A stretch of DNA of 62,790 bases from Chitinophaga pinensis (GTDB lineage Bacteria > Bacteroidota > Bacteroidia > NS11-12g > UBA955), in assembly GCA_945888525.1 (NCBI GenBank), contig CAMDAF010000012.1, positions 1-62,790 on the forward strand. Reading direction: 5' to 3'. How positions within the stretch are numbered: position 1 is the stretch's first letter; each line of letters begins with the position of its first letter. Below are positions 1 through 62,790 of this stretch, one piece after another. The translations under genes and the position numbers were made by a program. Below the pieces are notes generated by a model. The model made no database searches. It worked only from the letters and a program-made list of their open reading frames with translations, and was not told the origin of the DNA.

Positions 1-1368
1 ATCAAAACAACCTCAGACGCGGAGTTTGATGTAAAATGGGGCAATGTGGCTGGATCATTTAAATGGAACAGGGTTGTAAGTAGCCGTTTGTTTTCCAATC
101 TTGATGTCACTTACAGCCAATATAAGAGTTCAATTGGACTTGGATTTAGTGAATCTGTTGACAGTGCAAGGATAGTTGATTTCTCAAAAATTAATTTTAA
201 ATACTTCAACTTTATCCGCGACTTCCAAACGGGGCTGAATTATGACTACATACTCGATAAACGCAACACGCTGCGCTATGGTGCACAATTTTCATTGAAA
301 GGTTTTATGCCTGGATCTACAGCCACCACGTTTAATCAAAATGGAGTGATTTCCAACGATACTTTTTTTGGCTTGTCAAAAGCGCTTACCACAAAAGAGC
401 TCGCAATATATTTAGAAGAAGAAACAAAGGTAAATAACAACTTGAGGCTAAACATTGGTGCAAGGATGGTTAATTATTTCTACAAAGACCAGACCTTCAT
501 ATTTTTAGAACCACGTTTCTCATTTAACCGTAAATTTAATAACACCTATGCTTTGAAAGGGAGTTATACGATGATGAACCAAACGCTAAATCTACTCGCA
601 GACAATATCAACTCTAACGTATTGTCATTAAATTTTGACCGTTGGGTTCCCTCAAACAATGCAGTCAAACCTCAAAAGGCTCAACAATTGACCCTCGGAT
701 TATCTAAGCCTTTTAAAGACAATTGGGAACTAACCGTTGAGGGCTATTATAAATGGTATTCTAGGATATTGGAAGTAAAAGAGGGTGCTGACATCAACGG
801 GGGAATTTTAAGCAGCAACGAATGGGAATCTAAATTGCTTACAGGCAAAGCTTGGAACTATGGCATTGAAACATTTTTACACAAAAGAAAGGGCGACCTT
901 ACAGGATGGATGAGCTACTCCTTATCTTGGGCAAAACGCAATACACCTGGTATCAATAGAGGTGAAGATTACTACTACCAATTTGACCGCAGACATTATA
1001 TTAACATCGTAGCCCAAACGCGCATAGATGACGAATATTCGGCATCTGTAAACGTTGTGTTTTCCACTGGCAATGTTCAATCGGTGCCAATTGGGAAATA
1101 CCTAGACATCAATGGAAATGTGGTATACGACTACACAGAAAAAAACAATTACCGCTTAGCCAATACCTTCAGGATTGATTTTGGCTTAAACAAAATACGC
1201 TATTCATCATGGGCCGCCGAGTCGGGCTACCGATTCTCAGTTTACAATGTTTTAGCGAGAAACAATCCCGCTTATATATACATTGACAACAGCGGCAAAA
1301 CACCAAAAGCTTATCAAAGAGGCTTCTTACCATTTATTCCAGGCATCACCTACTACATCAAATTCTAA
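1..1368 (+). CDS. TonB-dependent receptor, C-terminal part (5' end outside window)
   Basis: The frame is open from base 1, so this is the last 455 residues of a longer gene; the GTG at 46 is only an internal codon. The product is rich in alternating aromatic and polar strands, carries TonB-receptor barrel landmarks such as NWELTVEGYYKWYSRILE and FDRRHYINIVAQ, and ends in a terminal aromatic residue (YYIKF), as outer-membrane barrels do. The family imports siderophores, vitamins or oligomers across the outer membrane using TonB energy. Plug and signal peptide are missing from view. A DUF4249 lipoprotein starts 6 bases downstream, a pairing common in Bacteroidota, so the two probably form one operon. 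The substrate cannot be told. Confidence 0.9.
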   Translation: MKTTSDAEFDVKWGNVAGSFKWNRVVSSRLFSNLDVTYSQYKSSIGLGFSESVDSARIVDFSKINFKYFNFIRDFQTGLNYDYILDKRNTLRYGAQFSLKGFMPGSTATTFNQNGVISNDTFFGLSKALTTKELAIYLEEETKVNNNLRLNIGARMVNYFYKDQTFIFLEPRFSFNRKFNNTYALKGSYTMMNQTLNLLADNINSNVLSLNFDRWVPSNNAVKPQKAQQLTLGLSKPFKDNWELTVEGYYKWYSRILEVKEGADINGGILSSNEWESKLLTGKAWNYGIETFLHKRKGDLTGWMSYSLSWAKRNTPGINRGEDYYYQFDRRHYINIVAQTRIDDEYSASVNVVFSTGNVQSVPIGKYLDINGNVVYDYTEKNNYRLANTFRIDFGLNKIRYSSWAAESGYRFSVYNVLARNNPAYIYIDNSGKTPKAYQRGFLPFIPGITYYIKF

Positions 1369-1374
1369 AAAAAC

Positions 1375-2226
1375 ATGCAATTAAAATACATCATCTATAT
1401 GGGCATTGCAGTCTTCGCACTTTCATGTCAAAAAGAGATTGAATTAAACCTGCCTGCATACAACAGTAAATTGGTTGTTAACGGCGAAATGGATACAGAG
1501 AATCCAATATCATTAGAAGTTAGCCGAAGTATTCCCATTATGCAATCCAACGATTCTACAGGCTATTTAATTAAAGATGCAGTGGTCCAAATTTTTGAAA
1601 ATGGAACCAATATAGGAACAGCAAATTATTTCTCAGGCAAATATGTATTGGCCGCGAAACCGAAGCCTGGCGCTTCCTATCAAATTAAAGTAAGTTCAGG
1701 AACCTACACCCCTGTCCAGGCCAATTTAAAAATACCGAAAAAACTTCCTGTTGTATTAAAATTTAAAGACTCAATTGGTTTGGATGCTTTTGGATTTAAG
1801 GTGGGTCAAATTAGCTTAAGCTTTACCGATGATGGCAGTGTAAGCAATTATTACAAATTATTAATTCGATACTACAATGCAGGAACCACTGTTTGGTTTC
1901 CATTTGAAATAGCGTCAAACGACATCTTATTTATAAACAATGATAAATTAAATGATGGTGGGTATATGTTTAGCGATAGAACCTTTTCAGGCAAAACGAA
2001 AAACTTATATTTCGATGTTCCTTTTGGATTGGCCCAAGGAACCCCAAAATTTGAGGTGTCTATAAAAAGTTTTGATACCGATTACAATGATTACCTGCGC
2101 GCAGTAGAAAATTACCGTCAGAATGGCAATGGCCTCAGCAATGAGCCCGTTATATTAAAAACAAATATCACCAATGGCATTGGAATGGTTGGAGGAGTAA
2201 GCAATGTAAGGGACACCATTTATTAA
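1375..2226 (+). CDS. DUF4249 family lipoprotein
   Basis: 283 residues. The N-terminus has a short hydrophobic stretch and lipobox (AVFALSC, Cys 18), so it should be a lipoprotein. The sequence after it (KEIELNLPAYNSKLVVNGEM) and the following beta-rich body match the DUF4249 family, which nearly always sits next to a TonB receptor of the SusC-like or carboxypeptidase-regulated type. Here it follows the receptor by 6 bases. A role as a surface partner of that receptor is inferred from context; no catalytic residues are visible. Confidence 0.85.
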   Translation: MQLKYIIYMGIAVFALSCQKEIELNLPAYNSKLVVNGEMDTENPISLEVSRSIPIMQSNDSTGYLIKDAVVQIFENGTNIGTANYFSGKYVLAAKPKPGASYQIKVSSGTYTPVQANLKIPKKLPVVLKFKDSIGLDAFGFKVGQISLSFTDDGSVSNYYKLLIRYYNAGTTVWFPFEIASNDILFINNDKLNDGGYMFSDRTFSGKTKNLYFDVPFGLAQGTPKFEVSIKSFDTDYNDYLRAVENYRQNGNGLSNEPVILKTNITNGIGMVGGVSNVRDTIY

Positions 2227-2296
2227 TCATAATTAAGTCCTATTTTAATCCCAACACAATAAATCTTCAATAAAGACAATTTAGGAGATAATGCAT

Positions 2297-3334
2297 ATGA
2301 AAAAGCAAACACTTGCAATCATTTTAACTTTAATGGGTTTTCAAAAAGTCTATTCGCAAATTGCAGGCACAAAAGCATTTGCTTTTTTAAACATGCCAAG
2401 CTCAGCAAGACAATTGTCATTAGGGAGTAATTTCAGCAGCAGCATAGACAACGATTTGAGTCAGGCTTGGAATAACCCGGCAGCCTTAAATCCTTCAATG
2501 GACAAGCATGTATTTGCAAGTTACAACAATTACATCAGCGACATAAACACAGGCTATTTTAGTTATGGTAAAACCCTAAAGAATAAAGGTACTTTTTCGT
2601 TGGGTATACTGTACTTGGATTATGGAACATTTAATGGCTATAATGAAGGCGGGATAAGTACAGGAACATTTAAAGCGCAAGACCAATGTTTTAGTCTCTC
2701 TTATGGAAAACAGCTAAACCGTAAATTCAGACTTGGCGCGAATGCAAAATACATTTATTCTATTTATGAGTCTTTTGTTAGCAATGGTTTGTCAACAGAC
2801 CTCTCAGGCATTTACACCGATTCTGCAAAGCAATTAACAGTTACGGCTTTTGCAAGAAACATAGGATTTCAAGCCATCCCATACAGTGGCACTGAGCGCC
2901 AAGGCTTGCCTTTTGAGATGGCAATTACCATTTCTAAAAGACTAGAGCACCTGCCTTTTAGGTACCACTTAATTTTTAGCAACTTACAAAAACCAGATTT
3001 CAGATACACCATCTCTGAAACAGGTGAAAAAGATGAGAATGGGAATCCTAAATTGAGGTCTATGACTATGGGTGATAATATTCTGCGGCACATTGGCCTG
3101 GGCGGTGAACTTAATCTATCTAAACATTTTGTCTTTCGTTTTGGCTATAACCACATGAAACGAAAAGAAATGGGTCAAGAACAAAAAAGAGGTACTGCAG
3201 GATTTAGTTGGGGCTTAGGCTTTAAGGTATCTAAATTTCAGATCTCTTATGGAAGCGCGGGGTATTTTTCCGGATACAACAGCAACCAATTTAGCTTACT
3301 TCTAAACCTAAATGATTTTTACAAGAAAAAATAA
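2297..3334 (+). CDS. porQ: Type IX secretion system protein PorQ
   Basis: 345 residues from the chosen start. A signal peptide (about residues 1-21, ending VYSQ) is followed by the PorQ/PorV-type N-terminus (FAFLNMPSSARQLSLGS) and the NNPAALNP segment typical of the PorV/PorQ/FadL-like barrel family; the rest is outer-membrane beta-barrel. PorQ acts with PorU, PorV and PorZ in the T9SS attachment complex at the outer membrane. The ATG at 2297 is preferred over 2291 because a purine-rich AGGAGA lies 8 bases before it and the signal peptide then begins MKK. The other PorUVZ genes are not in this window. Confidence 0.85.
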   Translation: MKKQTLAIILTLMGFQKVYSQIAGTKAFAFLNMPSSARQLSLGSNFSSSIDNDLSQAWNNPAALNPSMDKHVFASYNNYISDINTGYFSYGKTLKNKGTFSLGILYLDYGTFNGYNEGGISTGTFKAQDQCFSLSYGKQLNRKFRLGANAKYIYSIYESFVSNGLSTDLSGIYTDSAKQLTVTAFARNIGFQAIPYSGTERQGLPFEMAITISKRLEHLPFRYHLIFSNLQKPDFRYTISETGEKDENGNPKLRSMTMGDNILRHIGLGGELNLSKHFVFRFGYNHMKRKEMGQEQKRGTAGFSWGLGFKVSKFQISYGSAGYFSGYNSNQFSLLLNLNDFYKKK

Positions 3335-3356
3335 AAAGAGGGATTATAAAAACCAA

Positions 3357-3668
3357 TTAAGAAAGATTTGACCCTGTTTCTGGATCGTAATCTTTTCTCG
3401 AAAATTCTTCAAAATTATACTCCGGCAATAATTCACTTTTAACATGCTTAATGGTTTCATTCAAAGCTTCAGAGAACTTATTGAAATCTTCTTTGTACAA
3501 AAAAATCTTAGATTTCACGTAATTTCCGTCATCAAATTTCTTTGTACTTTCGGTTATTGTTAAAAAATAATCATTTGATTTAGTGGCTCTTACATCAAAA
3601 AAATAAGTCCTCTTTCCAGCTTTCACACGTTTCGAATAGATGCTGTTTTTTTCTCTGTTATCCTCCAT
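3357..3668 (-). CDS. PUR-alpha-like DUF3276 protein
   Basis: 103 residues. The body (SKRVKAGKRTYFFDVRATK, then DYFLTITES and KSKIFLYKEDFNKF) matches the single PUR repeat of DUF3276 proteins, which are related to Borrelia BpuR and eukaryotic PUR-alpha and bind single-stranded DNA or RNA. The protein is small, cytoplasmic and basic at the N-terminus, with an acidic, family-typical C-terminal tail. It is transcribed alone, convergent with porQ and divergent from the next gene. The target nucleic acid is unknown. Family assignment is confident; function is by homology only. Confidence 0.85.
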   Translation of the reverse strand: MEDNREKNSIYSKRVKAGKRTYFFDVRATKSNDYFLTITESTKKFDDGNYVKSKIFLYKEDFNKFSEALNETIKHVKSELLPEYNFEEFSRKDYDPETGSNLS

Positions 3669-3760
3669 TATAGTCAGTAAATTTTTCGCTAATTAACACC
3701 TTTTTTTTAAATACAAAAAATTTTTATTATTTTGGCTGTACAATTGCATCTAAAAAAGAC

Positions 3761-4183
3761 ATGAAGCACCTAATAATGATCTTTAGCACCCTGTTTTGTG
3801 TGCCATTTTTACAAGCGAATACGGCCGACTCAAGCAGAAGCGTTCAAGTGGGTGATTCTGTTATGCTTTCAACCTGTCCTGCGAAGGGATATGTTTATTT
3901 GCAATATTATCAAAAAACCAGATTTCCAAACATCAATTCTACTTATAACAAGTTGACTGGCGAAGACTTTTATGAGTATTTTTTTCTTGATGGTGATTTT
4001 GACGCCAAAGCCTTACCTTGTTCTTATGGAAACAAAAAATACCGCATCCTAAGCATCCGAACTTTGGTGGACAAGAATACGGGGGCAGATAGACCCGTGA
4101 TGTTCTTAGACCTCGGCTTAAACACCGTGGCGTGGGTGGAATTAAGCGGCGCAGTTGATGCGCTTGAAGTTTTTTTAGACTAA
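3761..4183 (+). CDS. Secreted protein of unknown function
   Basis: 140 residues with a clear signal peptide (about residues 1-19, ending LQANTADSS) and no lipobox. The mature part has two cysteines (CPAKGYVYLQYYQKT and LPCSYGNKKY) that could form a disulfide in the periplasm. I recognise no family. A monocistronic layout is suggested by divergence from DUF3276 upstream and by a U-rich hairpin just after the stop. Residues such as YRILSIRTLVDKNTG look like a globular beta domain. Confidence 0.7.
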   Translation: MKHLIMIFSTLFCVPFLQANTADSSRSVQVGDSVMLSTCPAKGYVYLQYYQKTRFPNINSTYNKLTGEDFYEYFFLDGDFDAKALPCSYGNKKYRILSIRTLVDKNTGADRPVMFLDLGLNTVAWVELSGAVDALEVFLD

Positions 4184-4198
4184 AACATTAAATCAACA

Positions 4199-4229
4199 AA
4201 AAAGCTCTAGTTTTATTGGCGCTTTTTTG
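4199..4229 (+). terminator. Probable rho-independent terminator
   Basis: AAAAAAGC (4199-4206) pairs with GCTTTTTT (4222-4229) around a 15-base loop, right after the secreted protein at 3761-4183. The T run continues the stem. It is A/T dominated, so only moderately strong. Confidence 0.55.
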
Positions 4230-4246
4230 TTTTAAAAAACGTGGAA

Positions 4247-4633
4247 TTAGTTGGCCATTCCATTGACAATCCAACATTCAATAACTTGAATGGAACTGTC
4301 GCTTAATTTTGCAGCCTTTAAAGGCATAGGTGTTGCCAGCATTTGGTGTTTAATTGCTGCCATAAAACGCGGTTTAATGGCTTCTTCTTTCAACAGTTCA
4401 TAAGTAGACAAGTCGATGCCGTCAGCATGTCTGCTGGCACTGTGACAAGTTTTTGCACAATGCATATCAATCAAAACTTTAACGTTGTTGGTATATGAAT
4501 TGGATGCACTGCAATTTAATTTTGTGCTAATTGGAGGTGTTTCTGCTTGTGCAACTGTTTTTTTCGAACCACAAGCAGATGCAAAACCTAGACAAATGCA
4601 GGCAATGCTTAAATAGTTAATATTGGCTTTCAT
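4247..4633 (-). CDS. Small lipoprotein with cytochrome c-like CxxxCH motif
   Basis: 128 residues from the ATG at 4633. Signal peptide with lipobox (GFASACG, Cys at about residue 21). The mature domain begins VKVLIDMHCAKTCHSAS and continues with a distal Met-rich stretch (ATPMPLKAAKL) and a C-terminal helix (IQVIECWIVNGMAN), the order seen in small c-type cytochrome domains of Bacteroidota, where the final helix reads like W..DGM. The haem-binding motif has three residues between the cysteines (CAKTCH) rather than two. A longer reading from 4675 would overlap lon and is less likely. Probable role: membrane-anchored periplasmic electron carrier or a haem-free relic of one. Confidence 0.6.
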   Translation of the reverse strand: MKANINYLSIACICLGFASACGSKKTVAQAETPPISTKLNCSASNSYTNNVKVLIDMHCAKTCHSASRHADGIDLSTYELLKEEAIKPRFMAAIKHQMLATPMPLKAAKLSDSSIQVIECWIVNGMAN

Positions 4634-4649
4634 TTTGTAAATTCTAATT

Positions 4650-7121
4650 CTATTTATCTTTGGTGGCTTCATCAATATTCAAAACCAAAGGTTTTGCAAC
4701 TTTTTCTTCTAGCAATGCAAGATCAAGAACTTCAAGCATACTGCTCACATAACGAAATTCTACGCCTTTCAAATACTGAATTGGTATATCATCAACATCT
4801 TTTTTGTTTTCTTTACACATGATAATTTCCCTTATCCCTGCGCGTTTTGCTGCCAATATTTTCTCTTTGATGCCACCAACTGGCAAAACCCTGCCCCTCA
4901 GTGTAATTTCGCCTGTCATCGCAAGAAAAGGCTTAATTTTTCTTTGGGTAAACAAAGATGCCAAAGAAGTTAAAATGGTAATACCAGCACTGGGTCCATC
5001 TTTAGGAATTGCTCCGGCTGGAAAGTGGATATGCGTATCCCAATTATTAAAAGCTTTATAATCGATGTTCAAATATTCTGCGTTGGCTTTCAAATATGTC
5101 ATAGCCGTTGTAGCCGACTCTTTCATTACGTCCCCCAATTTACCTGTTAATACCACCCCACCCTTTCCACGGGTTAATGTACTTTCCACAAACAAAATAC
5201 TACCACCAACTGGACTCCAAGCCAAACCTGTCACAACACCCGCTGTATCATTGTCTTGGTAGATTTCTTTTTCTAATTTATCAACCCCAAGGATCCTTTC
5301 AATGTCTTCATGACTCAAGCTAGGGTTAAAGGCATTTTCACTCGCAATATTCATTGCGTTATGCCTCACTAAAGCAGCAATTTTTTTCTCTAGATTTCTA
5401 ACTCCACTTTCACGGGTATATTCTTCAACAATTCCTTCAAGGACTTTATCGCTTAATTTAAATTGCATGGCTTTTAATCCATGCATGGTTCTCTGCTTTG
5501 GAATCAAATATTTTTGCGCAATTTGAATCTTCTCTTCAACTGTATAGCCACTAATTTCTATTATTTCCATTCTATCCAACAAAGCTGGTTGAATGGTGTC
5601 TAACGAATTGGCTGTGGCAATGAACATTACTTTGCTTAAGTCGTAATCCAATTCCAAATAATTGTCGTGAAAACTTGTGTTTTGTTCAGGGTCCAAAACC
5701 TCCAACAAAGCCGATGAGGGATCTCCTTTAAAATCTTGTCCAACTTTATCAATCTCATCCAAGACAAAGACAGGATTACCTGACTTTACTTTTTTGAGAT
5801 TTTGTATAATTCTTCCTGGCATGGCACCAATATAGGTTTTGCGGTGACCGCGTATTTCCGATTCATCGTGCAAACCACCTAGAGATACCCGCACGTATTT
5901 TCGGCCAATGGCTTTGGCAATACTTTTACCTAAACTTGTTTTACCAACACCAGGCGGGCCATACAAACAAATTATTGGACTTTTTAAATCGCCTTTCAAC
6001 TTAATTACGGCCAAGTATTCTAAAATTCTTTGCTTCACTTTTTCAAGCCCAAAGTGGTCTGAGTCTAATACTTTCTGAGCTTTTTTAATGTCTAAATTGT
6101 CTCGGGTGAACTCGTTCCAAGGCAAGTCTAAGAGGGTTTGTGCGTAATTAAGACTGACTGAATAATCAGGACTGGCAGGGTTAACCCTTAAAAGCTTGTC
6201 CAACTCTTTATTAAATGCCTCATGGGTATCTTTACTCCATTTCTTTTTATTGCCCCTTTCTCTAAGACTTTCTATTTCTCTATCTGGAGAATCGTGACCC
6301 AATTCTTCTTGAATGGCCCGTATTTGCTGCTGCAGAAAATACTCTTTTTGTTGCTTATCTATATCAACTTTAACTTTGCTTTGAATTTGATCCTTTAATT
6401 TCAACATTTGATTTTCTCTTATCAAATGTTCAAAGACCATATTGGCACGCTCTTTTAAAGTTTTAGAATTTAATATGTGCTGCTTTTCAGGTAAAGTAAT
6501 GCTCAAATTAGACGCTATAAAACTTACCAGAAAATTATCACTGTCAATATTTCTGAGTGCAAAATTGGCCTCTGACGGAATGTTCGGAGAAAGTTCAATA
6601 TTTTCTGCAGCCGTATCTTTTATACTGCTAATTAAAGCTTTCAGTTCTTTGTCGCTTTTTTCTTCTTCTATGTCTATGGCTTTCACTTCAGCCCTCAAAT
6701 ATGGTTCAGAAGACAACTCGGGCCCCAACTCAATTTTGCGTTTTCCCTGGATAATCGCAGTGGTATTACCATCGGGCATGCGCAAAATTTTAATAATTTG
6801 TGCCATTGTTCCAATCGTATTTAAATCTGAAATACCCGGCTCTTCAGTTTCTGGATTTATTTGCGCGAAAACACCAATTATTTTATTTCCTTTATTGGCA
6901 TCTTTTATAAGTTTGATGGATTTATCTCTGCCAACAGTTATTGGGAATACGACACCTGGAAATAAAACAGTGTTGCGAATCGGCAAGATTGGCAGACTTT
7001 CTGGCACAGTTAGTTTATTGCTTTCCTTTTCTTCTTGCTGCGAAAACAATGGAAACAAATCACCACCTTCTGAATCATCAGATTCCATGTGCCCTCCAAA
7101 TATCTTTTTATCGAAAATCAT
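4650..7121 (-). CDS. lon: ATP-dependent protease Lon
   Basis: 823 residues from ATG 7121. In order: N-terminal substrate-binding domain ([18 protein letters not shown]), coiled linker, AAA+ module with Walker [14 protein letters not shown] and Walker [11 protein letters not shown], and the C-terminal protease domain with the Ser of [11 protein letters not shown] and the Lys of [14 protein letters not shown], the Ser-Lys dyad. Length is normal for the family. An upstream ATG (7220) lies before a TAnnTTTG promoter element at 7159-7166, so it cannot be used from that promoter; a further ATG at 7088, preceded by GGAGG, is an alternative start. Lon degrades damaged and regulatory proteins in the cytoplasm. 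Confidence 0.95.
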
Positions 7122-7158
7122 AATATTAGCTCTTTTAACGCAATAGACGTACCACGAA

Positions 7159-7166
7159 CAAAAATA
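7159..7166 (-). promoter_or_regulatory. -7 promoter element for lon
   Basis: Minus strand reads TATTTTTG, a match to the Bacteroidota -7 consensus TAnnTTTG, about 38 bases before the lon ATG. No clear -33 element was found. Confidence 0.5.
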
Positions 7167-7220
7167 TGACAAAATGTTCGGTAAAAAATATGATAACAGA
7201 AAAAATAGTCTAAATGGCAA

Positions 7221-7248
7221 AAAAAAGCCCGAAGTCTACTTTCGGGCT
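7221..7248 (-). terminator. Rho-independent terminator of ktrA
   Basis: AGCCCGAA (7226-7233) pairs with TTCGGGCT (7241-7248) around a 7-base loop; on the minus strand the hairpin is followed by a run of eight T (complement of 7218-7225 region). It separates ktrA from lon. Confidence 0.85.
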
Positions 7249-7268
7249 ATTTCTTTTTATGCTTGGCA

Positions 7269-7964
7269 TTATTTGTTCAACTCAATGAATCTTTCTATAT
7301 CAATTTCCTTACCCATGACAATAATTTCGTCTTGTTCATATATGATCGTATTGGATTGGACTACCCCCAACAAATGTCTTTCATGCTCAACTTTTCCGCG
7401 TTTTTCTACTTCATATAAGCGTTTAATTGTTATTAGACTTAGGTTGTATTTTACATCAAATTCAATTTTCTCAATCGTCATATTTTTTATCCCTTTGGGC
7501 GCAGAAATTTCTGCTATTTCATAACCATCTGGTAATTGTAAAAATGTTTTCACACTCGGATGAATAAGCCTTTCAGCAACCAATATACCAACTTCTTCTT
7601 CTGGCGATAATATCTCAGTTATACCCAATTTTTCGAGTATTAGTCTCTGGTGTGGTGAACCTGCACGGGCTATAATTCGTTTGATTTTTAATTCCAATAA
7701 ATTCACGACGGTCAACATCAAAGCTTCAAAATTTTCGCCTATTGCAACCACAACAGCATCCATTTCTTCAATTTTAAAACTTTTAAGTGCATTGATTTCT
7801 GTCGCATCCATGGTTATGGCCATCGCAACGTCTTCTTTTAACAATTCAACTTTATCTTCATGGTCATCGATGGCAACTACTTCCGCGCCTCTTCTTGAAA
7901 GTTGTCTGGCGATCTTACCTCCAAAACGGCCAAGACCAATTACTGCAAATTTTGCTTTAATCAT
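7269..7964 (-). CDS. ktrA: TrkA/KtrA-type potassium channel regulatory protein
   Basis: 231 residues. The N-terminal RCK domain has the Rossmann nucleotide-binding loop (KFAVIGLGRFGGKIA) and the acidic end of the second strand (VVAIDDHEDK); the C-terminal RCK_C domain covers about residues 140-225. The family binds NAD(H) or ATP/ADP as an octameric ring and gates a KtrB/TrkH potassium channel at the inner membrane. No channel gene is adjacent here, so the partner is encoded elsewhere. The ATG lies only five bases after the TAATTTTG promoter box, suggesting a leaderless mRNA. Trk versus Ktr naming is uncertain; the single-RCK length favours KtrA. Confidence 0.85.
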   Translation of the reverse strand: MIKAKFAVIGLGRFGGKIARQLSRRGAEVVAIDDHEDKVELLKEDVAMAITMDATEINALKSFKIEEMDAVVVAIGENFEALMLTVVNLLELKIKRIIARAGSPHQRLILEKLGITEILSPEEEVGILVAERLIHPSVKTFLQLPDGYEIAEISAPKGIKNMTIEKIEFDVKYNLSLITIKRLYEVEKRGKVEHERHLLGVVQSNTIIYEQDEIIVMGKEIDIERFIELNK

Positions 7965-7969
7965 TTATG

Positions 7970-7977
7970 CAAAATTA
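7970..7977 (-). promoter_or_regulatory. -7 promoter element for ktrA
   Basis: Minus strand TAATTTTG ends five bases before the ktrA ATG at 7964. Transcription should begin at or next to the start codon. Confidence 0.55.
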
Positions 7978-8106
7978 AAAGGTTTGTTGGAATAATTAGT
8001 AACATAAAAGAATAGTTTAATTCAAGAGCATAAAAATGTCTTATAAAAAGGATTTTTTTTGAGATTAAGGTCAATTGAATTGTTTTTATTTTTCAAATTC
8101 TTGCCT

Positions 8107-8114
8107 TATCTTTG
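8107..8114 (+). promoter_or_regulatory. -7 promoter element for the 8130 operon
   Basis: TATCTTTG matches TAnnTTTG; a TTG at 8080-8082 is a possible -33 element, although the 24-base spacing is longer than the usual 19-21. The ATG follows 15 bases later. Confidence 0.55.
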
Positions 8115-8129
8115 GGTTAAACGAACACT

Positions 8130-8939
8130 ATGAATTTCAAACCTATAATTTTGACACTGGGCTTGCTTTGCTTTGTTAAACATCAATCACTTGCACAAGT
8201 CTATGGATACGAGGCATTCTCGTCGTGCGGCAGTTTCTGCAATTCAAACAACTATTTCGCAGCTTTAAACAACCCTTCCGAAATGCTCAATTCAAATACC
8301 ACACTCTCCTATTCAATTAGCAATCCATACGGTTTACGCGATCTTTATTCTTCTGGCTTGAATTTACAAACCTCTTCAAAGCAAATTGCAATGGGTATGA
8401 CTTGGCAAAACCAAGGAAATGCAGGATACCAACAAAACACCATTGGGCTTTGCACGGCATTAAAACCCATTAAAGAAATAAAAACTGGCCTTAGAGGCAA
8501 AATAGAATACTTAAACTTGTATAAATATGGAAAAAGAAAATTCGCCAATATTGATGCTTCTATAAGTGCTCAAGTTCACTCAAAAATAAAGTCAAGCTTT
8601 ATTGTCCAAAATATTTTCAATTTACCCTCAAGTCAATTTGAGGGCTCTACACAAAACCAAATTGTCCAATGGGGAATTGGTTATAGCATTGAAAAAAGGA
8701 TACAACTCATATTTGAATTTGAAAAATCGAGCCTATCCGCAATAAATTTCAAATCAGCTATTTCATTCCGTAAAGACTCTAGTTTCAATTTAAATATTTG
8801 CTCCTCGAATGCAGGCAAACAATTGGGTTTAGGTATCGGAATAAAAAAGCAAAAAACCGAACTTGGATTTGCCTTTACTGCACATATTTTACTTGGATTT
8901 AGCACCTGTATTAGCATCGCATATGAAATCAAGTCTTAG
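8130..8939 (+). CDS. Predicted outer-membrane beta-barrel protein
   Basis: 269 residues with a signal peptide (about 1-22, ending SLAQVYG). The remainder has many short amphipathic strands with glycine turns (IAMGMTWQNQGNAGYQQN, LGLGIGIKKQKTELGFAF) and NNPSEMLN near the N-terminus, reminiscent of the PorV/PorQ-like group but shorter. I cannot name a family with certainty. Its last 17 bases overlap the start of the next gene, and that gene overlaps pdxJ, so the three are translationally coupled. Confidence 0.65.
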   Translation: MNFKPIILTLGLLCFVKHQSLAQVYGYEAFSSCGSFCNSNNYFAALNNPSEMLNSNTTLSYSISNPYGLRDLYSSGLNLQTSSKQIAMGMTWQNQGNAGYQQNTIGLCTALKPIKEIKTGLRGKIEYLNLYKYGKRKFANIDASISAQVHSKIKSSFIVQNIFNLPSSQFEGSTQNQIVQWGIGYSIEKRIQLIFEFEKSSLSAINFKSAISFRKDSSFNLNICSSNAGKQLGLGIGIKKQKTELGFAFTAHILLGFSTCISIAYEIKS

Positions 8940-10896
8940 TGCATTGCTTATTTTCTCTATAAGCTTTATAAAGGCTCAAGACATTGAGAATTCGGACCTT
9001 GAAAAACGCATAGAATACAATTATTTAAATCAAGACAATGAAATTGATTTTGCCGAGATGGAATTGAACCACCGAAAAATAAAAAAAGTTAATTTAAATA
9101 AAATCAGTTCCATTGAATTTCATTCGATGGATTTATTGGATTTTAAAGCCATTGAAGAAATAATAGACCATCAAAAACAATATGGTCCAATCAAATCTAA
9201 ATACGAATTACAGACCATTGAGGGATTGGATTCCAGCGCCATCTCTATGGTATTATTGGTGTTTGAAATTACTGATTTCTCTTTTCAAATGTTGCTCAAT
9301 CAAAAGCGTCATGATTTATTGAGGCTTAAGTACAGTTATCGATTAGAAAAAGCAATAGGATTCAAATTAAATGATTCGAATAGGTTTATGGGCAACCGAT
9401 CCAAAGTTGGATTATTATACCATTCAGAATCTGCCAACCTAGATTATGGATTGCATATTGAAAAAGATGCAGGGGAAACACATAAAATGCTGTTTCAATC
9501 TGCTTTTGTCTTGCTTAAACCTAAAAACAAAATCCAAAGTATTCTTTTAGGCGACCAACAAATAAATTTTGCACAAGGTTTAAGTATCGGCACTGGATTG
9601 GCTAATGGGAAATCAGCACTGGTTATGCAAATCATGCGGAACAATGTAGGCTCTAAACCTTATAAATCTTTTAATGAAACAAGCTTTTTAAGGGGGATTT
9701 CTATAGTTAAAAACATATCAAAGCAAATCGAACTGAATTGTTTTGCAGGAATAAGACAATTGGACAGTAAAATATACAATGACAGCAATGGATATGAAAT
9801 TGGAAGTATTATAAACTCGGGCTATTACAGAACAAAAAACGAACAAAGCAGTCGGCATCAATTGTACCAGTATTTATCTGGTTACCACGTGCGGTATACC
9901 AATCAAAACTTTGAGGTAGGATCGAGCTTAATCATTCATAAAATCGATTTAAATCCATTCTCTAAATTTAAAGAAATAGAAATTGCACAAGTAAAAGGAA
10001 TCAAAATTGGGGTAGATTGGAAAGCACATTTAAAAAACAATTTATTGTTTGGCGAGATAACAAGCAACCAGTGGTTTAAAACATCAATGGTTTTAGGATT
10101 TTTGAGGACACTAGGCAAGAAAACAGATTTAAGTTTGCTTTACAGGTGGTATTCCACTGCCGACAATTCAAAATTGAGCAATGGTTTTGGAAGCTCAGGG
10201 AACAGCTATAATGAGCGTGGTTTGTACCTCGGATTATCGGCACAATTGCCTTCGAAATTTAGCGTGTGTTTTTACCATGACATTAGCCAATTTAAACGCC
10301 CAAAATTCAGAATTGATGCCCCAAGTTTTCAAGTTGAACGAATGGCTGAAATTGCATACAAAACCAAAAATCCGTTTTCTATCTACTTTAGGTATAAGCA
10401 TATTGAACATCAGCAAAACAACCAAATTGCCGAGGCCATCCATAGCATTACCCAACACCAAAAGACGGCTTATCGTTTACACAGCGAAGTGAAATTTGAA
10501 AAAATAACAATCAGAACCCGTATAGAATTTATTAACTACAGAATTGAAAACCAAACCCCTACAAGAGGAAGTTTGATTTACCAAGACATTCAATTTGCAT
10601 GCAAGAAAAGAATCAATATTTGCATGCGTTACAGTATTTTTAGTGCAGATGATTTTAACAGCAGAACCTTTGCCTATGAAAATGATGTGCCAGGAACTTT
10701 CAATATTCCGTCATATAATGGCAAAGGAATAAGAGGCTACATACTTATTAAATATCAAGTACAAAAAGATTTGCAAATTTGGTTTAGATTTGCACGAAGC
10801 TCATATGCAGGGATTCAAAGCAGTGGATCAGGATTAAATTTAATCGAATCACCGCATGCCAGCGACCTAAATATTCAATTACAATGGAAATTTTAA
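8923..10896 (+). CDS. Outer-membrane protein with N-terminal ComEA-like helix-hairpin-helix domain
   Basis: 657 residues from ATG 8923, chosen because it starts a proper signal peptide (SALLIFSISFIKAQ); an earlier in-frame ATG would extend further into the preceding gene. Residues about 50-120 resemble the two helix-hairpin-helix units of ComEA (VNLNKISSIEF, then IIDHQKQYGPIKSKYELQ), but the glycine hairpins are degenerate (LLDF and IEGLD instead of LPGIG/VKGIG). The remaining about 500 residues are beta-barrel. Such proteins are widespread and uncharacterised in Bacteroidota; DNA binding is possible but weakened by the lost glycines. The gene overlaps its upstream neighbour by 17 bases and pdxJ by 13. 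Confidence 0.75.
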   Translation: MKSSLSALLIFSISFIKAQDIENSDLEKRIEYNYLNQDNEIDFAEMELNHRKIKKVNLNKISSIEFHSMDLLDFKAIEEIIDHQKQYGPIKSKYELQTIEGLDSSAISMVLLVFEITDFSFQMLLNQKRHDLLRLKYSYRLEKAIGFKLNDSNRFMGNRSKVGLLYHSESANLDYGLHIEKDAGETHKMLFQSAFVLLKPKNKIQSILLGDQQINFAQGLSIGTGLANGKSALVMQIMRNNVGSKPYKSFNETSFLRGISIVKNISKQIELNCFAGIRQLDSKIYNDSNGYEIGSIINSGYYRTKNEQSSRHQLYQYLSGYHVRYTNQNFEVGSSLIIHKIDLNPFSKFKEIEIAQVKGIKIGVDWKAHLKNNLLFGEITSNQWFKTSMVLGFLRTLGKKTDLSLLYRWYSTADNSKLSNGFGSSGNSYNERGLYLGLSAQLPSKFSVCFYHDISQFKRPKFRIDAPSFQVERMAEIAYKTKNPFSIYFRYKHIEHQQNNQIAEAIHSITQHQKTAYRLHSEVKFEKITIRTRIEFINYRIENQTPTRGSLIYQDIQFACKKRINICMRYSIFSADDFNSRTFAYENDVPGTFNIPSYNGKGIRGYILIKYQVQKDLQIWFRFARSSYAGIQSSGSGLNLIESPHASDLNIQLQWKF

Positions 10897-11612
10897 ATAA
10901 GACCAAGTTAAGCGTTAACATCAATAAATTAGCAACAATAAGAAATGCCAGAGGTGGCAATAATCCAGATTTGATTTTATTTGCAAAGAAAATCGAATCA
11001 TACGGGGCTGAGGGCATAACGATTCATCCGAGACCCGATCAGAGACATATCCGATTTGATGACGTGTACGCCCTTAAAAACAATATAAAAACGGAATACA
11101 ACATTGAAGGGTATCCAAGCGAAGAATTTATCAAAATGGTTTTAGAAGTAAAACCCCAGCAAGTTACTTTGGTGCCTGATCCGCCAGATGTATTAACCAG
11201 TAATGCAGGTTGGGATACGAACACACATTTAGATTTTGTAGCCAAAACCATCGCACGGTTTAAAGCAGAGGGAATAAGAACCAGCATTTTTTTAAACCCT
11301 AATTCAGATTTAATTGAATCGGCCGCAAAGACAGGAACCGACAGAATTGAATTGTATACTGAATTTTATGCAGTTAATTTCAGCATAAACAAAGAGGCTG
11401 CGGTGAAACCTTATATTGAAACTGCCAAAAAAGCATTGGAATTTGGTTTAGGCATAAATGCAGGACACGATTTAGACCTTATTAATTTAAAGTATTTTGC
11501 AGAAAATGTTCCTGGATTATTAGAAGTTAGCATCGGACACGCGCTTATTTGCGATTCATTAGAATACGGTATGTCCAATACAATTAAAATGTATTTGAAT
11601 CAATTAAAGTAA
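10884..11612 (+). CDS. pdxJ: Pyridoxine 5'-phosphate synthase
   Basis: 242 residues, the usual length. It has the N-terminal substrate motif KLSVNINKLATIRNARGG, the GAEGITIHPRPDQRHI loop and GLGINAGHDLDLIN near the C-terminus, all diagnostic of PdxJ. The enzyme condenses 1-deoxyxylulose 5-phosphate with 3-amino-2-oxopropyl phosphate to give pyridoxine 5'-phosphate, the ring-closing step of DXP-dependent vitamin B6 synthesis in the cytoplasm. pdxH, the oxidase that follows in the pathway, lies at 41.7-42.4 kb. Its start overlaps the preceding outer-membrane gene by 13 bases, so translation is probably coupled. The 3' end overlaps convergent coaE by 9 bases. Confidence 0.95.
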   Translation: MEILNKTKLSVNINKLATIRNARGGNNPDLILFAKKIESYGAEGITIHPRPDQRHIRFDDVYALKNNIKTEYNIEGYPSEEFIKMVLEVKPQQVTLVPDPPDVLTSNAGWDTNTHLDFVAKTIARFKAEGIRTSIFLNPNSDLIESAAKTGTDRIELYTEFYAVNFSINKEAAVKPYIETAKKALEFGLGINAGHDLDLINLKYFAENVPGLLEVSIGHALICDSLEYGMSNTIKMYLNQLK

Positions 11613-12188
11613 AATAAATTTTTGATGCAAAGTTAATACCTGTTCAATTAGCGAATGTTTTTGGTCGTTGCTTATCACTGAATCTGCTAATTTCAATTTT
11701 TCATCCTCAGACATTTGGGCATTAATCCTTGCTTCAATTTCAGATTTAGAAACGCCATCCCTTTCCTGTATTCTTTGAACTCTAAGTTCCATAGGCGAAT
11801 GAACCAATACAATATAGTCAACAGAATTTTTACTCTCAGTTTCTAACATAATGGCTGCCTCTTTTACCACGTAAGGTTTATTGGTATATTGTTGACAAAA
11901 CTTCCCCCAATCATTCAAAACAAAAGGATGTATAATCGAGTTCAATAATTCAAGTTTTTCCTTGTCTGAAAAAACGATAGACGCAATAAAGGCGCGGTTA
12001 TACGCGCCTTCTATGAAAGATTTTTGCCCAAAGGCATGTGTTATTTTATTTTGTAATTCCAGATTGGTGTTTACCAGCTCTTTGGCTTTCAAATCGGCAT
12101 AATAAACAGGTACTCCAAGTTTTTCAAAAATAGAGCAAACCGTTGTTTTACCGCTGCCAATGCCCCCAGTTATGCCAACCCTGAGCAT
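11604..12188 (-). CDS. coaE: Dephospho-CoA kinase
   Basis: 194 residues, normal length. P-loop VGITGGIGSGKTTVCSIFEK at the N-terminus, the YYADLKAKELV segment that carries the catalytic aspartate, and the lid/base region RIQERDGVSKSEIEARI are CoaE signatures. It phosphorylates dephospho-CoA at the 3'-OH of the ribose, the last step of coenzyme A synthesis. It is the last gene of the run nusB-DUF1573-yajC-coaE, with 4 bases to yajC, and ends convergent with pdxJ. Confidence 0.95.
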   Translation of the reverse strand: MLRVGITGGIGSGKTTVCSIFEKLGVPVYYADLKAKELVNTNLELQNKITHAFGQKSFIEGAYNRAFIASIVFSDKEKLELLNSIIHPFVLNDWGKFCQQYTNKPYVVKEAAIMLETESKNSVDYIVLVHSPMELRVQRIQERDGVSKSEIEARINAQMSEDEKLKLADSVISNDQKHSLIEQVLTLHQKFILL

Positions 12189-12192
12189 TGAA

Positions 12193-12522
12193 TTATGCTT
12201 TTACAACTGCAACTGCGTTCAAAGGCGCACTTAAGTCAGATGAAATCGAAGACTTTTCGATTTTCAATCTTGTACCTTCAGAATCGATTACAAGAGTTGA
12301 ACCTTCGTCAAGTGAAACCACTTTACCATGAATACCGCCAGTGGTAACGATTAAATCACCCTTTTTTAATTCTTCAATGAATTTCTTTTGGGTTTTCATT
12401 TTCTTTTGTTGAGGTCTGATCATAAAAAAATACATCACCACCAACATCAAGCCCATCATGATCATGAAGCTGCTTGAACCTCCTTGAGCAGGAGCGTCTA
12501 AAATTATAATTGAATTGTCCAT
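12193..12522 (-). CDS. yajC: Preprotein translocase subunit YajC
   Basis: 109 residues. One transmembrane helix (about residues 19-36, FMIMMGLMLVVMYFFMI) is followed at once by the conserved RPQQKKMKTQKKFIEELKKG and the TGGIHGKVVSLD motif in the cytoplasmic domain. YajC associates with SecDF in the Sec translocon at the inner membrane. The gene sits 12 bases after the DUF1573 lipoprotein gene and 4 before coaE, an order I recognise as common in Bacteroidota. Confidence 0.95.
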   Translation of the reverse strand: MDNSIIILDAPAQGGSSSFMIMMGLMLVVMYFFMIRPQQKKMKTQKKFIEELKKGDLIVTTGGIHGKVVSLDEGSTLVIDSEGTRLKIEKSSISSDLSAPLNAVAVVKA

Positions 12523-12534
12523 GTTATTACTAAG

Positions 12535-13023
12535 TTATTTTATTGAACGCACAGAAGCCTTGAATTTAAGTTCTATTGAACCTTCTTTTATATTGGCCAA
12601 TACGGTTACGATTTTATTGTTTTCACCTGATTTTCCAGCACTGTCAAACACAACTTTAATGACGCCTGAGGCACCAGGCTTAATGGGTGTCTTAGGCCAA
12701 TTTGGCACTGTACAACCGCAAGAAGCTCGGCAATCGTTGATCAACAGATCAACTTTACCTGTATTTGTGAATTCATAGGTGGTTTCAACTTTCTGATTTT
12801 CTAAAATATCACCGAAATTATGATCGGTATTTTTAAAACTCATAATTGCAAATTCGCTTGTTGTAGCAGTTGGATTGCTGGCGGTTGCAGGATTGTTAAT
12901 TTGATCGTTTGAAATTTCGGCACTGTTTTCAGAGGATGAATCTGCGTTTTCATTGCCGCCAGCTTTATTGTTGCAAGAGGCGAAAAATAAAAATGCTAGT
13001 ACACAAAAGCTAATTTGTTTCAT
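12535..13023 (-). CDS. DUF1573 lipoprotein
   Basis: 162 residues. Signal peptide with lipobox (FLFFASCNN, Cys 17), a Ser/Asn-rich linker, then a single immunoglobulin-like DUF1573 domain with the family landmarks HNFGDILENQKVETTYEFTN, the paired-cysteine stretch CRASCGCTVP and PIKPGASGVIKV. The family is abundant in Bacteroidota; the domain resembles the ASPM/SPD-2/hydin fold and its function is not known. It probably faces the periplasm or surface. Transcribed with nusB upstream, and with its own TAnnTTTG element. Confidence 0.85.
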   Translation of the reverse strand: MKQISFCVLAFLFFASCNNKAGGNENADSSSENSAEISNDQINNPATASNPTATTSEFAIMSFKNTDHNFGDILENQKVETTYEFTNTGKVDLLINDCRASCGCTVPNWPKTPIKPGASGVIKVVFDSAGKSGENNKIVTVLANIKEGSIELKFKASVRSIK

Positions 13024-13046
13024 TTAATTAATATTGATTAATGAGG

Positions 13047-13054
13047 CAAAAATA
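13047..13054 (-). promoter_or_regulatory. -7 promoter element before DUF1573-yajC-coaE
   Basis: Minus strand TATTTTTG, 23 bases ahead of the DUF1573 start and just past the nusB stop, suggesting an internal promoter that lets the three downstream genes be expressed apart from nusB. Confidence 0.45.
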
Positions 13055-13061
13055 AATCGAA

Positions 13062-14006
13062 TTATTCGTTTTTCAATCCCCTACCCGTTTTATTTAATTT
13101 ACCATCTTGGGTCAAAGTGATTCTAATTTTATCCAAAACGCCATTTAAAAACAAATGACTCTTTGGTGTGCTGTAGGATTTGGCAATATCCAAATACTCA
13201 TTGATGCTTACTTTAGGTGGAATGGTTTCAAAATACAAAAACTCAGACAATGCCATTCTGAGCATTATTATGTCGTTTACTGTTAAGCGTTCTGCATCCC
13301 AATTGGAGGTATTGTGGTGAATAATTTCATCCAAAGATTCTTTGTTTACTAAACAGTTTTGAAACAATGTAACCCCAAATTGAATGTCCTCTCTTTGTTT
13401 ATCATTGATGATTTCGATTTTCAATTTGTTTTTATTGTAAAACGTATCAATGGTATTGATCACTGATTTTAAAATATCAGCAGAATCATCTTCCCAATAA
13501 AGATATTCATCTTCCATAGATTGTTCAAAAAGCTCGAATTCATTGAACAAGAATTCATATAAATTAGTTAAAAACTCTTTTTGCACTTCTGGGCTTGGCT
13601 CGTCAAAAACACAAAAATCAATAAAGAAATCGTATTGAACCACGTCAATAAAAATGCGGTTGAACATGTCGCCATGCCTTCTCCAATCGTATGGTAATTT
13701 GCCGCAAATCTCTTGGAAGTTAGTGCTTTCGGACAATGATTTAAAAAAATCTATCCTTTGCAGCGCATCCGCATTTCGAATATGGCTTTTATTGGGAAAG
13801 TATTTCTCCAATTCCAACTCTTTTTCACTTTCCATGAAAGTGTTAAAGTCTATGATAAATTGTAAACTGAAATAATAAAATTTGTAAAAATCCGAAAATT
13901 GATTTTCTAATGCTTTTTGAAATACAGGAACAGACTTGGCGTCTTGTTGCTGAAAAGCATATAACTGCTGAAGAACTTTAATGCGAATATTCCTGCGCGA
14001 TAACAT
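13062..14006 (-). CDS. nusB: Transcription antitermination factor NusB (long Bacteroidota form)
   Basis: 314 residues, about twice the length of E. coli NusB. The N-terminus SRRNIRIKVLQQLYAFQQQD is the typical first helix, and the C-terminal NusB fold includes LTVNDIIMLRMALSEFLYF and SINEYLDIAKSYSTPKSHLF, ending in VLDKI. The about 150-residue acidic, Phe/Tyr-rich insert between them is a known feature of Bacteroidota NusB. The protein acts with NusE, NusG and others in antitermination at rRNA operons. First gene of the run to coaE, with a TAnnTTTG element upstream. Confidence 0.93.
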   Translation of the reverse strand: MLSRRNIRIKVLQQLYAFQQQDAKSVPVFQKALENQFSDFYKFYYFSLQFIIDFNTFMESEKELELEKYFPNKSHIRNADALQRIDFFKSLSESTNFQEICGKLPYDWRRHGDMFNRIFIDVVQYDFFIDFCVFDEPSPEVQKEFLTNLYEFLFNEFELFEQSMEDEYLYWEDDSADILKSVINTIDTFYNKNKLKIEIINDKQREDIQFGVTLFQNCLVNKESLDEIIHHNTSNWDAERLTVNDIIMLRMALSEFLYFETIPPKVSINEYLDIAKSYSTPKSHLFLNGVLDKIRITLTQDGKLNKTGRGLKNE

Positions 14007-14027
14007 TTATGAACGTAATTGGGGCCG

Positions 14028-14035
14028 CAAAGATA
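14028..14035 (-). promoter_or_regulatory. -7 promoter element for nusB
   Basis: Minus strand TATCTTTG, 21 bases before the nusB ATG. No convincing -33 element. Confidence 0.5.
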
Positions 14036-14077
14036 AGAATAAAAATGAGAGAGAAAAATATAAAAACAGATTTAATT

Positions 14078-16204
14078 CTAACTGACCCTGCTCCAAAAAT
14101 GGTCTTCTTGATGGGTCAAAAGGTATTCTAACAACAATTGGTGTTCTGGTTTTTCCAAAGCTGGATCGTTTTTAATTACATAGGCTGCTGCGCGCTTAGC
14201 CAAATCGATAATTTCTGTGTCTTTTACCAAATCCAATAACTTAAACTCAGGCAAACCACTTTGCCTTGTTCCCATCAAATCACCAGGGCCTCTTAATTCT
14301 AAATCTACTTCTGAGATGTCAAAACCATTGTTGGTGGCGCACATGGTTTGAATGCGCCTTTTAGCAGGATAATTGAGGTCTTCTTTGGTCATTAATACGC
14401 AATAGCTTTGCTCTGCACCCCTGCCCACTCGCCCCCGCAATTGATGCAACTGAGAAAGACCAAAACGGTTTGAATCTTCAATCACCATAACAGAGGCATT
14501 CGGAACATTCACTCCGACTTCAATGACGGTAGTAGAAATCATAATTTGAGTAATCCCATCTTTAAACCGCTGCATTTCTTGGGCTTTAACCTCTGGCTTG
14601 AGCTTTCCATGCATCAAACTAATTTGATATTGAGGTATGGGGAAAAAACTACAAACCAAATCATACCCGTTCATCAAATCATTTAAATTCAATTTACCAG
14701 ACTCCTCTATCAAGGGATAAACAATATAAGCTTGACGTCCTTTAAGAATCTCCCTTTTAAGAAATGCCATTACCTCTGAGCGGTATCGCTCTTCCCTTTG
14801 GACGGTCTTGATTGGTTTTCTGTTTTTGGGTAATTCATCAATAACCGACACTTCCAATTCACCATGTATACTCATGGCTAAAGTTCGAGGAATTGGCGTT
14901 GCGGTCATTACCAATACATGTGGCTTAGTGCTGTATTTGTTCCACAACTCAGAACGCTGCGCGACACCGAATCGATGCTGCTCATCAATGACAGCCAGGC
15001 CCAATTGTTTGAATTCGACATCACTTTCGATGAGGGCATGTGTTCCAATCAAAATATGAATTTCACCAGATTTTAGTTCCTCTAAAATACCGATTCTTTT
15101 CTTCTTAGTGGTTGATCCTGTAAGCAATTCAACTTTTATTGGCAAACCTAAAACTTGGTCTTTTAGTGTTATATAGTGCTGGGTGGCCAATATTTCGGTA
15201 GGTGCCATCATACAGGCTTGGGCTTTGTTGTCTATGCACATCAACATGCAAAAAAGTGCAACAATGGTTTTACCACTTCCAACATCACCTTGCAGAAGTC
15301 GATTCATTTGATGGCCGCTTCTCATGTCAGAACGTATTTCTTTTATAACTCTTTTTTGAGCATCGGTTAACTCAAAAGCTAAGTGCTTGTGGTAAAAATC
15401 CTTTAACAAGGGGCCCGACTGGGTCATTTTGAATCCATTCATTTCCTGCCACCTCCTACTTTTTATTTTCTCAGAGCGCATTGCTAGGGTGAACATTTCT
15501 TCAAATTTAATGCGCCTTGCAGAAGCAATTGCAGCTTGCTCTGAACTTGGCAGATGCATGTGGTAAAGTGCCGATTTTCGAGAAATTAAATGCAATGGTT
15601 TTAGGACGGAAATCGGGATATGGTCTTGGCACTCAAACTCAGGACTTTGGATAATTTGTTTGACCAAAGAGAGTATGTATTTAGAGTCCATAAAACGGGA
15701 TTTTAATTTTTCTGTGAGAGGATATACCGGTTCCATTTGATGGCCTTTTTCATCATCTCTAGCATCAAACAACTTAATTTCCGGATGGGCTATACTCAAT
15801 TTTCCCATAAAAGCGTTGACTTTTCCATACACAGTGTAAAAGGCGTCTTCTTTTAGTGCCTTCAAAATATATTGGTAATTTTTGAACCACAACAATTCTA
15901 TGCCCCCCGATTTATCAATAAGATTAGCGACCAACCGTTTGCCTTTGTCAGCACCAACCACGCGAATATTGCTTAGTTTGCCCCGAATCTGAATCGATCC
16001 TAGATCTTCGTTTAAATCTGCAATAAAGGTTATTTTTGATTTGTCTATGTACCGAAACGGAAAAAAATGCAGTAAATCGTTGTATCTGAATACATTGATT
16101 TCTGATTGCAAAACTTCAGCTTTTTGCGGACCAACCCCTTTGAGGTATTCTATTGGTGTGCTTAGAAAATCGCGTTTCAATTTCTGTTGGAAAATGTTTT
16201 GCAA
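14078..16204 (-). CDS. recG: ATP-dependent DNA helicase RecG
   Basis: 708 residues, full length. N-terminal wedge/OB region (PIEYLKGVGPQKAEVLQ; FPFRYIDKS), helicase motif I RLLQGDVGSGKTIVALF, the DExH-type box AVIDEQHRFGV, motif III VMTATPIPRTLA, and the C-terminal helicase half with VIEVGVNVPNASVMVIED and QLHQLRGRVGRG. RecG remodels stalled replication forks and branch-migrates Holliday junctions. The gene stands alone on the minus strand, its start about 40 bases from a divergent lipoprotein whose promoter overlaps the recG 5' end. Confidence 0.95.
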   Translation of the reverse strand: MQNIFQQKLKRDFLSTPIEYLKGVGPQKAEVLQSEINVFRYNDLLHFFPFRYIDKSKITFIADLNEDLGSIQIRGKLSNIRVVGADKGKRLVANLIDKSGGIELLWFKNYQYILKALKEDAFYTVYGKVNAFMGKLSIAHPEIKLFDARDDEKGHQMEPVYPLTEKLKSRFMDSKYILSLVKQIIQSPEFECQDHIPISVLKPLHLISRKSALYHMHLPSSEQAAIASARRIKFEEMFTLAMRSEKIKSRRWQEMNGFKMTQSGPLLKDFYHKHLAFELTDAQKRVIKEIRSDMRSGHQMNRLLQGDVGSGKTIVALFCMLMCIDNKAQACMMAPTEILATQHYITLKDQVLGLPIKVELLTGSTTKKKRIGILEELKSGEIHILIGTHALIESDVEFKQLGLAVIDEQHRFGVAQRSELWNKYSTKPHVLVMTATPIPRTLAMSIHGELEVSVIDELPKNRKPIKTVQREERYRSEVMAFLKREILKGRQAYIVYPLIEESGKLNLNDLMNGYDLVCSFFPIPQYQISLMHGKLKPEVKAQEMQRFKDGITQIMISTTVIEVGVNVPNASVMVIEDSNRFGLSQLHQLRGRVGRGAEQSYCVLMTKEDLNYPAKRRIQTMCATNNGFDISEVDLELRGPGDLMGTRQSGLPEFKLLDLVKDTEIIDLAKRAAAYVIKNDPALEKPEHQLLLEYLLTHQEDHFWSRVS

Positions 16205-16228
16205 TATCTAACTTTAAAATTAGATTTG
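16197..16228 (+). promoter_or_regulatory. Complete Bacteroidota-type promoter
   Basis: TTTTG (16197-16201, -33) and TAGATTTG (16221-16228, -7) separated by 19 bases, the consensus arrangement, ahead of the lipoprotein at 16247. The -33 element overlaps the first codons of recG on the other strand. Confidence 0.75.
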
Positions 16229-16246
16229 CGTGAATTATAATAATAA

Positions 16247-16654
16247 ATGAAAAAAATGAAAAAATTATTAATCTTAAGTGTTTTGGCTGCATTCTTTGCT
16301 GCATGCAACAGCGCACCTGAGCAATCAGAATCTGCTATGAGAGTGGAAGATCTGGGCAAATGGGTTGATTCAATTAAAAACTTAGTTTCTTCTTCAAGCA
16401 CATTTGATTCTGCAACTTGGTCTGGCTATTCTGAAGGCTTTAATACAGCAAATGAAGGCATCAATGCAACTGAATTGGACGAAGCTTCAACAACAGCTTA
16501 CAGCACACTGCAAAACACTTGGGAAGGTGTTGGCGAGTCATACCGTTCAGGAATTGAAAACAGCAAAAAAGCGGCTTTAGAAGCTGCCGCAATGGATTCA
16601 ACTGCTAAAGACAGCATACCAGTTGTTGAGCAAGTATTGAAATCCAATAAATAA
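16247..16654 (+). CDS. Small lipoprotein of unknown function
   Basis: 135 residues. Signal peptide and lipobox (LAAFFAACNS, Cys about 20). The mature part is helical and acidic with repeated Ser/Thr/Ala (SYRSGIENSKKAALEAAAMD), with no family I recognise. The start could be the ATG at 16247 or 16256 (both give a lysine-rich n-region). It has a near-perfect promoter and a hairpin terminator after it, so it is a single-gene transcript and probably well expressed. Confidence 0.75.
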   Translation: MKKMKKLLILSVLAAFFAACNSAPEQSESAMRVEDLGKWVDSIKNLVSSSSTFDSATWSGYSEGFNTANEGINATELDEASTTAYSTLQNTWEGVGESYRSGIENSKKAALEAAAMDSTAKDSIPVVEQVLKSNK

Positions 16655-16674
16655 TTCAAACGATGTTTGATGAA

Positions 16675-16704
16675 AGGGCTTGAGGTAACTCTGCCTTTTT
16701 TTTA
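16675..16704 (+). terminator. Rho-independent terminator of the lipoprotein gene
   Basis: AGGGC-TT-GAG, loop GTAA, CTC-T-GCCTT, followed by a run of T. The stem has a small internal loop and a G-T pair. Confidence 0.65.
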
Positions 16705-16887
16705 TTCAAAATAAAAATATGCATTTTATATACTAAAAAGAAAATTACATTAAAAAACTTAATGACGCTAAAGCATAAGTAAACTTTTTTACCTCTAAAG
16801 CTTCCTCAAGTATACCTCTCACTTACATTGCAATTATGGCCTAAAAAGGGTGTGAATTACTAGACAAATTATTTGAAGAATTAAAAA

Positions 16888-18075
16888 ATGAATCACGTAC
16901 TAAACAACATCACGGGATCAGAGATAATTAAAATATCTCAAAAAATTAAAGCATCAAAGCACCACGTATTCAATCTAAGTATTGGAGACTTTGATCCGGA
17001 AATTAATTCTATACCTACAAAGTTAAGGGATAATGTAATAGAAGAGTATTTGAATAAGTCTACTGATTATCCAATGGCCCAAGGAGATTTGGAATTAAGA
17101 AAGACCGTATCAAAGTTTTCTTATTATTTACCTGAAGAAATCCTAATAGGTGCAGGTGCTAGACCATTAATTTATACTTTATTTAAAGGTATAGTAGAAG
17201 CTGGAGACTATGTCCTATATCCTGTCCCATCATGGAATAATAACCATTATTGTTTTCTTCATGGAGCAGGTAAAATAGAAATAGAATGTACACCGGAGAA
17301 TGATTTCTTTCCAACGGTAGAGGATATTAAGAGCAATCTATATAGAACTAGATTGGTCTGTCTTTGTTCTCCTCAAAATCCCACGGGCAAAACAATTGAT
17401 CCTGATATTTTAAAAGGAATTTGTGATGCGATTGTGCAAGAGAATAAAACAAAAGAACTCAAGACTTATTTGTTCTTCGATCAAATTTATTCTGAATTAG
17501 CCCCAACGGGGTTTGTCCATCCACTAGAGAAATGTCCTGACATTAAAGATTATTTATTATGCATTGATGGAGTTTCCAAATCACTCTGTGCTACTGGCAT
17601 TAGAGTTGGTTGGATGACTGGTCCTGCAGAAATAATATCTAAGATGACAAATATATTTTCTCATATTGGAGCTTGGGCACCAAAGCCTGAACAAAAAGCA
17701 GTTGCAAAGTATTTGGATACTGAAGATATGTATTCTTTTATAAATGAAAAGATAATGCAATATGGAGAAATAGCAGAGTCAATTTGTTGTTTTCTATTGA
17801 AGATGAAGAATTTGCATTACAAAGTGGATTACAAGACTCCTGATGGAGGTATTTACATTTCTTTATACTTGGGTTACTCTGACAAATTTGAATCATTAGA
17901 GTGCTTTATTGACTTTCTAATTGAAAATGGAATAGGGATAGTTCCCTTTGAATATTTTGGATCCAAGTCTAACAAAGGCTGGTTTAGAATTTCAATTGGT
18001 ACAATTGGGAAGCATCAATTAGAAAGTTTATTTTTAAAATTAGGAGAAACAATTAAAAAATTACATGAGAAGTAA
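16888..18075 (+). CDS. PLP-dependent aminotransferase, class I/II (aspartate-aminotransferase-like)
   Basis: 395 residues, normal for fold type I aminotransferases. Visible motifs: LSIGDFDPEI near the N-terminus, the glycine-rich ILIGAGARPLIYTLFKGI, the PQNPTGK loop, YLFFDQIYSELA with the Asp/Tyr pair that holds PLP, the active-site lysine in DGVSKSLCATGIRVGW, and a C-terminal Arg in GWFRISIGTI that would bind the substrate carboxylate. Substrate is not determinable; bacterial aspartate or branched aminotransferases are closest. All seven arginines use AGA/AGG, unlike flanking rpsA and the (p)ppGpp gene which use many CGN codons, and no TAnnTTTG element precedes it. It is flanked by a decayed gene, so it may be acquired. 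Confidence 0.85.
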   Translation: MNHVLNNITGSEIIKISQKIKASKHHVFNLSIGDFDPEINSIPTKLRDNVIEEYLNKSTDYPMAQGDLELRKTVSKFSYYLPEEILIGAGARPLIYTLFKGIVEAGDYVLYPVPSWNNNHYCFLHGAGKIEIECTPENDFFPTVEDIKSNLYRTRLVCLCSPQNPTGKTIDPDILKGICDAIVQENKTKELKTYLFFDQIYSELAPTGFVHPLEKCPDIKDYLLCIDGVSKSLCATGIRVGWMTGPAEIISKMTNIFSHIGAWAPKPEQKAVAKYLDTEDMYSFINEKIMQYGEIAESICCFLLKMKNLHYKVDYKTPDGGIYISLYLGYSDKFESLECFIDFLIENGIGIVPFEYFGSKSNKGWFRISIGTIGKHQLESLFLKLGETIKKLHEK

Positions 18076-18080
18076 AAATC

Positions 18081-18261
18081 ATGCGCTTTTATATTTTAAT
18101 AGGAATCCTCTTTTTAAGCTTGTACTCCCAATCAGAGTTCCAATAAAGCGGCTGATGCACAAGCTAAAGAAATAAGAAAAATGATGGCAGAACATTCATT
18201 TGCAATTGATACCAATATGTTTTCAAACAGCGAGAAAAATCAAATCTTTAATGGGTTTTAA
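18081..18261 (+). pseudogene. Decayed small lipoprotein gene (frameshifted)
   Basis: ATG at 18081 starts a signal peptide (RFYILIGILFL) which runs into a frameshift; the shifted frame resumes exactly at a lipobox continuation (ACTPNQSSNKAADAQAKEIR) and ends at TAA 18259-18261 after SEKNQIFNGF. Restoring two bases in AGC-TTG at about 18117 would recreate the lipobox LSAC. The start of the mature part (KEIRKMMAEHSFAIDT) weakly recalls DUF4251 lipoproteins, but the rest of such a domain is missing, so the gene is both shifted and truncated. Confidence 0.55.
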
Positions 18262-18347
18262 TTTGATTTTTTTTAATGTTTTTTCCATTGCGAAAAAATT
18301 TTAAGAAAGAAAGAGCTAAACCTATAGGAAAATTGAAAGTTCTGTAT

Positions 18348-18355
18348 TAAATTTG
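18348..18355 (+). promoter_or_regulatory. -7 promoter element for rpsA
   Basis: TAAATTTG, 26 bases before the rpsA start codon. The short leader contains the Shine-Dalgarno sequence. Confidence 0.6.
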
Positions 18356-18364
18356 CCGCCCCAC

Positions 18365-18372
18365 AAAGGAGG
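18365..18372 (+). promoter_or_regulatory. Strong Shine-Dalgarno sequence of rpsA
   Basis: AAAGGAGG, complementary to the 16S rRNA 3' end, 9 bases before TTG at 18382. It fixes the start at this TTG, since the next in-frame ATG is about 40 codons on. Most genes in the window have no such sequence. Confidence 0.8.
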
Positions 18373-18381
18373 AAATTAAAT

Positions 18382-20484
18382 TTGACAGAAGAACAATTAC
18401 AAGACGGCACCGTGTCAACCGGAGTTGATACCGCCACAGAAACAACAAAAACCGCCACTAAAGCCCCAGCTGCTCCAGCTGCGGAAGATTTCGATTGGAG
18501 CATGGACAAAGCAGGATTCGGTAATTACAATACCGCAAAGCATGACGAGATGGTAAGTCTCTATTCAAACTCTCTTAAATCACTTACAGCAAATGAATTA
18601 ATTTCAGGTACAGTGGTTGCAATCTCTGAAAGAGAAGTCGTGGTAAACGTTGGTTTCAAATCTGACGGTATCATTTCTAGAAACGAATTTAAAGATTTAA
18701 ACGATCTTAAAGTTGGTGACACTGTAGAAGTGTTTTTAGAAAATGTAGAAGATCAAGATGGACAATTGATCATTTCCCGCAAACGTGCTATTCAAGAAAA
18801 AGCATGGGACTTCATCATTAAAGCAATGGAAGAAGGTACCGTGATGACTGGATTAGTCAAAACAAGAACTAAAGGTGGATTGGTAGTTGATGTAATGGGC
18901 ATCGATGCATTCTTACCTGGTTCACAAATCGATGTTAAACCGATCAAAGATTACGATCAATATGTAGGTAAAGACATGGAATTCAAAATTGTGAAAGTAA
19001 ATGACGTTTTCAAAAATGTAGTTATTTCTCACAAAGCGCTTATCGAAGATGATATCGAGGCTCAAAAATCAGACATCTTATCTAAATTAGAAAAAGGTCA
19101 AGTGTTAGAAGGTATTGTTAAAAATATCGCTCCATTTGGTGCATTTGTTGATTTAGGCGGTATCGATGGTTTATTGCATATCACTGATATGTCATGGGGT
19201 CGTATCAACCATCCAGAAGAATTATTACAATTAGAACAAAAAATAACTGTGGTAGTTTTGGATTTTGATGAAGACAAAAAACGTATTTCATTAGGCATGA
19301 AGCAACTTTCTGAGCACCCTTGGGATTCTTTAGGTGCTGAGTTTGTAGTTGGTGCTAAAATAAAAGGAAAAGTTGTTACAGTTACAGATTACGGCGCATT
19401 CATTGAAATCACTCCTGGAGTTGAAGGATTGGTGCATGTGTCTGAAATGAGTTGGTCAAGCCATTTAAGAAGTCCACATGATTTCTTAAAAGCTGGCGAG
19501 GAAGTTGAAGCTTTAATTACTGCGCTTGAAAAAGACGAACACAAAATGTCCTTGGGCATTAAACAATTAACACCGGATCCATGGTCTAGCATTGTTGAAA
19601 AATACAAAGTTGGAAGCAGACACACTGGTATCGTTAAGAATTTAACCAGTTATGGTTTGTTCATCGAACTAGAAGAAGGTGTAGATGGGTTGGTTCACGT
19701 TTCTGATTTATCATGGACTAAGAAAATCAAGCATCCGTCTGAATTCATTAAGAAAGACGAGAAGATTGATGTTGTAGTTCTTGAAGTAGATTCTGAAAAC
19801 CGCAGATTGTCTTTAGGACACAAACAACTTGAAGAAAATCCTTGGGATACTTTTGAAACCATTTTCTATTTAAATAGCAAGCACGAAGGCACTGTTGTTG
19901 GTGTTAACGACAAAGGTGCTAACGTACAATTGCAATATGGAATTGAAGGTTTTGCTCCAAAACGTCATCTTGTAAGAGAGAACGGTGGCAAAATTAAAGA
20001 CGGTGATGCATTGTTATTCGAGGTAATTGAATTCAGCAAAGAAAACAAAAGCATCGTTTTATCTCACACCAACAGTTGGAAAGCGGACGACAAAGCTAAA
20101 GCGGCAGAAGACCAAGTTGTAAGAGACAAAGCAAACAAATCAAGCAAAGCGCCAAACAAATCTAATGAGAAATCAAGTCTTGGAGAATTGGATGCATTTA
20201 GTGATTTGAAAGCTATGTTCGACAGCGCTGGTGTCAAAGAAGAAAAAGTGAAAGTTGTAAAGAAAGAAAAAGCTGTAGCCACTGAAGGAAAAGATGATCT
20301 TAAAAAGATCACAGGTATAGGTCCTGCTTTCGAAAAAAGACTTAATGCTTTGGGATTAAATAGCTATGAAGATTTAATCAACCTTACTGATGAGACAATC
20401 GCAGAATTAGAAACCAAAGACAGTATGACTAGCCTTGAGCAATGGCATACTTGGATGGAAGAAGCTAAGGCCCTTAAAGCTTAA
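18382..20484 (+). CDS. rpsA: 30S ribosomal protein S1 with C-terminal helix-hairpin-helix tail
   Basis: 700 residues, starting at TTG. A low-complexity Thr/Ala-rich leader (about 1-35) is followed by six S1/OB repeats; typical repeat starts are GTVVAISEREVVVNVGFKSD, GIVKNIAPFGAFVDLGGIDG and GKVVTVTDYGAFIEITPG. After a Lys/Asp-rich linker (about 560-640) comes a helix-hairpin-helix segment, LKKITGIGPAFEKRLNALGL, that E. coli S1 lacks; a similar unit occurs on Bacteroidota L21. S1 unwinds and delivers mRNA to the ribosome, especially important where Shine-Dalgarno use is rare. Strong AAAGGAGG and a TTG start suggest special translational control of this gene. A strong terminator follows. Confidence 0.93.
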   Translation: MTEEQLQDGTVSTGVDTATETTKTATKAPAAPAAEDFDWSMDKAGFGNYNTAKHDEMVSLYSNSLKSLTANELISGTVVAISEREVVVNVGFKSDGIISRNEFKDLNDLKVGDTVEVFLENVEDQDGQLIISRKRAIQEKAWDFIIKAMEEGTVMTGLVKTRTKGGLVVDVMGIDAFLPGSQIDVKPIKDYDQYVGKDMEFKIVKVNDVFKNVVISHKALIEDDIEAQKSDILSKLEKGQVLEGIVKNIAPFGAFVDLGGIDGLLHITDMSWGRINHPEELLQLEQKITVVVLDFDEDKKRISLGMKQLSEHPWDSLGAEFVVGAKIKGKVVTVTDYGAFIEITPGVEGLVHVSEMSWSSHLRSPHDFLKAGEEVEALITALEKDEHKMSLGIKQLTPDPWSSIVEKYKVGSRHTGIVKNLTSYGLFIELEEGVDGLVHVSDLSWTKKIKHPSEFIKKDEKIDVVVLEVDSENRRLSLGHKQLEENPWDTFETIFYLNSKHEGTVVGVNDKGANVQLQYGIEGFAPKRHLVRENGGKIKDGDALLFEVIEFSKENKSIVLSHTNSWKADDKAKAAEDQVVRDKANKSSKAPNKSNEKSSLGELDAFSDLKAMFDSAGVKEEKVKVVKKEKAVATEGKDDLKKITGIGPAFEKRLNALGLNSYEDLINLTDETIAELETKDSMTSLEQWHTWMEEAKALKA

Positions 20485-20500
20485 TAAAAATTAAACATCA

Positions 20501-20530
20501 AAAAGGCGACCAATTGGTCGCCTTTTTTTA
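20501..20530 (+). terminator. Rho-independent terminator of rpsA
   Basis: AAAAGGCGACC (20501-20511), loop AATT, GGTCGCCTTTT, then further T. Perfect 11-bp stem. Confidence 0.9.
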
Positions 20531-20619
20531 TGCCGCTTCCCTTCTTAATTATCAGACACTTTTAAGTCCAATGTTTTCAATTTGTAGATTCATCATATTT
20601 TGTCTTTAAAATTATACCC

Positions 20620-20627
20620 TACCTTTG
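20620..20627 (+). promoter_or_regulatory. -7 promoter element for the (p)ppGpp synthetase/hydrolase gene
   Basis: TACCTTTG, with TTTTG at 20598-20602 as a -33 element (17-base spacing). The ATG follows 17 bases later. Confidence 0.6.
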
Positions 20628-20644
20628 CATGAGTATCTAAAACC

Positions 20645-22873
20645 ATGTCAGAAGTAGAAATGTCTGTTGTCGTTCGCGAAGAACTTGAAAGAAAAGAAAT
20701 TCTCAAGCGCTATAAATCATTGCTTAGGTCTATTCGCCACGAATTAACGAACGAACAAAAAAAAACAATACGTGCGGCCTTTGATCTAGCCCTGGATGCG
20801 CACAAAGACATGCGCAGAAAAACAGGTGAACCCTACATTTACCACCCAATCGCTGTGGCAAAAATTGCCGCACAAGAAATCGGCTTAGGCACAACCTCAA
20901 TCGTTTGCGGACTCATACATGATGTGGTAGAAGACAGCGACTACACGATTCAGGACATAAAAAGAAAATTTGGTGAGAAGACGGCTAAAATCGTTGATGG
21001 CCTCACAAAAATCAAGGAGGTATTTGACCATACAGACAGCATGCAGGCTGAAAATTTCAGAAAAATGCTGCTAACTTTAAGTGACGATGTCCGGGTCATT
21101 TTGGTTAAACTTTGCGACCGGTTGCACAATATGCGTACCCTCGAAAGCATGGGCCGCAAAAACCAATTGAAAATTGCGAGTGAAACCTTGTTTCTTTATG
21201 CACCATTAGCCCATAGACTTGGATTATACAACGTAAAGTCTGAACTCGAAGATCTATCTATTAAATACACCCAGAGAGAAGCCTATAAAGAAATATCGCA
21301 CAAACTAAATGCTAAAAAAGCAGCAAGAGACCGGTACATTCGGAAATTTATTGAGCCAATAAAAAAGAAATTGGATGAAGCCAATATAAAATACACCATT
21401 AAAGGACGTCCAAAAAGCATTTATTCTATTTTGAAAAAAATGAACCAACAGGATATTCCTTTTGAGCAGGTCTTCGATTTATTTGCCATTAGAATTATTG
21501 TTGACTCACTAGCTGAAAAAGAAAAATCTGATTGCTGGACTGCTTATTCCATTGTAACAGATATTTACAAACCCAATCCTTCACGCACACGCGACTGGAT
21601 TACAACACCAAAAAGCAATGGGTATGAAAGTTTGCATACCACTGTGATGGGAAATGATGGAAAATGGGTGGAAGTACAAATTAGAACTGAGCGCATGGAC
21701 GAATTAGCCGAAAAAGGTTATGCAGCGCATTGGAAATACAAAGACAGCAAAGAAGGCATCGAAAACGAAGCCCAAGCAGGCGTTGATGGCTGGTTGGCTC
21801 GCATTAAAGATATACTCGATAATCCATCTTCAAATGCCTTGGAATTTTTAGACGATTTTAAACTGCAATTGATCCATGAAGAGATCTTTGTATTTACCCC
21901 AAATGGTGATTTGAAAAAACTGCCTAAAGGCGCAAGCACACTTGACTTTGCATTCGAAATCCACACACAAGTGGGAAGTAAATGTATTGGTGCAAAAGTA
22001 AACAACCGTTTGGTGCCTTTAAGTCACACCCTTGCAAATGGTGATCAAGTAGAAATTCTAACCTCAGAAAAACAGCATCCAAGAGATGAATGGTTGCAAT
22101 ATGTTGTCACTGGAAAAGCGATTGCGAGAATTCGTAATTACTTAAGAGAATCAAAAAGAGAAGCTGCTGACAAAGGCAAAGAATTGCTTAAAAAACGTTT
22201 CCACAAAGAAAAAATTGAATTTGTTGAAGACAATATTCAAAAACTGGTTCGCTATTTTAAAGTTCAGAGTTCCCTTGATTTATTTTATTCCGTTGCCAAG
22301 GAACTGATATCAGCAGATAAGCTTCAAATAAGCAATATTTTAAACAAGAAAATTGCCACAGCAGCAGCTCCAATTAAGGTTGTTACCGCTCCAAACACAT
22401 CAAATAAAAAGAATGAAATTGTGGTAGGTGATGAGTATGATTTACCTTACAGCTTGGCCAAATGTTGCAACCCAATTCCTGGGGATGATATATTTGGGTT
22501 CATAACAATAGGCGAAGGGGTTAAAATCCACAGAACAAGTTGCCCAAATGCCGTTTCACTAATGAGCAACTACGGCTATCGAATTATTAAATCGCAATGG
22601 AAAAACACCATGGTTAAAACAGAATCGAGATTCTTAGCAGGGGTTAAAATTATAGGGATTGATGATGTTGGAATTGTAAGTTCATTGTCGGAAATTATCA
22701 GTAAAAACATGGGTGTAAATATGAAAGCCATTACCATCGAAAGCCATGAAGGCACTTTTGAGGGAATGATTTCCGTTTTCGTTGAAGACACCAAGCATTT
22801 GGACGATTTGATTGCCAACATCAAACAAAAGCACCCAATGATGGATGTTTTTAGGATGGAACTAAAGGCTTAA
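20645..22873 (+). CDS. Bifunctional (p)ppGpp synthetase/hydrolase (RelA/SpoT family)
   Basis: 742 residues. Domains in order: HD hydrolase (about 45-200) with IYHPIAVAKI and the His-Asp of GLIHDVVEDSD; synthetase (about 240-390) with RPKSIYSILKKM and TPKSNGYESLHTTVMG; TGS domain (about 410-470, FTPNGDLKKLPKGA); a zinc-finger/helical region with AKCCNPIPGDDIFGFI; and a C-terminal ACT domain. The intact HD motif suggests real hydrolase activity, as expected for a single long Rsh enzyme. It makes and degrades the stringent-response alarmone in the cytoplasm. Its own promoter and the preceding rpsA terminator make it a separate unit. Symbol rel, spoT or rsh varies by author. Confidence 0.95.
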   Translation: MSEVEMSVVVREELERKEILKRYKSLLRSIRHELTNEQKKTIRAAFDLALDAHKDMRRKTGEPYIYHPIAVAKIAAQEIGLGTTSIVCGLIHDVVEDSDYTIQDIKRKFGEKTAKIVDGLTKIKEVFDHTDSMQAENFRKMLLTLSDDVRVILVKLCDRLHNMRTLESMGRKNQLKIASETLFLYAPLAHRLGLYNVKSELEDLSIKYTQREAYKEISHKLNAKKAARDRYIRKFIEPIKKKLDEANIKYTIKGRPKSIYSILKKMNQQDIPFEQVFDLFAIRIIVDSLAEKEKSDCWTAYSIVTDIYKPNPSRTRDWITTPKSNGYESLHTTVMGNDGKWVEVQIRTERMDELAEKGYAAHWKYKDSKEGIENEAQAGVDGWLARIKDILDNPSSNALEFLDDFKLQLIHEEIFVFTPNGDLKKLPKGASTLDFAFEIHTQVGSKCIGAKVNNRLVPLSHTLANGDQVEILTSEKQHPRDEWLQYVVTGKAIARIRNYLRESKREAADKGKELLKKRFHKEKIEFVEDNIQKLVRYFKVQSSLDLFYSVAKELISADKLQISNILNKKIATAAAPIKVVTAPNTSNKKNEIVVGDEYDLPYSLAKCCNPIPGDDIFGFITIGEGVKIHRTSCPNAVSLMSNYGYRIIKSQWKNTMVKTESRFLAGVKIIGIDDVGIVSSLSEIISKNMGVNMKAITIESHEGTFEGMISVFVEDTKHLDDLIANIKQKHPMMDVFRMELKA

Positions 22874-22957
22874 ATCCATTAAGTATTTTATACATTTCAA
22901 AAGCAATTCAGTGCAAAAGATTGTGATAATTGCCCGGATTCATAAAAAAATAGAATG

Positions 22958-22965
22958 TATATTTG
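22958..22965 (+). promoter_or_regulatory. -7 promoter element for the Fur-family gene
   Basis: TATATTTG, six bases before ATG 22972; TTG at 22930-22932 could be a distant -33. Points to a leaderless or nearly leaderless mRNA. Confidence 0.55.
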
Positions 22966-22971
22966 CCCTTT

Positions 22972-23478
22972 ATGCAAACCTCAGTCGATAAAATAAAAAA
23001 AGTAAAGATAGAGGTTAGGAAAATCTTTACGGCATATCTGGAGAAAAACAAACAAAGAAAAACTCCAGAACGTTACGCCATACTCGATGAAATTTATACG
23101 CATAAGGAGCATTTTGATGTTGACACTCTGTTTATTCATATGAAAAACAGAAAGTACCGAGTAAGTAGAGCAACTGTATACAATACACTTGATTTACTCT
23201 TGGACAGCGGCTTGGTAAAGCGCCATCAGTTTGGACAAAACATGGCGATGTATGAGCAAAGCTATGGTTACAGTCAGCATGACCATTTAATATGCTTGCA
23301 TTGCAACAAAGTATTAGAATTCTGCGATCCGAGGATTCAACAAATTAAAAACACAATGGGTGATCTATTAGGCTTTGAAGTGAACCACCATTCTCTTCAC
23401 TTATATGCTAACCCAATATTGGAAAATAACAATCAATGTAAAAGTTGTCATAAAGAAGTAATCAATAAAGATGAATAA
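22972..23478 (+). CDS. Fur-family transcriptional regulator
   Basis: 168 residues from ATG 22972; a TTG three codons earlier lies inside the promoter and is rejected. Winged-helix domain with [20 protein letters not shown] and the recognition helix [20 protein letters not shown], then the dimerisation domain with the metal-binding [19 protein letters not shown] (His/Cys ligands) and a C-terminal CKSCH that would complete a structural Cys4 zinc site. Members sense iron, zinc, peroxide or haem; which is unclear. It overlaps purA by 8 bases, so the two are co-translated. Confidence 0.9.
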
Positions 23479-24739
23479 AGTAGATGTCGTATTAGGGCTG
23501 CAATGGGGAGACGAAGGCAAAGGGAAAATAGCTGATTTTCTTACGCCACAATACAATATAATAGCGCGTTTTCAAGGTGGACCAAATGCTGGTCATTCTT
23601 TAAAATTCAACGGACAAACACATGTGCTCAATACCATTCCATCTGGTATTTTCCACAGTGGAAGTTTAAATATTATTGGCAACGGCGTGGTCGTTGATCC
23701 GGTTAGAATAAAAGCAGAAATTGAAAGGGTTGAAGCAGCTGGCGCAGATGTGAAAAAGCATTTGGTGTTTTCAAGAAAAGCCCATGTAATATTGCCAACC
23801 CACAGATTGTTGGATGCTGCTAGTGAACATGCAAAGGGCGAAGCTAAAATAGGTTCCACACTGCGTGGAATTGGCCCTACTTACAGAGATAAAATCGGAA
23901 GAAACGGAATTCGCATTGGTGACATCGTACACCCTGATTTCAAAAGCAAATACCAGGTCATTAAAAATGAACACTTAAAACTTATTGATTTCTTAGGTTA
24001 TACCGACTTTGATATCCAAACTTTAGATGCAGAATTTTATGAGGCTTGCGAATTCTTGAAATCTTTCACTTTTGTTGACACGGAATATTTGGTCAATGAA
24101 AAAATGAAGACTGAAAAAATACTGGCTGAAGGTGCTCAAGGCAGTATGTTGGATATCGATTTTGGCAGTTATCCGTTTGTTACATCTAGCAACACCATAA
24201 GTGGTGGGGTCTGCAATGGACTTGGAATTGCGCCTCAGCATATTGGAAGAGTGCATGGTATTTTCAAAGCCTATTGCACCCGTGTGGGCAGTGGCCCATT
24301 CCCCACCGAATTAATTGATGAAGTTGGCGAAGAACTGCGCAAAAAAGGAAATGAATTTGGCGCTACAACTGGCAGACCAAGAAGATGCGGCTGGATGGAT
24401 TTGGTGGCACTTAAGTATGCAATCATGCTAAGTGGTGTCGATTACCTAATCATGATGAAAAGTGACGTTTTAAGTGGCTTTGAAGAAGTGAAAGTTTGCA
24501 CAGGGTATAAAGTCAATGGGGTAATAAGTACTCAAATCCCATATGATCTTTGCAATGAAACAGTTGAACCAATTTACCAAAGCTTTAAAGGTTGGACAGA
24601 AGATTTAACCATTTGCCGCAAAAAATCAGAACTTCCCACAAATTTCAAGACCTATATTGATTTCTTGGAAACGGAATTGGAAATGCCAATTCATATCATT
24701 TCCGTAGGACCAGATAGAGAGCAAACCATCGTCGATTAA
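23471..24739 (+). CDS. purA: Adenylosuccinate synthetase
   Basis: 422 residues. The N-terminal GTP/IMP-binding loop is [19 protein letters not shown]; also [52 protein letters not shown] and [16 protein letters not shown], all hallmark segments of PurA. It catalyses IMP + aspartate + GTP to adenylosuccinate, the first committed step to AMP. Its 5' end overlaps the Fur-family gene by 8 bases. A shared bidirectional terminator follows. Confidence 0.97.
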
Positions 24740-24755
24740 AAAATATATTAGACAT

Positions 24756-24787
24756 AAAAAAGGCGCTTTTAATAAAGCGCCTTTTTT
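24756..24787. terminator. Bidirectional rho-independent terminator between purA and icd
   Basis: AAAAAAGGCGCTTT, loop TAAT, AAAGCGCCTTTTTT: a 14-bp stem with A run on one side and T run on the other, ending both convergent genes. Confidence 0.9.
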
Positions 24788-24802
24788 ATGCAATGTATTT
24801 AA

Positions 24803-26038
24803 TTATGCAGTTTGTCCTAAACTTGCTTTTAAACCTCTATCAAGCTCATCTAAGAACTCTTCGGTATACAAGTAGTGCTCACCATGGGTAACTTTGTTTC
24901 CATGGATGCAAACGGCTAAGTCTTTGGTCATTTTACCACTTTCAACAACATCAATACAAACTTTCTCTAATGTGTGGCAGAAATTGATTAATTCTTGGTT
25001 GTTGTCTAATTTTCCTCTGAACTCTAAACCTCTGGTCCAAGCAAAGATAGATGCGATAGGATTGGTTGATGTTGGCTTTCCAGCTTGGTGGTCGCGGAAG
25101 TGCCTTGTAACAGTTCCGTGGGCAGCTTCAGCTTCCATTGTTTTACCATCTGGGGTAACTAAAACGGAAGTCATTAAACCTAGAGAACCAAAACCTTGGG
25201 CAACGGTGTCTGATTGAACATCGCCATCGTAGTTTTTACAAGCCCAAACAAAGTTGCCATTCCATTTTAATGCAGAAGCAACCATGTCATCGATTAAACG
25301 GTGCTCGTATACAATGCCAGCTGCTTCATATCTTGCTTTGTAGTCTGCATTGTAAATTTCTTCAAATATGTCCTTGAAACGGCCATCATATTTTTTCAAG
25401 ATGGTGTTTTTGGTTGACAAGTATAATGGCCAGCCCTTTTGAAGAGCGGTATTAAAGCAAGAATGAGCAAAACCTTTAATTGATTCATCGGTATTGTACA
25501 TAGCCATTGCCACGCCATCACCTTTAAAATTGTATACTTCAAATTCTTGAACCGTTCCGTCTTCGCCTTCAAATTTAACGGTCAGTTTACCTTTTCCTTT
25601 TGTTACAAAATCGGTTGCACGGTATTGGTCTCCAAATGCATGACGACCGATACAAATAGGTGCAGTCCAATTAGGAACGAGTCTAGGAACATTTTTACAA
25701 ACAATTGGCTCACGGAAAACAGTGCCATCCAAAATATTGCGTATGGTTCCATTAGGCGATTTCCACATTTGTTTCAAATTGAACTCAAGAACGCGCGCTT
25801 CGTCAGGCGTAATTGTTGCACATTTGATGCCCACATTATATTTCTTAATCGCTTCTGCAGCATCAATGGTAACCTGGTCGTTGGTCTCATCTCTGTATTC
25901 AACACCCAAATCGTAGTACTTAATGTCTAAGTCTAAATATGGAAGGATTAATTTGTCTTTAATAAACTTCCAGATTATTCTGGTCATTTCGTCACCGTCT
26001 AGCTCTACGACAGGATTAGCTACTTTGATTTTGTTCAT
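24803..26038 (-). CDS. icd: NADP-dependent isocitrate dehydrogenase (eukaryote-like type)
   Basis: 411 residues, of the homodimeric subfamily that includes mitochondrial and cytosolic NADP-IDH rather than the E. coli type. Seen: [20 protein letters not shown] at the N-terminus, the substrate phosphate/carboxylate loop [32 protein letters not shown], and [18 protein letters not shown] with the Mg2+/NADP-binding region. It converts isocitrate to 2-oxoglutarate in the TCA cycle. Single gene, with a TAnnTTTG element 24 bases upstream. Confidence 0.95.
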
Positions 26039-26062
26039 GTTCTAAGGATAGGGATATTTCTG

Positions 26063-26070
26063 CAAATATA
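26063..26070 (-). promoter_or_regulatory. -7 promoter element for icd
   Basis: Minus strand TATATTTG, 24 bases before the icd ATG. Confidence 0.5.
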
Positions 26071-26104
26071 AAATTTAAGTTGATATTTTGGATGCCTATT
26101 AAAT

Positions 26105-26135
26105 AAAAAAAACCTTGCCAATTGACAAGGTTTTT
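26105..26135 (-). terminator. Rho-independent terminator of the 49-residue gene
   Basis: AAAAACCTTG (26108-26117) pairs with CAAGGTTTTT (26126-26135) around an 8-base loop; reads as hairpin plus T run on the minus strand. Confidence 0.8.
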
Positions 26136-26161
26136 AAATATTGTTAAAGCAATAAAGCGTA

Positions 26162-26311
26162 TTATGCTTGGTCTTCAAGAACGATGCCTGAGATGCCTTT
26201 ATAAGGTGACTGGATATAAACCAGTTTGTTTACATTCTTAAGATTGGTCTTTCTAATACGAGTAAACTCTTTATTTCTTCTATCTTTACGTTTAAGTCTG
26301 GTAACAGCCAT
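26162..26311 (-). CDS. Small basic protein (49 residues)
   Basis: ATG at 26311, stop TAA at 26162-26164. The N-terminus MAVTRLKRKDRRNKEFTRIR is strongly basic, with a more neutral second half ending GIVLEDQA. A short family of Bacteroidota proteins beginning with a near-identical TRLKRKDRKNK stretch is known to me as conserved hypothetical proteins. It has a textbook promoter (26332-26362) and its own terminator, so it is a genuine single-gene unit. Size and charge suggest RNA or ribosome binding, which is only an inference. Confidence 0.75.
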   Translation of the reverse strand: MAVTRLKRKDRRNKEFTRIRKTNLKNVNKLVYIQSPYKGISGIVLEDQA

Positions 26312-26331
26312 GATAATAATTTTTAAGGGTG

Positions 26332-26362
26332 CAAATATACAATTCAGTCTTTACAAATCAAA
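26332..26362 (-). promoter_or_regulatory. Complete promoter for the 49-residue gene
   Basis: On the minus strand TTTG (complement of 26359-26362), 19 bases, then TATATTTG (complement of 26332-26339): the consensus spacing for Bacteroidota. Confidence 0.75.
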
Positions 26363-26402
26363 ACATTTTTACATTATAATTAAAAATACTTTTACAATGT
26401 AT

Positions 26403-27959
26403 TTATCTTGACTCCATAACAATGTAAGGGACCATCATTTCTTCGAGCGATATTCCACCATGTTGAAAGGTATTGCTGTAGTATTTAACATAATAATTGT
26501 AATTATTTGGGTAGGCGAAAAAATCGTCTTCTTTGCAAACCACGAAGGACTGACTTACGTTTACTTTAGGCAAAAACGCCAATTCAGGCTTTTTAATTTC
26601 AAAAACATCTTTGGCATCGTAACTTAGATTTTTGCCTTGTTTGTAGCGCAAATTTGAATTGGTGTTTTTGTCCCCAATAATTTTCACAGGCTTGTTAACC
26701 CTAACAGAACCATGGTCTGTGGTTATAATTACCTTGCATTTCTTTTCTGAAATAATTTGCAAAGCTTCCCATAGCGGTGAGTGCTTAAACCAGCTCTCAG
26801 TTACAGAGCGGTAGGCGGCTTCATCTTCAGCAAGTTCTCTGATGATGCTTACTTCAGTTCTGGCATGTGAAAATGCGTCTACGAAATTGTAGACAATAAC
26901 ATTAATTGCATTCTGAAAGTGGTTGGATATTTTGTCCACCATGGCTTTTCCACCATCCAGATTTGTCACTTTGGTATAGCTATTCTTCCCTTTTATTTGT
27001 AAGCGTTGAAGCATGTCCTTAAAGAAGTCTTCTTCAAAATTATTCTTGCCACCTTCGTCTTCGTCGTTGCTCCACTTATCAGGGAATCTTTTTTCGATTT
27101 CACTTGGCAACAAGCCACTGAATATTGCATTTCTACAGTATTGGGTGGTGGTTGGCAGTATCGTCAGATATTGATCTTCCTCTTCAATTTTAAACCTTTC
27201 TTTCAGAATGGGGGCAATTGTTTTCCATTGATCTAACCTCAAATTGTCGATTAATATAAAAAACACAGGCACCTTTTCATCTATGTGCTGTTTTACCTTT
27301 CTTCTAAAAAGATTGTGACTCATCACAGGACCATTGTCACCTGTTGGCTGTAAGTAATTAATATAGTTCTTTGAAATGAATTTACTGAAATTATGGTTGG
27401 CTTCTTTTTTCTGATTCTCATACACCTCATTCATACTCTTATCCGCACTTTTGTCTAGTTCAAGTTCCCAATAAATAAGCTTGCTGTAAAGATCTTTCCA
27501 ATCATCTAAGCTTTGAGAATCCATCAACATATTGCTGATGTTTCTAAAATCTATTTGGTAATTTTGGGTGGTTTTCTCGGTTACCAAACGGCTTTTGTCC
27601 ATTATTTTTTTAATGGAATGAAGAATTTGGTTCGGATTTACAGGTTTAATTAAATAGTCAGCAATTTGAGAACCTATGGCATCATCCATAATATACTCCT
27701 CTTCACTTTTGGTAATCATCACCACTTTAACATCTGATTGAACTGCCTTTATTTGACGCAAAGTTTCTAAGCCACTGATGCCTGGCATGTTTTCATCTAA
27801 AAACACCAAGTCGGGCTTCTCACTAATTGTCTTTGCAACTGCGGCATTGCCGTTGTTTACAGTAATTAACTCATACCCTTTTTGTTCTAGAAATAGAATA
27901 TGTGGTTTAAGCAAATCAATTTCATCATCTGCCCACAGTATTTTAATTTTATCGTTCAT
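26403..27959 (-). CDS. porX: T9SS response regulator PorX (receiver plus PglZ phosphatase domain)
   Basis: 518 residues. Residues about 1-125 are a receiver domain with the acidic pair WADDEIDLL, the phospho-acceptor Asp of LVFLDENMPGISG, and the conserved Lys in YLIKPVNP. After a helical linker comes a PglZ/alkaline-phosphatase-like domain (about 205-510) with metal-ligand stretches FILIDNLRLDQWK, VIVYNFVDAFSHAR and VIITTDHGSVRVNKP. This two-part build is PorX, which with PorY controls T9SS gene expression and cleaves cyclic oligonucleotides. Last gene of the run abcF-plug-porX, 12 bases after plug. Confidence 0.93.
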   Translation of the reverse strand: MNDKIKILWADDEIDLLKPHILFLEQKGYELITVNNGNAAVAKTISEKPDLVFLDENMPGISGLETLRQIKAVQSDVKVVMITKSEEEYIMDDAIGSQIADYLIKPVNPNQILHSIKKIMDKSRLVTEKTTQNYQIDFRNISNMLMDSQSLDDWKDLYSKLIYWELELDKSADKSMNEVYENQKKEANHNFSKFISKNYINYLQPTGDNGPVMSHNLFRRKVKQHIDEKVPVFFILIDNLRLDQWKTIAPILKERFKIEEEDQYLTILPTTTQYCRNAIFSGLLPSEIEKRFPDKWSNDEDEGGKNNFEEDFFKDMLQRLQIKGKNSYTKVTNLDGGKAMVDKISNHFQNAINVIVYNFVDAFSHARTEVSIIRELAEDEAAYRSVTESWFKHSPLWEALQIISEKKCKVIITTDHGSVRVNKPVKIIGDKNTNSNLRYKQGKNLSYDAKDVFEIKKPELAFLPKVNVSQSFVVCKEDDFFAYPNNYNYYVKYYSNTFQHGGISLEEMMVPYIVMESR

Positions 27960-27971
27960 TTATAGTTTTTT

Positions 27972-29267
27972 TTAGCGTGCCATTGTATTGCAATGTATGG
28001 TAGACAGCAGTTCATCGTACTGCATGAATGGATTTTTATTGTATACCATTATGTAATAATCGTTTTCTGTATTGCTAAAATTATTTTCAGTGTACTTTAA
28101 ATCGGCTTGGCCTTTTTCATCTGGAGTAGCATAGTAATAATTGTAATAGGCTTGCTTGAGCATCACAACTTTTTCATATTGCATTGCCTTTTCATTCCAT
28201 TCCATTTTAAACTCCTCTTTCAATTGCCAATCGCTTAATTCCCCGAAAACATAGACATCCTTATTCAATTTATCGCTCACATAGGTGAAATGAACAGCAG
28301 CATAATCAGCGCCGATTTCACCTTTTACGACACCATCTCTGTTGTCAACAACAATTTTCCCGTTGAAATCTATGGTTTGTAAATAAGGCGATGACATTTT
28401 ACTTGCATCGCTGTAGAGCACTGCATTTTTTATGTTATTTTCATCGTATTTACGTCTGACGTTGAAACTCAAGAAACGTAAATTTCTAATGTCAAAGTAT
28501 CTAAACTCATTACCACCTAAAAATAAATTGCCACTCTCGTAGTTATAGTCTAATATTTTACCATTTATAAAACGTGGTTTTAGGTCAAAAATAGCATTGT
28601 CCCATCTCAGGTTCTGCATTAAGGTTGCTTTTACATCAGTCATTGGATTCGGAACCACATTATCGCCCATGTTAACACTAAAATCCAACTCTTGGGAGGT
28701 AAAACGAACACTTGGATTGGTGGCCACTTTAATGCTTGGTGTTAGCACAAACTTATCGTCAACAACCATAAACCTGTGGGTTAAAATCAAATCCCCTTCA
28801 TCAAAATTCCTATAAACTTTTAAAATATAGTTGCCAGAAAGTTTTGGTTTCATTTCTGCAGAAGGAAAATTGATCCCATAATGCGTATATACTTGGAATG
28901 TGGTGCTAGAGAAGGTGTAATTCGTGATGTTTTCAAACATCGCACCCGTTAAGTATTCATTCGGCTTCAAATTCGAAATTTTCCAATCAGATGAGCAATG
29001 AATGAATGTGAATTGATAATTATCGCTTTCTGGCATCATATCATCAAATTGCAAATTTAACTGTTGGTTGCTGTTTAAGTCAATTGCTGGGAAACGCTCA
29101 TAACTGCCTGATTGAGTCATCAAAGCAGTTTTAATATTGGTTTCATAAGTTGAATTTGTGCAAGCAAGTGGCAAATAAGCGGCATACATAGTTAAAGGCA
29201 ATTGCAACAACAGCAAGCATGTGAAGCAGGCTTGCTTAATGAACTTTGACGTTGAATGTATCTTCAT
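27972..29267 (-). CDS. T9SS plug protein (DUF5103)
   Basis: 431 residues with a signal peptide ending near the segment TMYAAYLPLACTNSTYE. The body has the DUF5103 pattern: IDLNSNQQLNLQFDDM, FTFIHCSSDWKISNLKPNEY, VKLY-like strands LKVYRNFDEGDLILTHRFMV, and a C-terminal Ig-like part with VYVFGELSDWQL and YYYATPDEKG. Proteins with this domain include Plug, which closes the periplasmic side of the SprA translocon in Flavobacterium; the assignment to that role is from the family. It lies 9 bases after abcF and 12 before porX. Confidence 0.85.
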   Translation of the reverse strand: MKIHSTSKFIKQACFTCLLLLQLPLTMYAAYLPLACTNSTYETNIKTALMTQSGSYERFPAIDLNSNQQLNLQFDDMMPESDNYQFTFIHCSSDWKISNLKPNEYLTGAMFENITNYTFSSTTFQVYTHYGINFPSAEMKPKLSGNYILKVYRNFDEGDLILTHRFMVVDDKFVLTPSIKVATNPSVRFTSQELDFSVNMGDNVVPNPMTDVKATLMQNLRWDNAIFDLKPRFINGKILDYNYESGNLFLGGNEFRYFDIRNLRFLSFNVRRKYDENNIKNAVLYSDASKMSSPYLQTIDFNGKIVVDNRDGVVKGEIGADYAAVHFTYVSDKLNKDVYVFGELSDWQLKEEFKMEWNEKAMQYEKVVMLKQAYYNYYYATPDEKGQADLKYTENNFSNTENDYYIMVYNKNPFMQYDELLSTIHCNTMAR

Positions 29268-29276
29268 TTAATCGGT

Positions 29277-31178
29277 TTATAAACTCAGTAATTGTTCGAA
29301 TATTGTTTCGAACTCTTTATTTTTACTAACAATTGAATCTTCCAATACTTTGTATTGTTCAGAAAGTGTACCAATTTTTGATTGGTTGTTCAAGTCAGAA
29401 ATTTGTTTCTCAATCTCCTGTTTTTGAATTTTAAATCTCTCTAAAACTTGCTCTACCTCATCGGCTTGTTTTTGCAATTGTTTTTTGAGCTTACTATTGG
29501 CATCTGCGGTGTTGATTTCTTGAACTGGAGCAGACTTGTTAATGGTCTTTTCTTGCTTTGGCTTGGGGGCCAATCCATTTTTCTCACGCTGTTGCATGAA
29601 GTATTTCCATTCGTCGTAGGTGCCCAGATACTCTTTAATTTGATCTTCTTCAATCCACCAGATCTTGTTGGCAATATTGGAAATAAAGTAACGGTCGTGA
29701 GACACGGTGATAAATGTCCCTTCAAACTGTTGCAAAGCTTGAATTAATATATTCATACTCTGAATATCCAAGTGGTTGGTTGGCTCATCCAGCAGCATAA
29801 AATTAGCCTCATTAACCAGAGCCTTGGCAAGCGCAACCCTAGCCTTTTCTCCACCACTTAGCACTTTAATTTTCTTGAATGAATCGTCTCCAGTAAACAA
29901 GAAGCACCCAAGTATGGTTCTCAATTCATTTTCGGTTTTAACAGAACCCATTTGAACCATCTCTTCCAAAATTTCGTTGTTTACATTCAATGACTCTAGC
30001 TGATGCTGAGCATAAAATGTCTTTTCAACATTGTAGCCATTTTCAACAATTCCATCGAATATTTCACTTTGGTCTACAATGCGCAACAAGGTTGATTTTC
30101 CTTTTCCGTTCGCCCCGATAAGTGCAATTTTATCTCCTCTTAATATTTCAGCGTTGGTGTGGTCAAAAATAACCTGGTCTCCATATTTCTTTGACAAATC
30201 TTTTATAGCCACAATCACTTTACCAGGTTGCTGTCTAACTTTAAACTTCAGATTCATTACAGATTCATCATTCTGTACCTCTTCGATGCGTTCAATTTTA
30301 TCCAACATTTTCATTCTACTTTGCGCCATGGTCGCTTTACTGGCTTTGGCTTTAAAGCGATCGATCAAACGCTCTTGTTGTTTGATAAATGATTGTTGGT
30401 TATCAAAAGCCCTTTGTTGCAGGTCGTCTCGCTCTACTTTCAATTCTAAAAATTTAGCGTAATTACCAGCCCATTGGTAAACTTTGCGGTTGGCAACTTC
30501 AACAATTTTTGTCACCATCCTATCCAAGAAATAACGGTCGTGCGACACAATGATTACCGTGCCTTGGTATGACTGTAAATATTCTTCAATCCATTCAATT
30601 GAAGGCAAGTCCAAGTGATTCGTTGGCTCATCCAGCAAGAGCAATCTTGGGTTCTGTAACAGCAATTTGGCCAACATAACACGCATTCTCCAACCTCCAC
30701 TAAATTCATTTAATGGCCGCTCTAAATCAGCAGTTTTAAAACCCAAACCTTCCAATATTTCTTCAGTTTTGAATTGAATATTGTAGCCATCTAAAGCTTC
30801 AAATTGCTCTTGCTTATCGCCCAATTGGTTTAGTATTTCGTCAGAATGGTCGGTTTCCATTCTTTCTAATATTTGATCAATTTCATTTTGCAATTTCAAG
30901 GCTTTATCAAAGGCTTGGAGTGCAACGTGGTAGATGCTCTCTGTACTTTCATAACTCAAAAGGTCTTGGTTTAGGAAACCAATGGTACAATCTTTTGATT
31001 TGGATAGCACGCCTTCTGTAGGCTTATACTCCCCTGTAATAATGCGCAAAAGGGTCGACTTTCCAGTTCCATTTTGCCCCACCAATCCAATTCTCTCACC
31101 TGGCTTTATTTGCCAATTGACATCACTGTATAAATAACGACCACCAAAGTCGAACGATAATTCATTTAAAGTTAACAT
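29277..31178 (-). CDS. ABC-F family ATPase (ribosome-associated type)
   Basis: 633 residues from ATG 31178; a TTG seven codons earlier is possible but unlikely. Two ABC domains without membrane segments: Walker A GLVGQNGTGKSTLLRI and ALIGANGKGKSTLLRI, signature motifs NEFSGGWRMRVMLAKLL and KVLSGGEKARVALAKAL, Walker B LLLLDEPTNHLD and FMLLDEPTNHLD, with a charged linker between (RLIDRFKAKASKATMAQ) and a C-terminal coiled coil (about 560-633). ABC-F proteins bind the ribosomal E site and relieve stalled translation or antibiotic block. Which ABC-F subgroup is uncertain. First gene of the run leading to plug and porX. Confidence 0.9.
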   Translation of the reverse strand: MLTLNELSFDFGGRYLYSDVNWQIKPGERIGLVGQNGTGKSTLLRIITGEYKPTEGVLSKSKDCTIGFLNQDLLSYESTESIYHVALQAFDKALKLQNEIDQILERMETDHSDEILNQLGDKQEQFEALDGYNIQFKTEEILEGLGFKTADLERPLNEFSGGWRMRVMLAKLLLQNPRLLLLDEPTNHLDLPSIEWIEEYLQSYQGTVIIVSHDRYFLDRMVTKIVEVANRKVYQWAGNYAKFLELKVERDDLQQRAFDNQQSFIKQQERLIDRFKAKASKATMAQSRMKMLDKIERIEEVQNDESVMNLKFKVRQQPGKVIVAIKDLSKKYGDQVIFDHTNAEILRGDKIALIGANGKGKSTLLRIVDQSEIFDGIVENGYNVEKTFYAQHQLESLNVNNEILEEMVQMGSVKTENELRTILGCFLFTGDDSFKKIKVLSGGEKARVALAKALVNEANFMLLDEPTNHLDIQSMNILIQALQQFEGTFITVSHDRYFISNIANKIWWIEEDQIKEYLGTYDEWKYFMQQREKNGLAPKPKQEKTINKSAPVQEINTADANSKLKKQLQKQADEVEQVLERFKIQKQEIEKQISDLNNQSKIGTLSEQYKVLEDSIVSKNKEFETIFEQLLSL

Positions 31179-31188
31179 GTAAAACGTG

Positions 31189-31196
31189 CAAAAATA
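31189..31196 (-). promoter_or_regulatory. -7 promoter element for abcF-plug-porX
   Basis: Minus strand TATTTTTG, 10 bases before the abcF ATG. No clear -33. Confidence 0.5.
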
Positions 31197-31259
31197 CAAA
31201 AAATAAGGCGGATTTTAGACGCTATTTTTATTGAAAAATTCAATCTAATTATCAGCGCA

Positions 31260-31373
31260 TTTCTGAAAGAAAAATCAGAAGGGTACCTAAGGATCTGTTT
31301 TGCGACATCAGAAGCGATACTTAACGAAGCATTTGAAAGAATACTTGCAGAAAAAGAAAGCTTTTTTAATTAA
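31260..31373 (+). pseudogene. 3' remnant of an aminotransferase gene
   Basis: An open plus-strand frame ends at TAA 31371-31373. Its last 37 residues (KEKSEGYLRICFATS, then EAILNEAFERILAEKESFFN) read as the C-terminal end of a class I/II PLP aminotransferase, including the carboxylate-binding Arg in YLRICFA. Nothing upstream encodes the rest: the frame passes into the abcF promoter region. It differs from the intact aminotransferase at 16888, so it is not a copy of it. Its end overlaps the response-regulator stop on the other strand. Confidence 0.65.
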
Positions 31374-31776
31374 TAGCTGAGCCCAATTCTTCAAGCATTT
31401 CTAAAAACCTTTGTTTTTGCAGTGGCTTGAAAATATAGTCTTTTACCAAAGGGTTATTTTTGGCGCGTTCAATATCAATTTGACTAATTGAAGAGGAGAA
31501 CATATACAGGTTATTCTTCTTAGACATTTTAGGCATCAACAATGCATATTCTTCTAAAAAGTGCCACCCGTCCATAATTGGCATACTAATGTCAAGCAAA
31601 ATAATGTCGGGCAATTCTTCTGCAACATCACAAAACTCTTTTAAAAATGCAAGTGCATCGCTACCCTCTTTAAAATCTTTGATTTTACTAGAAACGTTGC
31701 TGGCATCTATTGTTTTTTTTGCCAAAAAAGATATGATACTGTCATCATCTATGATAAAAATTTTTAACTGCTTCAT
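31366..31776 (-). CDS. Response regulator, receiver domain only
   Basis: 136 residues, a single CheY-like domain. Acidic pocket FIIDDDSIISFLAKK, phospho-acceptor Asp in ILLDISMPIMDGWHF, Ser/Thr in FSSSISQ, and the conserved Lys in VKDYIFKPLQ. No output domain, so it probably works by protein contact or relays phosphate. It starts 4 bases inside the kinase fragment upstream, so they were one operon. The gene itself is complete although the kinase is not. Confidence 0.85.
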   Translation of the reverse strand: MKQLKIFIIDDDSIISFLAKKTIDASNVSSKIKDFKEGSDALAFLKEFCDVAEELPDIILLDISMPIMDGWHFLEEYALLMPKMSKKNNLYMFSSSISQIDIERAKNNPLVKDYIFKPLQKQRFLEMLEELGSAIN

Positions 31777-32375
31777 ATGTACTGATCTATAAATGTTATT
31801 TTAAATGTTGTTCCTTCGTTAACAATACTCTCTATTGCGATTTCCCCACCCATGGCTTCAACTTGTGTTTTTGTCATAAACAAACCATAACCTTTCGCAT
31901 TGGGATGGCGGTGAAAAACTTTTCCGATTTTGAAAATTTGATCCTTATACCTTTCAATGTCAATGCCTAAACCATTGTCGGTGACACTAAGCTCAATTTC
32001 ATTGTTGTCCAAATGGGTTGTTTTAATTTGTATAATTGGGTCGCGTTCAAGGGATCGGTATTTAATGGCATTGCTCATTAAATTTTGTAGAACACTGTTC
32101 ATATACTTTGAGGGAAAAGAAATTCTAGGCGCAGACTCCAAATCAAACTCAAACTTTACATTATTTTGCAATACATCAAAATCCATTGGATTCAATACCC
32201 TCTGAATGCATTCATGCATATCGTTCTTATCTACTGGTATTGTTGTATCCTGCTGAACTTGAAGTGAATTTACCAATTCATCAAAAGTTTCGTTCAAACT
32301 TTTGAGCACTGGGTCTAATTTTGAAACCAATAATTTCTGTTCTTCATTGTCCTCTGCAAAAACATTGACAGCCAA
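31773..32375 (-). pseudogene. Histidine kinase remnant: ATPase half only
   Basis: About 200 residues. The HATPase_c domain is intact: N-box VLQNLMSNAIKYRS, G1 VTDNGLGID, and G2 GYGLFMTKTQVEAMGG. The frame starts (nominal TTG at 32375) inside the dimerisation helix: EDNEEQKLLVSKLDPVLKSL is the second helix of such kinases, and the preceding H-box with the phosphorylated histidine and any sensor domain are gone. At the break, the opposite strand carries the equally headless DsbA/FrnE fragment. It may still be expressed, but cannot autophosphorylate by itself. Confidence 0.7.
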
Positions 32376-32615
32376 GAAGCGCTTATTGAAATAGCTTCAA
32401 ATATTGGATTAAATTTAGATGAGGCTAGAAAAGCATTGCATGAAAAGCAATATTCCGAGCAAATTGAATTTGACGCCTATGAAGCCCAACAAATTGGAGT
32501 GCGTGGGGTTCCGTTTTTTGTATTCAACCGCAAATACGGCATTTCTGGGGCGCAACCTTTGGAAGTGTTTACAAGAACTCTAAACCAAGCCTACGAGGAA
32601 GAAAACAAAGTCTGA
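32358..32615 (+). pseudogene. 3' remnant of a DsbA/FrnE-family oxidoreductase
   Basis: The plus-strand frame reads KNIDSQEALIEIASNIGLNL at the break, then YSEQIEFDAYEAQQIGVRGV and PFFVFNRKYGISGAQPLEVF, ending TGA 32613-32615. GVRGVPFFV is the cis-proline segment and SGAQP the family tail of the FrnE/YwbO-type DsbA group. The first about 130 residues, with the CxxC active site, are missing. Homology begins where the kinase homology on the other strand ends. Confidence 0.7.
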
Positions 32616-32762
32616 TATTTTTTTATTGTGCATAAAATTTGTCTTCTATTATCACGAGTTCGCACAAGTGTTTGAATTGGTGCGAATGCATTGCATTCAA
32701 AAGGCAAATGGATTGAATACGATGAAACAGATAGTGAAAAATCTAAAATAAAAGATTTAACA
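32616..32762. other. Non-coding or degraded stretch before the DtxR-family gene
   Basis: No intact gene. A short plus-strand frame (IGANALHSKGKWIEYDETDS onward, stop at 32780-32782) looks protein-like and may be another 3' scrap, but I cannot assign it. No promoter or terminator hairpin is evident. Confidence 0.4.
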
Positions 32763-33470
32763 TTAAAAATTCTTACAGTTTAACTTACACAACTTACCTT
32801 TTATGCAGTCATGGCAAATAACATAAATATTGTCGGAAAATTTGGCGCTTACTGATGCCTGTTTGCCATTGGTTTCAATTAAAAGCATACTGTCGTAGGC
32901 ATTTCTTGAAAGCACTTTGATTTCGCTTCCTATGGCAACACCTAATTCAATTACATATTTTAAAAAAGTAGGTGAATTGTCTATTACAGCAACCATTTTA
33001 CATTTTTTACCCGCATCAATTTCAGAAAGCGTTATGCGGTATTGGTATTTAATTTCCCCATTGGCATTTGGAATCACATCGCCATGTGGATCGAATTCAG
33101 GATAATCTAAAAACTTATCCAAACTGTCAATTAACTTTTGACTTTGAATGTGCTCCAATTGTTCGGCAACTTGATGAACCTCATCCCAAGTAAAACCAAG
33201 TTTTTGATACAAAAAAGTTTCCCATAGACGGTGTTTTCGCAATACCTCCACCCCCGCTTTGGTGCCCAATTTGGTTAAACTTATCTTACCATATTTTTGA
33301 TAATCGATTAGTTTTTTTTCTTTGAGCTTTTTAAGCATATCATTTACAGTTGCTGGCTTTAAACCCAAATGCAAAGCCAATTCGTTTGTTCCAGCCTCGC
33401 TTTTCAACCTGTTTTCATGGATCAATTGAAACAAAGCTTTGAGGTAATTTTCTTCTGTAAATGACAACAT
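32763..33470 (-). CDS. DtxR/MntR-family metal-dependent repressor
   Basis: 235 residues. N-terminal winged helix (LSFTEENYLKALFQLI; LGLKPATVNDMLKKLKEKKL as recognition helix), dimerisation domain with metal ligands (His/Glu in QVAEQLEHIQSQ, and FDPHGDVIP), then a C-terminal SH3/FeoA-like domain (about 150-220). Family members bind DNA when loaded with Fe2+ or Mn2+ and repress uptake genes. The tail is unusual: CHDCIKGKLCKLNC, a cysteine cluster. It diverges from a TonB receptor with a 6-4-6 palindrome between, the likely operator. Its ATG is five bases after the -7 box. Confidence 0.92.
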   Translation of the reverse strand: MLSFTEENYLKALFQLIHENRLKSEAGTNELALHLGLKPATVNDMLKKLKEKKLIDYQKYGKISLTKLGTKAGVEVLRKHRLWETFLYQKLGFTWDEVHQVAEQLEHIQSQKLIDSLDKFLDYPEFDPHGDVIPNANGEIKYQYRITLSEIDAGKKCKMVAVIDNSPTFLKYVIELGVAIGSEIKVLSRNAYDSMLLIETNGKQASVSAKFSDNIYVICHDCIKGKLCKLNCKNF

Positions 33471-33475
33471 CTTTG

Positions 33476-33483
33476 CAAATATA
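33476..33483 (-). promoter_or_regulatory. -7 promoter element of the DtxR-family gene
   Basis: Minus strand TATATTTG, five bases before ATG 33470. A leaderless mRNA is likely. Confidence 0.6.
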
Positions 33484-33501
33484 TGAAAATAATGAAACTG
33501 T

Positions 33502-33534
33502 TTTTGTTAGACTCATCTAACTTTATTAGTTTTG
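33502..33534 (+). promoter_or_regulatory. Complete promoter of the TonB receptor gene
   Basis: TTTTG (33502-33506) and TAGTTTTG (33527-33534), 20 bases apart. Transcription would start near 33541, after the upstream ATGs at 33483 and 33492 and before ATG 33561, which settles the start. Confidence 0.75.
33506..33521. promoter_or_regulatory. Probable DtxR-family operator
   Basis: GTTAGACTCATCTAAC, a perfect 6-4-6 inverted repeat containing TTAG-N6-CTAA, which resembles half-sites of DtxR/IdeR boxes. It fills the spacer between the -33 and -7 elements of the TonB receptor promoter and lies just upstream of the regulator's own promoter, so binding would block the first and could autoregulate the second. 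Confidence 0.65.
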
Positions 33535-33560
33535 CATACACTAAAACCAAATTAAGACCA

Positions 33561-35852
33561 ATGAAACTCTGCCTATTCTGTCTTTATATAACATCATTAT
33601 TATGCCACAATAGCTTGTGGGGACAAAGCAACTCTCTGAGCCTTCGTTTGTCATTTAGACATATTGGTGTTGAGGGGATTAAAGTTATTCTGGATAAAAA
33701 ACATTTCAGATTCACCGATTCAATGGGAGTATGCAAGTTTGAACCAATCGATACAGGAGCGCATGAATTGGAGTTTAGTTCGGAAAAATATAGAGACAGC
33801 ACAATTAGGCTTAGAATTGAAAAAGACAAAGGATTAAACATTTTTGCAGTTTTAACTCCAATATCAGAAGGGCTTAAAGAATATGTGGTAACAGGAACTT
33901 TAAAACAAATAAAACGGTCTGAAAGTCCTGTAAATATTGAGGTTTACACACCAAGCTTTTTTAAGAAAAATCCAAGTTCAGGCTTATTTGAAGCCATGCA
34001 AAACATCAATGGCATTCGACCACAGGTAAATTGCAATGTGTGCAACACAGGCGATATTCACATCAACGGATTGGAAGGCCCATACACTATGGTGCTCATT
34101 GATGGTATGCCATTGGTAAGCAGTTTGTCAACGGTGTATGGCTTATCTGGCATTCCAAGTTCTATGGTAGAACGCATTGAAATCATAAAAGGTCCAGCAT
34201 CAACTTTATACGGCAGTGAGGCAATTGGAGGTGTAATAAATGTGATAAGCAAACGGCCAATCAATTCGGCTAAATTAACATTTGAAAACATGAGTACATC
34301 ATGGGGTGAGAGCAATACCGACATTGGCCATAAACTAAAAATAAAAAAGAAAATTGACATTTTAACTGGGATAAACCATTATTGGTTTGACCAAAAAACA
34401 GACAAAAACAATGATCAATTTACAGATGTTACTCAGCAGCACCGCTTGTCCATATTTCAAAAAATAAATATTCAGCGCAAAAGCACTTTGCCTTTTCAAA
34501 TTGCAGGGCGTTATTTTTATGAAAACCGTTGGGGAGGAGATATACGATGGAGCAGACCATTTAGATTAGGAGACAGTATTTATGCAGAAAGCATATTTAC
34601 ATCACGTGTTGAACTTTTTGGAAATTACCAATTGCCAATAAAAGAAAAAATAAACCTTTCAGCCAGTATTAACCGACACCATCAAAACAGTGCATACGGA
34701 ATAGTTTCGTTTATTGCACTTCAAAAAATTGCATTTTTACAAGGAACATGGGACAAAGACATTAAAAAGCATTGCTTGCTTTTAGGTGCTGCCTACAGGT
34801 ATACTTATTATGATGACAATACCGTTGGAACGCAAGAAAACAGCAATCTAATTTCAATCAATAAACCTCAAAAAATCGCTTTGCCAGGTATATTTATTCA
34901 GGACTTAATCAAATTCAATACAAAAAATAATTTGCTTTTGGGTTTTAGAATTGACTTGAACCAAGTCCATGGTAAAATTTACACCCCACGCCTTGCATAT
35001 AAACACATATTTAATTTAAACAATGTATTGCGTATCAATTCAGGAACGGGATTCAGAGTGGTCAATTTATTTACCGAGGACCATGCCGCTTTAACAGGGG
35101 CAAGATCTGTTGTGATAAAGGAATCCTTAAATCCGGAACGCTCCGTTAACTTAAACATCAACTACCTTAAAAAGCATCGATTTGGTTCAAATAATTTAAT
35201 TGGGTTGGATATGACTGTGTTTTACACGCATTTTAGCAACCGAATCCAAGCAGACTACCTCAGCAATTCAAACTTTATATACTACGACAACATTAATGGC
35301 TACTCGGTCAGTTCTGGCTTTAGCGCCAATATAGACTTGAATTTGAGCTGTGGTGTAAATGCTCTATTAGGTTTAAGTTACTTGGATATTTACACCATAG
35401 ATAAAGGGATCCGAAAAACACCCATATTAACTGAAAAGTTTACAGGAACCTGGACAATCTCCTATCCTATTAAAAAGATAAAAACATCGGTAGATTATAC
35501 AGGAAACATATACAGCCCCATGCAACTGCCAACGCTTGGCGATTTAGATCCACGAAACAAATATTCACCATGGTGGAGCATACAAAATATTCAATTGACG
35601 TATACAGGCATCAAAAAAATAAAATTATTTGGCGGGGTAAAAAACCTTTTAAACTTTACACCCATGCGCAAAAATTCATTCATTATTGCAAGGGCGCACG
35701 ATCCTTTTGATAAAAAAGTGGAATACGGTGTAGATGGTCAAATAAAGAAAACGCTCGAAAACCCATATGCGCTGAGTTTTGACCCCAATTATGTATACGC
35801 CCCGAACCAAGGCATACGATTTTTTATAGGGTTTACCTGCACTATTTTATAA
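33561..35852 (+). CDS. TonB-dependent receptor, probable metal or metallophore uptake
   Basis: 763 residues from ATG 33561, which begins the signal peptide (KLCLFCLYITSLLCHNSLWG). Then a short carboxypeptidase-regulatory-like domain (about 25-105), plug (about 110-230) with EYVVTGTLKQI, VNCNVCNTGDIHINGLEGPY, MVERIEIIKGPASTLYGSEA and GGVINVISKRP, and a 22-strand-type barrel to the end (FFIGFTCTIL). The plug has a Cys-x-x-Cys (CNVC). Control by the divergent DtxR-type repressor suggests iron, manganese or a metal complex as cargo. A terminator follows and pckA converges. Confidence 0.9.
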   Translation: MKLCLFCLYITSLLCHNSLWGQSNSLSLRLSFRHIGVEGIKVILDKKHFRFTDSMGVCKFEPIDTGAHELEFSSEKYRDSTIRLRIEKDKGLNIFAVLTPISEGLKEYVVTGTLKQIKRSESPVNIEVYTPSFFKKNPSSGLFEAMQNINGIRPQVNCNVCNTGDIHINGLEGPYTMVLIDGMPLVSSLSTVYGLSGIPSSMVERIEIIKGPASTLYGSEAIGGVINVISKRPINSAKLTFENMSTSWGESNTDIGHKLKIKKKIDILTGINHYWFDQKTDKNNDQFTDVTQQHRLSIFQKINIQRKSTLPFQIAGRYFYENRWGGDIRWSRPFRLGDSIYAESIFTSRVELFGNYQLPIKEKINLSASINRHHQNSAYGIVSFIALQKIAFLQGTWDKDIKKHCLLLGAAYRYTYYDDNTVGTQENSNLISINKPQKIALPGIFIQDLIKFNTKNNLLLGFRIDLNQVHGKIYTPRLAYKHIFNLNNVLRINSGTGFRVVNLFTEDHAALTGARSVVIKESLNPERSVNLNINYLKKHRFGSNNLIGLDMTVFYTHFSNRIQADYLSNSNFIYYDNINGYSVSSGFSANIDLNLSCGVNALLGLSYLDIYTIDKGIRKTPILTEKFTGTWTISYPIKKIKTSVDYTGNIYSPMQLPTLGDLDPRNKYSPWWSIQNIQLTYTGIKKIKLFGGVKNLLNFTPMRKNSFIIARAHDPFDKKVEYGVDGQIKKTLENPYALSFDPNYVYAPNQGIRFFIGFTCTIL

Positions 35853-35880
35853 AAAAAGGGCAGCTTTCGCTACCCTTTTC
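35851..35880. terminator. Bidirectional terminator between the TonB receptor and pckA
   Basis: AAAAGGGCAGC (35854-35864), loop TTTC-type, GCTACCCTTTT (35869-35879), one C-A mismatch; A run and T run on either side. Confidence 0.8.
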
Positions 35881-35898
35881 AATATTATAAATAAAATC

Positions 35899-37488
35899 TT
35901 ATTGCGCTTGAACTGCTTTTGGTGCAGCGTTTTTGATAGCTTCGCTGCTGCCATCTTCAAACTTTTTGAAATTCTCATTGAATTTATCTGCCAATGCATT
36001 CGCAGTTTGATCATAGGCTGCTTTGTCCGCCCAAGTATTTCTTGGATGTAAAATTTCTTGTGGTACGTTTGGACAAGTATTTGGCATTTGAACACCAAAA
36101 ACAGGGTGCTTGGTGTATTCAATTGAATCCAATTCTCCATTTAAAGCCGCTGTCAACATGGCTCTTGTGAAAGACAATTTCATTCTGCTTCCAACACCAT
36201 ATCCACCGCCACTCCAGCCGGTGTTAACCAACCATACATTGATGCTGGTGTCAGCGTTCAATTTAGCCCCCAACAATTCGGCATATTTTGCAGGATGTAA
36301 AGGCAAGAAAGCTTGACCGAAACAAGCAGAGAAAGTACTTTGAGGTTCGGTGATGCCAGCTTCAGTTCCAGCTACCTTACTGGTATAACCAGAAACGAAA
36401 TGGTACATGGCTTGCTCAGCAGTTAATTTAGAAATTGGCGGCAATACACCATACGCATCACAAGTTAGGAAGAATATATTTTTAGGTGATTCTCCAACAG
36501 AAGGAACAGCAATATTGTCGATAAAATCAATTGGATATGCCACACGCGTATTTTCAGTAACTGAAACATCTTCATAGTTTACTTTGTTGCTGCCTTCATA
36601 AAATCTTACATTTTCTACCAAAGCACCATGTTTGATTGCCTTCCAAATTTGTGGTTCCTTTTCTTCGGTTAAGTCGATGCATTTTGCATAACAACCCCCT
36701 TCAAAGTTAAAAACTGAATCATCAGCCCAACCGTGTTCGTCATCCCCAATTAATTTTCTATCTGGATCGGCGGACAAAGTTGTTTTTCCTGTGCCTGACA
36801 ATCCAAAGAAAATAGCAGTATCGCCTTTTGCACCAATGTTTGCAGAACAGTGCATAGACAATACCCCTCTTTCTTGAGGAAGTATGTAATTCAAAACAGT
36901 GAATATTCCTTTTTTGATTTCACCGGTGTAACCAGAGCCACCAATTAAAATAATTTTTTTAGAAAAATTGATGATAGAGAAATTGTGCTGCCTAGTTCCA
37001 TCCTCAGTTGCATTGGCTAAAAATGAGGGTGCTGCTAAAATCAACCACTCAGTTGGATTGTTTTCTCCTTCACTTGGGCGCAAGAATAAATTATTGGCAA
37101 ACAAGTTTTGGTATGCCGTTTCAGTAACAACTTTAATATTCAATTTAAAGTCAGGGTGGGCACATGCATATGCATCACGGATGAATAAATCTTTGCCCTT
37201 ATAATGGTTTAATACTTTATCTAATAAGGCATCAAATTTAGATGGTTCAAATTTGAAATTAACTGGACCCCACCAAACAGTATTTTCTGTTTTGTCATCG
37301 CAAACAGTGAATTTATCCTTAGGTGAACGGCCAGTAAATTCTCCAGTATCTGCTGCTAAAGCACCTTTGTCGGTGAGTATACCTTCGTTTCTTTCTAGAG
37401 ATTTTTGAATAAGTTCATCTGGAGTAAGATTAACAAATGCATTGCCTGCTGCTGAAACAACGCCTGATAAAATGTCTTGGTTTGTCAT
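35899..37488 (-). CDS. pckA: Phosphoenolpyruvate carboxykinase (ATP)
   Basis: 529 residues from ATG 37488 (TNQDILSGVVSAAGNAF); the 29 codons before it in frame lie across the promoter. Signatures: TGRSPKDKFTV near the N-terminus, IILIGGSGYTGEIKKGIF, the P-loop FFGLSGTGKTTLSADPDR, LIGDDEHGW for metal binding, and LVNTGWSGGGYGVGSRMKL. It converts oxaloacetate and ATP to PEP and CO2 for gluconeogenesis, or the reverse in fermentative Bacteroidota. Single gene; a TAnnTTTG element lies 26 bases upstream. Confidence 0.96.
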   Translation of the reverse strand: MTNQDILSGVVSAAGNAFVNLTPDELIQKSLERNEGILTDKGALAADTGEFTGRSPKDKFTVCDDKTENTVWWGPVNFKFEPSKFDALLDKVLNHYKGKDLFIRDAYACAHPDFKLNIKVVTETAYQNLFANNLFLRPSEGENNPTEWLILAAPSFLANATEDGTRQHNFSIINFSKKIILIGGSGYTGEIKKGIFTVLNYILPQERGVLSMHCSANIGAKGDTAIFFGLSGTGKTTLSADPDRKLIGDDEHGWADDSVFNFEGGCYAKCIDLTEEKEPQIWKAIKHGALVENVRFYEGSNKVNYEDVSVTENTRVAYPIDFIDNIAVPSVGESPKNIFFLTCDAYGVLPPISKLTAEQAMYHFVSGYTSKVAGTEAGITEPQSTFSACFGQAFLPLHPAKYAELLGAKLNADTSINVWLVNTGWSGGGYGVGSRMKLSFTRAMLTAALNGELDSIEYTKHPVFGVQMPNTCPNVPQEILHPRNTWADKAAYDQTANALADKFNENFKKFEDGSSEAIKNAAPKAVQAQ

Positions 37489-37514
37489 TTGTCTTTTGTA
37501 TAAAATTAGGGGTG

Positions 37515-37522
37515 CAAAATTA
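37515..37522 (-). promoter_or_regulatory. -7 promoter element for pckA
   Basis: Minus strand TAATTTTG, 26 bases before ATG 37488. Confidence 0.5.
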
Positions 37523-37628
37523 CAAAAAAAAAGATCAAGTTTACATAATATTGCTAACTTGTTGATATATATCATACTTAAAACAGGGAAAATCCGTCAT
37601 TTTGCTGTTGTTTTGAATAAGGTATTTC

Positions 37629-38591
37629 ATGCAAGTTTACAGATTATCAATTGCCTTCTTTGGCCTCATTACACTGCTAACAATCAGCGCATTCGCCATA
37701 CCCGAATGGATTTCTCCATTTCAACCCGATGGCATTAAAGTTGATTTGCTCTGGAATTACAGATTGCCAAAAACCATTACGGCTCTTTTTGCAGGAGCAT
37801 CTTTATCTGTCTCAGGTTTTATCTTACAGCAGCTTTACAAAAACAATCTTGCCGGCCCATACATACTTGGCGTTAGCTCTGGCGCTTCATTGGCCGTTGG
37901 TATGCTCATAATAGGTAGCCACTACTTCCCGTTTTTAAACCATGGCTTTGGCATTTCACTTGCTGGTTTTATAGGTGCCACAGCCATTCTTTTGCTGGTC
38001 ATGTTGGTCTCCTCCCGCTTTGGTTCAGGTGCCATCATTTTATTGTTTGGTGTTATAATTGGACAAATCACTAGTGCACTTCAAGGCCTTTTAAACTACA
38101 TGGCAGTTCCTGGCGATTTAAAAAATTTCACCCTTTGGAGCATGGGCTCATTTAGCCAAGTGATTGAATTTGATTTATTGTTTTTTGGCGTATCAAGTCT
38201 GTTGGGAATTATTTGGGCTTGGCTCATCATGCCTCAGCTCTCTGCAATGCTTTTAGGCGATGAGGTTGCTCATTCCTTGGGGGTTAACACCAAAAGCATT
38301 TCATTACAATTGCTCATTTGCACAGGCATATTGAGCGGCATCGCAACAGCGTATTGTGGTCCAATTGCATTTATTGGCATGGCCATTCCAAATGTTTCTC
38401 GCATGTTGTTTAAAACAGTCAATTTTAGATTTATGCTCTTAGTAAACGGGGTTTTAGGCGCTGCGATGGCACTCATTAGCGACATTATTTCCTCAAGTGA
38501 AATATTTGGTTTTAATATCCCAGTTAATGTTTGTACGGCGCTAATTGGTGGCCCATTCATTATTTACATTTTATTAAAAAGAAAACAGTAA
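37629..38591 (+). CDS. FecCD-family ABC transporter permease
   Basis: 320 residues, about 9-10 transmembrane helices. Family landmarks: WNYRLPKTITALFAGASLSV, NNLAGPYILGVSSGASLAVG, LGVNTKSI, and GPIAFIGMAIPNVSRMLF. This family moves ferric siderophores, haem or cobalamin across the inner membrane. The stop TAA shares its last A with the ATG of the ATPase gene, so the two are translationally coupled. No binding protein is encoded next to them; a BtuF-like protein lies at 57.7 kb. Confidence 0.93.
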   Translation: MQVYRLSIAFFGLITLLTISAFAIPEWISPFQPDGIKVDLLWNYRLPKTITALFAGASLSVSGFILQQLYKNNLAGPYILGVSSGASLAVGMLIIGSHYFPFLNHGFGISLAGFIGATAILLLVMLVSSRFGSGAIILLFGVIIGQITSALQGLLNYMAVPGDLKNFTLWSMGSFSQVIEFDLLFFGVSSLLGIIWAWLIMPQLSAMLLGDEVAHSLGVNTKSISLQLLICTGILSGIATAYCGPIAFIGMAIPNVSRMLFKTVNFRFMLLVNGVLGAAMALISDIISSSEIFGFNIPVNVCTALIGGPFIIYILLKRKQ

Positions 38592-39274
38592 TGGATCCCA
38601 TATTAAAATTAGTAAATCTTAGTATTGGACAAGAATCTGTCATTGTCGATTCTATCCATGCACAAGCTTTTAAAAACGATTTAATTGTATTGACGGGTGA
38701 AAATGGAAGTGGAAAATCGACCTTACTTAAAACTATTGCTGGTATTATAAAGTCAATTTCAGGCGAGGTTTTTATTTCAGGTGACTCGATTTCATTGCTG
38801 CCGCAAAAAAAGCTTGCTCAAAAACTCGCGTTTGCAAGCACCCAAAGAATCCGAGAAGACTATATTAAAATTGAAGACGTTGTTCGTTTTGGTCAATTTC
38901 CATACGCGCAACTGGACGATACCGAAGAGTCAAGCCGCGAAATTGAGCAAGCTATCGCTCTTATGGGGATAGATAAAATCCGTCACAAATACTTGAACCA
39001 AGTGAGCGATGGTGAATGGCAAAAAGCAAATATTGCGCGTGTATTGGCACAAAAAACAGACCTGATTTTAATGGATGAACCGACTGCTTTTTTAGACTAC
39101 CCCTCTAGAATGCGCTTATATAGAGACTTAAAGGAAATTTGTTTGACTCAAAACAAAACAATTATTGTGTCTACACACGATATTGATAGTGTTAAAGGAT
39201 ATGCAAGCTTTTATTGGCATATAGACCAAGGCAAATTGAATATTTTACAAGATTCCCCCACTTGGGTTATTTGA
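38591..39274 (+). CDS. ABC transporter ATPase (FepC/BtuD-like)
   Basis: 227 residues from ATG 38591, overlapping the permease stop by one base. Walker A VLTGENGSGKSTLLKTIAG, Q-loop region FASTQRI, a slightly altered signature QVSDGEWQKANIARVLAQ (SDGEW in place of LSGGQ), Walker B LILMDEPTAFLDYPSR, and switch His in IIVSTHDIDS. The altered signature is common in FecE/FhuC-like subunits. With the FecCD permease it forms an importer for an iron chelate or corrinoid. Confidence 0.92.
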   Translation: MDPILKLVNLSIGQESVIVDSIHAQAFKNDLIVLTGENGSGKSTLLKTIAGIIKSISGEVFISGDSISLLPQKKLAQKLAFASTQRIREDYIKIEDVVRFGQFPYAQLDDTEESSREIEQAIALMGIDKIRHKYLNQVSDGEWQKANIARVLAQKTDLILMDEPTAFLDYPSRMRLYRDLKEICLTQNKTIIVSTHDIDSVKGYASFYWHIDQGKLNILQDSPTWVI

Positions 39275-39320
39275 CTGTAAACAAACAAACTAAACCACCG
39301 AAGCATTCAGAATTTAAGTT

Positions 39321-39368
39321 GGCATTTGATTTAAAATGCCCATTTAATGCTAAAAATGCCCATTTAAT
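39321..39368 (+). repeat. Short direct repeat with overlapping hairpin
   Basis: AAAATGCCCATTTAAT occurs at 39333-39348 and 39353-39368, a 20-base period. GGCATTT (39321-39327) also pairs with AAATGCC (39334-39340), so the first copy can form a hairpin. Could be a regulator binding array or a weak terminator after the ABC genes. Confidence 0.5.
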
Positions 39369-39457
39369 TCCCAACACTATTTGTTTGTTAAATACTTAAC
39401 AGTCTTTTAAATTAAAATTTACAAATTTGTTAAACTAAACTAATCCATACTAAAAAC

Positions 39458-39718
39458 ATGAAACCAACACACACACAAAATCCATCAAATCTGAGCTATT
39501 GGAAACTGGATTTTAACATTAAAACTGACAGAGACCTTAGGCATCAAAATCCAAGTTCAATCATGGAAAACGAATCGATGGTTGATGGCTCCCAGGATGG
39601 CGATTTTACCCAAACGCTGATCATATCGACGTTAAACAATTGGTCGAAACAGCATCTTAACGCATTGCAAAACTTTAATGGTTTTTACAATTGCCAAATG
39701 AATCAATTTAAAAACTAA
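39458..39718 (+). CDS. Small hypothetical protein (86 residues)
   Basis: Frame from ATG 39458 (KPTHTQNPSNLSYWKLDF) to TAA, polar and Asn/Gln-rich, with QNPS occurring twice (THTQNPS and RHQNPSS). No signal peptide, membrane segment or family recognised. No TAnnTTTG box precedes it. It sits between the ABC transporter genes and a region with two large hairpins. It could be an orphan gene or a chance frame. Confidence 0.4.
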   Translation: MKPTHTQNPSNLSYWKLDFNIKTDRDLRHQNPSSIMENESMVDGSQDGDFTQTLIISTLNNWSKQHLNALQNFNGFYNCQMNQFKN

Positions 39719-39728
39719 AACCATGCAT

Positions 39729-39912
39729 AATTCCTAGCTTGAAGGCGGAATGGAGAATGCTTCTTGGTTGGTAATTTTCTAGATTTAACTCGGATACCTC
39801 CATCCGCCTTTTCGACTTGGAATTAAGTGCTGGTTGCCTAAAAAAATAAACGACTCATTCTAGAAGTTCGCCTCAGCAGATTTTGCTGTGGCAACTTCGA
39901 AGAATGTTTTTT
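39729..39912 (+). ncRNA. Candidate structured RNA: two large hairpins ending in a T run
   Basis: Hairpin 1 (39729-39824): AATTCC closes with GGAATT, then an imperfect arm culminating in AAGGCGGA-A-TGGAG against CTCCATCCGCCTT, leaving about a 42-base apical region. Hairpin 2 (39856-39906): CATTCT/AGAATG, GAAGTT/AACTTC, GCC/GGC, CAGCA/TGCTG, followed by TTTTTT (39907-39912), which would terminate transcription. The pair sits in a 255-base gap and has no coding frame. No consensus promoter was found just ahead, so it may be the 3' end of a longer transcript. Identity unknown; comparison with the Bacteroidota 6S-Flavo family would be a first check. Confidence 0.5.
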
Positions 39913-39973
39913 CAAGCTATTTGTAATGTGTCTTTTGTGCCGTGTAAACACAATTAAATTTTACCTTACAAAT

Positions 39974-40459
39974 ATGAAAATAAAATCCTTAAACCCCGAA
40001 CAAAACAAAGGCCAAAACAGCAGTTATGACCTCGTTTTACTTGTGTACTGGTTTATCAGCAACCGACACAATTCTAAAACATTTGAAGCATTAAAAAATT
40101 TGGAATCAAAAACCACTGGTTTGCCCTTAAGAATTGTTTGCCTTAATCCTTTCAATAGCCAAGAAGACATTATCCAATATCAAAAAAACATGTCATTGCA
40201 TTTTGAAATGATGTACGATGAAAAACGCACAGCATTGTTTTACCACATCAATACATTTCCAAGTTTTATCGTCATGAAAAAAAGCGGAACAATACTTCAC
40301 CGTGAAAACGGCCTCTCGGATGATTGTTTTCATGAAATTGAAAATATTATTGTAAAAAACACCCCTTCGAAAAGCAATAACAGCAATGAAAAAAAAGGCA
40401 AAATAATCCCGTTTGAAAATTACAATAACAATCCATCGATATTGTTTAAGAAGATATAA
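39974..40459 (+). CDS. Thioredoxin-fold protein lacking the catalytic cysteines
   Basis: 161 residues from ATG 39974; an earlier ATG would add a poor leader. The middle has the beta-alpha-beta order of TlpA/thioredoxin proteins: a first strand (SSYDLVLLVYWFISN), a second strand (LRIVCLNPFN), and the cis-proline strand NTFPSFIVMKKSGTILHREN. Where CxxC should follow the first strand there is ISNRHN, so it cannot act as a disulfide enzyme. The C-terminus is Lys/Asn-rich. No signal peptide is visible. The fold is my inference. Confidence 0.6.
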   Translation: MKIKSLNPEQNKGQNSSYDLVLLVYWFISNRHNSKTFEALKNLESKTTGLPLRIVCLNPFNSQEDIIQYQKNMSLHFEMMYDEKRTALFYHINTFPSFIVMKKSGTILHRENGLSDDCFHEIENIIVKNTPSKSNNSNEKKGKIIPFENYNNNPSILFKKI

Positions 40460-40479
40460 GATAAGTTTATGGTTTTGCT

Positions 40480-40487
40480 TAATTTTG
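40480..40487 (+). promoter_or_regulatory. -7 promoter element for ribBA
   Basis: TAATTTTG, 16 bases before ATG 40504. Confidence 0.5.
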
Positions 40488-40503
40488 CAGCAAAATCTGA
40501 GTG

Positions 40504-41712
40504 ATGTTAAACCCTTATCAATTAAACACCATAGAATCTGCGATTGAAGATATAAAAAACGGCAAAGTAATTATTGTTGTTGACGATGAAGACCGTGAAA
40601 ATGAGGGTGATTTCTTAACTGCCGCCGCAAATGTGACGCCAGAAATGGTTAATTTTATGGCCAGAGAAGGAAGAGGACTTATCTGTGTTCCTTTATTGCC
40701 AGAGCGTTGTCTTGAGCTAGGCTTAGGCATGATGGTGAGCAGCAACGATTCAGTGCATGAAACGCCCTTTACAATTTCTGTTGATTTGAAAGGACACGGC
40801 ACAACAACAGGTATTTCTGCATCTGATAGGAGCAAAACCATCCAAGCATTGGTGCATGCTGACACTATTTCAACCGATTTGGCTAGACCAGGACATATTT
40901 TCCCATTAAAAGCCCAAAAAGAAGGTGTTTTAAAAAGGGCAGGGCATACCGAAGCAGCAATTGATTTTGCCCGATTGGCAGGATTTGAACCGGCAGGTTG
41001 CATCGTGGAGATATTAAAAGAAGATGGCGAAATGGCCCGCCTACCTGAATTGATTGAAATTGCTAAAAAATTCGATTTGAAAATTGTTTCAATTGAAGAC
41101 TTGATCAAATACAGAATTAAGAATGAAAGCCATGTAAAACGCGAAATAACGGTTAACATGCCAACTTCATTTGGGGATTTTGAAATGATTGCCTATTCGC
41201 AAGTGAGCGATGGAACTCAGCACTTGGTGATCAAAAAAGGTGAATGGGAAAAAGACGAACCAATATTGGTGCGCGTTCACAGCAGTTGCATGACGGGAGA
41301 TATTTTTGGCAGTTGCCGTTGCGATTGCGGTGAACAATTACACCAATCGATGAACCTTATTCAAGAAACTGGAAAAGGTGTGGTTTTGTACATGAACCAA
41401 GAAGGCCGAGGAATTGGATTGCTGAATAAGCTTAAAGCATACAAGCTTCAAGAACAAGGAATGGACACCGTTGACGCCAATTTAGAACTTGGATTTAAAA
41501 TGGACGAACGCGATTATGGAATTGGTGCTCAGATATTGCGCGATTTAGGTGTTTCAAAAATGAAACTAATAAGCAACAACCCTAAAAAACGAACAGGCCT
41601 AATTGGCTATGGTTTGGAGATTATCGAAAACATTCCAATGGTTACATCACCGAACGCCCACAATGCGGAGTATTTGAACACCAAGCGTGATAAAATGGGA
41701 CATGAAATATAA
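40504..41712 (+). CDS. ribBA: 3,4-dihydroxy-2-butanone-4-phosphate synthase / GTP cyclohydrolase II
   Basis: 402 residues from ATG 40504 (GTG 40501 also in frame). Residues about 1-205 are Rib[44 protein letters not shown]. Residues about 206-402 are RibA: zinc Cys triad in [19 protein letters not shown], then [18 protein letters not shown] and [13 protein letters not shown]. The fused enzyme supplies both precursors of riboflavin from ribulose 5-phosphate and GTP. No other rib genes are near. Convergent with pdxH. Confidence 0.96.
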
Positions 41713-41722
41713 TTCTTCTTAC

Positions 41723-42367
41723 TCAAGGACACAGCCTATCTAATTTCCAAGCTTGAGCTTCTTTGGTGTATAAAAGTCTGTCGTGTAAACGGCCAGTCCT
41801 ACCCTGCCAAAATTCAATAGCCTCAGGAATAACAACATAACCACCCCAATGTTCTGGTCGAGGCGGATTCGTCCCTTCGTATTTTGTCAATGCCTCAGAC
41901 ATAGAATCTTCTAATGCTTTTCGTGATTCAACGGTTTCACTTTGAGCGCTAACAATAGCCCCTACTCTGCTTTCAAATGGTCTTGATGCAAAATACAAAT
42001 CACTTTCAGCCTCACTTATCTTGTGAGCAATGCCCTTAATTCTTATTTGTCTTTCCAATTCTAACCATGCAAAATTTAAATGCACATTGGCATTTTGCTC
42101 AATTTGCTGCCCTTTATGGCTATTGTAGTTGGTGTAAAAAACAAAGCCATGGTGTTCTATGCCTTTTAAAAGCACGATTCTGCTTTCTGGTTTTCCATCT
42201 GCAATGGTTGACAAGCACATGGCATTAGGTTCTGTAATTTCAGATTCAATGGCTTGTTTAAACCATTTATGAAAAAGCATAATTGGATCAGCATCCACCG
42301 CAGATTCCAACAATTCAGAATGTCTGTAATCTTTTCTTAAGGCAGCTATTTGCTCGTTGTGGGTCAT
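41723..42367 (-). CDS. pdxH: Pyridoxamine 5'-phosphate oxidase
   Basis: 214 residues, normal length. Seen: ALRKDYRHSELLES at the N-terminus, FMN-binding SRIVLLKGIEHHGFVFYTNY, SHKGQQIEQN, and the C-terminal substrate motif FWQGRTGRLHDRLLYT. It oxidises pyridoxine or pyridoxamine 5'-phosphate to PLP with FMN and oxygen. With pdxJ at 10.9 kb it indicates DXP-dependent vitamin B6 synthesis. Its start overlaps the end of the upstream glycosyltransferase by 4 bases (ATGA type), so they are translated together. Confidence 0.96.
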   Translation of the reverse strand: MTHNEQIAALRKDYRHSELLESAVDADPIMLFHKWFKQAIESEITEPNAMCLSTIADGKPESRIVLLKGIEHHGFVFYTNYNSHKGQQIEQNANVHLNFAWLELERQIRIKGIAHKISEAESDLYFASRPFESRVGAIVSAQSETVESRKALEDSMSEALTKYEGTNPPRPEHWGGYVVIPEAIEFWQGRTGRLHDRLLYTKEAQAWKLDRLCP

Positions 42368-43089
42368 TTTTTATTAAACCAACTGTTTATTTTCAGCTCG
42401 ATGACACCAAAAAATGCTTCTCTAAAAATCTTGTTGCTCATTTTGGATGTTCCTAGAGTTCTGTCGGTAAAAATGATAGGAACTTCGATAATATTAATAT
42501 TTTGCAACCAAACTTTAAATTTCATTTCAATTTGGAAGGCATAGCCCTTGAATTTAATTTTATCCAAATTGATTCTTTCCAAAGTTTCTTTAGTATAACA
42601 AACAAATCCAGCAGTAGCATCTCGAATGGTCATACCTGTAATAAACCTTACATAAACACTGGCATAATAACTCATAATCACACGGCTCATAGGCCAGTTA
42701 ACAACATTTACACCTGTAATATATCTAGAGCCAACAGCTAATCCTGCTTTCTTATTTTCACAAGCGTCAAGAAGCTTCATTAAATCTTCAGGATTGTGAG
42801 AAAAGTCAGCATCCATTTCAAAAATAAAATTATACTTGCGTTCTAAACACCATTTAAATCCTGCAATGTAAGCCGTTCCCAGTCCATTTTTTTCCATTCT
42901 TTGCAGAAGATTAACCTGGTTTGGAAATTCTGGCTGCAATTGTTTAACAATATTTGCAGTTCCGTCGGGTGAATTGTCGTCGACAATTAAAACATTAAAG
43001 GAAATTGGCAGCGACATAACCTTTCTAATTATGGCTTCAACGTTCTCTTTCTCGTTGTAGGTGGGTATAATAACTATGTTCGTGGACAA
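42364..43089 (-). CDS. Glycosyltransferase family 2 (polyprenol-phosphate mannosyltransferase-like)
   Basis: About 241 residues. N-terminus STNIVIIPTYNEKENVEAII is typical of dolichyl/polyprenyl-phosphate mannose or glucose synthases; then VLIVDDNSPDGTANIV, the DxD-like FEMDADFSHNPEDL, GSRYITGVNVVNWP and CYTKETLERINL. No C-terminal membrane domain, so it is the soluble single-domain type. Transfers a sugar from a nucleotide donor to a polyprenyl phosphate at the inner membrane. No ATG fits; the TTG at 43089 gives the standard N-terminus, TTG 43119 is an alternative. Overlaps pdxH by 4 bases. Confidence 0.85.
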   Translation of the reverse strand: MSTNIVIIPTYNEKENVEAIIRKVMSLPISFNVLIVDDNSPDGTANIVKQLQPEFPNQVNLLQRMEKNGLGTAYIAGFKWCLERKYNFIFEMDADFSHNPEDLMKLLDACENKKAGLAVGSRYITGVNVVNWPMSRVIMSYYASVYVRFITGMTIRDATAGFVCYTKETLERINLDKIKFKGYAFQIEMKFKVWLQNINIIEVPIIFTDRTLGTSKMSNKIFREAFFGVIELKINSWFNKK

Positions 43090-43155
43090 ATCAATAAAAT
43101 TTATATAAAAACGGTGCAAAATAGTACTTATTTCGTAGCTTTAAAACAGGATTTG

Positions 43156-43653
43156 ATGCAAAAGGCAATTTTTTTCGATAGAGATGGTGTATTAAACAAA
43201 GAAATAGGAGATTACGTATGTCAAATCGATGATTTTGAAATTTTGCCGGATGCGGTTCAATGCATTAAACTTGTAAAATCATTAGGATTTTTGGCCATCG
43301 TTGTAACCAACCAAGGTGGCATTGGTAAAAAACTATACTCACACGAGGAATTAAAATCCTTTCATCAGAAGCTACAAAATGCTTGTCTTGAAAATGGCAC
43401 AAAAATCGATGACTTTTTTTATTGCCCACACCACCCTATTTCAGGCAAATGCTTATGCCGCAAACCTGAATCATTGATGTTGGAAAAAGCAATGGCGAAA
43501 CACAACATTGACAAAAATAAAAGTTTGATGATTGGCGATACCACTAGAGACGTAGAAGCCGCCGAAAAAGCTGGCATTCACGGATTACTTGTACAACCTA
43601 ATTTAAATAAACTTCGTCTACTGGAAGAAGAAATTGTTAAAATCAATCAATAA
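43156..43653 (+). CDS. HAD-IIIA phosphatase (GmhB-like)
   Basis: 165 residues from ATG 43156. HAD motif I FFDRDGVLNKEIGDY, motif II VVTNQGGIGKKLYS, the zinc-loop cysteines/histidines CPHHPISGKCLCRKP, and motif IV MIGDTTRDVEAAEKAG. This matches D,D-heptose 1,7-bisphosphate 7-phosphatase and the related histidinol-phosphate phosphatase. A role in lipopolysaccharide heptose synthesis is likely but no other heptose gene is adjacent. The start is chosen because homology begins there; the in-frame upstream codons cross the intergenic space. Confidence 0.88.
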   Translation: MQKAIFFDRDGVLNKEIGDYVCQIDDFEILPDAVQCIKLVKSLGFLAIVVTNQGGIGKKLYSHEELKSFHQKLQNACLENGTKIDDFFYCPHHPISGKCLCRKPESLMLEKAMAKHNIDKNKSLMIGDTTRDVEAAEKAGIHGLLVQPNLNKLRLLEEEIVKINQ

Positions 43654-43661
43654 AAAAAAAG

Positions 43662-43669
43662 TAAATTTG
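43662..43669 (+). promoter_or_regulatory. -7 promoter element for the TlpA-like gene
   Basis: TAAATTTG, four bases before ATG 43674; TTG 43634-43636 is a distant -33 candidate. Suggests a leaderless mRNA. Confidence 0.55.
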
Positions 43670-43673
43670 TAAT

Positions 43674-44861
43674 ATGTTTAAAAAGACTTTCACAGCATTT
43701 ATAATTGCTGGTTTGCTCATAGTTCAAGCGCAACAACCACCTAAAGCTTCAAAAAACAAAGCGACACCCAAAGCGAGCAGCAGCACAAAAACAGCTAGCA
43801 AACCGATAGCTAAAGCTCTTGCAGGAAAAGTTAATTACACAATTAATGGTAAAGTTGAGGGTTACCCTAACCATTTGGTAATACTTAATAAATTTAGAGT
43901 CAATTCACTTGAATTGGTCGATTCAACCATGACCAATGACAGTGGTTATTTTACCTTTAAAAAACCGATTTCAGAAGCCAGTATTTTATACATTCAGTAC
44001 AACACCCAATCGGCAGTACCATTGGTTGTGGAAAATGGAGCGAAATTAAATGTTAAAATAACGCCAACACCCAACGGATTAAATTATGACGTATCTGGAT
44101 TAAAGTCTGAGAAATCAAAAAATTTATACAATTTTATTCGTCAGTACACCCGCTCAAACAATGAATTGGCTGCGCTCGACAAAGCAATTGCAGAAGAACC
44201 TGATGGAACAAAGATGTACGAGTTACAAATGATTTTTGGAGGCAAACAAGAAGAATTTAGAAGCAGCATTGATTCTATGTTGAAATTTCATGCCCCACTG
44301 GAGTCGTATTTTGTATTGTTTAATTTCATGGAGGAGCAAGACTTTCAGAAAATAAAAGCGCTAAAAATGCGCATGGAGCCTAAAGACATTAAAAGCAATT
44401 ACTACAACGACTTAAAAACCATATACGACAACAATAAACTCTTAGAAATTGGCGAAATGGCGCCTGAAATTGCACTTCCACAAGTAGATGGCAGTATTTT
44501 AAAGTTGTCTGACTTGAGAGGTAAAGTTGTGTTAATTGATTTTTGGGCCAGTTGGTGCGGCCCATGCAGAGCGGAGTTTCCAAATGTGAAAAACCTATAC
44601 GCAAGGTTTCAATCAAAAGGATTTGAAATTTATGGTGTTTCTTTGGATAAAGACAGACCGTCATGGGTGTCCTCAATTAACAGCTTGGGCCTTACATGGA
44701 AACAGGTAAGTGATTTGAAATTTTGGGCATGTGCACCAGCCAAAACGTACAAGGTTTCGGGGATCCCATTTACTGTTCTTATAGACAAGGAAGGTAAAAT
44801 AATTGCTAAGAATTTGAGAGGTGAAGACCTAGAAAAAAAGCTGGAAGAATTGTTCCCGTAA
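43674..44861 (+). CDS. TlpA-like thioredoxin-fold protein with DUF4369 domain
   Basis: 395 residues. Signal peptide (about 1-20, ending IVQAQ), a Lys/Ser/Thr/Ala linker (about 22-50), an N-terminal DUF4369-like beta domain (VNYTINGKVEGYPNHLVILN onward), a helical middle, and a C-terminal thioredoxin domain (about 260-395) with active site DFWASWCGPCRAEFP and cis-Pro GIPFTVLIDKEG. Periplasmic thiol-disulfide oxidoreductase, probably reductive, used in cytochrome c maturation or folding. This domain order is common in Bacteroidota. Confidence 0.9.
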   Translation: MFKKTFTAFIIAGLLIVQAQQPPKASKNKATPKASSSTKTASKPIAKALAGKVNYTINGKVEGYPNHLVILNKFRVNSLELVDSTMTNDSGYFTFKKPISEASILYIQYNTQSAVPLVVENGAKLNVKITPTPNGLNYDVSGLKSEKSKNLYNFIRQYTRSNNELAALDKAIAEEPDGTKMYELQMIFGGKQEEFRSSIDSMLKFHAPLESYFVLFNFMEEQDFQKIKALKMRMEPKDIKSNYYNDLKTIYDNNKLLEIGEMAPEIALPQVDGSILKLSDLRGKVVLIDFWASWCGPCRAEFPNVKNLYARFQSKGFEIYGVSLDKDRPSWVSSINSLGLTWKQVSDLKFWACAPAKTYKVSGIPFTVLIDKEGKIIAKNLRGEDLEKKLEELFP

Positions 44862-44927
44862 TAATTATTTAATCTATAATTAACTATTTGTTCAGTTATT
44901 ATATCTTATTTTGAACCATAAAAAATT

Positions 44928-45614
44928 ATGAGCTCACACACTTCTTATAAGATTCTGATTGTTGATGATGAAATTGACATTATAGAATTACTTAGTTACA
45001 ATTTAAAAAAGGAAAACTTCACTGTAGTTGCTGCAATGAATGGAAAAGAGGCGATTAACATTGCCTCTAAAATAAAGCCTGACATTATTTTGATGGATGT
45101 GATGATGCCAGAAATGGATGGAATTGAAGCATGCCGTCAAATTAAAGCAATTCCTCAATTAAAAAACATCCCATTAATATTCTTAACTGCTAGAGGTGAA
45201 GAGTTTAGCGAATTGGCTGGATTTGAAGCTGGGGCTGATGATTACATCATCAAACCTATAAAGCCAAGAGTCTTAATTTCAAGGTTAAAAGCCATTTTAA
45301 GACGCAATATTGCAGACAACACTGCAAATGAAAAAATGGAATTCCCGGATCTTAAAATTGATAGAGAAAGTTTTTCGGTTACCTACTTGGGTAAAGTGCT
45401 TCAGTTTCCCAAGAAAGAATTTGAATTGCTTTCATTATTGGCCAGCAAACCAGGAAAAGTGTTTACTAGAGAACAAATATTAGAAGCTATTTGGGGTGAT
45501 GATGTTTTAGTGGTTGACAGAACCATTGATGTTCATATCAGAAAAATTCGTGAAAAATTGGATGATAACTTTATTCAAACAATTAAAGGCGTAGGCTATA
45601 AATTTGAAGTGTGA
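44928..45614 (+). CDS. PhoB/OmpR-family response regulator
   Basis: 228 residues. Receiver (about 1-120) with ILIVDDEIDIIELL, phospho-Asp in IILMDVMMPEMDGIE, and the conserved Thr/Lys (IFLTARG, YIIKPIKP). C-terminal winged helix (about 135-228) with FPKKEFELLSLLASKPGKVF and VDRTIDVHIRKIREKL. The stop overlaps the histidine kinase start (GTGA), so the pair is cotranslated. Most like the PhoB-PhoR type, but the stimulus is not knowable here. Confidence 0.93.
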   Translation: MSSHTSYKILIVDDEIDIIELLSYNLKKENFTVVAAMNGKEAINIASKIKPDIILMDVMMPEMDGIEACRQIKAIPQLKNIPLIFLTARGEEFSELAGFEAGADDYIIKPIKPRVLISRLKAILRRNIADNTANEKMEFPDLKIDRESFSVTYLGKVLQFPKKEFELLSLLASKPGKVFTREQILEAIWGDDVLVVDRTIDVHIRKIREKLDDNFIQTIKGVGYKFEV

Positions 45615-46648
45615 TAAAGAACCCAACCCCTGAGAGAATTACATTGCTAACAACTTTGTTGTTAAGTGCTATTTTTACAGGGTTCCTGATCTATTTCAAA
45701 ATCCCTTTTCTTCAATTCTTAATTGCCTTATTTACCTTTGGTACTCTGACTTACATCATTATTTTATTCGGTTTAGAGGCATTTATTTACCGAAAAATAA
45801 AATTAATCTATAAAACCATACACCATTTCAAGACCAGTAGCTTAAAAAAAACCAGCTACATTGATGAGTACAATTTAGATCCTATTAAACGGGTGAATGA
45901 AGAAGTAATAGAATGGGCAAACGACCAAAAGCAAGAGATTTCTCAACTGCGAGCCACCGAGCAATATAGAAAAGAGTTTTTGGGCAATGTATCGCATGAA
46001 TTAAAAACACCCATATTCAATATTCAAGGTTACATAGAAACCCTTTTAGACGGAGCAATGGATGATGAAGAAGTGAAGGTCTTGTTTTTGAAAAAGGCAG
46101 CAGCAAGTGCAGAAAGGTTAAATACCTTGGTGAATGATTTGCTAGATATCAGCAAAATGGAAAGCAATGCAATGAAACTAAGGGTAAATGAATTCGACAT
46201 CACTGAATTGTGCAAGGAAGTATTTGAAAGTTACCAAAAACAAGCCAAAGAACGTTCTTGCACACTACAATTTAAAGAAGATTGCGACCATCCTTACAAA
46301 ATCCTTGCAGATAAAGACAGAATACGTCAAGTATTAAACAATTTAATAGGCAACAGCATTGCTTATGGCAAAGAAAAAGGAATTACCTCCATTGGATTGT
46401 ACGACCTGCACCAAAACATCTTAATTGAAGTAACCGACAATGGAGAAGGGATTGAAGCAGAGCATTTACCCCGTTTATTTGAACGCTTTTATAGAACAGA
46501 CAAGAGTAGGTCTAGAAACAGTGGAGGAAGTGGCCTAGGCTTATCGATTGTTAAGCACATTATTGAAGCCCATAACCAAACCATTGAGGTAAGCAGCACC
46601 ATTGGAAAAGGCACTACATTTACCTTTTCACTTAAGAAGGTTATTTAA
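45611..46648 (+). CDS. Sensor histidine kinase (PhoR-like)
   Basis: 345 residues, start GTG at 45611 overlapping the regulator stop by 4 bases. Two transmembrane helices near the N-terminus (about 10-28 and 34-55) with almost no periplasmic loop, a helical linker, HisKA with FLGNVSHELKTPIFNIQGYI, and HATPase_c with VLNNLIGNSIAYG, VTDNGEGIEAEHLPRLFERF and GGSGLGLSIVKHIIEAH. With no sizeable extracytoplasmic domain it probably senses the membrane or a partner protein, as PhoR does with the Pst transporter. Confidence 0.93.
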   Translation: MIKNPTPERITLLTTLLLSAIFTGFLIYFKIPFLQFLIALFTFGTLTYIIILFGLEAFIYRKIKLIYKTIHHFKTSSLKKTSYIDEYNLDPIKRVNEEVIEWANDQKQEISQLRATEQYRKEFLGNVSHELKTPIFNIQGYIETLLDGAMDDEEVKVLFLKKAAASAERLNTLVNDLLDISKMESNAMKLRVNEFDITELCKEVFESYQKQAKERSCTLQFKEDCDHPYKILADKDRIRQVLNNLIGNSIAYGKEKGITSIGLYDLHQNILIEVTDNGEGIEAEHLPRLFERFYRTDKSRSRNSGGSGLGLSIVKHIIEAHNQTIEVSSTIGKGTTFTFSLKKVI

Positions 46649-46651
46649 AAA

Positions 46652-47017
46652 CTACTCAATAGTTACACCCGTTGGAGAAAATTCTAATTCTCCGTCTTCT
46701 GATTTAGTAAAACGGCCTTTTGCGGTCGCTTTTTTACCTTTGCTGTCTTTTGGCATATTAAATTTCTCATGGGTATTAACCACAAATTCAGTTGAATCAT
46801 TTTTGAAAGACAACCAACAGCCCTCCCCTTGGCAAATATTTTCTATCGTACCAGTGATAATATAAGTAGAGTCTTTGCCAGAAGCATAAGATGCCATAGC
46901 TGATTTAAAGTCAACGGAACCTTTGTTCTCGAATTTTTCACCAAAAGTATTGGTCTTTGAATTTGATTGGCAAGCGGCCAAAGCAAGCGCGAGAGTTAGA
47001 GCAAATATTTTATTCAT
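46652..47017 (-). CDS. DUF4920 lipoprotein
   Basis: 121 residues. Signal peptide and lipobox (LALALAACQS, Cys 16). The mature domain matches DUF4920: FGEKFENKGSVDF, then ITGTIENICQGEGCWLSFKN with the CxxxxCW pair, FNMPKDSKGKKATAKGRF. The function of the family is not established; the small beta domain resembles an OB fold. Convergent with the histidine kinase, 3 bases from its stop. Confidence 0.85.
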   Translation of the reverse strand: MNKIFALTLALALAACQSNSKTNTFGEKFENKGSVDFKSAMASYASGKDSTYIITGTIENICQGEGCWLSFKNDSTEFVVNTHEKFNMPKDSKGKKATAKGRFTKSEDGELEFSPTGVTIE

Positions 47018-47079
47018 GGATATTTAAATGATTTTACAAATTTAATTGGAATTAAGATTTATTTATCAAATTTAGGATT

Positions 47080-47087
47080 TATATTTG
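47080..47087 (+). promoter_or_regulatory. -7 promoter element for the DUF3467 gene
   Basis: TATATTTG, 14 bases before ATG 47102. Confidence 0.55.
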
Positions 47088-47101
47088 AACTTCAATTTAC
47101 C

Positions 47102-47428
47102 ATGAGCAATAAAAACGAAATAATCGACCAACCCATTGATATTGAATTGTCTGAAGAAGTAGCGGAAGGCACGTACAGCAATTTGGCTATCATCACGCAT
47201 AGCCAAGCTGAATTCATTATAGATTTTGTGCGCATTTTACCAGGCATACCCAAAGGCAAAGTAAAAAGCCGCATAATTATGACCCCACAACATGCGAAGC
47301 GTTTGTTATTTGCTTTAGGCGATAATATGCAAAAATTTGAAACAAACTTTGGTGAGGTTGACATTGAGGGCAATGGTGGAAACAATGGCTTTCCAATTAA
47401 TTACGGCGGCATGACTGGACAAGCATAA
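47102..47428 (+). CDS. DUF3467 protein
   Basis: 108 residues. IDIELSEEVAEGTYSNLAII, then HSQAEFIIDFVRILPG and SRIIMTPQHAKRLLFALGDN are the recurring elements of DUF3467, a short cytoplasmic family widespread in Bacteroidota, without a known role. The C-terminus is Gly/Asn-rich (GNGGNNGFPINYGGM). Single gene with promoter and a shared terminator. Confidence 0.88.
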   Translation: MSNKNEIIDQPIDIELSEEVAEGTYSNLAIITHSQAEFIIDFVRILPGIPKGKVKSRIIMTPQHAKRLLFALGDNMQKFETNFGEVDIEGNGGNNGFPINYGGMTGQA

Positions 47429-47443
47429 GACATTAACACCCAT

Positions 47444-47472
47444 AAAAAAACCCGCTTAAAGCGGGTTTTTTT
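47444..47472. terminator. Bidirectional terminator between DUF3467 and the decarboxylase gene
   Basis: AAAAAAACCCGCTT then AAAGCGGGTTTTTTT, near-perfect inverted repeat with A and T runs; serves both convergent genes. Confidence 0.88.
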
Positions 47473-47486
47473 ATGGGATAATATAT

Positions 47487-48881
47487 CTAGTACCCTAAAG
47501 TTTTTAGCATACTCTTATACGTCTGTTCTTTTGAAAACAACTTGGTGTTGTAATCGCCATTTTCATCAAGTGATATAATAATATGTTTTGGCGAAGGCGT
47601 TAAGCAATGCTGAATACCGCCGAATCCACCAATGCTTTCTTGGTATGCACCACAGTGAAAGTATCCGATATACAACGGATCATTTTCATCAAAAACTGGG
47701 AGATAAATTGCATTGGCGTGCTGCTCACTGTTATAATAATCATCACTATCACAGGTAATACCGCCTAACAATACACGTTCGTAGTTCTTTTCCCAATTGT
47801 TTAATGGAAACATAATGAACTTTTTATTGATGGCCCATGAATCTGGAAGCGTAGTCATAAAACTACTATCAATCATGTTCCATTTTTCTCTATCATTCTG
47901 AACTTTTTGATATTCAATTTTGAAGATGGCTCCCCCACTTTCTCCAACAGTAAATGACCCAAACTCAGTAAAAATATCGGGCTCAGGAACGCCATTGCTG
48001 TCGCATACTTGTTTTACTTGAGCAACAATTTCCGAGGCCATGTACTCATAATCAAAATCGAACTTTAATGAATTCTTAATTGGAAAACCGCCACCAATAT
48101 TTAAACTATCCAATTCTGGACACATTTTCTTCAATTCGCAATACACATTTAAACATTTGTGCAATTCATTCCAATAGTATGCATCATCCTCAATTCCAGT
48201 ATTGATAAAGAAATGTAGCATCTTTAAGCTCAGGTGTTTGTTCTTTTGAATCTTTTCCTTATACAATGGAACGATATCCTTGTACCCAATGCCTAAACGT
48301 GAAGTATAAAAAGGGAACTTCGGTTCTTCCTCTGCAGCAATGCGCAAACCAACTTTAAAATCTCCCTGAACTGCCTTGGCCAATAAATCAATCTCTCTAA
48401 TATTGTCAATTACCGGAATAACATTGCTAAATCCTTCATTTATGATCAATGCAATATTGTCAACATAAGGTTGTAATTTGAATCCATTGCAAACAATGTA
48501 TTTTTCTTTGCTGATTAAACCTTGTTCAAAAAGCGATAAAATCAAGTTGATATCAAAAGCCGAAGATGTTTCTAGATGAACATCGTTGCGAAGCACCTCT
48601 TCTAGAACGTGCGCAAAGTGAGAACTTTTAGTGCAATAACAGTAATGGTATTTGGCTTTGTAATCTACTTTGGCCATGGCAACATTGAACCATGTACGTG
48701 CCTTTTTAATATTTTCTGAAATTCTTGGCAAATAGGTAAACTTAAGCGGAGTGCCGTATTGCTCAACTAAATCCATCAAAGGGATGTCATGAAATGTCAA
48801 TTCTTTGTCTTCGTTAAGGTCAAATTCATCAACTGGAAAATCAAAAGTTTGGTTGATTAAATCAACATATTTATCTTTCAT
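47487..48881 (-). CDS. speA: Arginine decarboxylase (biosynthetic, PLP-dependent)
   Basis: 464 residues, fold type III (alanine racemase-like) of the shorter Bacteroidota kind. PLP lysine region KAKYHYCYCTKSSHFAHV, FGVD-like SAFDINLILSLFEQ, GGGFPIKNS for the PLP phosphate, TEFGSFTVGESGG, and near the C-terminus the Cys of GGITCDSDDYYN and YIGYFHCGAYQESIGG. It would decarboxylate arginine to agmatine, the start of polyamine synthesis. A close alternative is another basic amino acid decarboxylase of the same family. Single gene with a terminator. Confidence 0.88.
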   Translation of the reverse strand: MKDKYVDLINQTFDFPVDEFDLNEDKELTFHDIPLMDLVEQYGTPLKFTYLPRISENIKKARTWFNVAMAKVDYKAKYHYCYCTKSSHFAHVLEEVLRNDVHLETSSAFDINLILSLFEQGLISKEKYIVCNGFKLQPYVDNIALIINEGFSNVIPVIDNIREIDLLAKAVQGDFKVGLRIAAEEEPKFPFYTSRLGIGYKDIVPLYKEKIQKNKHLSLKMLHFFINTGIEDDAYYWNELHKCLNVYCELKKMCPELDSLNIGGGFPIKNSLKFDFDYEYMASEIVAQVKQVCDSNGVPEPDIFTEFGSFTVGESGGAIFKIEYQKVQNDREKWNMIDSSFMTTLPDSWAINKKFIMFPLNNWEKNYERVLLGGITCDSDDYYNSEQHANAIYLPVFDENDPLYIGYFHCGAYQESIGGFGGIQHCLTPSPKHIIISLDENGDYNTKLFSKEQTYKSMLKTLGY

Positions 48882-48918
48882 ATTTAAAATGTAAGTTACT
48901 TGGATTGTATAATTCTTG

Positions 48919-48926
48919 CAAATGTA
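48919..48926 (-). promoter_or_regulatory. -7 promoter element for speA
   Basis: Minus strand TACATTTG, 37 bases before ATG 48881. Confidence 0.5.
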
Positions 48927-49034
48927 ACAAACTTAGATGAGAAATATTATGACATTAATAAAAAAATAACATGTATTTTAAATTCGAACTTAAGGCAATT
49001 ATTTGGCCTTTTGCTTATGCAGAAACCAAAAAAA

Positions 49035-49742
49035 TCAATAAAAGAAAACTTCTTCCTTCTTAAAATTCTTGAGATCAAACAAATACGATAGGCCAATTCC
49101 TATGTATGATCCTCTGTAGCCCAATGAAAAAACATCCGTATTAGAAGCTTTCGAACCTGATATATGTAAGATACTTTGATTGCTTAAGGCTTGGCTATAA
49201 TAAACACCAAATACAAAAACATTTCCGGCTTTGTTTTCACTGGCTATTTCTACCCCTGTATTAAACATTGGATAAAGCTGCTGTTGTGTGCTTTCTTTGA
49301 TGGCAAAAGTGTTGCCTTCGTTTGCCAATATTTTTTGATCTGTTTGTAGTTGATAATTCAAGGTGCCGCCCAACAAAAAACGCATCCTTGAGGAGGCTCC
49401 CATTTTGAATTTAAAAATCATGTTAACAGGTAGCTCAATATGACTTGAATTGCTCTTCAAAACATTGCCCTTGCTGTTGGTGTCATTAAAAACGCGGTAG
49501 CCTTTATTGACGTAAGACAAACCCGTTCCCAATACAAACCTAGGAGTGAACCCGTATTGAGCACTAAAACCAAGTTTAAAACCCGATTTAAATCTGAAAT
49601 TATAGTTATCAGGCAATTTGTCCAAAACATGCGTTCTTGAGGTGATGAAAGCAACTTGAGGTCCAAATTTAAAACCCTCTTGCGCTAGACAAACAGTGCT
49701 TAAAATCATTAAAAAAAGTGCTAAAATGGGTTTTGAAATCAT
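49035..49742 (-). CDS. PorT-like outer-membrane beta-barrel protein
   Basis: 235 residues from ATG 49742, which begins the signal peptide (ISKPILALFLMILSTVCLAQ); an earlier frame start lies before the promoter. The barrel follows the pattern of the PorT/outer_membrane_beta-barrel group (GFKFGPQVAFITSRT, LGTGLSYVNKGYRV, MIFKFKMGASSRMRFLLGGT). Eight strands are likely. The family includes T9SS PorT but also many others; this one is not necessarily PorT. Confidence 0.75.
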   Translation of the reverse strand: MISKPILALFLMILSTVCLAQEGFKFGPQVAFITSRTHVLDKLPDNYNFRFKSGFKLGFSAQYGFTPRFVLGTGLSYVNKGYRVFNDTNSKGNVLKSNSSHIELPVNMIFKFKMGASSRMRFLLGGTLNYQLQTDQKILANEGNTFAIKESTQQQLYPMFNTGVEIASENKAGNVFVFGVYYSQALSNQSILHISGSKASNTDVFSLGYRGSYIGIGLSYLFDLKNFKKEEVFFY

Positions 49743-49747
49743 TAGTA

Positions 49748-49755
49748 CAAACCTA
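49748..49755 (-). promoter_or_regulatory. -7 promoter element for the PorT-like gene
   Basis: Minus strand TAGGTTTG, five bases before ATG 49742; suggests a leaderless mRNA and fixes the start. Confidence 0.6.
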
Positions 49756-49826
49756 TCATTTTTTTTGTTTAGAAACACATTTTTTTTAGAATTTAGAATC
49801 ATTTCCAATATGTAAAGGATTATCTT

Positions 49827-49834
49827 TAATTTTG
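49827..49834 (+). promoter_or_regulatory. -7 promoter element for the LuxC-like gene
   Basis: TAATTTTG, 17 bases before GTG 49852; TTTCC at about 49802-49806 is a weak -33. Confidence 0.5.
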
Positions 49835-49851
49835 TTCCCTCATTTTATCCC

Positions 49852-50841
49852 GTGTACAAATCAAACATCATCGATAGTTTTTACCAATTAGGCCAAGCCT
49901 TACTTGAGATTCCAGAAGCGACAAAAGAAAAAGCCCAAATAATGAATCCTTGGTTTAGCCAATCCTTCATTCAATTATCCACCAATAATTGGTCAGATGC
50001 ATTGAGTAAAGAAAACATAGAAGAGTGGCTCAAGGATGAAAACTGTGAATTGAGAGAGCAAACACTAGGAATTATCATGGCTGGGAACATCCCGTTGGTT
50101 GGTTTACACGACTTGCTTTCGGGTATTGCAAAGGGCCTTAAAGTTTCAATAAAACTCTCATCTTCCGATGAAGTTTTGATGCTATATGCCATAGGAAAAT
50201 TGATTGAATTTTGCCCCGAACTAAAAACAAGAATCAATACAGAAGGCAAATTAAAAGGCATACAATATTTAATTGCAACTGGCAGCAACAATTCTGCGAG
50301 GTACTTTGAATACTACTTCAAAGATGTAGCAGCTGTTATTAGAAAAAACAGAACTTCAATAGCCGTTCTAAGTGGCAATGAAGACGAGGCAGCACTTAAG
50401 CGTTTGGCTGATGACATCTATATGTATTATGGATTGGGTTGTCGAAATGTTTCGCATTTAATTTTACCAAAAGGCTTTGAATTGCGCCCTTTATATGAAG
50501 CCTACGATGTGTACATGGACCATGTGAACCACCATAAATACTACAACAACTACATGTACCATAAATCGATTTTATTAATGAACCTCGATAAACATTACGA
50601 CAATGGTTTTATGTTGTTTCAAGAAAAACAAGAACCTCATGCACCTATCGCCACTTTAAATTACCACTATTACGAGCATATTGATGAGGTTCACACATAC
50701 ATTGAGCAGCACAGGGAACAATGGCAATGCATTGCCTCTGATATGTCAGAACTAAAGCAAGCGGTCGGTTTGGGCCAAACCCAAAAACCTGGTTTATCTG
50801 ATTATGCCGACAATGTGAATTTGTTGGAATTCCTCTCATAA
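49852..50841 (+). CDS. Acyl-CoA reductase, LuxC family
   Basis: 329 residues, start GTG. The N-terminal half has LGIIMAGNIPLVGLHDLLSG and KGLKVSIKLSSSDEVLM, the cofactor-binding region of LuxC-like reductases; YMYYGLGCRNVSHLILP holds the likely catalytic cysteine. It would reduce fatty acyl-CoA to aldehyde with NADPH. No luciferase (luxA/B) is nearby, so a role in lipid or wax-like metabolism is more likely than light. Unusually short at the N-terminus compared with Vibrio LuxC (about 480), as usual for Bacteroidota forms. Confidence 0.85.
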   Translation: MYKSNIIDSFYQLGQALLEIPEATKEKAQIMNPWFSQSFIQLSTNNWSDALSKENIEEWLKDENCELREQTLGIIMAGNIPLVGLHDLLSGIAKGLKVSIKLSSSDEVLMLYAIGKLIEFCPELKTRINTEGKLKGIQYLIATGSNNSARYFEYYFKDVAAVIRKNRTSIAVLSGNEDEAALKRLADDIYMYYGLGCRNVSHLILPKGFELRPLYEAYDVYMDHVNHHKYYNNYMYHKSILLMNLDKHYDNGFMLFQEKQEPHAPIATLNYHYYEHIDEVHTYIEQHREQWQCIASDMSELKQAVGLGQTQKPGLSDYADNVNLLEFLS

Positions 50842-50911
50842 ATGAGCCAATATCAAAAATCCCTAGCCTTTTGAGACCAGGGATTTCTTCCTTCATAATC
50901 TAAGAGAACAT

Positions 50912-53455
50912 TTATTGAGCTTTCACAAATGTGAAGCTGTTTATTGTGCCGTTAATGTCTTGAATCAATAGTTGGTATACCCCTTCAGCAAATTCAACAC
51001 TTGAAACAACCAATGTATTTCCAATGCTTGTTTGTTCACAAACTACTCTACCTAAATGGTCCAGTAATTTTACGGAGAATCCGCCCATTTCACCTTCAAT
51101 GGTTAATTGGTCGTTGAATGGATTTGGATAAACTTTGAAGATTTTATTGCCAATACGCTCAATTGAAGAGAAATTAGGCACAGCGATGTTTTGAGAACTT
51201 GAATCGATACAAGCATTTGATGTGCTGCTGATTAAACGAAGCGTAATGTTAGAATTGTCATAGCCACCCATATCCTTGGTAAAGCTTGCTGTATTGCCTA
51301 TAACAGTTTGGCCTACTTTCCAGGTATAAGATGCATTTGATTGGGCATCGGCTGTAAACGTATAATTTTTAAATGATCTTGTATACGTAAACGCAGACAC
51401 CGGCGCTGGATTAAAGGTGAATGTTACTTGTCCGTATGATTTGGCGCACGAATTTATTTTGCCAATTGCCGACAGTTTATCGCCTGAACTTAAGCCTGAG
51501 AATAAGTATGTATTGCTTATTCCTGCATTTTGCAAAACACCATTTTTATAGAATTCGTAATTGCTGTAGCCCGAAACAATTGTCATTTTATATTGGTTTA
51601 AACAGCTGTTTACTTGACTGGCTTGAGCAATTGTATTATCAAACAGAGTATCTACAATATAGGCGCGTTTTTCAACGATGGCAGGACAAGTTGGACTTAA
51701 ACTATCAATGATTCTTATGATCAAACTATCTGACTTAACAGGCATAAATGTGAAGGTGGTGTCTTTGCCAAAAGCTTGCTGGTTAAAAGATAGACTGTAT
51801 TTGGCTGCAAACAATTTGTTGACCACTGCATTAATCTGACCGCCTTTGCATGTTCTTGAATCAAGGTTGATGCTGTATAATAGATTGGAACAGAAATTGG
51901 TTTGAATTGAAAAGCTGGTATCAGAAGATCCGCAGGGTGTTGCCTGAATGCTTCTGAGTGTGAGAAGATAGGTCGTATTTGGTTGAAGACCTGATATAAT
52001 TAAGGTTGAATCTGTATTTGTATTGGAAAAGCTGCCTCCATTTATCGCATACTTACACGCCGTTATTCCACTTTTTTTTGTCCAAGTCAAACCAATGGTT
52101 GAAGTAGATTTACTCGATTGAAAATTGCTTGGGTAAAGCTTAGGGATTGAAACCAATTTAACAACATTTGAAAAAGCACTTTTACAGGAATTTACACTCT
52201 TTGCAACCGCGGTCACACTGATGTTGTTTGTTCCCGTAAATACAGTTGTTAAAGTTTTGGTTCTTCTACTTAAAACACCATTTACATACCAAAGCACACT
52301 GTCTATTAAATTGCCGCTGGCGGTGAAGGTTTCGTTGTAAGCCCCACAAACGGTGTCTTTGCTTAGGGTCTTAGACAATGAAACACTAGGCTTTCCATAC
52401 CAATTGAGTTTAAATGGAGCGCTGGTCTTGGCGCATTGGTTGCTGGTGCTGCTTACTTTTACTGTATATGACGCACTGTCTTTGACATAAATACTTCTGA
52501 GCGTTTTATTGTTGTTAATCCATAAATAGGTCAACCCAACTCCCGTGTTAGCGCTTAACAACAAAGAGTCGCCTTGGCAAATGGTGCTGGCTGAACCATT
52601 TAAAATGACAGCTGCAGGAGAAGCATTTACGAGTATGTCCATTGTATCTGGAAAGCTAAGCCCCTTGTTGTTTCTTACTGTAAGAATTACTTGCTTTACA
52701 CCAGTTGTGGAATAGGAAACCGTTGGATTTTGCGCAGTGCTTGTCGTAGGGGTGCCGCCATTCATTTTCCATAAATACGATGTAGGCGAATTTGTACCCG
52801 TCCCTATAAGTTGCGCATTGTATCCGGTACAGGTAATGGTATCGTTGCTTTTTGCCCTTGCAACAGGCAATAAATTAGAAGGATTGATTAGAAATGACTT
52901 ACCATAAACAATATCTCCTGCATCGTTACTACCATTGTTATTGGTAGCCATTACAACCATGTGAAATTTCACTGGACCAATGTTTGCAGATGGTGCTTTC
53001 CATGTAAAAACCCATCTTGTGCTATCGGTACCAACATTGGCCGTACCAGTTGAGGTATGTTGTATATATTCTCTTGTTTGCCCATTAACCGTTCCTGTAA
53101 CTCTACTGGTTCTAGACGTTGTGCTGGTTAAAGTACCCGCCGGACTATTGCTTTTGTCTAAACAAGTTACTTCAAAACCGAATTTCACTTTTCCTGTTTG
53201 CTTAAAGGTTAATTCCATGGTATAAGTTGAATCAGGAATGTAACCGTTTCCAGTAAAATTAGAATTCAATCGGATATTGTTCAAATTACTATTTCCAGAT
53301 GTCACAATTGAACCACCGTGGCAAGAGGTACAATTTGATTCATTTGGAGCATTGGTATAGGATGGCCCCGGACCAGAAGTATTCATAATTGCACTGCAAA
53401 GCACAATAATAAAAGCGAAGCCAAAAATCAAATTCCTTAAGTATATGTTTCTCAT
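50912..53455 (-). CDS. Large T9SS cargo protein with N-terminal CxxCH segment
   Basis: 847 residues. Signal peptide to about residue 25, then a region with NESNCTSCHGGSIVTSG (a CxxCH haem-type motif) and a Reeler-like beta domain (about 50-195) often found after it. Next come PKD-like domains (about 200-370, PVARAKSNDTITCTGYN; VILTVRNNKG), a fibronectin-type III unit (about 450-525, ITACKYAINGGSFSNTNTDS; LQPNTTYLLTLRS), more Ig-like repeats, and a type A sorting tail (about 775-847, KIFKVYPNPFNDQLTIEGEM) that directs it through the T9SS. Probably a surface or secreted adhesion protein; ligand unknown. Confidence 0.85.
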   Translation of the reverse strand: MRNIYLRNLIFGFAFIIVLCSAIMNTSGPGPSYTNAPNESNCTSCHGGSIVTSGNSNLNNIRLNSNFTGNGYIPDSTYTMELTFKQTGKVKFGFEVTCLDKSNSPAGTLTSTTSRTSRVTGTVNGQTREYIQHTSTGTANVGTDSTRWVFTWKAPSANIGPVKFHMVVMATNNNGSNDAGDIVYGKSFLINPSNLLPVARAKSNDTITCTGYNAQLIGTGTNSPTSYLWKMNGGTPTTSTAQNPTVSYSTTGVKQVILTVRNNKGLSFPDTMDILVNASPAAVILNGSASTICQGDSLLLSANTGVGLTYLWINNNKTLRSIYVKDSASYTVKVSSTSNQCAKTSAPFKLNWYGKPSVSLSKTLSKDTVCGAYNETFTASGNLIDSVLWYVNGVLSRRTKTLTTVFTGTNNISVTAVAKSVNSCKSAFSNVVKLVSIPKLYPSNFQSSKSTSTIGLTWTKKSGITACKYAINGGSFSNTNTDSTLIISGLQPNTTYLLTLRSIQATPCGSSDTSFSIQTNFCSNLLYSINLDSRTCKGGQINAVVNKLFAAKYSLSFNQQAFGKDTTFTFMPVKSDSLIIRIIDSLSPTCPAIVEKRAYIVDTLFDNTIAQASQVNSCLNQYKMTIVSGYSNYEFYKNGVLQNAGISNTYLFSGLSSGDKLSAIGKINSCAKSYGQVTFTFNPAPVSAFTYTRSFKNYTFTADAQSNASYTWKVGQTVIGNTASFTKDMGGYDNSNITLRLISSTSNACIDSSSQNIAVPNFSSIERIGNKIFKVYPNPFNDQLTIEGEMGGFSVKLLDHLGRVVCEQTSIGNTLVVSSVEFAEGVYQLLIQDINGTINSFTFVKAQ

Positions 53456-53469
53456 AAGTATATCAAATG

Positions 53470-53477
53470 CAAAAATA
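53470..53477 (-). promoter_or_regulatory. -7 promoter element of the T9SS cargo gene
   Basis: Minus strand TATTTTTG, 14 bases before ATG 53455. Confidence 0.5.
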
Positions 53478-53629
53478 GCTGAGATTCATGAATACAAGTT
53501 GCAAGGTGCATCAAAATGACAATAAATTGACAACAACACAAATGAATACCGCTGCTATTACTACAAAAAAAACGCGAAAAAGTTCAGATCGAAAAAACAA
53601 ATTATCTATCGAAAGCAACCAATAAAGGT

Positions 53630-54196
53630 TCAAGACAATCGGTGTTGGATTATTTCTTCGACTTTTTTAAACATTTGCAATGGTGTATATTTTCGCCACA
53701 ATAAAACATCCAATTCGCCGCCAAAATTTAAGAAGTAATCGATGCGGTGCTGTTTAAATTCATCAAGCACATGGTCTCTAAAATTGACTAAGGCAATCCA
53801 ACCATCCTCAATATCATCGTACCATTCTTGGTAATAACTGTCATCAGAGGCATGGAAATTGAGCACATTGTCACCAATTAGAATAAACTTATCGATGCCT
53901 TCATCTTGCATCAATTCAATTAATTCGCGTTTAAAAGTCATGATGTCATTTTGAATCACATCATTCCACTCTCCTATTAACTCGATAATGGAGTATCCTG
54001 CTTCGTAATCGACAAATAAAATTTTTGTGTAAAGGGTAGGCGAACCAAAATGATCCCACTGAGGATGAATTAAATAATTGTAAACGGCATTGCTGTATTC
54101 AAACTCACTGTGTATTGTTTCGTAAAACGGAGAACGTTCATCCTCTACAGAATTGTACAGATGCAACCAATGGTAGTGTGGTTCGATGTCGTGCAT
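53630..54196 (-). CDS. Conserved hypothetical protein
   Basis: 188 residues from ATG 54196, chosen because a -7 box (54204-54211) lies between it and the longer frame start at 54247. It begins HDIEPHYHWLHLYNSVEDE and is rich in Asp, Tyr and Trp (SYYQEWYDDIEDGWIALV), cytoplasmic, without membrane segments. I recall similar hypothetical proteins in Bacteroidota but no function. The second half (IDKFILIGDNVLNFHASDD) has a Rossmann-like strand and turn. Confidence 0.75.
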   Translation of the reverse strand: MHDIEPHYHWLHLYNSVEDERSPFYETIHSEFEYSNAVYNYLIHPQWDHFGSPTLYTKILFVDYEAGYSIIELIGEWNDVIQNDIMTFKRELIELMQDEGIDKFILIGDNVLNFHASDDSYYQEWYDDIEDGWIALVNFRDHVLDEFKQHRIDYFLNFGGELDVLLWRKYTPLQMFKKVEEIIQHRLS

Positions 54197-54203
54197 GAGC
54201 TTA

Positions 54204-54211
54204 CAAAGGTA
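54204..54211 (-). promoter_or_regulatory. -7 promoter element for the 53630-54196 gene
   Basis: Minus strand TACCTTTG, seven bases before ATG 54196; leaderless or nearly so. Confidence 0.55.
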
Positions 54212-54304
54212 AGAATGATTTCCAAAAAGAAACCATGAAATATTCATTATATAAATGTTGAATTTCTGATTTCAAATAGTTGAAAATGATGCTAAAAAAA
54301 GTCT

Positions 54305-54312
54305 TAGATTTG
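54305..54312 (+). promoter_or_regulatory. Possible distal promoter of ppiD
   Basis: TAGATTTG with TTG at 54280-54282 (22-base spacing), 139 bases upstream of the ppiD ATG. A 32-codon frame starts 3 bases after it but has no other support. Confidence 0.4.
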
Positions 54313-54451
54313 AAATGGGCGTGCAATATTGGAAGGCGTTTATCCCTATATTGAAAACAATTAACAATGAATTATGTCTTTTTTTACATTGTAATTTGAT
54401 TTTTAAGTATTAAAAGCATTATTTTGCAACTCATTTTTCAAAAAATCTGAT

Positions 54452-56551
54452 ATGTCCATATTAAACAAACTTAGAAATTCAACTTGGGTCTTAATGATCA
54501 TTCTGGTATCCCTTGTACTTTTTGTTGTAAGTGATTACTTCTCCAGCAAAAGTAAATTTGGTTTTGGCGGCACTCAAAACGTGGGTGAAATTGCAGGAAC
54601 AAGTATTTCTGTGTTAGAGTTTGATGCCAAATACAAAGAATTATTGGCTCAATTAAATTCAAATGGTTCCGGTGAAACTGAGCAAACCAAAGAACAAGCA
54701 TCGTCATATGCTTGGAATCAATTCGTTCAGACTTTAATTGTTGACAAAGAATATGCGTCTCTGGGCATTGACATATCGGTAGCTGAGGCCGGAAAACTAT
54801 TGTATTCAGACGATGCACATTCAACGATTAAACAATATTTCAGTAAAGATGGGCAATTTTCTCCATCAAATGTTATCAATTTCAAAAACCAAGTAGCCAA
54901 AAAAGACCCAAAAATGATGGCTCAATTTGAACTGATACTGAAACAAGTGTTTATGGAAGTTCAAAGCAGAAAGTACAACTCCTTGGTTGCCAAATCACTT
55001 TATGCCACCAATTTGGATGCTGAAGACGATTATTTTGCTTCTACCTTAAACTACAATGGCAAATCGGTAACATTAAATTACGCAACGGTTGATGACAAAT
55101 CTATAAAAATCGAAGATTCTGACCTGAAAGATTACATTAAACGACACAAAGACGAATTTAAACAAAAAGCCTCAAGAGACTTAGACTATATTCTAATCAA
55201 CGTGTCACCTTCAAAAGCAGACACCTTAGAAGTTAGAAATGCCTTAGCATCTGAAATCAATGAATTTAAAGATGCAGAGGTTGATTCAGTTTATGTTCAA
55301 TTAAACAGCACTGTACCTTATTCTGATTTGTTTCAATCACATGGTTCATTCAATAAAGCCTACGAGTCTAAATTATTTTCTGCGCCTAAAGACAGTGTTA
55401 TAGGACCAATATACTACGATGGTGGATTTAGCTTGTTTAAAGTGTTAGATAAAAAATCTGATTCTGTAACATACTACCATGCTATTAGGGTTGAATTGGC
55501 GATTAAAGGATCAACAAAAGACGACACATTAAAAGCAATCGCCAATGGCAAAAAACTTGGTGCTGAATCCAATTCAAGTTCTAATTCACTTGAATTCTTT
55601 AACTCAAAAGTAAATACAGGCGAAGTTACTTATGCTCAAGACCTAGGTTGGGTTAGAGAAGGTTCGCAAGATGAGCAAGTAAACAAAGCGGTTAAAACCC
55701 TTGGAATGGGTCAGTCAACGGTGGTTAAATCAATGTATGGTTTGTCATTAATTAAATTGGTTGATCCTAAATCTTCCGAATTAATTAAAATTGGTGAGGT
55801 TAGAAAACCAATTGAAGCACTAAAATCTACCGAAGATGAAGCATACCAAAAAGCCAGCAATTTCAGGTCATCACTTTCTGGAGACAACAAAGACGAATTT
55901 GAAAAACAAGTTAAGAAAAACAACTTGGTTAAAAGTATAGCAAACAATGTAAAAGAAAGCGACCGCGCTATGACAGGCATCCCAGGCACTATTGATGTTG
56001 TAAGATGGGCTTTTGACGACAAAAGAGAACTGGGCGATTATTCAGATGTAATTTCTGCAGGTGATTTATTAATTGTTGCAAAATTATCTAAAATAAAGAA
56101 AGAAGGCACTTCAGATGTTGAGGATGTTAGAGAAAAGGTAACCCGTTTGGTTATGGACGAAAAGAAAGCTAAGATTCTAGTCCAACAATTTGAAGATGGT
56201 ATGAAAAAGTCTAAAACTATTGAAGATTTGGCCACTAATGTAAAATCAATGGTTCAACCTTTTTACAACACCAACTTTTACTCTACCAATGTTCAATTTG
56301 CAGGTAACGACTTAAAATTGGTTGGTTATGTATGTGGATTAAAAACCAATACAATGAGCAGACCGATTACAAGCAATGATGGCGTGCATGTTGTTTTGGT
56401 AGAAGGCGTCAGCAAAGTGGATGTCCCTAAAGACCTTAGTTCTAGAAAGAAAATCTTATACGACCAAAAAAAGCAACAAGTATACAACTCAGTTTTTGAA
56501 GCGCTTAAAAAAGCAGCAGATGTCAAAGATGAACGTTACAAATTCTATTAA
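54452..56551 (+). CDS. ppiD: Periplasmic folding factor PpiD (SurA_N / PPIase)
   Basis: 699 residues, the usual size in Bacteroidota. One N-terminal transmembrane helix (about 12-29, WVLMIILVSLVLFVVSD) anchors it in the inner membrane. A SurA-N-like chaperone domain with EIAGTSISVLEFDAKYKELL and WNQFVQTLIVDKEYASLGI follows; a parvulin-type PPIase domain lies at about 325-440 (SVTYYHAIRVELAIKGST, YAQDLGWVREGSQD), and the C-terminal half carries a second related domain. It helps outer-membrane and secreted proteins fold after Sec export. hppD starts 40 bases later and may be cotranscribed. Confidence 0.9.
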   Translation: MSILNKLRNSTWVLMIILVSLVLFVVSDYFSSKSKFGFGGTQNVGEIAGTSISVLEFDAKYKELLAQLNSNGSGETEQTKEQASSYAWNQFVQTLIVDKEYASLGIDISVAEAGKLLYSDDAHSTIKQYFSKDGQFSPSNVINFKNQVAKKDPKMMAQFELILKQVFMEVQSRKYNSLVAKSLYATNLDAEDDYFASTLNYNGKSVTLNYATVDDKSIKIEDSDLKDYIKRHKDEFKQKASRDLDYILINVSPSKADTLEVRNALASEINEFKDAEVDSVYVQLNSTVPYSDLFQSHGSFNKAYESKLFSAPKDSVIGPIYYDGGFSLFKVLDKKSDSVTYYHAIRVELAIKGSTKDDTLKAIANGKKLGAESNSSSNSLEFFNSKVNTGEVTYAQDLGWVREGSQDEQVNKAVKTLGMGQSTVVKSMYGLSLIKLVDPKSSELIKIGEVRKPIEALKSTEDEAYQKASNFRSSLSGDNKDEFEKQVKKNNLVKSIANNVKESDRAMTGIPGTIDVVRWAFDDKRELGDYSDVISAGDLLIVAKLSKIKKEGTSDVEDVREKVTRLVMDEKKAKILVQQFEDGMKKSKTIEDLATNVKSMVQPFYNTNFYSTNVQFAGNDLKLVGYVCGLKTNTMSRPITSNDGVHVVLVEGVSKVDVPKDLSSRKKILYDQKKQQVYNSVFEALKKAADVKDERYKFY

Positions 56552-56591
56552 TATTGGTTAGACATTAATTTATATTAACAAAGACCATATC

Positions 56592-57692
56592 ATGAGTTCA
56601 GAAGCCGATTTCCTACCTTTACACGGCACCGATTACATAGAATTATATGTTGGCAATGCGAAACAAGCTGCCCACTACTATAAAACAGCGTTTGGTTTTC
56701 AAAGTTTAGCCTACGCAGGACCAGAAACAGGGGTTAAAGACCGCGTGAGTTATGTGTTGGTTCAAAACAAAATGCGTTTGATTTTGACCACTCCTTTGCG
56801 TTCTGATTCTGAAATCGCAAAACACCATCTAAAACATGGCGATGGTGTCAAAACCTTGGCCTTGATGGTAGACGATGCATACGATGCACATGAACAAACT
56901 ACAAAACGCGGTGGCAAATCGTGTTTAGAGCCAATGACACTTTCCGATGAGCATGGTGAAGTGCGGATGAGTGGCATACACACCTATGGTGAAGTGGTGC
57001 ATCTTTTTATTGAACGGAAAAATTACAATGGTATTTTCATGCCAGGTTATAGAAAATGGGAAAGCGCATACAACCCTGGTCCTGCCGGTTTGCTATACGT
57101 CGACCATTGTGTGGGCAATGTGGGTTGGAATCAAATGAACCCTTGGGTTAAATTCTATGAAGATGTTATGGGCTTTAAAAACATATTGTCTTTTGATGAC
57201 AATGACATTTCAACGGAATACTCTGCCCTTATGAGTAAAGTAATGAGCAATGGCAACGGTTTTGTTAAATTCCCTATTAATGAGCCGGCCGTTGGGAAAA
57301 GAAAATCGCAGGTAGAAGAATACCTTGAGTTCTATGAAGGTGAAGGTACTCAGCATATAGCAATTGCTACCTTAGACATCGTTTCAACCGTTAAGCAATT
57401 AATGGAACGTGGCGTTGAATTTTTAAAAGTTCCAAGTTCATATTATGAAGATTTACTTGAACGTGTTGGCCCTATCGAAGAAGACATTGAACCATTAAAA
57501 GAATTGGGTATTTTGGTTGACCGTGATGAGGAAGGTTATTTGTTGCAGTTGTTTACCAAACCCGTAGAAGATAGACCAACTATGTTTTATGAAATCATCC
57601 AGCGCAAAGGGGCCAAATCATTTGGAAAAGGCAATTTCAAAGCTTTATTTGAGGCCATAGAACGCGAACAAGCCGAACGCGGTAACTTATAA
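56592..57692 (+). CDS. hppD: 4-hydroxyphenylpyruvate dioxygenase
   Basis: 366 residues. Two vicinal-oxygen-chelate domains: the first begins FLPLHGTDYIELYVGNAKQA, the second LLYVDHCVGNVGWNQMNPWV with the first Fe ligand His; the second His lies in GEGTQHIAIATLDI and the Glu in YLLQLFTKPVEDRPTMFYEI. It turns 4-hydroxyphenylpyruvate into homogentisate in tyrosine breakdown. Downstream homogentisate dioxygenase is not here. The next gene begins directly after the stop (TAAATG), so hppD, the BtuF-like gene and map are one operon. Confidence 0.95.
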   Translation: MSSEADFLPLHGTDYIELYVGNAKQAAHYYKTAFGFQSLAYAGPETGVKDRVSYVLVQNKMRLILTTPLRSDSEIAKHHLKHGDGVKTLALMVDDAYDAHEQTTKRGGKSCLEPMTLSDEHGEVRMSGIHTYGEVVHLFIERKNYNGIFMPGYRKWESAYNPGPAGLLYVDHCVGNVGWNQMNPWVKFYEDVMGFKNILSFDDNDISTEYSALMSKVMSNGNGFVKFPINEPAVGKRKSQVEEYLEFYEGEGTQHIAIATLDIVSTVKQLMERGVEFLKVPSSYYEDLLERVGPIEEDIEPLKELGILVDRDEEGYLLQLFTKPVEDRPTMFYEIIQRKGAKSFGKGNFKALFEAIEREQAERGNL

Positions 57693-58493
57693 ATGCCTGA
57701 AAGCATTGAAGTTTTAGATATGTTGGGCAGGGTTGTAAAGATCCAAAAACCCATACAACGTATCGTTTCATTGGTGCCTTCTCAAACCGAATTCCTATAT
57801 GAAATTGGTCTAAAAGACAAAATTGTTGGACAAACTGTTTTTTGCATACATCCTAAATCACATTTTAAAAAATCTAAAAAAATTGGGGGAACCAAAAAGG
57901 TTCGATTCGATGAACTTGATGAACTTAAACCAGATTTTATTCTTTGCAACAAGGAGGAAAACAATGAAGAAATTGTAGAAATCCTTTCTGAAAAGTATCC
58001 AGTATGGGTAAGCGACATCAAAAATATCGACGATGCGTTTTACATGATGCGCAGCATAGGTGAAATTATGGATGCAGAAAGCGAAACTGAATCATTGTTG
58101 AAAAACATTGAATCAAGTTTAAGCCAAAAGAAAATTAGACACCAGTATTCTTGTTTGTATTTGGTATGGCGCAATCCATATATGGCCGTAGGAACTGATA
58201 CATTTATCAACCACATGTTGGAGAGATCAGGGTTTATTAATTTGGTTAAACACAGCAGATACCCCGAATTAAGTGCCGAAGACATGCAAGCGCTTAATCC
58301 AGAAGTTATACTTTTGTCTTCTGAGCCCTACCCTTTTAAAGAAAAGCATATGGAAGAATTGCAAAACTTACTTCCAAATTCAAAAATATTAACTGTCGAC
58401 GGTGAATTGTTTAGTTGGTATGGAAGTCGATTGCTAAATTCGCAACCGTATTTCAACGAACTGCAAAGACAATTGCATAAAATTAAAAGATAA
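57693..58493 (+). CDS. BtuF/FepB-like helical-backbone metal receptor without signal peptide
   Basis: 266 residues. Family landmarks: RIVSLVPSQTEFLYEIGLKD, IVGQTVFCIHPKSHFKKS, KIGGTKKVRFDELDELKPDF, and the second lobe with YMAVGTDTFINHMLERSGF and LNPEVILLSSEPYPFKE. These are Fe-chelate/cobalamin binding proteins of ABC importers. Yet the N-terminus (PESIEVLDMLGRVVKI) has no signal peptide or lipobox, and the start is fixed by the preceding stop, so it appears cytoplasmic, a variant known among some Bacteroidota. It lies 0 bases after hppD and 4 before map. Confidence 0.85.
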   Translation: MPESIEVLDMLGRVVKIQKPIQRIVSLVPSQTEFLYEIGLKDKIVGQTVFCIHPKSHFKKSKKIGGTKKVRFDELDELKPDFILCNKEENNEEIVEILSEKYPVWVSDIKNIDDAFYMMRSIGEIMDAESETESLLKNIESSLSQKKIRHQYSCLYLVWRNPYMAVGTDTFINHMLERSGFINLVKHSRYPELSAEDMQALNPEVILLSSEPYPFKEKHMEELQNLLPNSKILTVDGELFSWYGSRLLNSQPYFNELQRQLHKIKR

Positions 58494-58497
58494 AAAA

Positions 58498-59262
58498 ATG
58501 GCGATCATCATTAAAACGCCCGAACAAATTGAAGGGATTAGAAAAAGCAGTCAATTGGCTGCTGAAACATTAAAATATATTGAACCGTTTGTAAAAACAG
58601 GCGTTAAGACCATCGAATTGGATGGACTTATTGAAGCTTTTATTTTAAAAAATGGAGCAACTGCTGCTACAAAAGGCTACAGGGGCTACAAACATGCCAG
58701 TTGTATTTCACCAAATGATGTTGTTTGCCATGGGGTTCCAAACGACTATGTCGTACAAGATGGTGATATCGTTAACATCGATGTGACATGCATACTCAAT
58801 GGCTACTTCGGTGATACTTGCCGCATGTATTTGGTTGGCGGGGTTAGTGATTATGCTAAAAAATTGGTTCAAACCACAAAAGAATGTTTGCGTTTAGGTA
58901 TTGCTGAATGTAAGCCAGGCAATCATTTAGGCAATATTGGTTATGCAATAAACGAACACGCAGTAAAAAATGGCTATAGTGTGGTCTTTGAATTTTGTGG
59001 ACATGGCGTTGGCATTCGTTTTCATGAAGACCCACAAGTCGACCATGTGGCAAAGAAAAACTCTGGCGTGGTGCTAAGACCTGGAATGACCTTTACAATA
59101 GAGCCAATGATAAACGCAGGAAAAGCACGTTGTAAAGTTGACCGTAAAGATGCATGGACCGCAAGAACCATTGATGGAAAGTTATCGGCTCAGTTTGAGC
59201 ATACAATTCTTATTACTGAGGATGGCTGTGAAGCATTGACAGATGTATACGGCGATTTCTAA
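58498..59262 (+). CDS. map: Methionine aminopeptidase, type I
   Basis: 254 residues. Metal ligands in order: Asp of NIDVTCILNGYFGDTCRM (two Asp), His of CGHGVGIRFHEDPQV, Glu of FTIEPMINAG and Glu of AQFEHTILITEDG. The substrate His of VVCHGVPNDY is present. It removes the initiator methionine from nascent proteins. This is unusually placed after hppD and a BtuF-like gene rather than near the ribosomal-protein operon. The repeat array at 59281 follows its stop. Confidence 0.95.
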   Translation: MAIIIKTPEQIEGIRKSSQLAAETLKYIEPFVKTGVKTIELDGLIEAFILKNGATAATKGYRGYKHASCISPNDVVCHGVPNDYVVQDGDIVNIDVTCILNGYFGDTCRMYLVGGVSDYAKKLVQTTKECLRLGIAECKPGNHLGNIGYAINEHAVKNGYSVVFEFCGHGVGIRFHEDPQVDHVAKKNSGVVLRPGMTFTIEPMINAGKARCKVDRKDAWTARTIDGKLSAQFEHTILITEDGCEALTDVYGDF

Positions 59263-59280
59263 ATCGACGGATTGCTAAAA

Positions 59281-59780
59281 CTTTTTTTGCAGGCAGTGTG
59301 CCTGCGGGCAGTTGTTTTTTTCATGAATTTAGGTTTTTAAGTGTAATGAATGTAAACCACTTTATTTTTTTTACAAGCTACTCTTGTGTTTTCTTGTGTT
59401 GTTTTGCAGGCTCGAAGCCTGCGGTTCAATTTAATTGCAGGCGTCACATCGTGGTGAGCGACTAAATTTCGTTACAAAGATCATTTATTGATTATAAACG
59501 ATATTATTAGGGTACTAAATACTTTTTACAAGCTACGCTTGTGTTTTCTTGTGTTGTTTTGCAGGCTCGAAGCCTGCGGGTCAATTTAATTGAAAGCGTC
59601 GCATATTGGTGAGCTAGTAAATTTCGTTGCTAAGGATATTCATTAGATATAATTAAGTGCTTATTACAAGCTGCGCTTGCATTTTCTTGTGCTGTTTTGC
59701 AGACTCGAAGTCTGCGGGCTACGCTTGTTTTTTTTGAGCTGTGTTGCAGGGTCGAAGCCTGCGGACTACGCTTGTTTTAT
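59281..59780. repeat. REP-like array: five palindromes in about 150-bp units
   Basis: Hairpins of form GCAGGCT-CGA-AGCCTGC occur at 59289-59305 (variant GCAGGCA-GTG-TGCCTGC), 59406-59422, 59561-59577, 59699-59715 (variant GCAGACT-CGA-AGTCTGC, both arms changed) and 59746-59762 (GCAGGGT, one arm changed). Full units also carry a second hairpin ACAAGC-TAC-GCTTGT (59373, 59528, 59666), a TTTTCTTGTG block and a CAATTTAATTG block. They fill the gap between map and a membrane-protein gene and contain no gene. Transposase-driven REP spread is typical of such designs, but no RAYT gene is seen here. Confidence 0.8.
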
Positions 59781-60214
59781 TTTTCGTTGTTTGCTTGGCT
59801 CGGAGCCTTCGGAGTAACTAATTTTGAAGCTAGGAATGCCATTGGAATATAGGCAAAAACCAAGTCAGTAATGTTAAACCACATTGGGGCTGGTAAAATC
59901 ATCACCATTTGAGCGCCACCAGCAAAAAACAACACACCTATCATCAAAGCTAAAACCATTTTCATCGATACTGCTATGCGGACGCAGGCAAGCGCACCAA
60001 CAAAGGTTCCTGTAGCATGAGCCAGGAAAGGAAGTAAAAAGTGCTTAGGCTCAAACAAATGCAGCCCTGCTTTCAATCCAGCTTCAGTGGTTACATCCAC
60101 GCCTGCAGGTGGTGGAATAATGTTGCCACTTATCATAATTATAGCGCCGTTGACCAAACCGCCTACAGCAGCTCCTAGCATCAAGGCTAAAACATTTCTA
60201 ATAACTGGATTCAT
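59777..60214 (-). CDS. Small membrane protein, unknown function
   Basis: 145 residues, four predicted transmembrane helices (about 5-28, 58-80, 84-105, 110-132), with a loop containing GNIIPPPAGVDVTTEAGLK. Glycine-rich helices (LMLGAAVGGLVNGAIIMIS) suggest tight packing. I know no family function. Transcribed with the next gene by position only (20 bases between the GNAT stop and this start). Confidence 0.75.
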   Translation of the reverse strand: MNPVIRNVLALMLGAAVGGLVNGAIIMISGNIIPPPAGVDVTTEAGLKAGLHLFEPKHFLLPFLAHATGTFVGALACVRIAVSMKMVLALMIGVLFFAGGAQMVMILPAPMWFNITDLVFAYIPMAFLASKLVTPKAPSQANNEK

Positions 60215-60234
60215 AGGTTCAAAAGTAAGATTTC

Positions 60235-60708
60235 CTATTTGATTTTTACCATATCAATCCTATGCAAGCCAGGTGCATAATAATTCTCAGTGGTCTTGAT
60301 GGTTGTAAAATTAAATTTTTCAAAGAACCCAGATGAATGCTGCGTGGTATCTAATGTTAAAGGAAACAGAGGAAAAAACATTTCAGCCTCTTCCAAGCGG
60401 TATTTCAAAAGTTCTGAACCAAAACCTTTTTTGTGAAAATTTTGATGAACCATACCCCAAACTAGATTAATGCGTTGTTCATTTTTAGGTAAATACATTC
60501 CCCCACACGCTACAACTTTCCCTTGGGATTCAAGCACATAAAAATATTCTTTTTGAGTGTTTTGATAGGCCAAAATATTTTGATCTTTGCCATCCAACCA
60601 AAATTCAAAATCATTCAATTCATTTTCTGCAAAATACAGCGGAACATTGCTGTTGAACAATGCAATACAATATAATCGATCATCTTTGCCATATGGCCTT
60701 ATATTCAT
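60235..60708 (-). CDS. GNAT-family N-acetyltransferase
   Basis: 157 residues. GNAT fold: N-terminal NIRPYGKDDRLYCIALFNSN, strand GKVVACGGMYLP, acetyl-CoA loop WGMVHQNFHKKGFGSELLKY (the Q/RxxGxG/A variant HKKGFG), and a C-terminal strand LTLDTTQHSSGFFEKFNFTT. Substrate unknown. Just upstream of the membrane-protein gene, same strand. Confidence 0.85.
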   Translation of the reverse strand: MNIRPYGKDDRLYCIALFNSNVPLYFAENELNDFEFWLDGKDQNILAYQNTQKEYFYVLESQGKVVACGGMYLPKNEQRINLVWGMVHQNFHKKGFGSELLKYRLEEAEMFFPLFPLTLDTTQHSSGFFEKFNFTTIKTTENYYAPGLHRIDMVKIK

Positions 60709-60710
60709 AA

Positions 60711-60824
60711 ATCTATTTTAATCCAGAAGTTTTATTACTGCAATTTACCCAAAATGACAAAAGCAGCATACAGGCAATCATCACGCAATTAGAACATGCC
60801 AGATTTTTCCTTGTTCTATCTTAA
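60711..60824 (+). other. Protein-like coding scrap, unidentified
   Basis: A 37-codon plus-strand frame without start ends LLLQFTQNDKSSIQAIITQL then EHARFFLVLS and TAA 60822-60824. It looks like the C-terminus of a real protein, but I cannot name it; it could be chance. Confidence 0.25.
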
Positions 60825-60879
60825 AGCAAAAGTATAATTTATTTATCAATACATTAGACAACATCAAACATTATATTTT

Positions 60880-61077
60880 TCAAGGCGTATACATAATAAT
60901 TGAAATGAAATTCCAAATAGGAAACCGTATTAAAGCTTCTTGCACTGCAGGGAAGAGAATTTTTGCAGGACTAATTTTCTTTAATTCTTGTTTCAAAAAA
61001 TCATTGGGGTCTTGCCCATAGGCGTATGCTTCATTGCTGTAGCGTTCGTTCCAACGTTCGGTCCAAGTATTGCTCAT
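60880..61077 (-). pseudogene. Truncated SAM-dependent methyltransferase (N-terminal fragment)
   Basis: The first about 44 residues, SNTWTERWNERYSNEAYAYG then DPNDFLKQELKKISPAKILF, match the start of class I methyltransferases of the thiopurine/TehB-like group, in which KILFPAEGEGR would follow as the SAM loop. Instead the frame reads PAVQEALIRFPIWNFIS and stops; no SAM-binding part follows in any frame. The promoter element (61110-61117) is intact. Confidence 0.65.
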
Positions 61078-61109
61078 TTTATTGTTCTTTAAGTTTGATT
61101 GTGTTATTA

Positions 61110-61117
61110 CAAAAATA
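61110..61117 (-). promoter_or_regulatory. -7 promoter element of the truncated methyltransferase
   Basis: Minus strand TATTTTTG, 32 bases before ATG 61077. Confidence 0.4.
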
Positions 61118-61259
61118 ATTGTTTAATGGCAATGCGACAGCATTCGTGAACTAATTTTATTCGCAGACTTAGCGGAAATACTAAGAATTATATGATCACC
61201 AGAATAATTATTTTTGTTTTAAAGTATTACTAAGATATTGAGAAACTGAGAAAAGATAA

Positions 61260-61382
61260 ATTGATAAAATTGATACAGCACCGAAGGTAATTCTTATAGC
61301 GATTCCGGAAGAACTAAACCCTGCCCCCTACTTTGCACACTGGAGTGAAACGGAGTTGGGTATCCTATACACTATCCTTTAA
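61260..61382 (+). other. Coding scrap, probably part of a lost gene
   Basis: A 40-codon plus-strand frame, open from 61260 to TAA 61380-61382: TAPKVILIAIPEELNPAPYF then AHWSETELGILYTIL. Codon use looks typical, but there is no ATG, promoter or recognisable family. It overlaps the 3' end of the GH16 gene by 11 bases. Confidence 0.3.
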
Positions 61383-62790
61383 CGGCCTTCACCACCATAG
61401 GTACTCCTTCTATTGTATATCTTAAAAAGTATATACCTGAAGGTAAATGTTCCAGTCCATTGATTTCAATTTTTTCGTCTACTAAGTTGACCATTGTAGA
61501 GTATACCACCTGGCCTTCTAACGATTGTACTTCAATCTCTACATCTTCCATATCATTTGCATCGACTGATATCGTAAGATTATGGTTAAAAGGATTGGGA
61601 TACAGTTTTACGCTTGGTGATTTATATGCAGATTGAACGCTGCTTGTTGTTTCTTGATACACCCGGACATAATCTACCTCCATTGCGCTTTGGCTAAAAT
61701 TAGATGAGATATTATTTTGTATGGCCACATTCATCAACAAATACTGTTCTGAATCAAACGGCCATGTGCTGGCATTTTTATCGCTTGGATTGTAGGTATA
61801 ATGAACAATGGAATCGACACTAAAAACCATTTTATCGGCACTCCATTCCAAGGCATAAACATGAAATGCTGACGATGCGGTCGATACCGTCCGCCCACCT
61901 AAATTTAACGTAGCACCAAAACTCGAAGGCGTGTGCATGGCACTTTGTATGTAATTTTGATTGTTGCCCCAATGCTCCATAATATCTATTTCGCCACAGG
62001 CTGGCCAAGCAGTATTGCCAAAACCCCTGTTGTCCCAATAAGCACCATTCTCATCTATGTTTTTACCCAACATCCACAGAGCAGGCCATGTGCCTGCACC
62101 ACTAGGCAACTTGGCTCTAAACATTACCTTACCATATTTGAAGGCAAACTTTGAATTCAAACGGGCTGAGGTATAATTCTTGGTAAATCCCTGATCGGTA
62201 AAAGTCTCCCTTTTTGCTACAAGGTTTAAGTTCCCATTCTGCATAAACGAATTGTTGATCCGTTTGGTGTAATGCTGAATCTCTCCATTGTACCAAGAAC
62301 CGCCTTGCGGCAATTTGGTTTGGTGATGCCATTTGTTGCTGTCTAATGCGCCATTTCCATTGAACTCATCAGACCACACCAAGCTGTAATTCTTGTTGTC
62401 AACTACTTTGACAAATGCATAATTAAAGTCGTCGATATAGGCCCTTACTTTATCGGTGTTGTTCTCACCATTTATTTGCAAAAGCACGCGGTTAAAATCG
62501 GTACGTTGTATGGGAGGCAAAGATCCTCCATTTAAATTGAAGTAATTGTCGTTTTTAAAATCAAATGTTATGGTCTGCCATTGGTTGAGCACCACTGCTT
62601 TTATTATTTCCGATTGGGTTGTCCAAGGCTCAGCAAGCGTTCCGTCTTGGAGCTTCAAAGAAATCTGATTGCTTTGAGAACCGGTCAATCCGCTAGAAGG
62701 AATGTAAATATTAAGGGTAAAAACATGGTTTTCGAGCAGACTAAAATTGCGGCTCGCATCAAAACGCACATTGGCATACAAGCCGCCATT
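61372..62790 (-). CDS. Glycoside hydrolase family 16 (laminarinase-like), T9SS-exported, 5' end outside window
   Basis: 472 residues visible; the frame is open to the window end, so the start lies beyond it. A carbohydrate-binding-like beta domain (about 1-130, LENHVFTLNIYIPSSGL; GENNTDKVRAYIDDF) precedes the GH16 domain (about 135-385), which has LVWSDEFNGNGALDSNKWHH, WPALWMLGKN and the catalytic site WPACGEIDIMEHWGN (two Glu and an Asp). The C-terminal type A sorting tail (SVKLYPNPFNHNLTISV, then GIYFLRYTIEG) sends it through the T9SS. It should cleave beta-1,3- or mixed-linkage glucan outside the cell. Confidence 0.92.
   Translation of the reverse strand, partial: NGGLYANVRFDASRNFSLLENHVFTLNIYIPSSGLTGSQSNQISLKLQDGTLAEPWTTQSEIIKAVVLNQWQTITFDFKNDNYFNLNGGSLPPIQRTDFNRVLLQINGENNTDKVRAYIDDFNYAFVKVVDNKNYSLVWSDEFNGNGALDSNKWHHQTKLPQGGSWYNGEIQHYTKRINNSFMQNGNLNLVAKRETFTDQGFTKNYTSARLNSKFAFKYGKVMFRAKLPSGAGTWPALWMLGKNIDENGAYWDNRGFGNTAWPACGEIDIMEHWGNNQNYIQSAMHTPSSFGATLNLGGRTVSTASSAFHVYALEWSADKMVFSVDSIVHYTYNPSDKNASTWPFDSEQYLLMNVAIQNNISSNFSQSAMEVDYVRVYQETTSSVQSAYKSPSVKLYPNPFNHNLTISVDANDMEDVEIEVQSLEGQVVYSTMVNLVDEKIEINGLEHLPSGIYFLRYTIEGVPMVVKAVKG

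Follow-up and report, generated by a model that had tools for sequence, protein, structure and literature searches.

The window, i.e. the whole 62,790-nucleotide stretch of Chitinophaga pinensis DNA analyzed here, contains two divergently oriented genes separated by an inverted repeat. A DtxR/MntR-family regulator of 235 aa is encoded on the minus strand (32763..33470) and a TonB-dependent receptor of 763 aa on the plus strand (33561..35852), which confirms the pair of genes named by an earlier, sequence-only reading of this DNA. The regulator matches PF01325 (N-terminal winged-helix) and PF02742 (metal-binding/dimerisation), which place it in the DtxR/MntR family, as well as PF04023, all above the Pfam cut-offs; its C-terminal domain is of the FeoA type, and its best solved relatives are 5zr4, ScaR, and SloR. 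The receptor carries the plug (PF07715) and beta-barrel (PF00593) domains of TonB-dependent receptors, likewise above the cut-offs, and the plug motif CNVCNTGDIHINGLEGPYT (Cys158, Cys161). Both plug cysteines are invariant in 12 aligned orthologues. Among the 16 plug-domain receptors of the genome, this is the only one with a CxxC (CNVC) in the plug and also the only one with the repeat. Ligation of Mn(II) by a pair of cysteines would be unusual. The receptor start at 33483 in the mechanical ORF list was rejected in favor of 33561, because promoter and operator lie between the two and a signal-peptide-like start (judged by eye) follows the latter. Inclusion of a nearby FecCD permease and ATPase in the unit was unsupported, as these genes are located after pckA and a second site was not detected.

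The repeat GTTAGACTCATCTAAC (33506..33521, without strand assignment) is a hyphenated dyad with the arms GTTAGA and TCTAAC around the centre CTCA; its core is TTAG-N6-CTAA. It had been described as a perfect palindrome, which holds for the 6-bp arms but not for the 4-bp centre, CTCA being not self-complementary, and the description was rejected for the element as a whole. According to the Bacteroidota promoter consensus as generally known, the receptor promoter consists of a −33 box, TTTG (33503..33506, plus strand), and a −7 box, TAGTTTTG (TAnnTTTG; 33527..33534, plus strand), five bases after the operator. The −33 box and the dyad thus share one base, the G at 33506, which closes the former and opens the latter, and the dyad occupies 15 of the 20 spacer bases, so that its placement inside the spacer was borne out. 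Of 25 relatives with the dyad, 14 have TTTG or TTTT at the same dyad edge and 17 have TAnnTTTG 4–8 bases past the dyad on the divergent side. As also proposed earlier, the dyad lies upstream of the regulator's own −7 box, TATATTTG (33476..33483, minus strand), which ends five bases before the ATG (33470). The regulator mRNA is therefore predicted to be near-leaderless; TAnnTTTG occurs within 40 bp of the regulator start in 28 of 36 relatives, in 13 of these at a distance of 4 bases. For the regulator, inspection by eye revealed no convincing −33 box. No riboswitch was detected, there being no Rfam match at gathering thresholds in the whole window.

Metal ligands of the regulator were equated by eye, using alignments to the solved relatives and the residue numbers in the available part of PMC4805248. 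The equivalents of MntR Glu99, Glu102, and His103 are E103, E106, and H107, present in 125, 126, and 126 of 126 regulators, respectively; H80, E84, and H99 are likewise found in all 126. At the position of DtxR Cys102 the family thus has Glu (125/126). Position 8, which is Asp8 in BsMntR and corresponds to Met10 in DtxR, is Asn8 in the window's regulator (among the 126, Asn occurs in 110 and Asp in 16), which therefore has neither of the IdeR/DtxR iron-repressor ligands Met10 and Cys102. Judged by these residues, the ligand set is nearer to that of MntR than to that of DtxR, with one departure (Asn8), although the cut-offs of the NCBIfam MntR equivalogs were not reached (153/350, 60/138, and 52/153 bits). 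The DtxR/IdeR iron repressors share family and domain order with the regulator but differ in the ligand set. Their boxes have TTAG/CTAA-like half sites, but with a half-site spacing different from that of the dyad. The likeness to such boxes, to which the sequence-only reading had drawn attention, extends to the half sites but is superficial, since the regulator ligands are closer to MntR.

Scanning the 2.42 Mb genome with up to two mismatches to the dyad returned only its own place; the search suggested earlier for sites before FeoAB, NRAMP, or siderophore genes gave no second such site among the places inspected. TTAGA-N4-TCTAA occurs at two places, the second of them inside an ORF. With at most one mismatch, GTTAGN6CTAAC was found at 23 places genome-wide versus 122 for the reversed control, and in many relatives the reversed control was likewise more frequent. 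The motif is therefore not enriched genome-wide, either here or in many relatives, and only its position is informative: background frequency had been named in advance as an argument against an operator, and whereas the site count does not exceed background, the placement of the sites does differ from it. Nor did the other places inspected (C3:57382, C2:120123, and C32:24992) point to a genome-wide regulon in this genome, as they lie inside an ORF or beside genes without known metal role.

The regulator search matched 57 of 97 genomes, of which 37 (own included) had near full-length matches and 20 partial ones were left out. Orthologues are patchy, matches being present in 8 of the 17 genomes that represent its genus. 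Upstream of the regulator, at a distance of up to 150 bp, the dyad TTAG-N6-CTAA was present in 25 of 36 relatives, in 50 of 69 named Bacteroidota loci (among the 80 best out of at least 586), and in 18 of 29 phylum loci (the best 29, from 203 matching genomes); in dinucleotide shuffles of the regulator upstream regions it appeared in about 0.5% for each set. Of 78 named receptor loci (the 80 best out of at least 586, less two too near a contig end), 71 likewise have the dyad before the receptor orthologue, compared to 0.7% in shuffles. One receptor split over two ORFs (L101) was counted as found. Because conservation before the orthologous regulators and receptors is far above that in shuffles, the dyad is, on this comparative evidence, an operator and a real control site.

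About 95 motif matches were found in 50 of the 97 genomes. Beyond the regulator sites, 24 of these places were inspected: (i) L113–L115 lie before ZIP genes; (ii) L116 and L117 before a TroA/ZnuA-type gene (an ABC operon of this type is preceded by the dyad in two genomes); (iii) L120 before an NRAMP gene; and (iv) L121 before the receptor, with L122 resembling it but broken off by the contig end. The other 16 places (L112 included) are within genes or beside genes of no known metal role. When 30 loci per family were checked among the matches listed in close relatives, the dyad preceded 3 of 26 NRAMP (MntH) genes and was lacking before 23 (four further loci gave no ORF hit), and 29 of 30 ZIP genes were without it. 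None of 30 FeoB genes had it within 250 bp, and feoB thus does not behave as the target expected of an IdeR/DtxR iron repressor. Of the gene families proposed earlier for such a search, some NRAMP genes of relatives carry the dyad and the FeoB genes checked do not. Of the 80 best named loci, out of at least 586, 20 include an NRAMP gene, 15 of these with the dyad at most 250 bp upstream, and 29 include a ZIP gene, in 26 cases at most 50 bp behind the regulator match. In the genome under study we found neither an NRAMP nor a PF01297 (TroA/ZnuA-type binding) protein; it has a ZIP gene without dyad at C14 and another ZIP gene at C22.

Taken together, we consider it probable (roughly 0.7) that an MntR-like DtxR-family repressor uses the dyad as its operator, which would make it a manganese switch acting on the receptor and on the regulator itself. 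The metal-dependent switch put forward earlier is well supported by conservation. Its cargo, previously left unidentified, is now most likely manganese, as the dyad occurs before NRAMP, ZIP, and TroA/ZnuA-type genes in relatives but not before FeoB and the regulator has MntR-like ligands. We infer that, with sufficient Mn(II), a metal-loaded dimer of this regulator would bind the dyad within the receptor promoter and, by the same binding just upstream of the regulator's promoter, shut or dim both genes. When Mn is scarce, the repressor would leave the dyad and the CxxC-plug receptor would be made, importing either Mn(II) or complexed Mn through the outer membrane. Transport across the inner membrane would probably fall to a ZIP transporter encoded elsewhere in the genome, where neither an NRAMP nor a TroA/ZnuA-type binding protein was detected.

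The module looks like a Bacteroidota counterpart of a system in Stenotrophomonas maltophilia, as described in the available part of PMC13217887 (2026). There, MntR represses a CQNC-plug TonB receptor, whose expression is raised without mntR, through a 25-bp MntR box between −10 and −35 of the receptor promoter. Both loci combine a DtxR-family regulator, an inverted-repeat box in the receptor promoter (here the dyad in the −33/−7 spacer), and a CxxC-plug receptor; the S. maltophilia regulator also governs NRAMP MntH, as its counterpart appears to do in several of the relatives analyzed; and the thioredoxin-fold partner (pTFP) of the S. maltophilia locus has a parallel in 31 of 80 homologous loci (the 80 best out of at least 586), in which a gene for a thioredoxin-fold protein closely follows that of the receptor. 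The box differs from the 16-bp TTAG-N6-CTAA dyad, and the plug, compared by description, has CQNC there but CNVC at the corresponding place here; identity between the window's receptor and a relative with CQNC (L084) is about 25%. In addition, no thioredoxin-fold gene lies beside the receptor (the window has no match, and a single weak one, unlinked, lies at C19), and the genome has no NRAMP. The main text of PMC13217887, in its available part, has no word beginning with 'bacteroid'. PgMntR (PG1044) of P. gingivalis is a Bacteroidota DtxR-family protein with FeoA domains that binds Mn and its own operon promoter; it has Asp19 and Cys108 instead of Asn8 and Glu103, twin FeoA domains instead of one, and an operon encoding the transporter FB2 (PMC4805248, available part, in which 'operator', 'palindrom', and 'TonB' are absent). 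MnoT of Burkholderia thailandensis, named in the available part of PMC13217887, is also a TonB-dependent outer-membrane Mn transporter but, compared by description alone, comes with a secreted Mn-binding protein. Many subscription papers were outside the coverage of our literature search, which returned nothing for MntR with Flavobacterium and TonB and no paper for four forms of the dyad, so that an earlier description is possible.

Alternatively, the same operator and repressor could form an iron switch, with an IdeR/DtxR-like Fe(II) repressor and a ferric-siderophore or Fe(II) receptor. We regard this as unlikely in view of Glu103 at the DtxR Cys102 position, the recurrence of NRAMP, ZIP, and TroA/ZnuA-type genes as targets or operon partners, and the absence of the dyad from all 30 FeoB genes checked. 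This last point is not a clean test, however. FB2 of P. gingivalis is presumably a FeoB, and it has been called the manganese transporter (PMC4805248, available part). Iron is favored by the DtxR family membership with a FeoA-type domain, by Asn rather than Asp at position 8, by the haem and Rieske genes that some relatives have opposite the regulator, and by the available part of PMC10434265, according to which NRAMP MntH also carries iron. Iron may also take part in a manganese system, as simultaneous shortage of Mn and Fe strongly induces the S. maltophilia receptor; even in the absence of mntR, Mn had some lowering effect on the expression of that receptor (PMC13217887, available part).

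A zinc or broad divalent-metal switch, in which receptor and ZIP would import Zn(II), is less probable still. ZIP is named as a zinc family and PF01297 for ZnuA, and two relatives (L082, L083) have at this place a receptor without CxxC that we take to resemble zinc receptors. Zinc-sensing members of the DtxR family are rare, and the dyad-bearing NRAMP genes and the MntR-type ligand set also argue against zinc, although a Riemerella ZIP protein takes up zinc (PMC11960050, available part).

If the dyad served autoregulation only, the receptor would be a bystander, as might be suggested by the −7 box on the receptor side (TAnnTTTG 3–8 bases past the dyad), which is present in just 13 of 51 named loci among the best matches listed. 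Besides the position of the dyad within the receptor spacer, its distribution makes this very improbable. Of 11 receptor loci (among the 80 best out of at least 586) whose fetched stretch has no DtxR homologue, 7 retain the dyad (L271, L273, L275, L282, L289, L303, and L316), and so does L121, where the regulator is on another contig. Conversely, 28 of 36 regulator loci face a receptor, a di-haem operon, or a cut contig, 25 of them with an intact dyad, whereas all eight regulators with other neighbors opposite lack it; five of these eight genomes have it elsewhere, before NRAMP (G022, G024), ZIP (G026, G042), or TroA/ZnuA-type genes (G064). In six relatives the gene opposite the regulator encodes a di-haem oxidoreductase, for which we know of no manganese role. 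A functionless chance dyad is practically negligible as an explanation: the motif is not enriched genome-wide, but its frequency in the upstream regions of orthologues exceeds that in their shuffles more than 100-fold.

By default, TonB-dependent receptors tend to be assigned iron, B12, or glycans as cargo. For the manganese reading, the conserved operator links a single receptor family with importers of the NRAMP, ZIP, and TroA types and so yields a testable assignment. The dyad also offers a motif for mapping Mn regulons in Bacteroidota, of which our literature search returned few descriptions. According to record titles among the matches listed, the receptor family occurs in flavobacteria, pedobacters, chitinophagas, and cytophagas. 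Tentatively, and with more doubt than confidence, it might be a Bacteroidota-wide TonB Mn importer whose plug CxxC acts as a redox/metal gate, with a thioredoxin-fold partner encoded behind it in many lineages; in that case Mn uptake would be under dual control, one exerted through the MntR-like operator and the other through the plug's redox state.

A 16-bp hyphenated dyad, GTTAGACTCATCTAAC (33506-33521; core TTAG-N6-CTAA), lies between the gene for a DtxR-family regulator (32763-33470, minus strand; PF01325, PF02742, PF04023) and a TonB-dependent receptor gene (33561-35852, plus strand; PF07715, PF00593). Its arms, GTTAGA and TCTAAC, match perfectly, but the centre, CTCA, is not symmetric; the perfect palindrome described in the sequence-only reading thus holds for the arms and not for the whole element. 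Its placement within the -33/-7 spacer of the receptor promoter was confirmed: 15 of the 20 bases between a TTTG -33 box (last base 33506) and the -7 box TAGTTTTG (first base 33527), both on the plus strand, are occupied by the dyad, and one G is common to the dyad and the -33 box. The boxes were named after the Bacteroidota -33/-7 promoter consensus. On the minus strand, the regulator -7 box TATATTTG is found 5 bases before the ATG (box-to-start region 33470-33483), so that a regulator mRNA with almost no leader is predicted, which may start at or beside the start codon. This distance was 4 bases in 13 of 36 relatives (two families, near full-length regulator fetched) and greater in most loci from named genomes. 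The layout fits a metal-loaded repressor shutting both promoters: bound to the dyad, it would sit inside the spacer of the receptor promoter and directly upstream of its own, blocking both.

Whether such a motif occurs at background frequency has two answers. In the window's own genome (G000; 2.42 Mb, 98% complete), the dyad site is the sole place within two mismatches of its sequence, and TTAGA-N4-TCTAA occurs at two places, the second within an ORF. Genome-wide, GTTAGN6CTAAC with at most one mismatch was not enriched (23 places versus 122 for the reversed control). Its location, rather than its number, is non-random. TTAG-N6-CTAA was present within 150 bp upstream of the regulator in 25 of the 36 relatives, in 50 of 69 loci from named Bacteroidota, and in 18 of the best 29 loci of a phylum-wide draw; shuffled regions contained it in about 0.5% each, an excess of more than 100-fold. 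The dyads of near relatives cluster around the sequence GTTAGACTAATCTAAC, and many flavobacteria carry the form TTTAG-N6-CTAAA. TAnnTTTG, 4-8 bases past the dyad on the divergent side, was found in 17 of 25 relatives versus only 13 of 51 named loci; the promoter part is therefore clear mainly close to the window's genome.

Opposite the regulator, the 36 relatives had a divergent TonB receptor (21 loci), a di-haem oxidoreductase gene (6), a contig edge (1; L091), or another neighbour or nothing clear (8). The dyad was intact in 25 of the 28 loci of the first three kinds (degraded in L081, L087, and L098) versus none of the remaining eight. In five of those eight genomes a dyad was found elsewhere, upstream of a gene for metal uptake (NRAMP, G022 and G024; ZIP, G026 and G042; TroA/ZnuA-type, G064); G017, G030, and G075 made up the remainder. 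So the dyad accompanies uptake genes rather than the regulator by itself. CxxC was present in the plug of 19 of the 21 divergent receptors (absent in L082 and L083), in the forms CN[VI]C or CSVC (followed by GDIHING or GDIQING) and CQ[TN]C (followed by TQ[LV]R). The di-haem loci were L076 (within the window's own genus), L089, L090, L093, L103, and L104. Rieske and porin-like genes followed in the four read further (L076, L089, L090, L093); in L076, the sole one run through Pfam, DHOR and Rieske were matched and the third gene had no match.

Among transporter genes of relatives, the dyad was located about 25 bp ahead of ZIP in three genus g11 genomes (L113-L115), in one of which it also preceded the receptor on another contig (L121), about 45 bp ahead of NRAMP in G022 (L120), and ahead of a TroA/ZnuA-type binding protein in G064 (L116) and G085 (L117). 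The sequence-only reading proposed a search of the genome for the motif before FeoAB, NRAMP, or siderophore genes. In relatives, with 30 loci fetched per family, the dyad occurred within 250 bp upstream of 3 of 26 NRAMP, 1 of 30 ZIP, and 0 of 30 FeoB genes. Most NRAMP and ZIP genes of these close relatives thus lack it. Downstream of the dyad-fronted TroA/ZnuA-type ABC genes of L116 (contig C18) and L117 (contig C34), DtxR-like stretches sit within longer open reading frames (467 and 442 aa, respectively), possibly permease-regulator fusions.

Named genomes were scanned by receptor alignment; of at least 586 loci, the best 80 were used, and the titles of all 80 were from Bacteroidota. Because loci were picked by receptor similarity, the plug motif common to 79 of these 80 is expected, which does not hold for the regulator, dyad, and transporter genes around them. 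A DtxR homologue was present in 69 of the best 80, directly divergent in 50, and the dyad preceded the receptor in 71 of 78 named loci (shuffles, 0.7%). It was also carried by 7 of the 11 loci having no DtxR homologue in the fetched stretch; one of the other four ended at a contig edge. NRAMP occurred in 20 of the best 80, 15 with the dyad within 250 bp upstream; in L286 and L305, read among the other five, it followed the regulator in one operon. ZIP occurred in 29, in 26 of them at most 50 bp behind the regulator match. A same-strand thioredoxin-fold gene lay within 600 bp of the receptor end in 31 of the best 80 (one checked by Pfam).

The best solved relatives of the regulator by sequence were 5zr4, ScaR, and SloR. 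H80, E84, H99, E106, and H107 were kept in 126 of 126 aligned regulators; Glu103, placed by alignment at the position of DtxR Cys102 and BsMntR Glu99, was Glu in 125. Position 8, Asp in MntR and Met in DtxR, was mostly Asn here (110 of 126; Asp in 16). Reference numbering follows the available text of PMC4805248. Given these ligand positions and a score below the NCBIfam MntR cut-offs, we call the protein a DtxR-family member, probably MntR-like in working, with no MntR equivalog assignment. Orthologues are patchy (regulator match in 8 of 17 genomes of its own genus).

Of the 16 plug-domain receptors of G000, this receptor is the only one with CxxC at this plug place and the only one preceded by the dyad (192 bp covered for one other receptor). 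Across 12 aligned orthologues, both cysteines and a D-x-N-x-D-x-F-T-D loop did not vary, and the stretch NTGDIHING hardly varied. The best parallel, in the available text of PMC13217887, is the MntR/receptor system of S. maltophilia, whose receptor has CQNC in the plug. At motif level the two systems are linked by one relative, L084, in which a receptor with literal CQNC faces the regulator across a perfect consensus dyad. According to the same text, Mn still reduces expression without mntR, less strongly, which indicates a second control there, and the precise function of that receptor system is still to be determined; manganese is hence the best-supported candidate cargo, and iron may share a role. 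Neither NRAMP nor a PF01297 protein was found in G000, which has FeoB on contig C35 and ZIP genes on C14 and C22. The C14 ZIP shares 62-71% identity with seven ZIPs that are linked elsewhere to the regulator or dyad, and no dyad was found ahead of it; we infer that it is the likeliest inner-membrane partner of the receptor.

Past pckA lie a FecCD-type permease (top NCBIfam match BtuC, under cut-off) and an ABC ATPase (37629-39274, plus strand). No binding-protein gene was recognised next to this pair, which also neighbours the regulator in L076, L077, and L078. A DsbA/FrnE-like remnant (32361-32616, plus strand; PF01323) retains only about the final third of its gene, aligning to residues 131-208 of the 210-residue product of the L077 gene. 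It adjoins a histidine kinase gene (31773-32375, minus strand) with only the ATPase domain recognised, and a deletion scar or assembly join may lie near 32360-32380.
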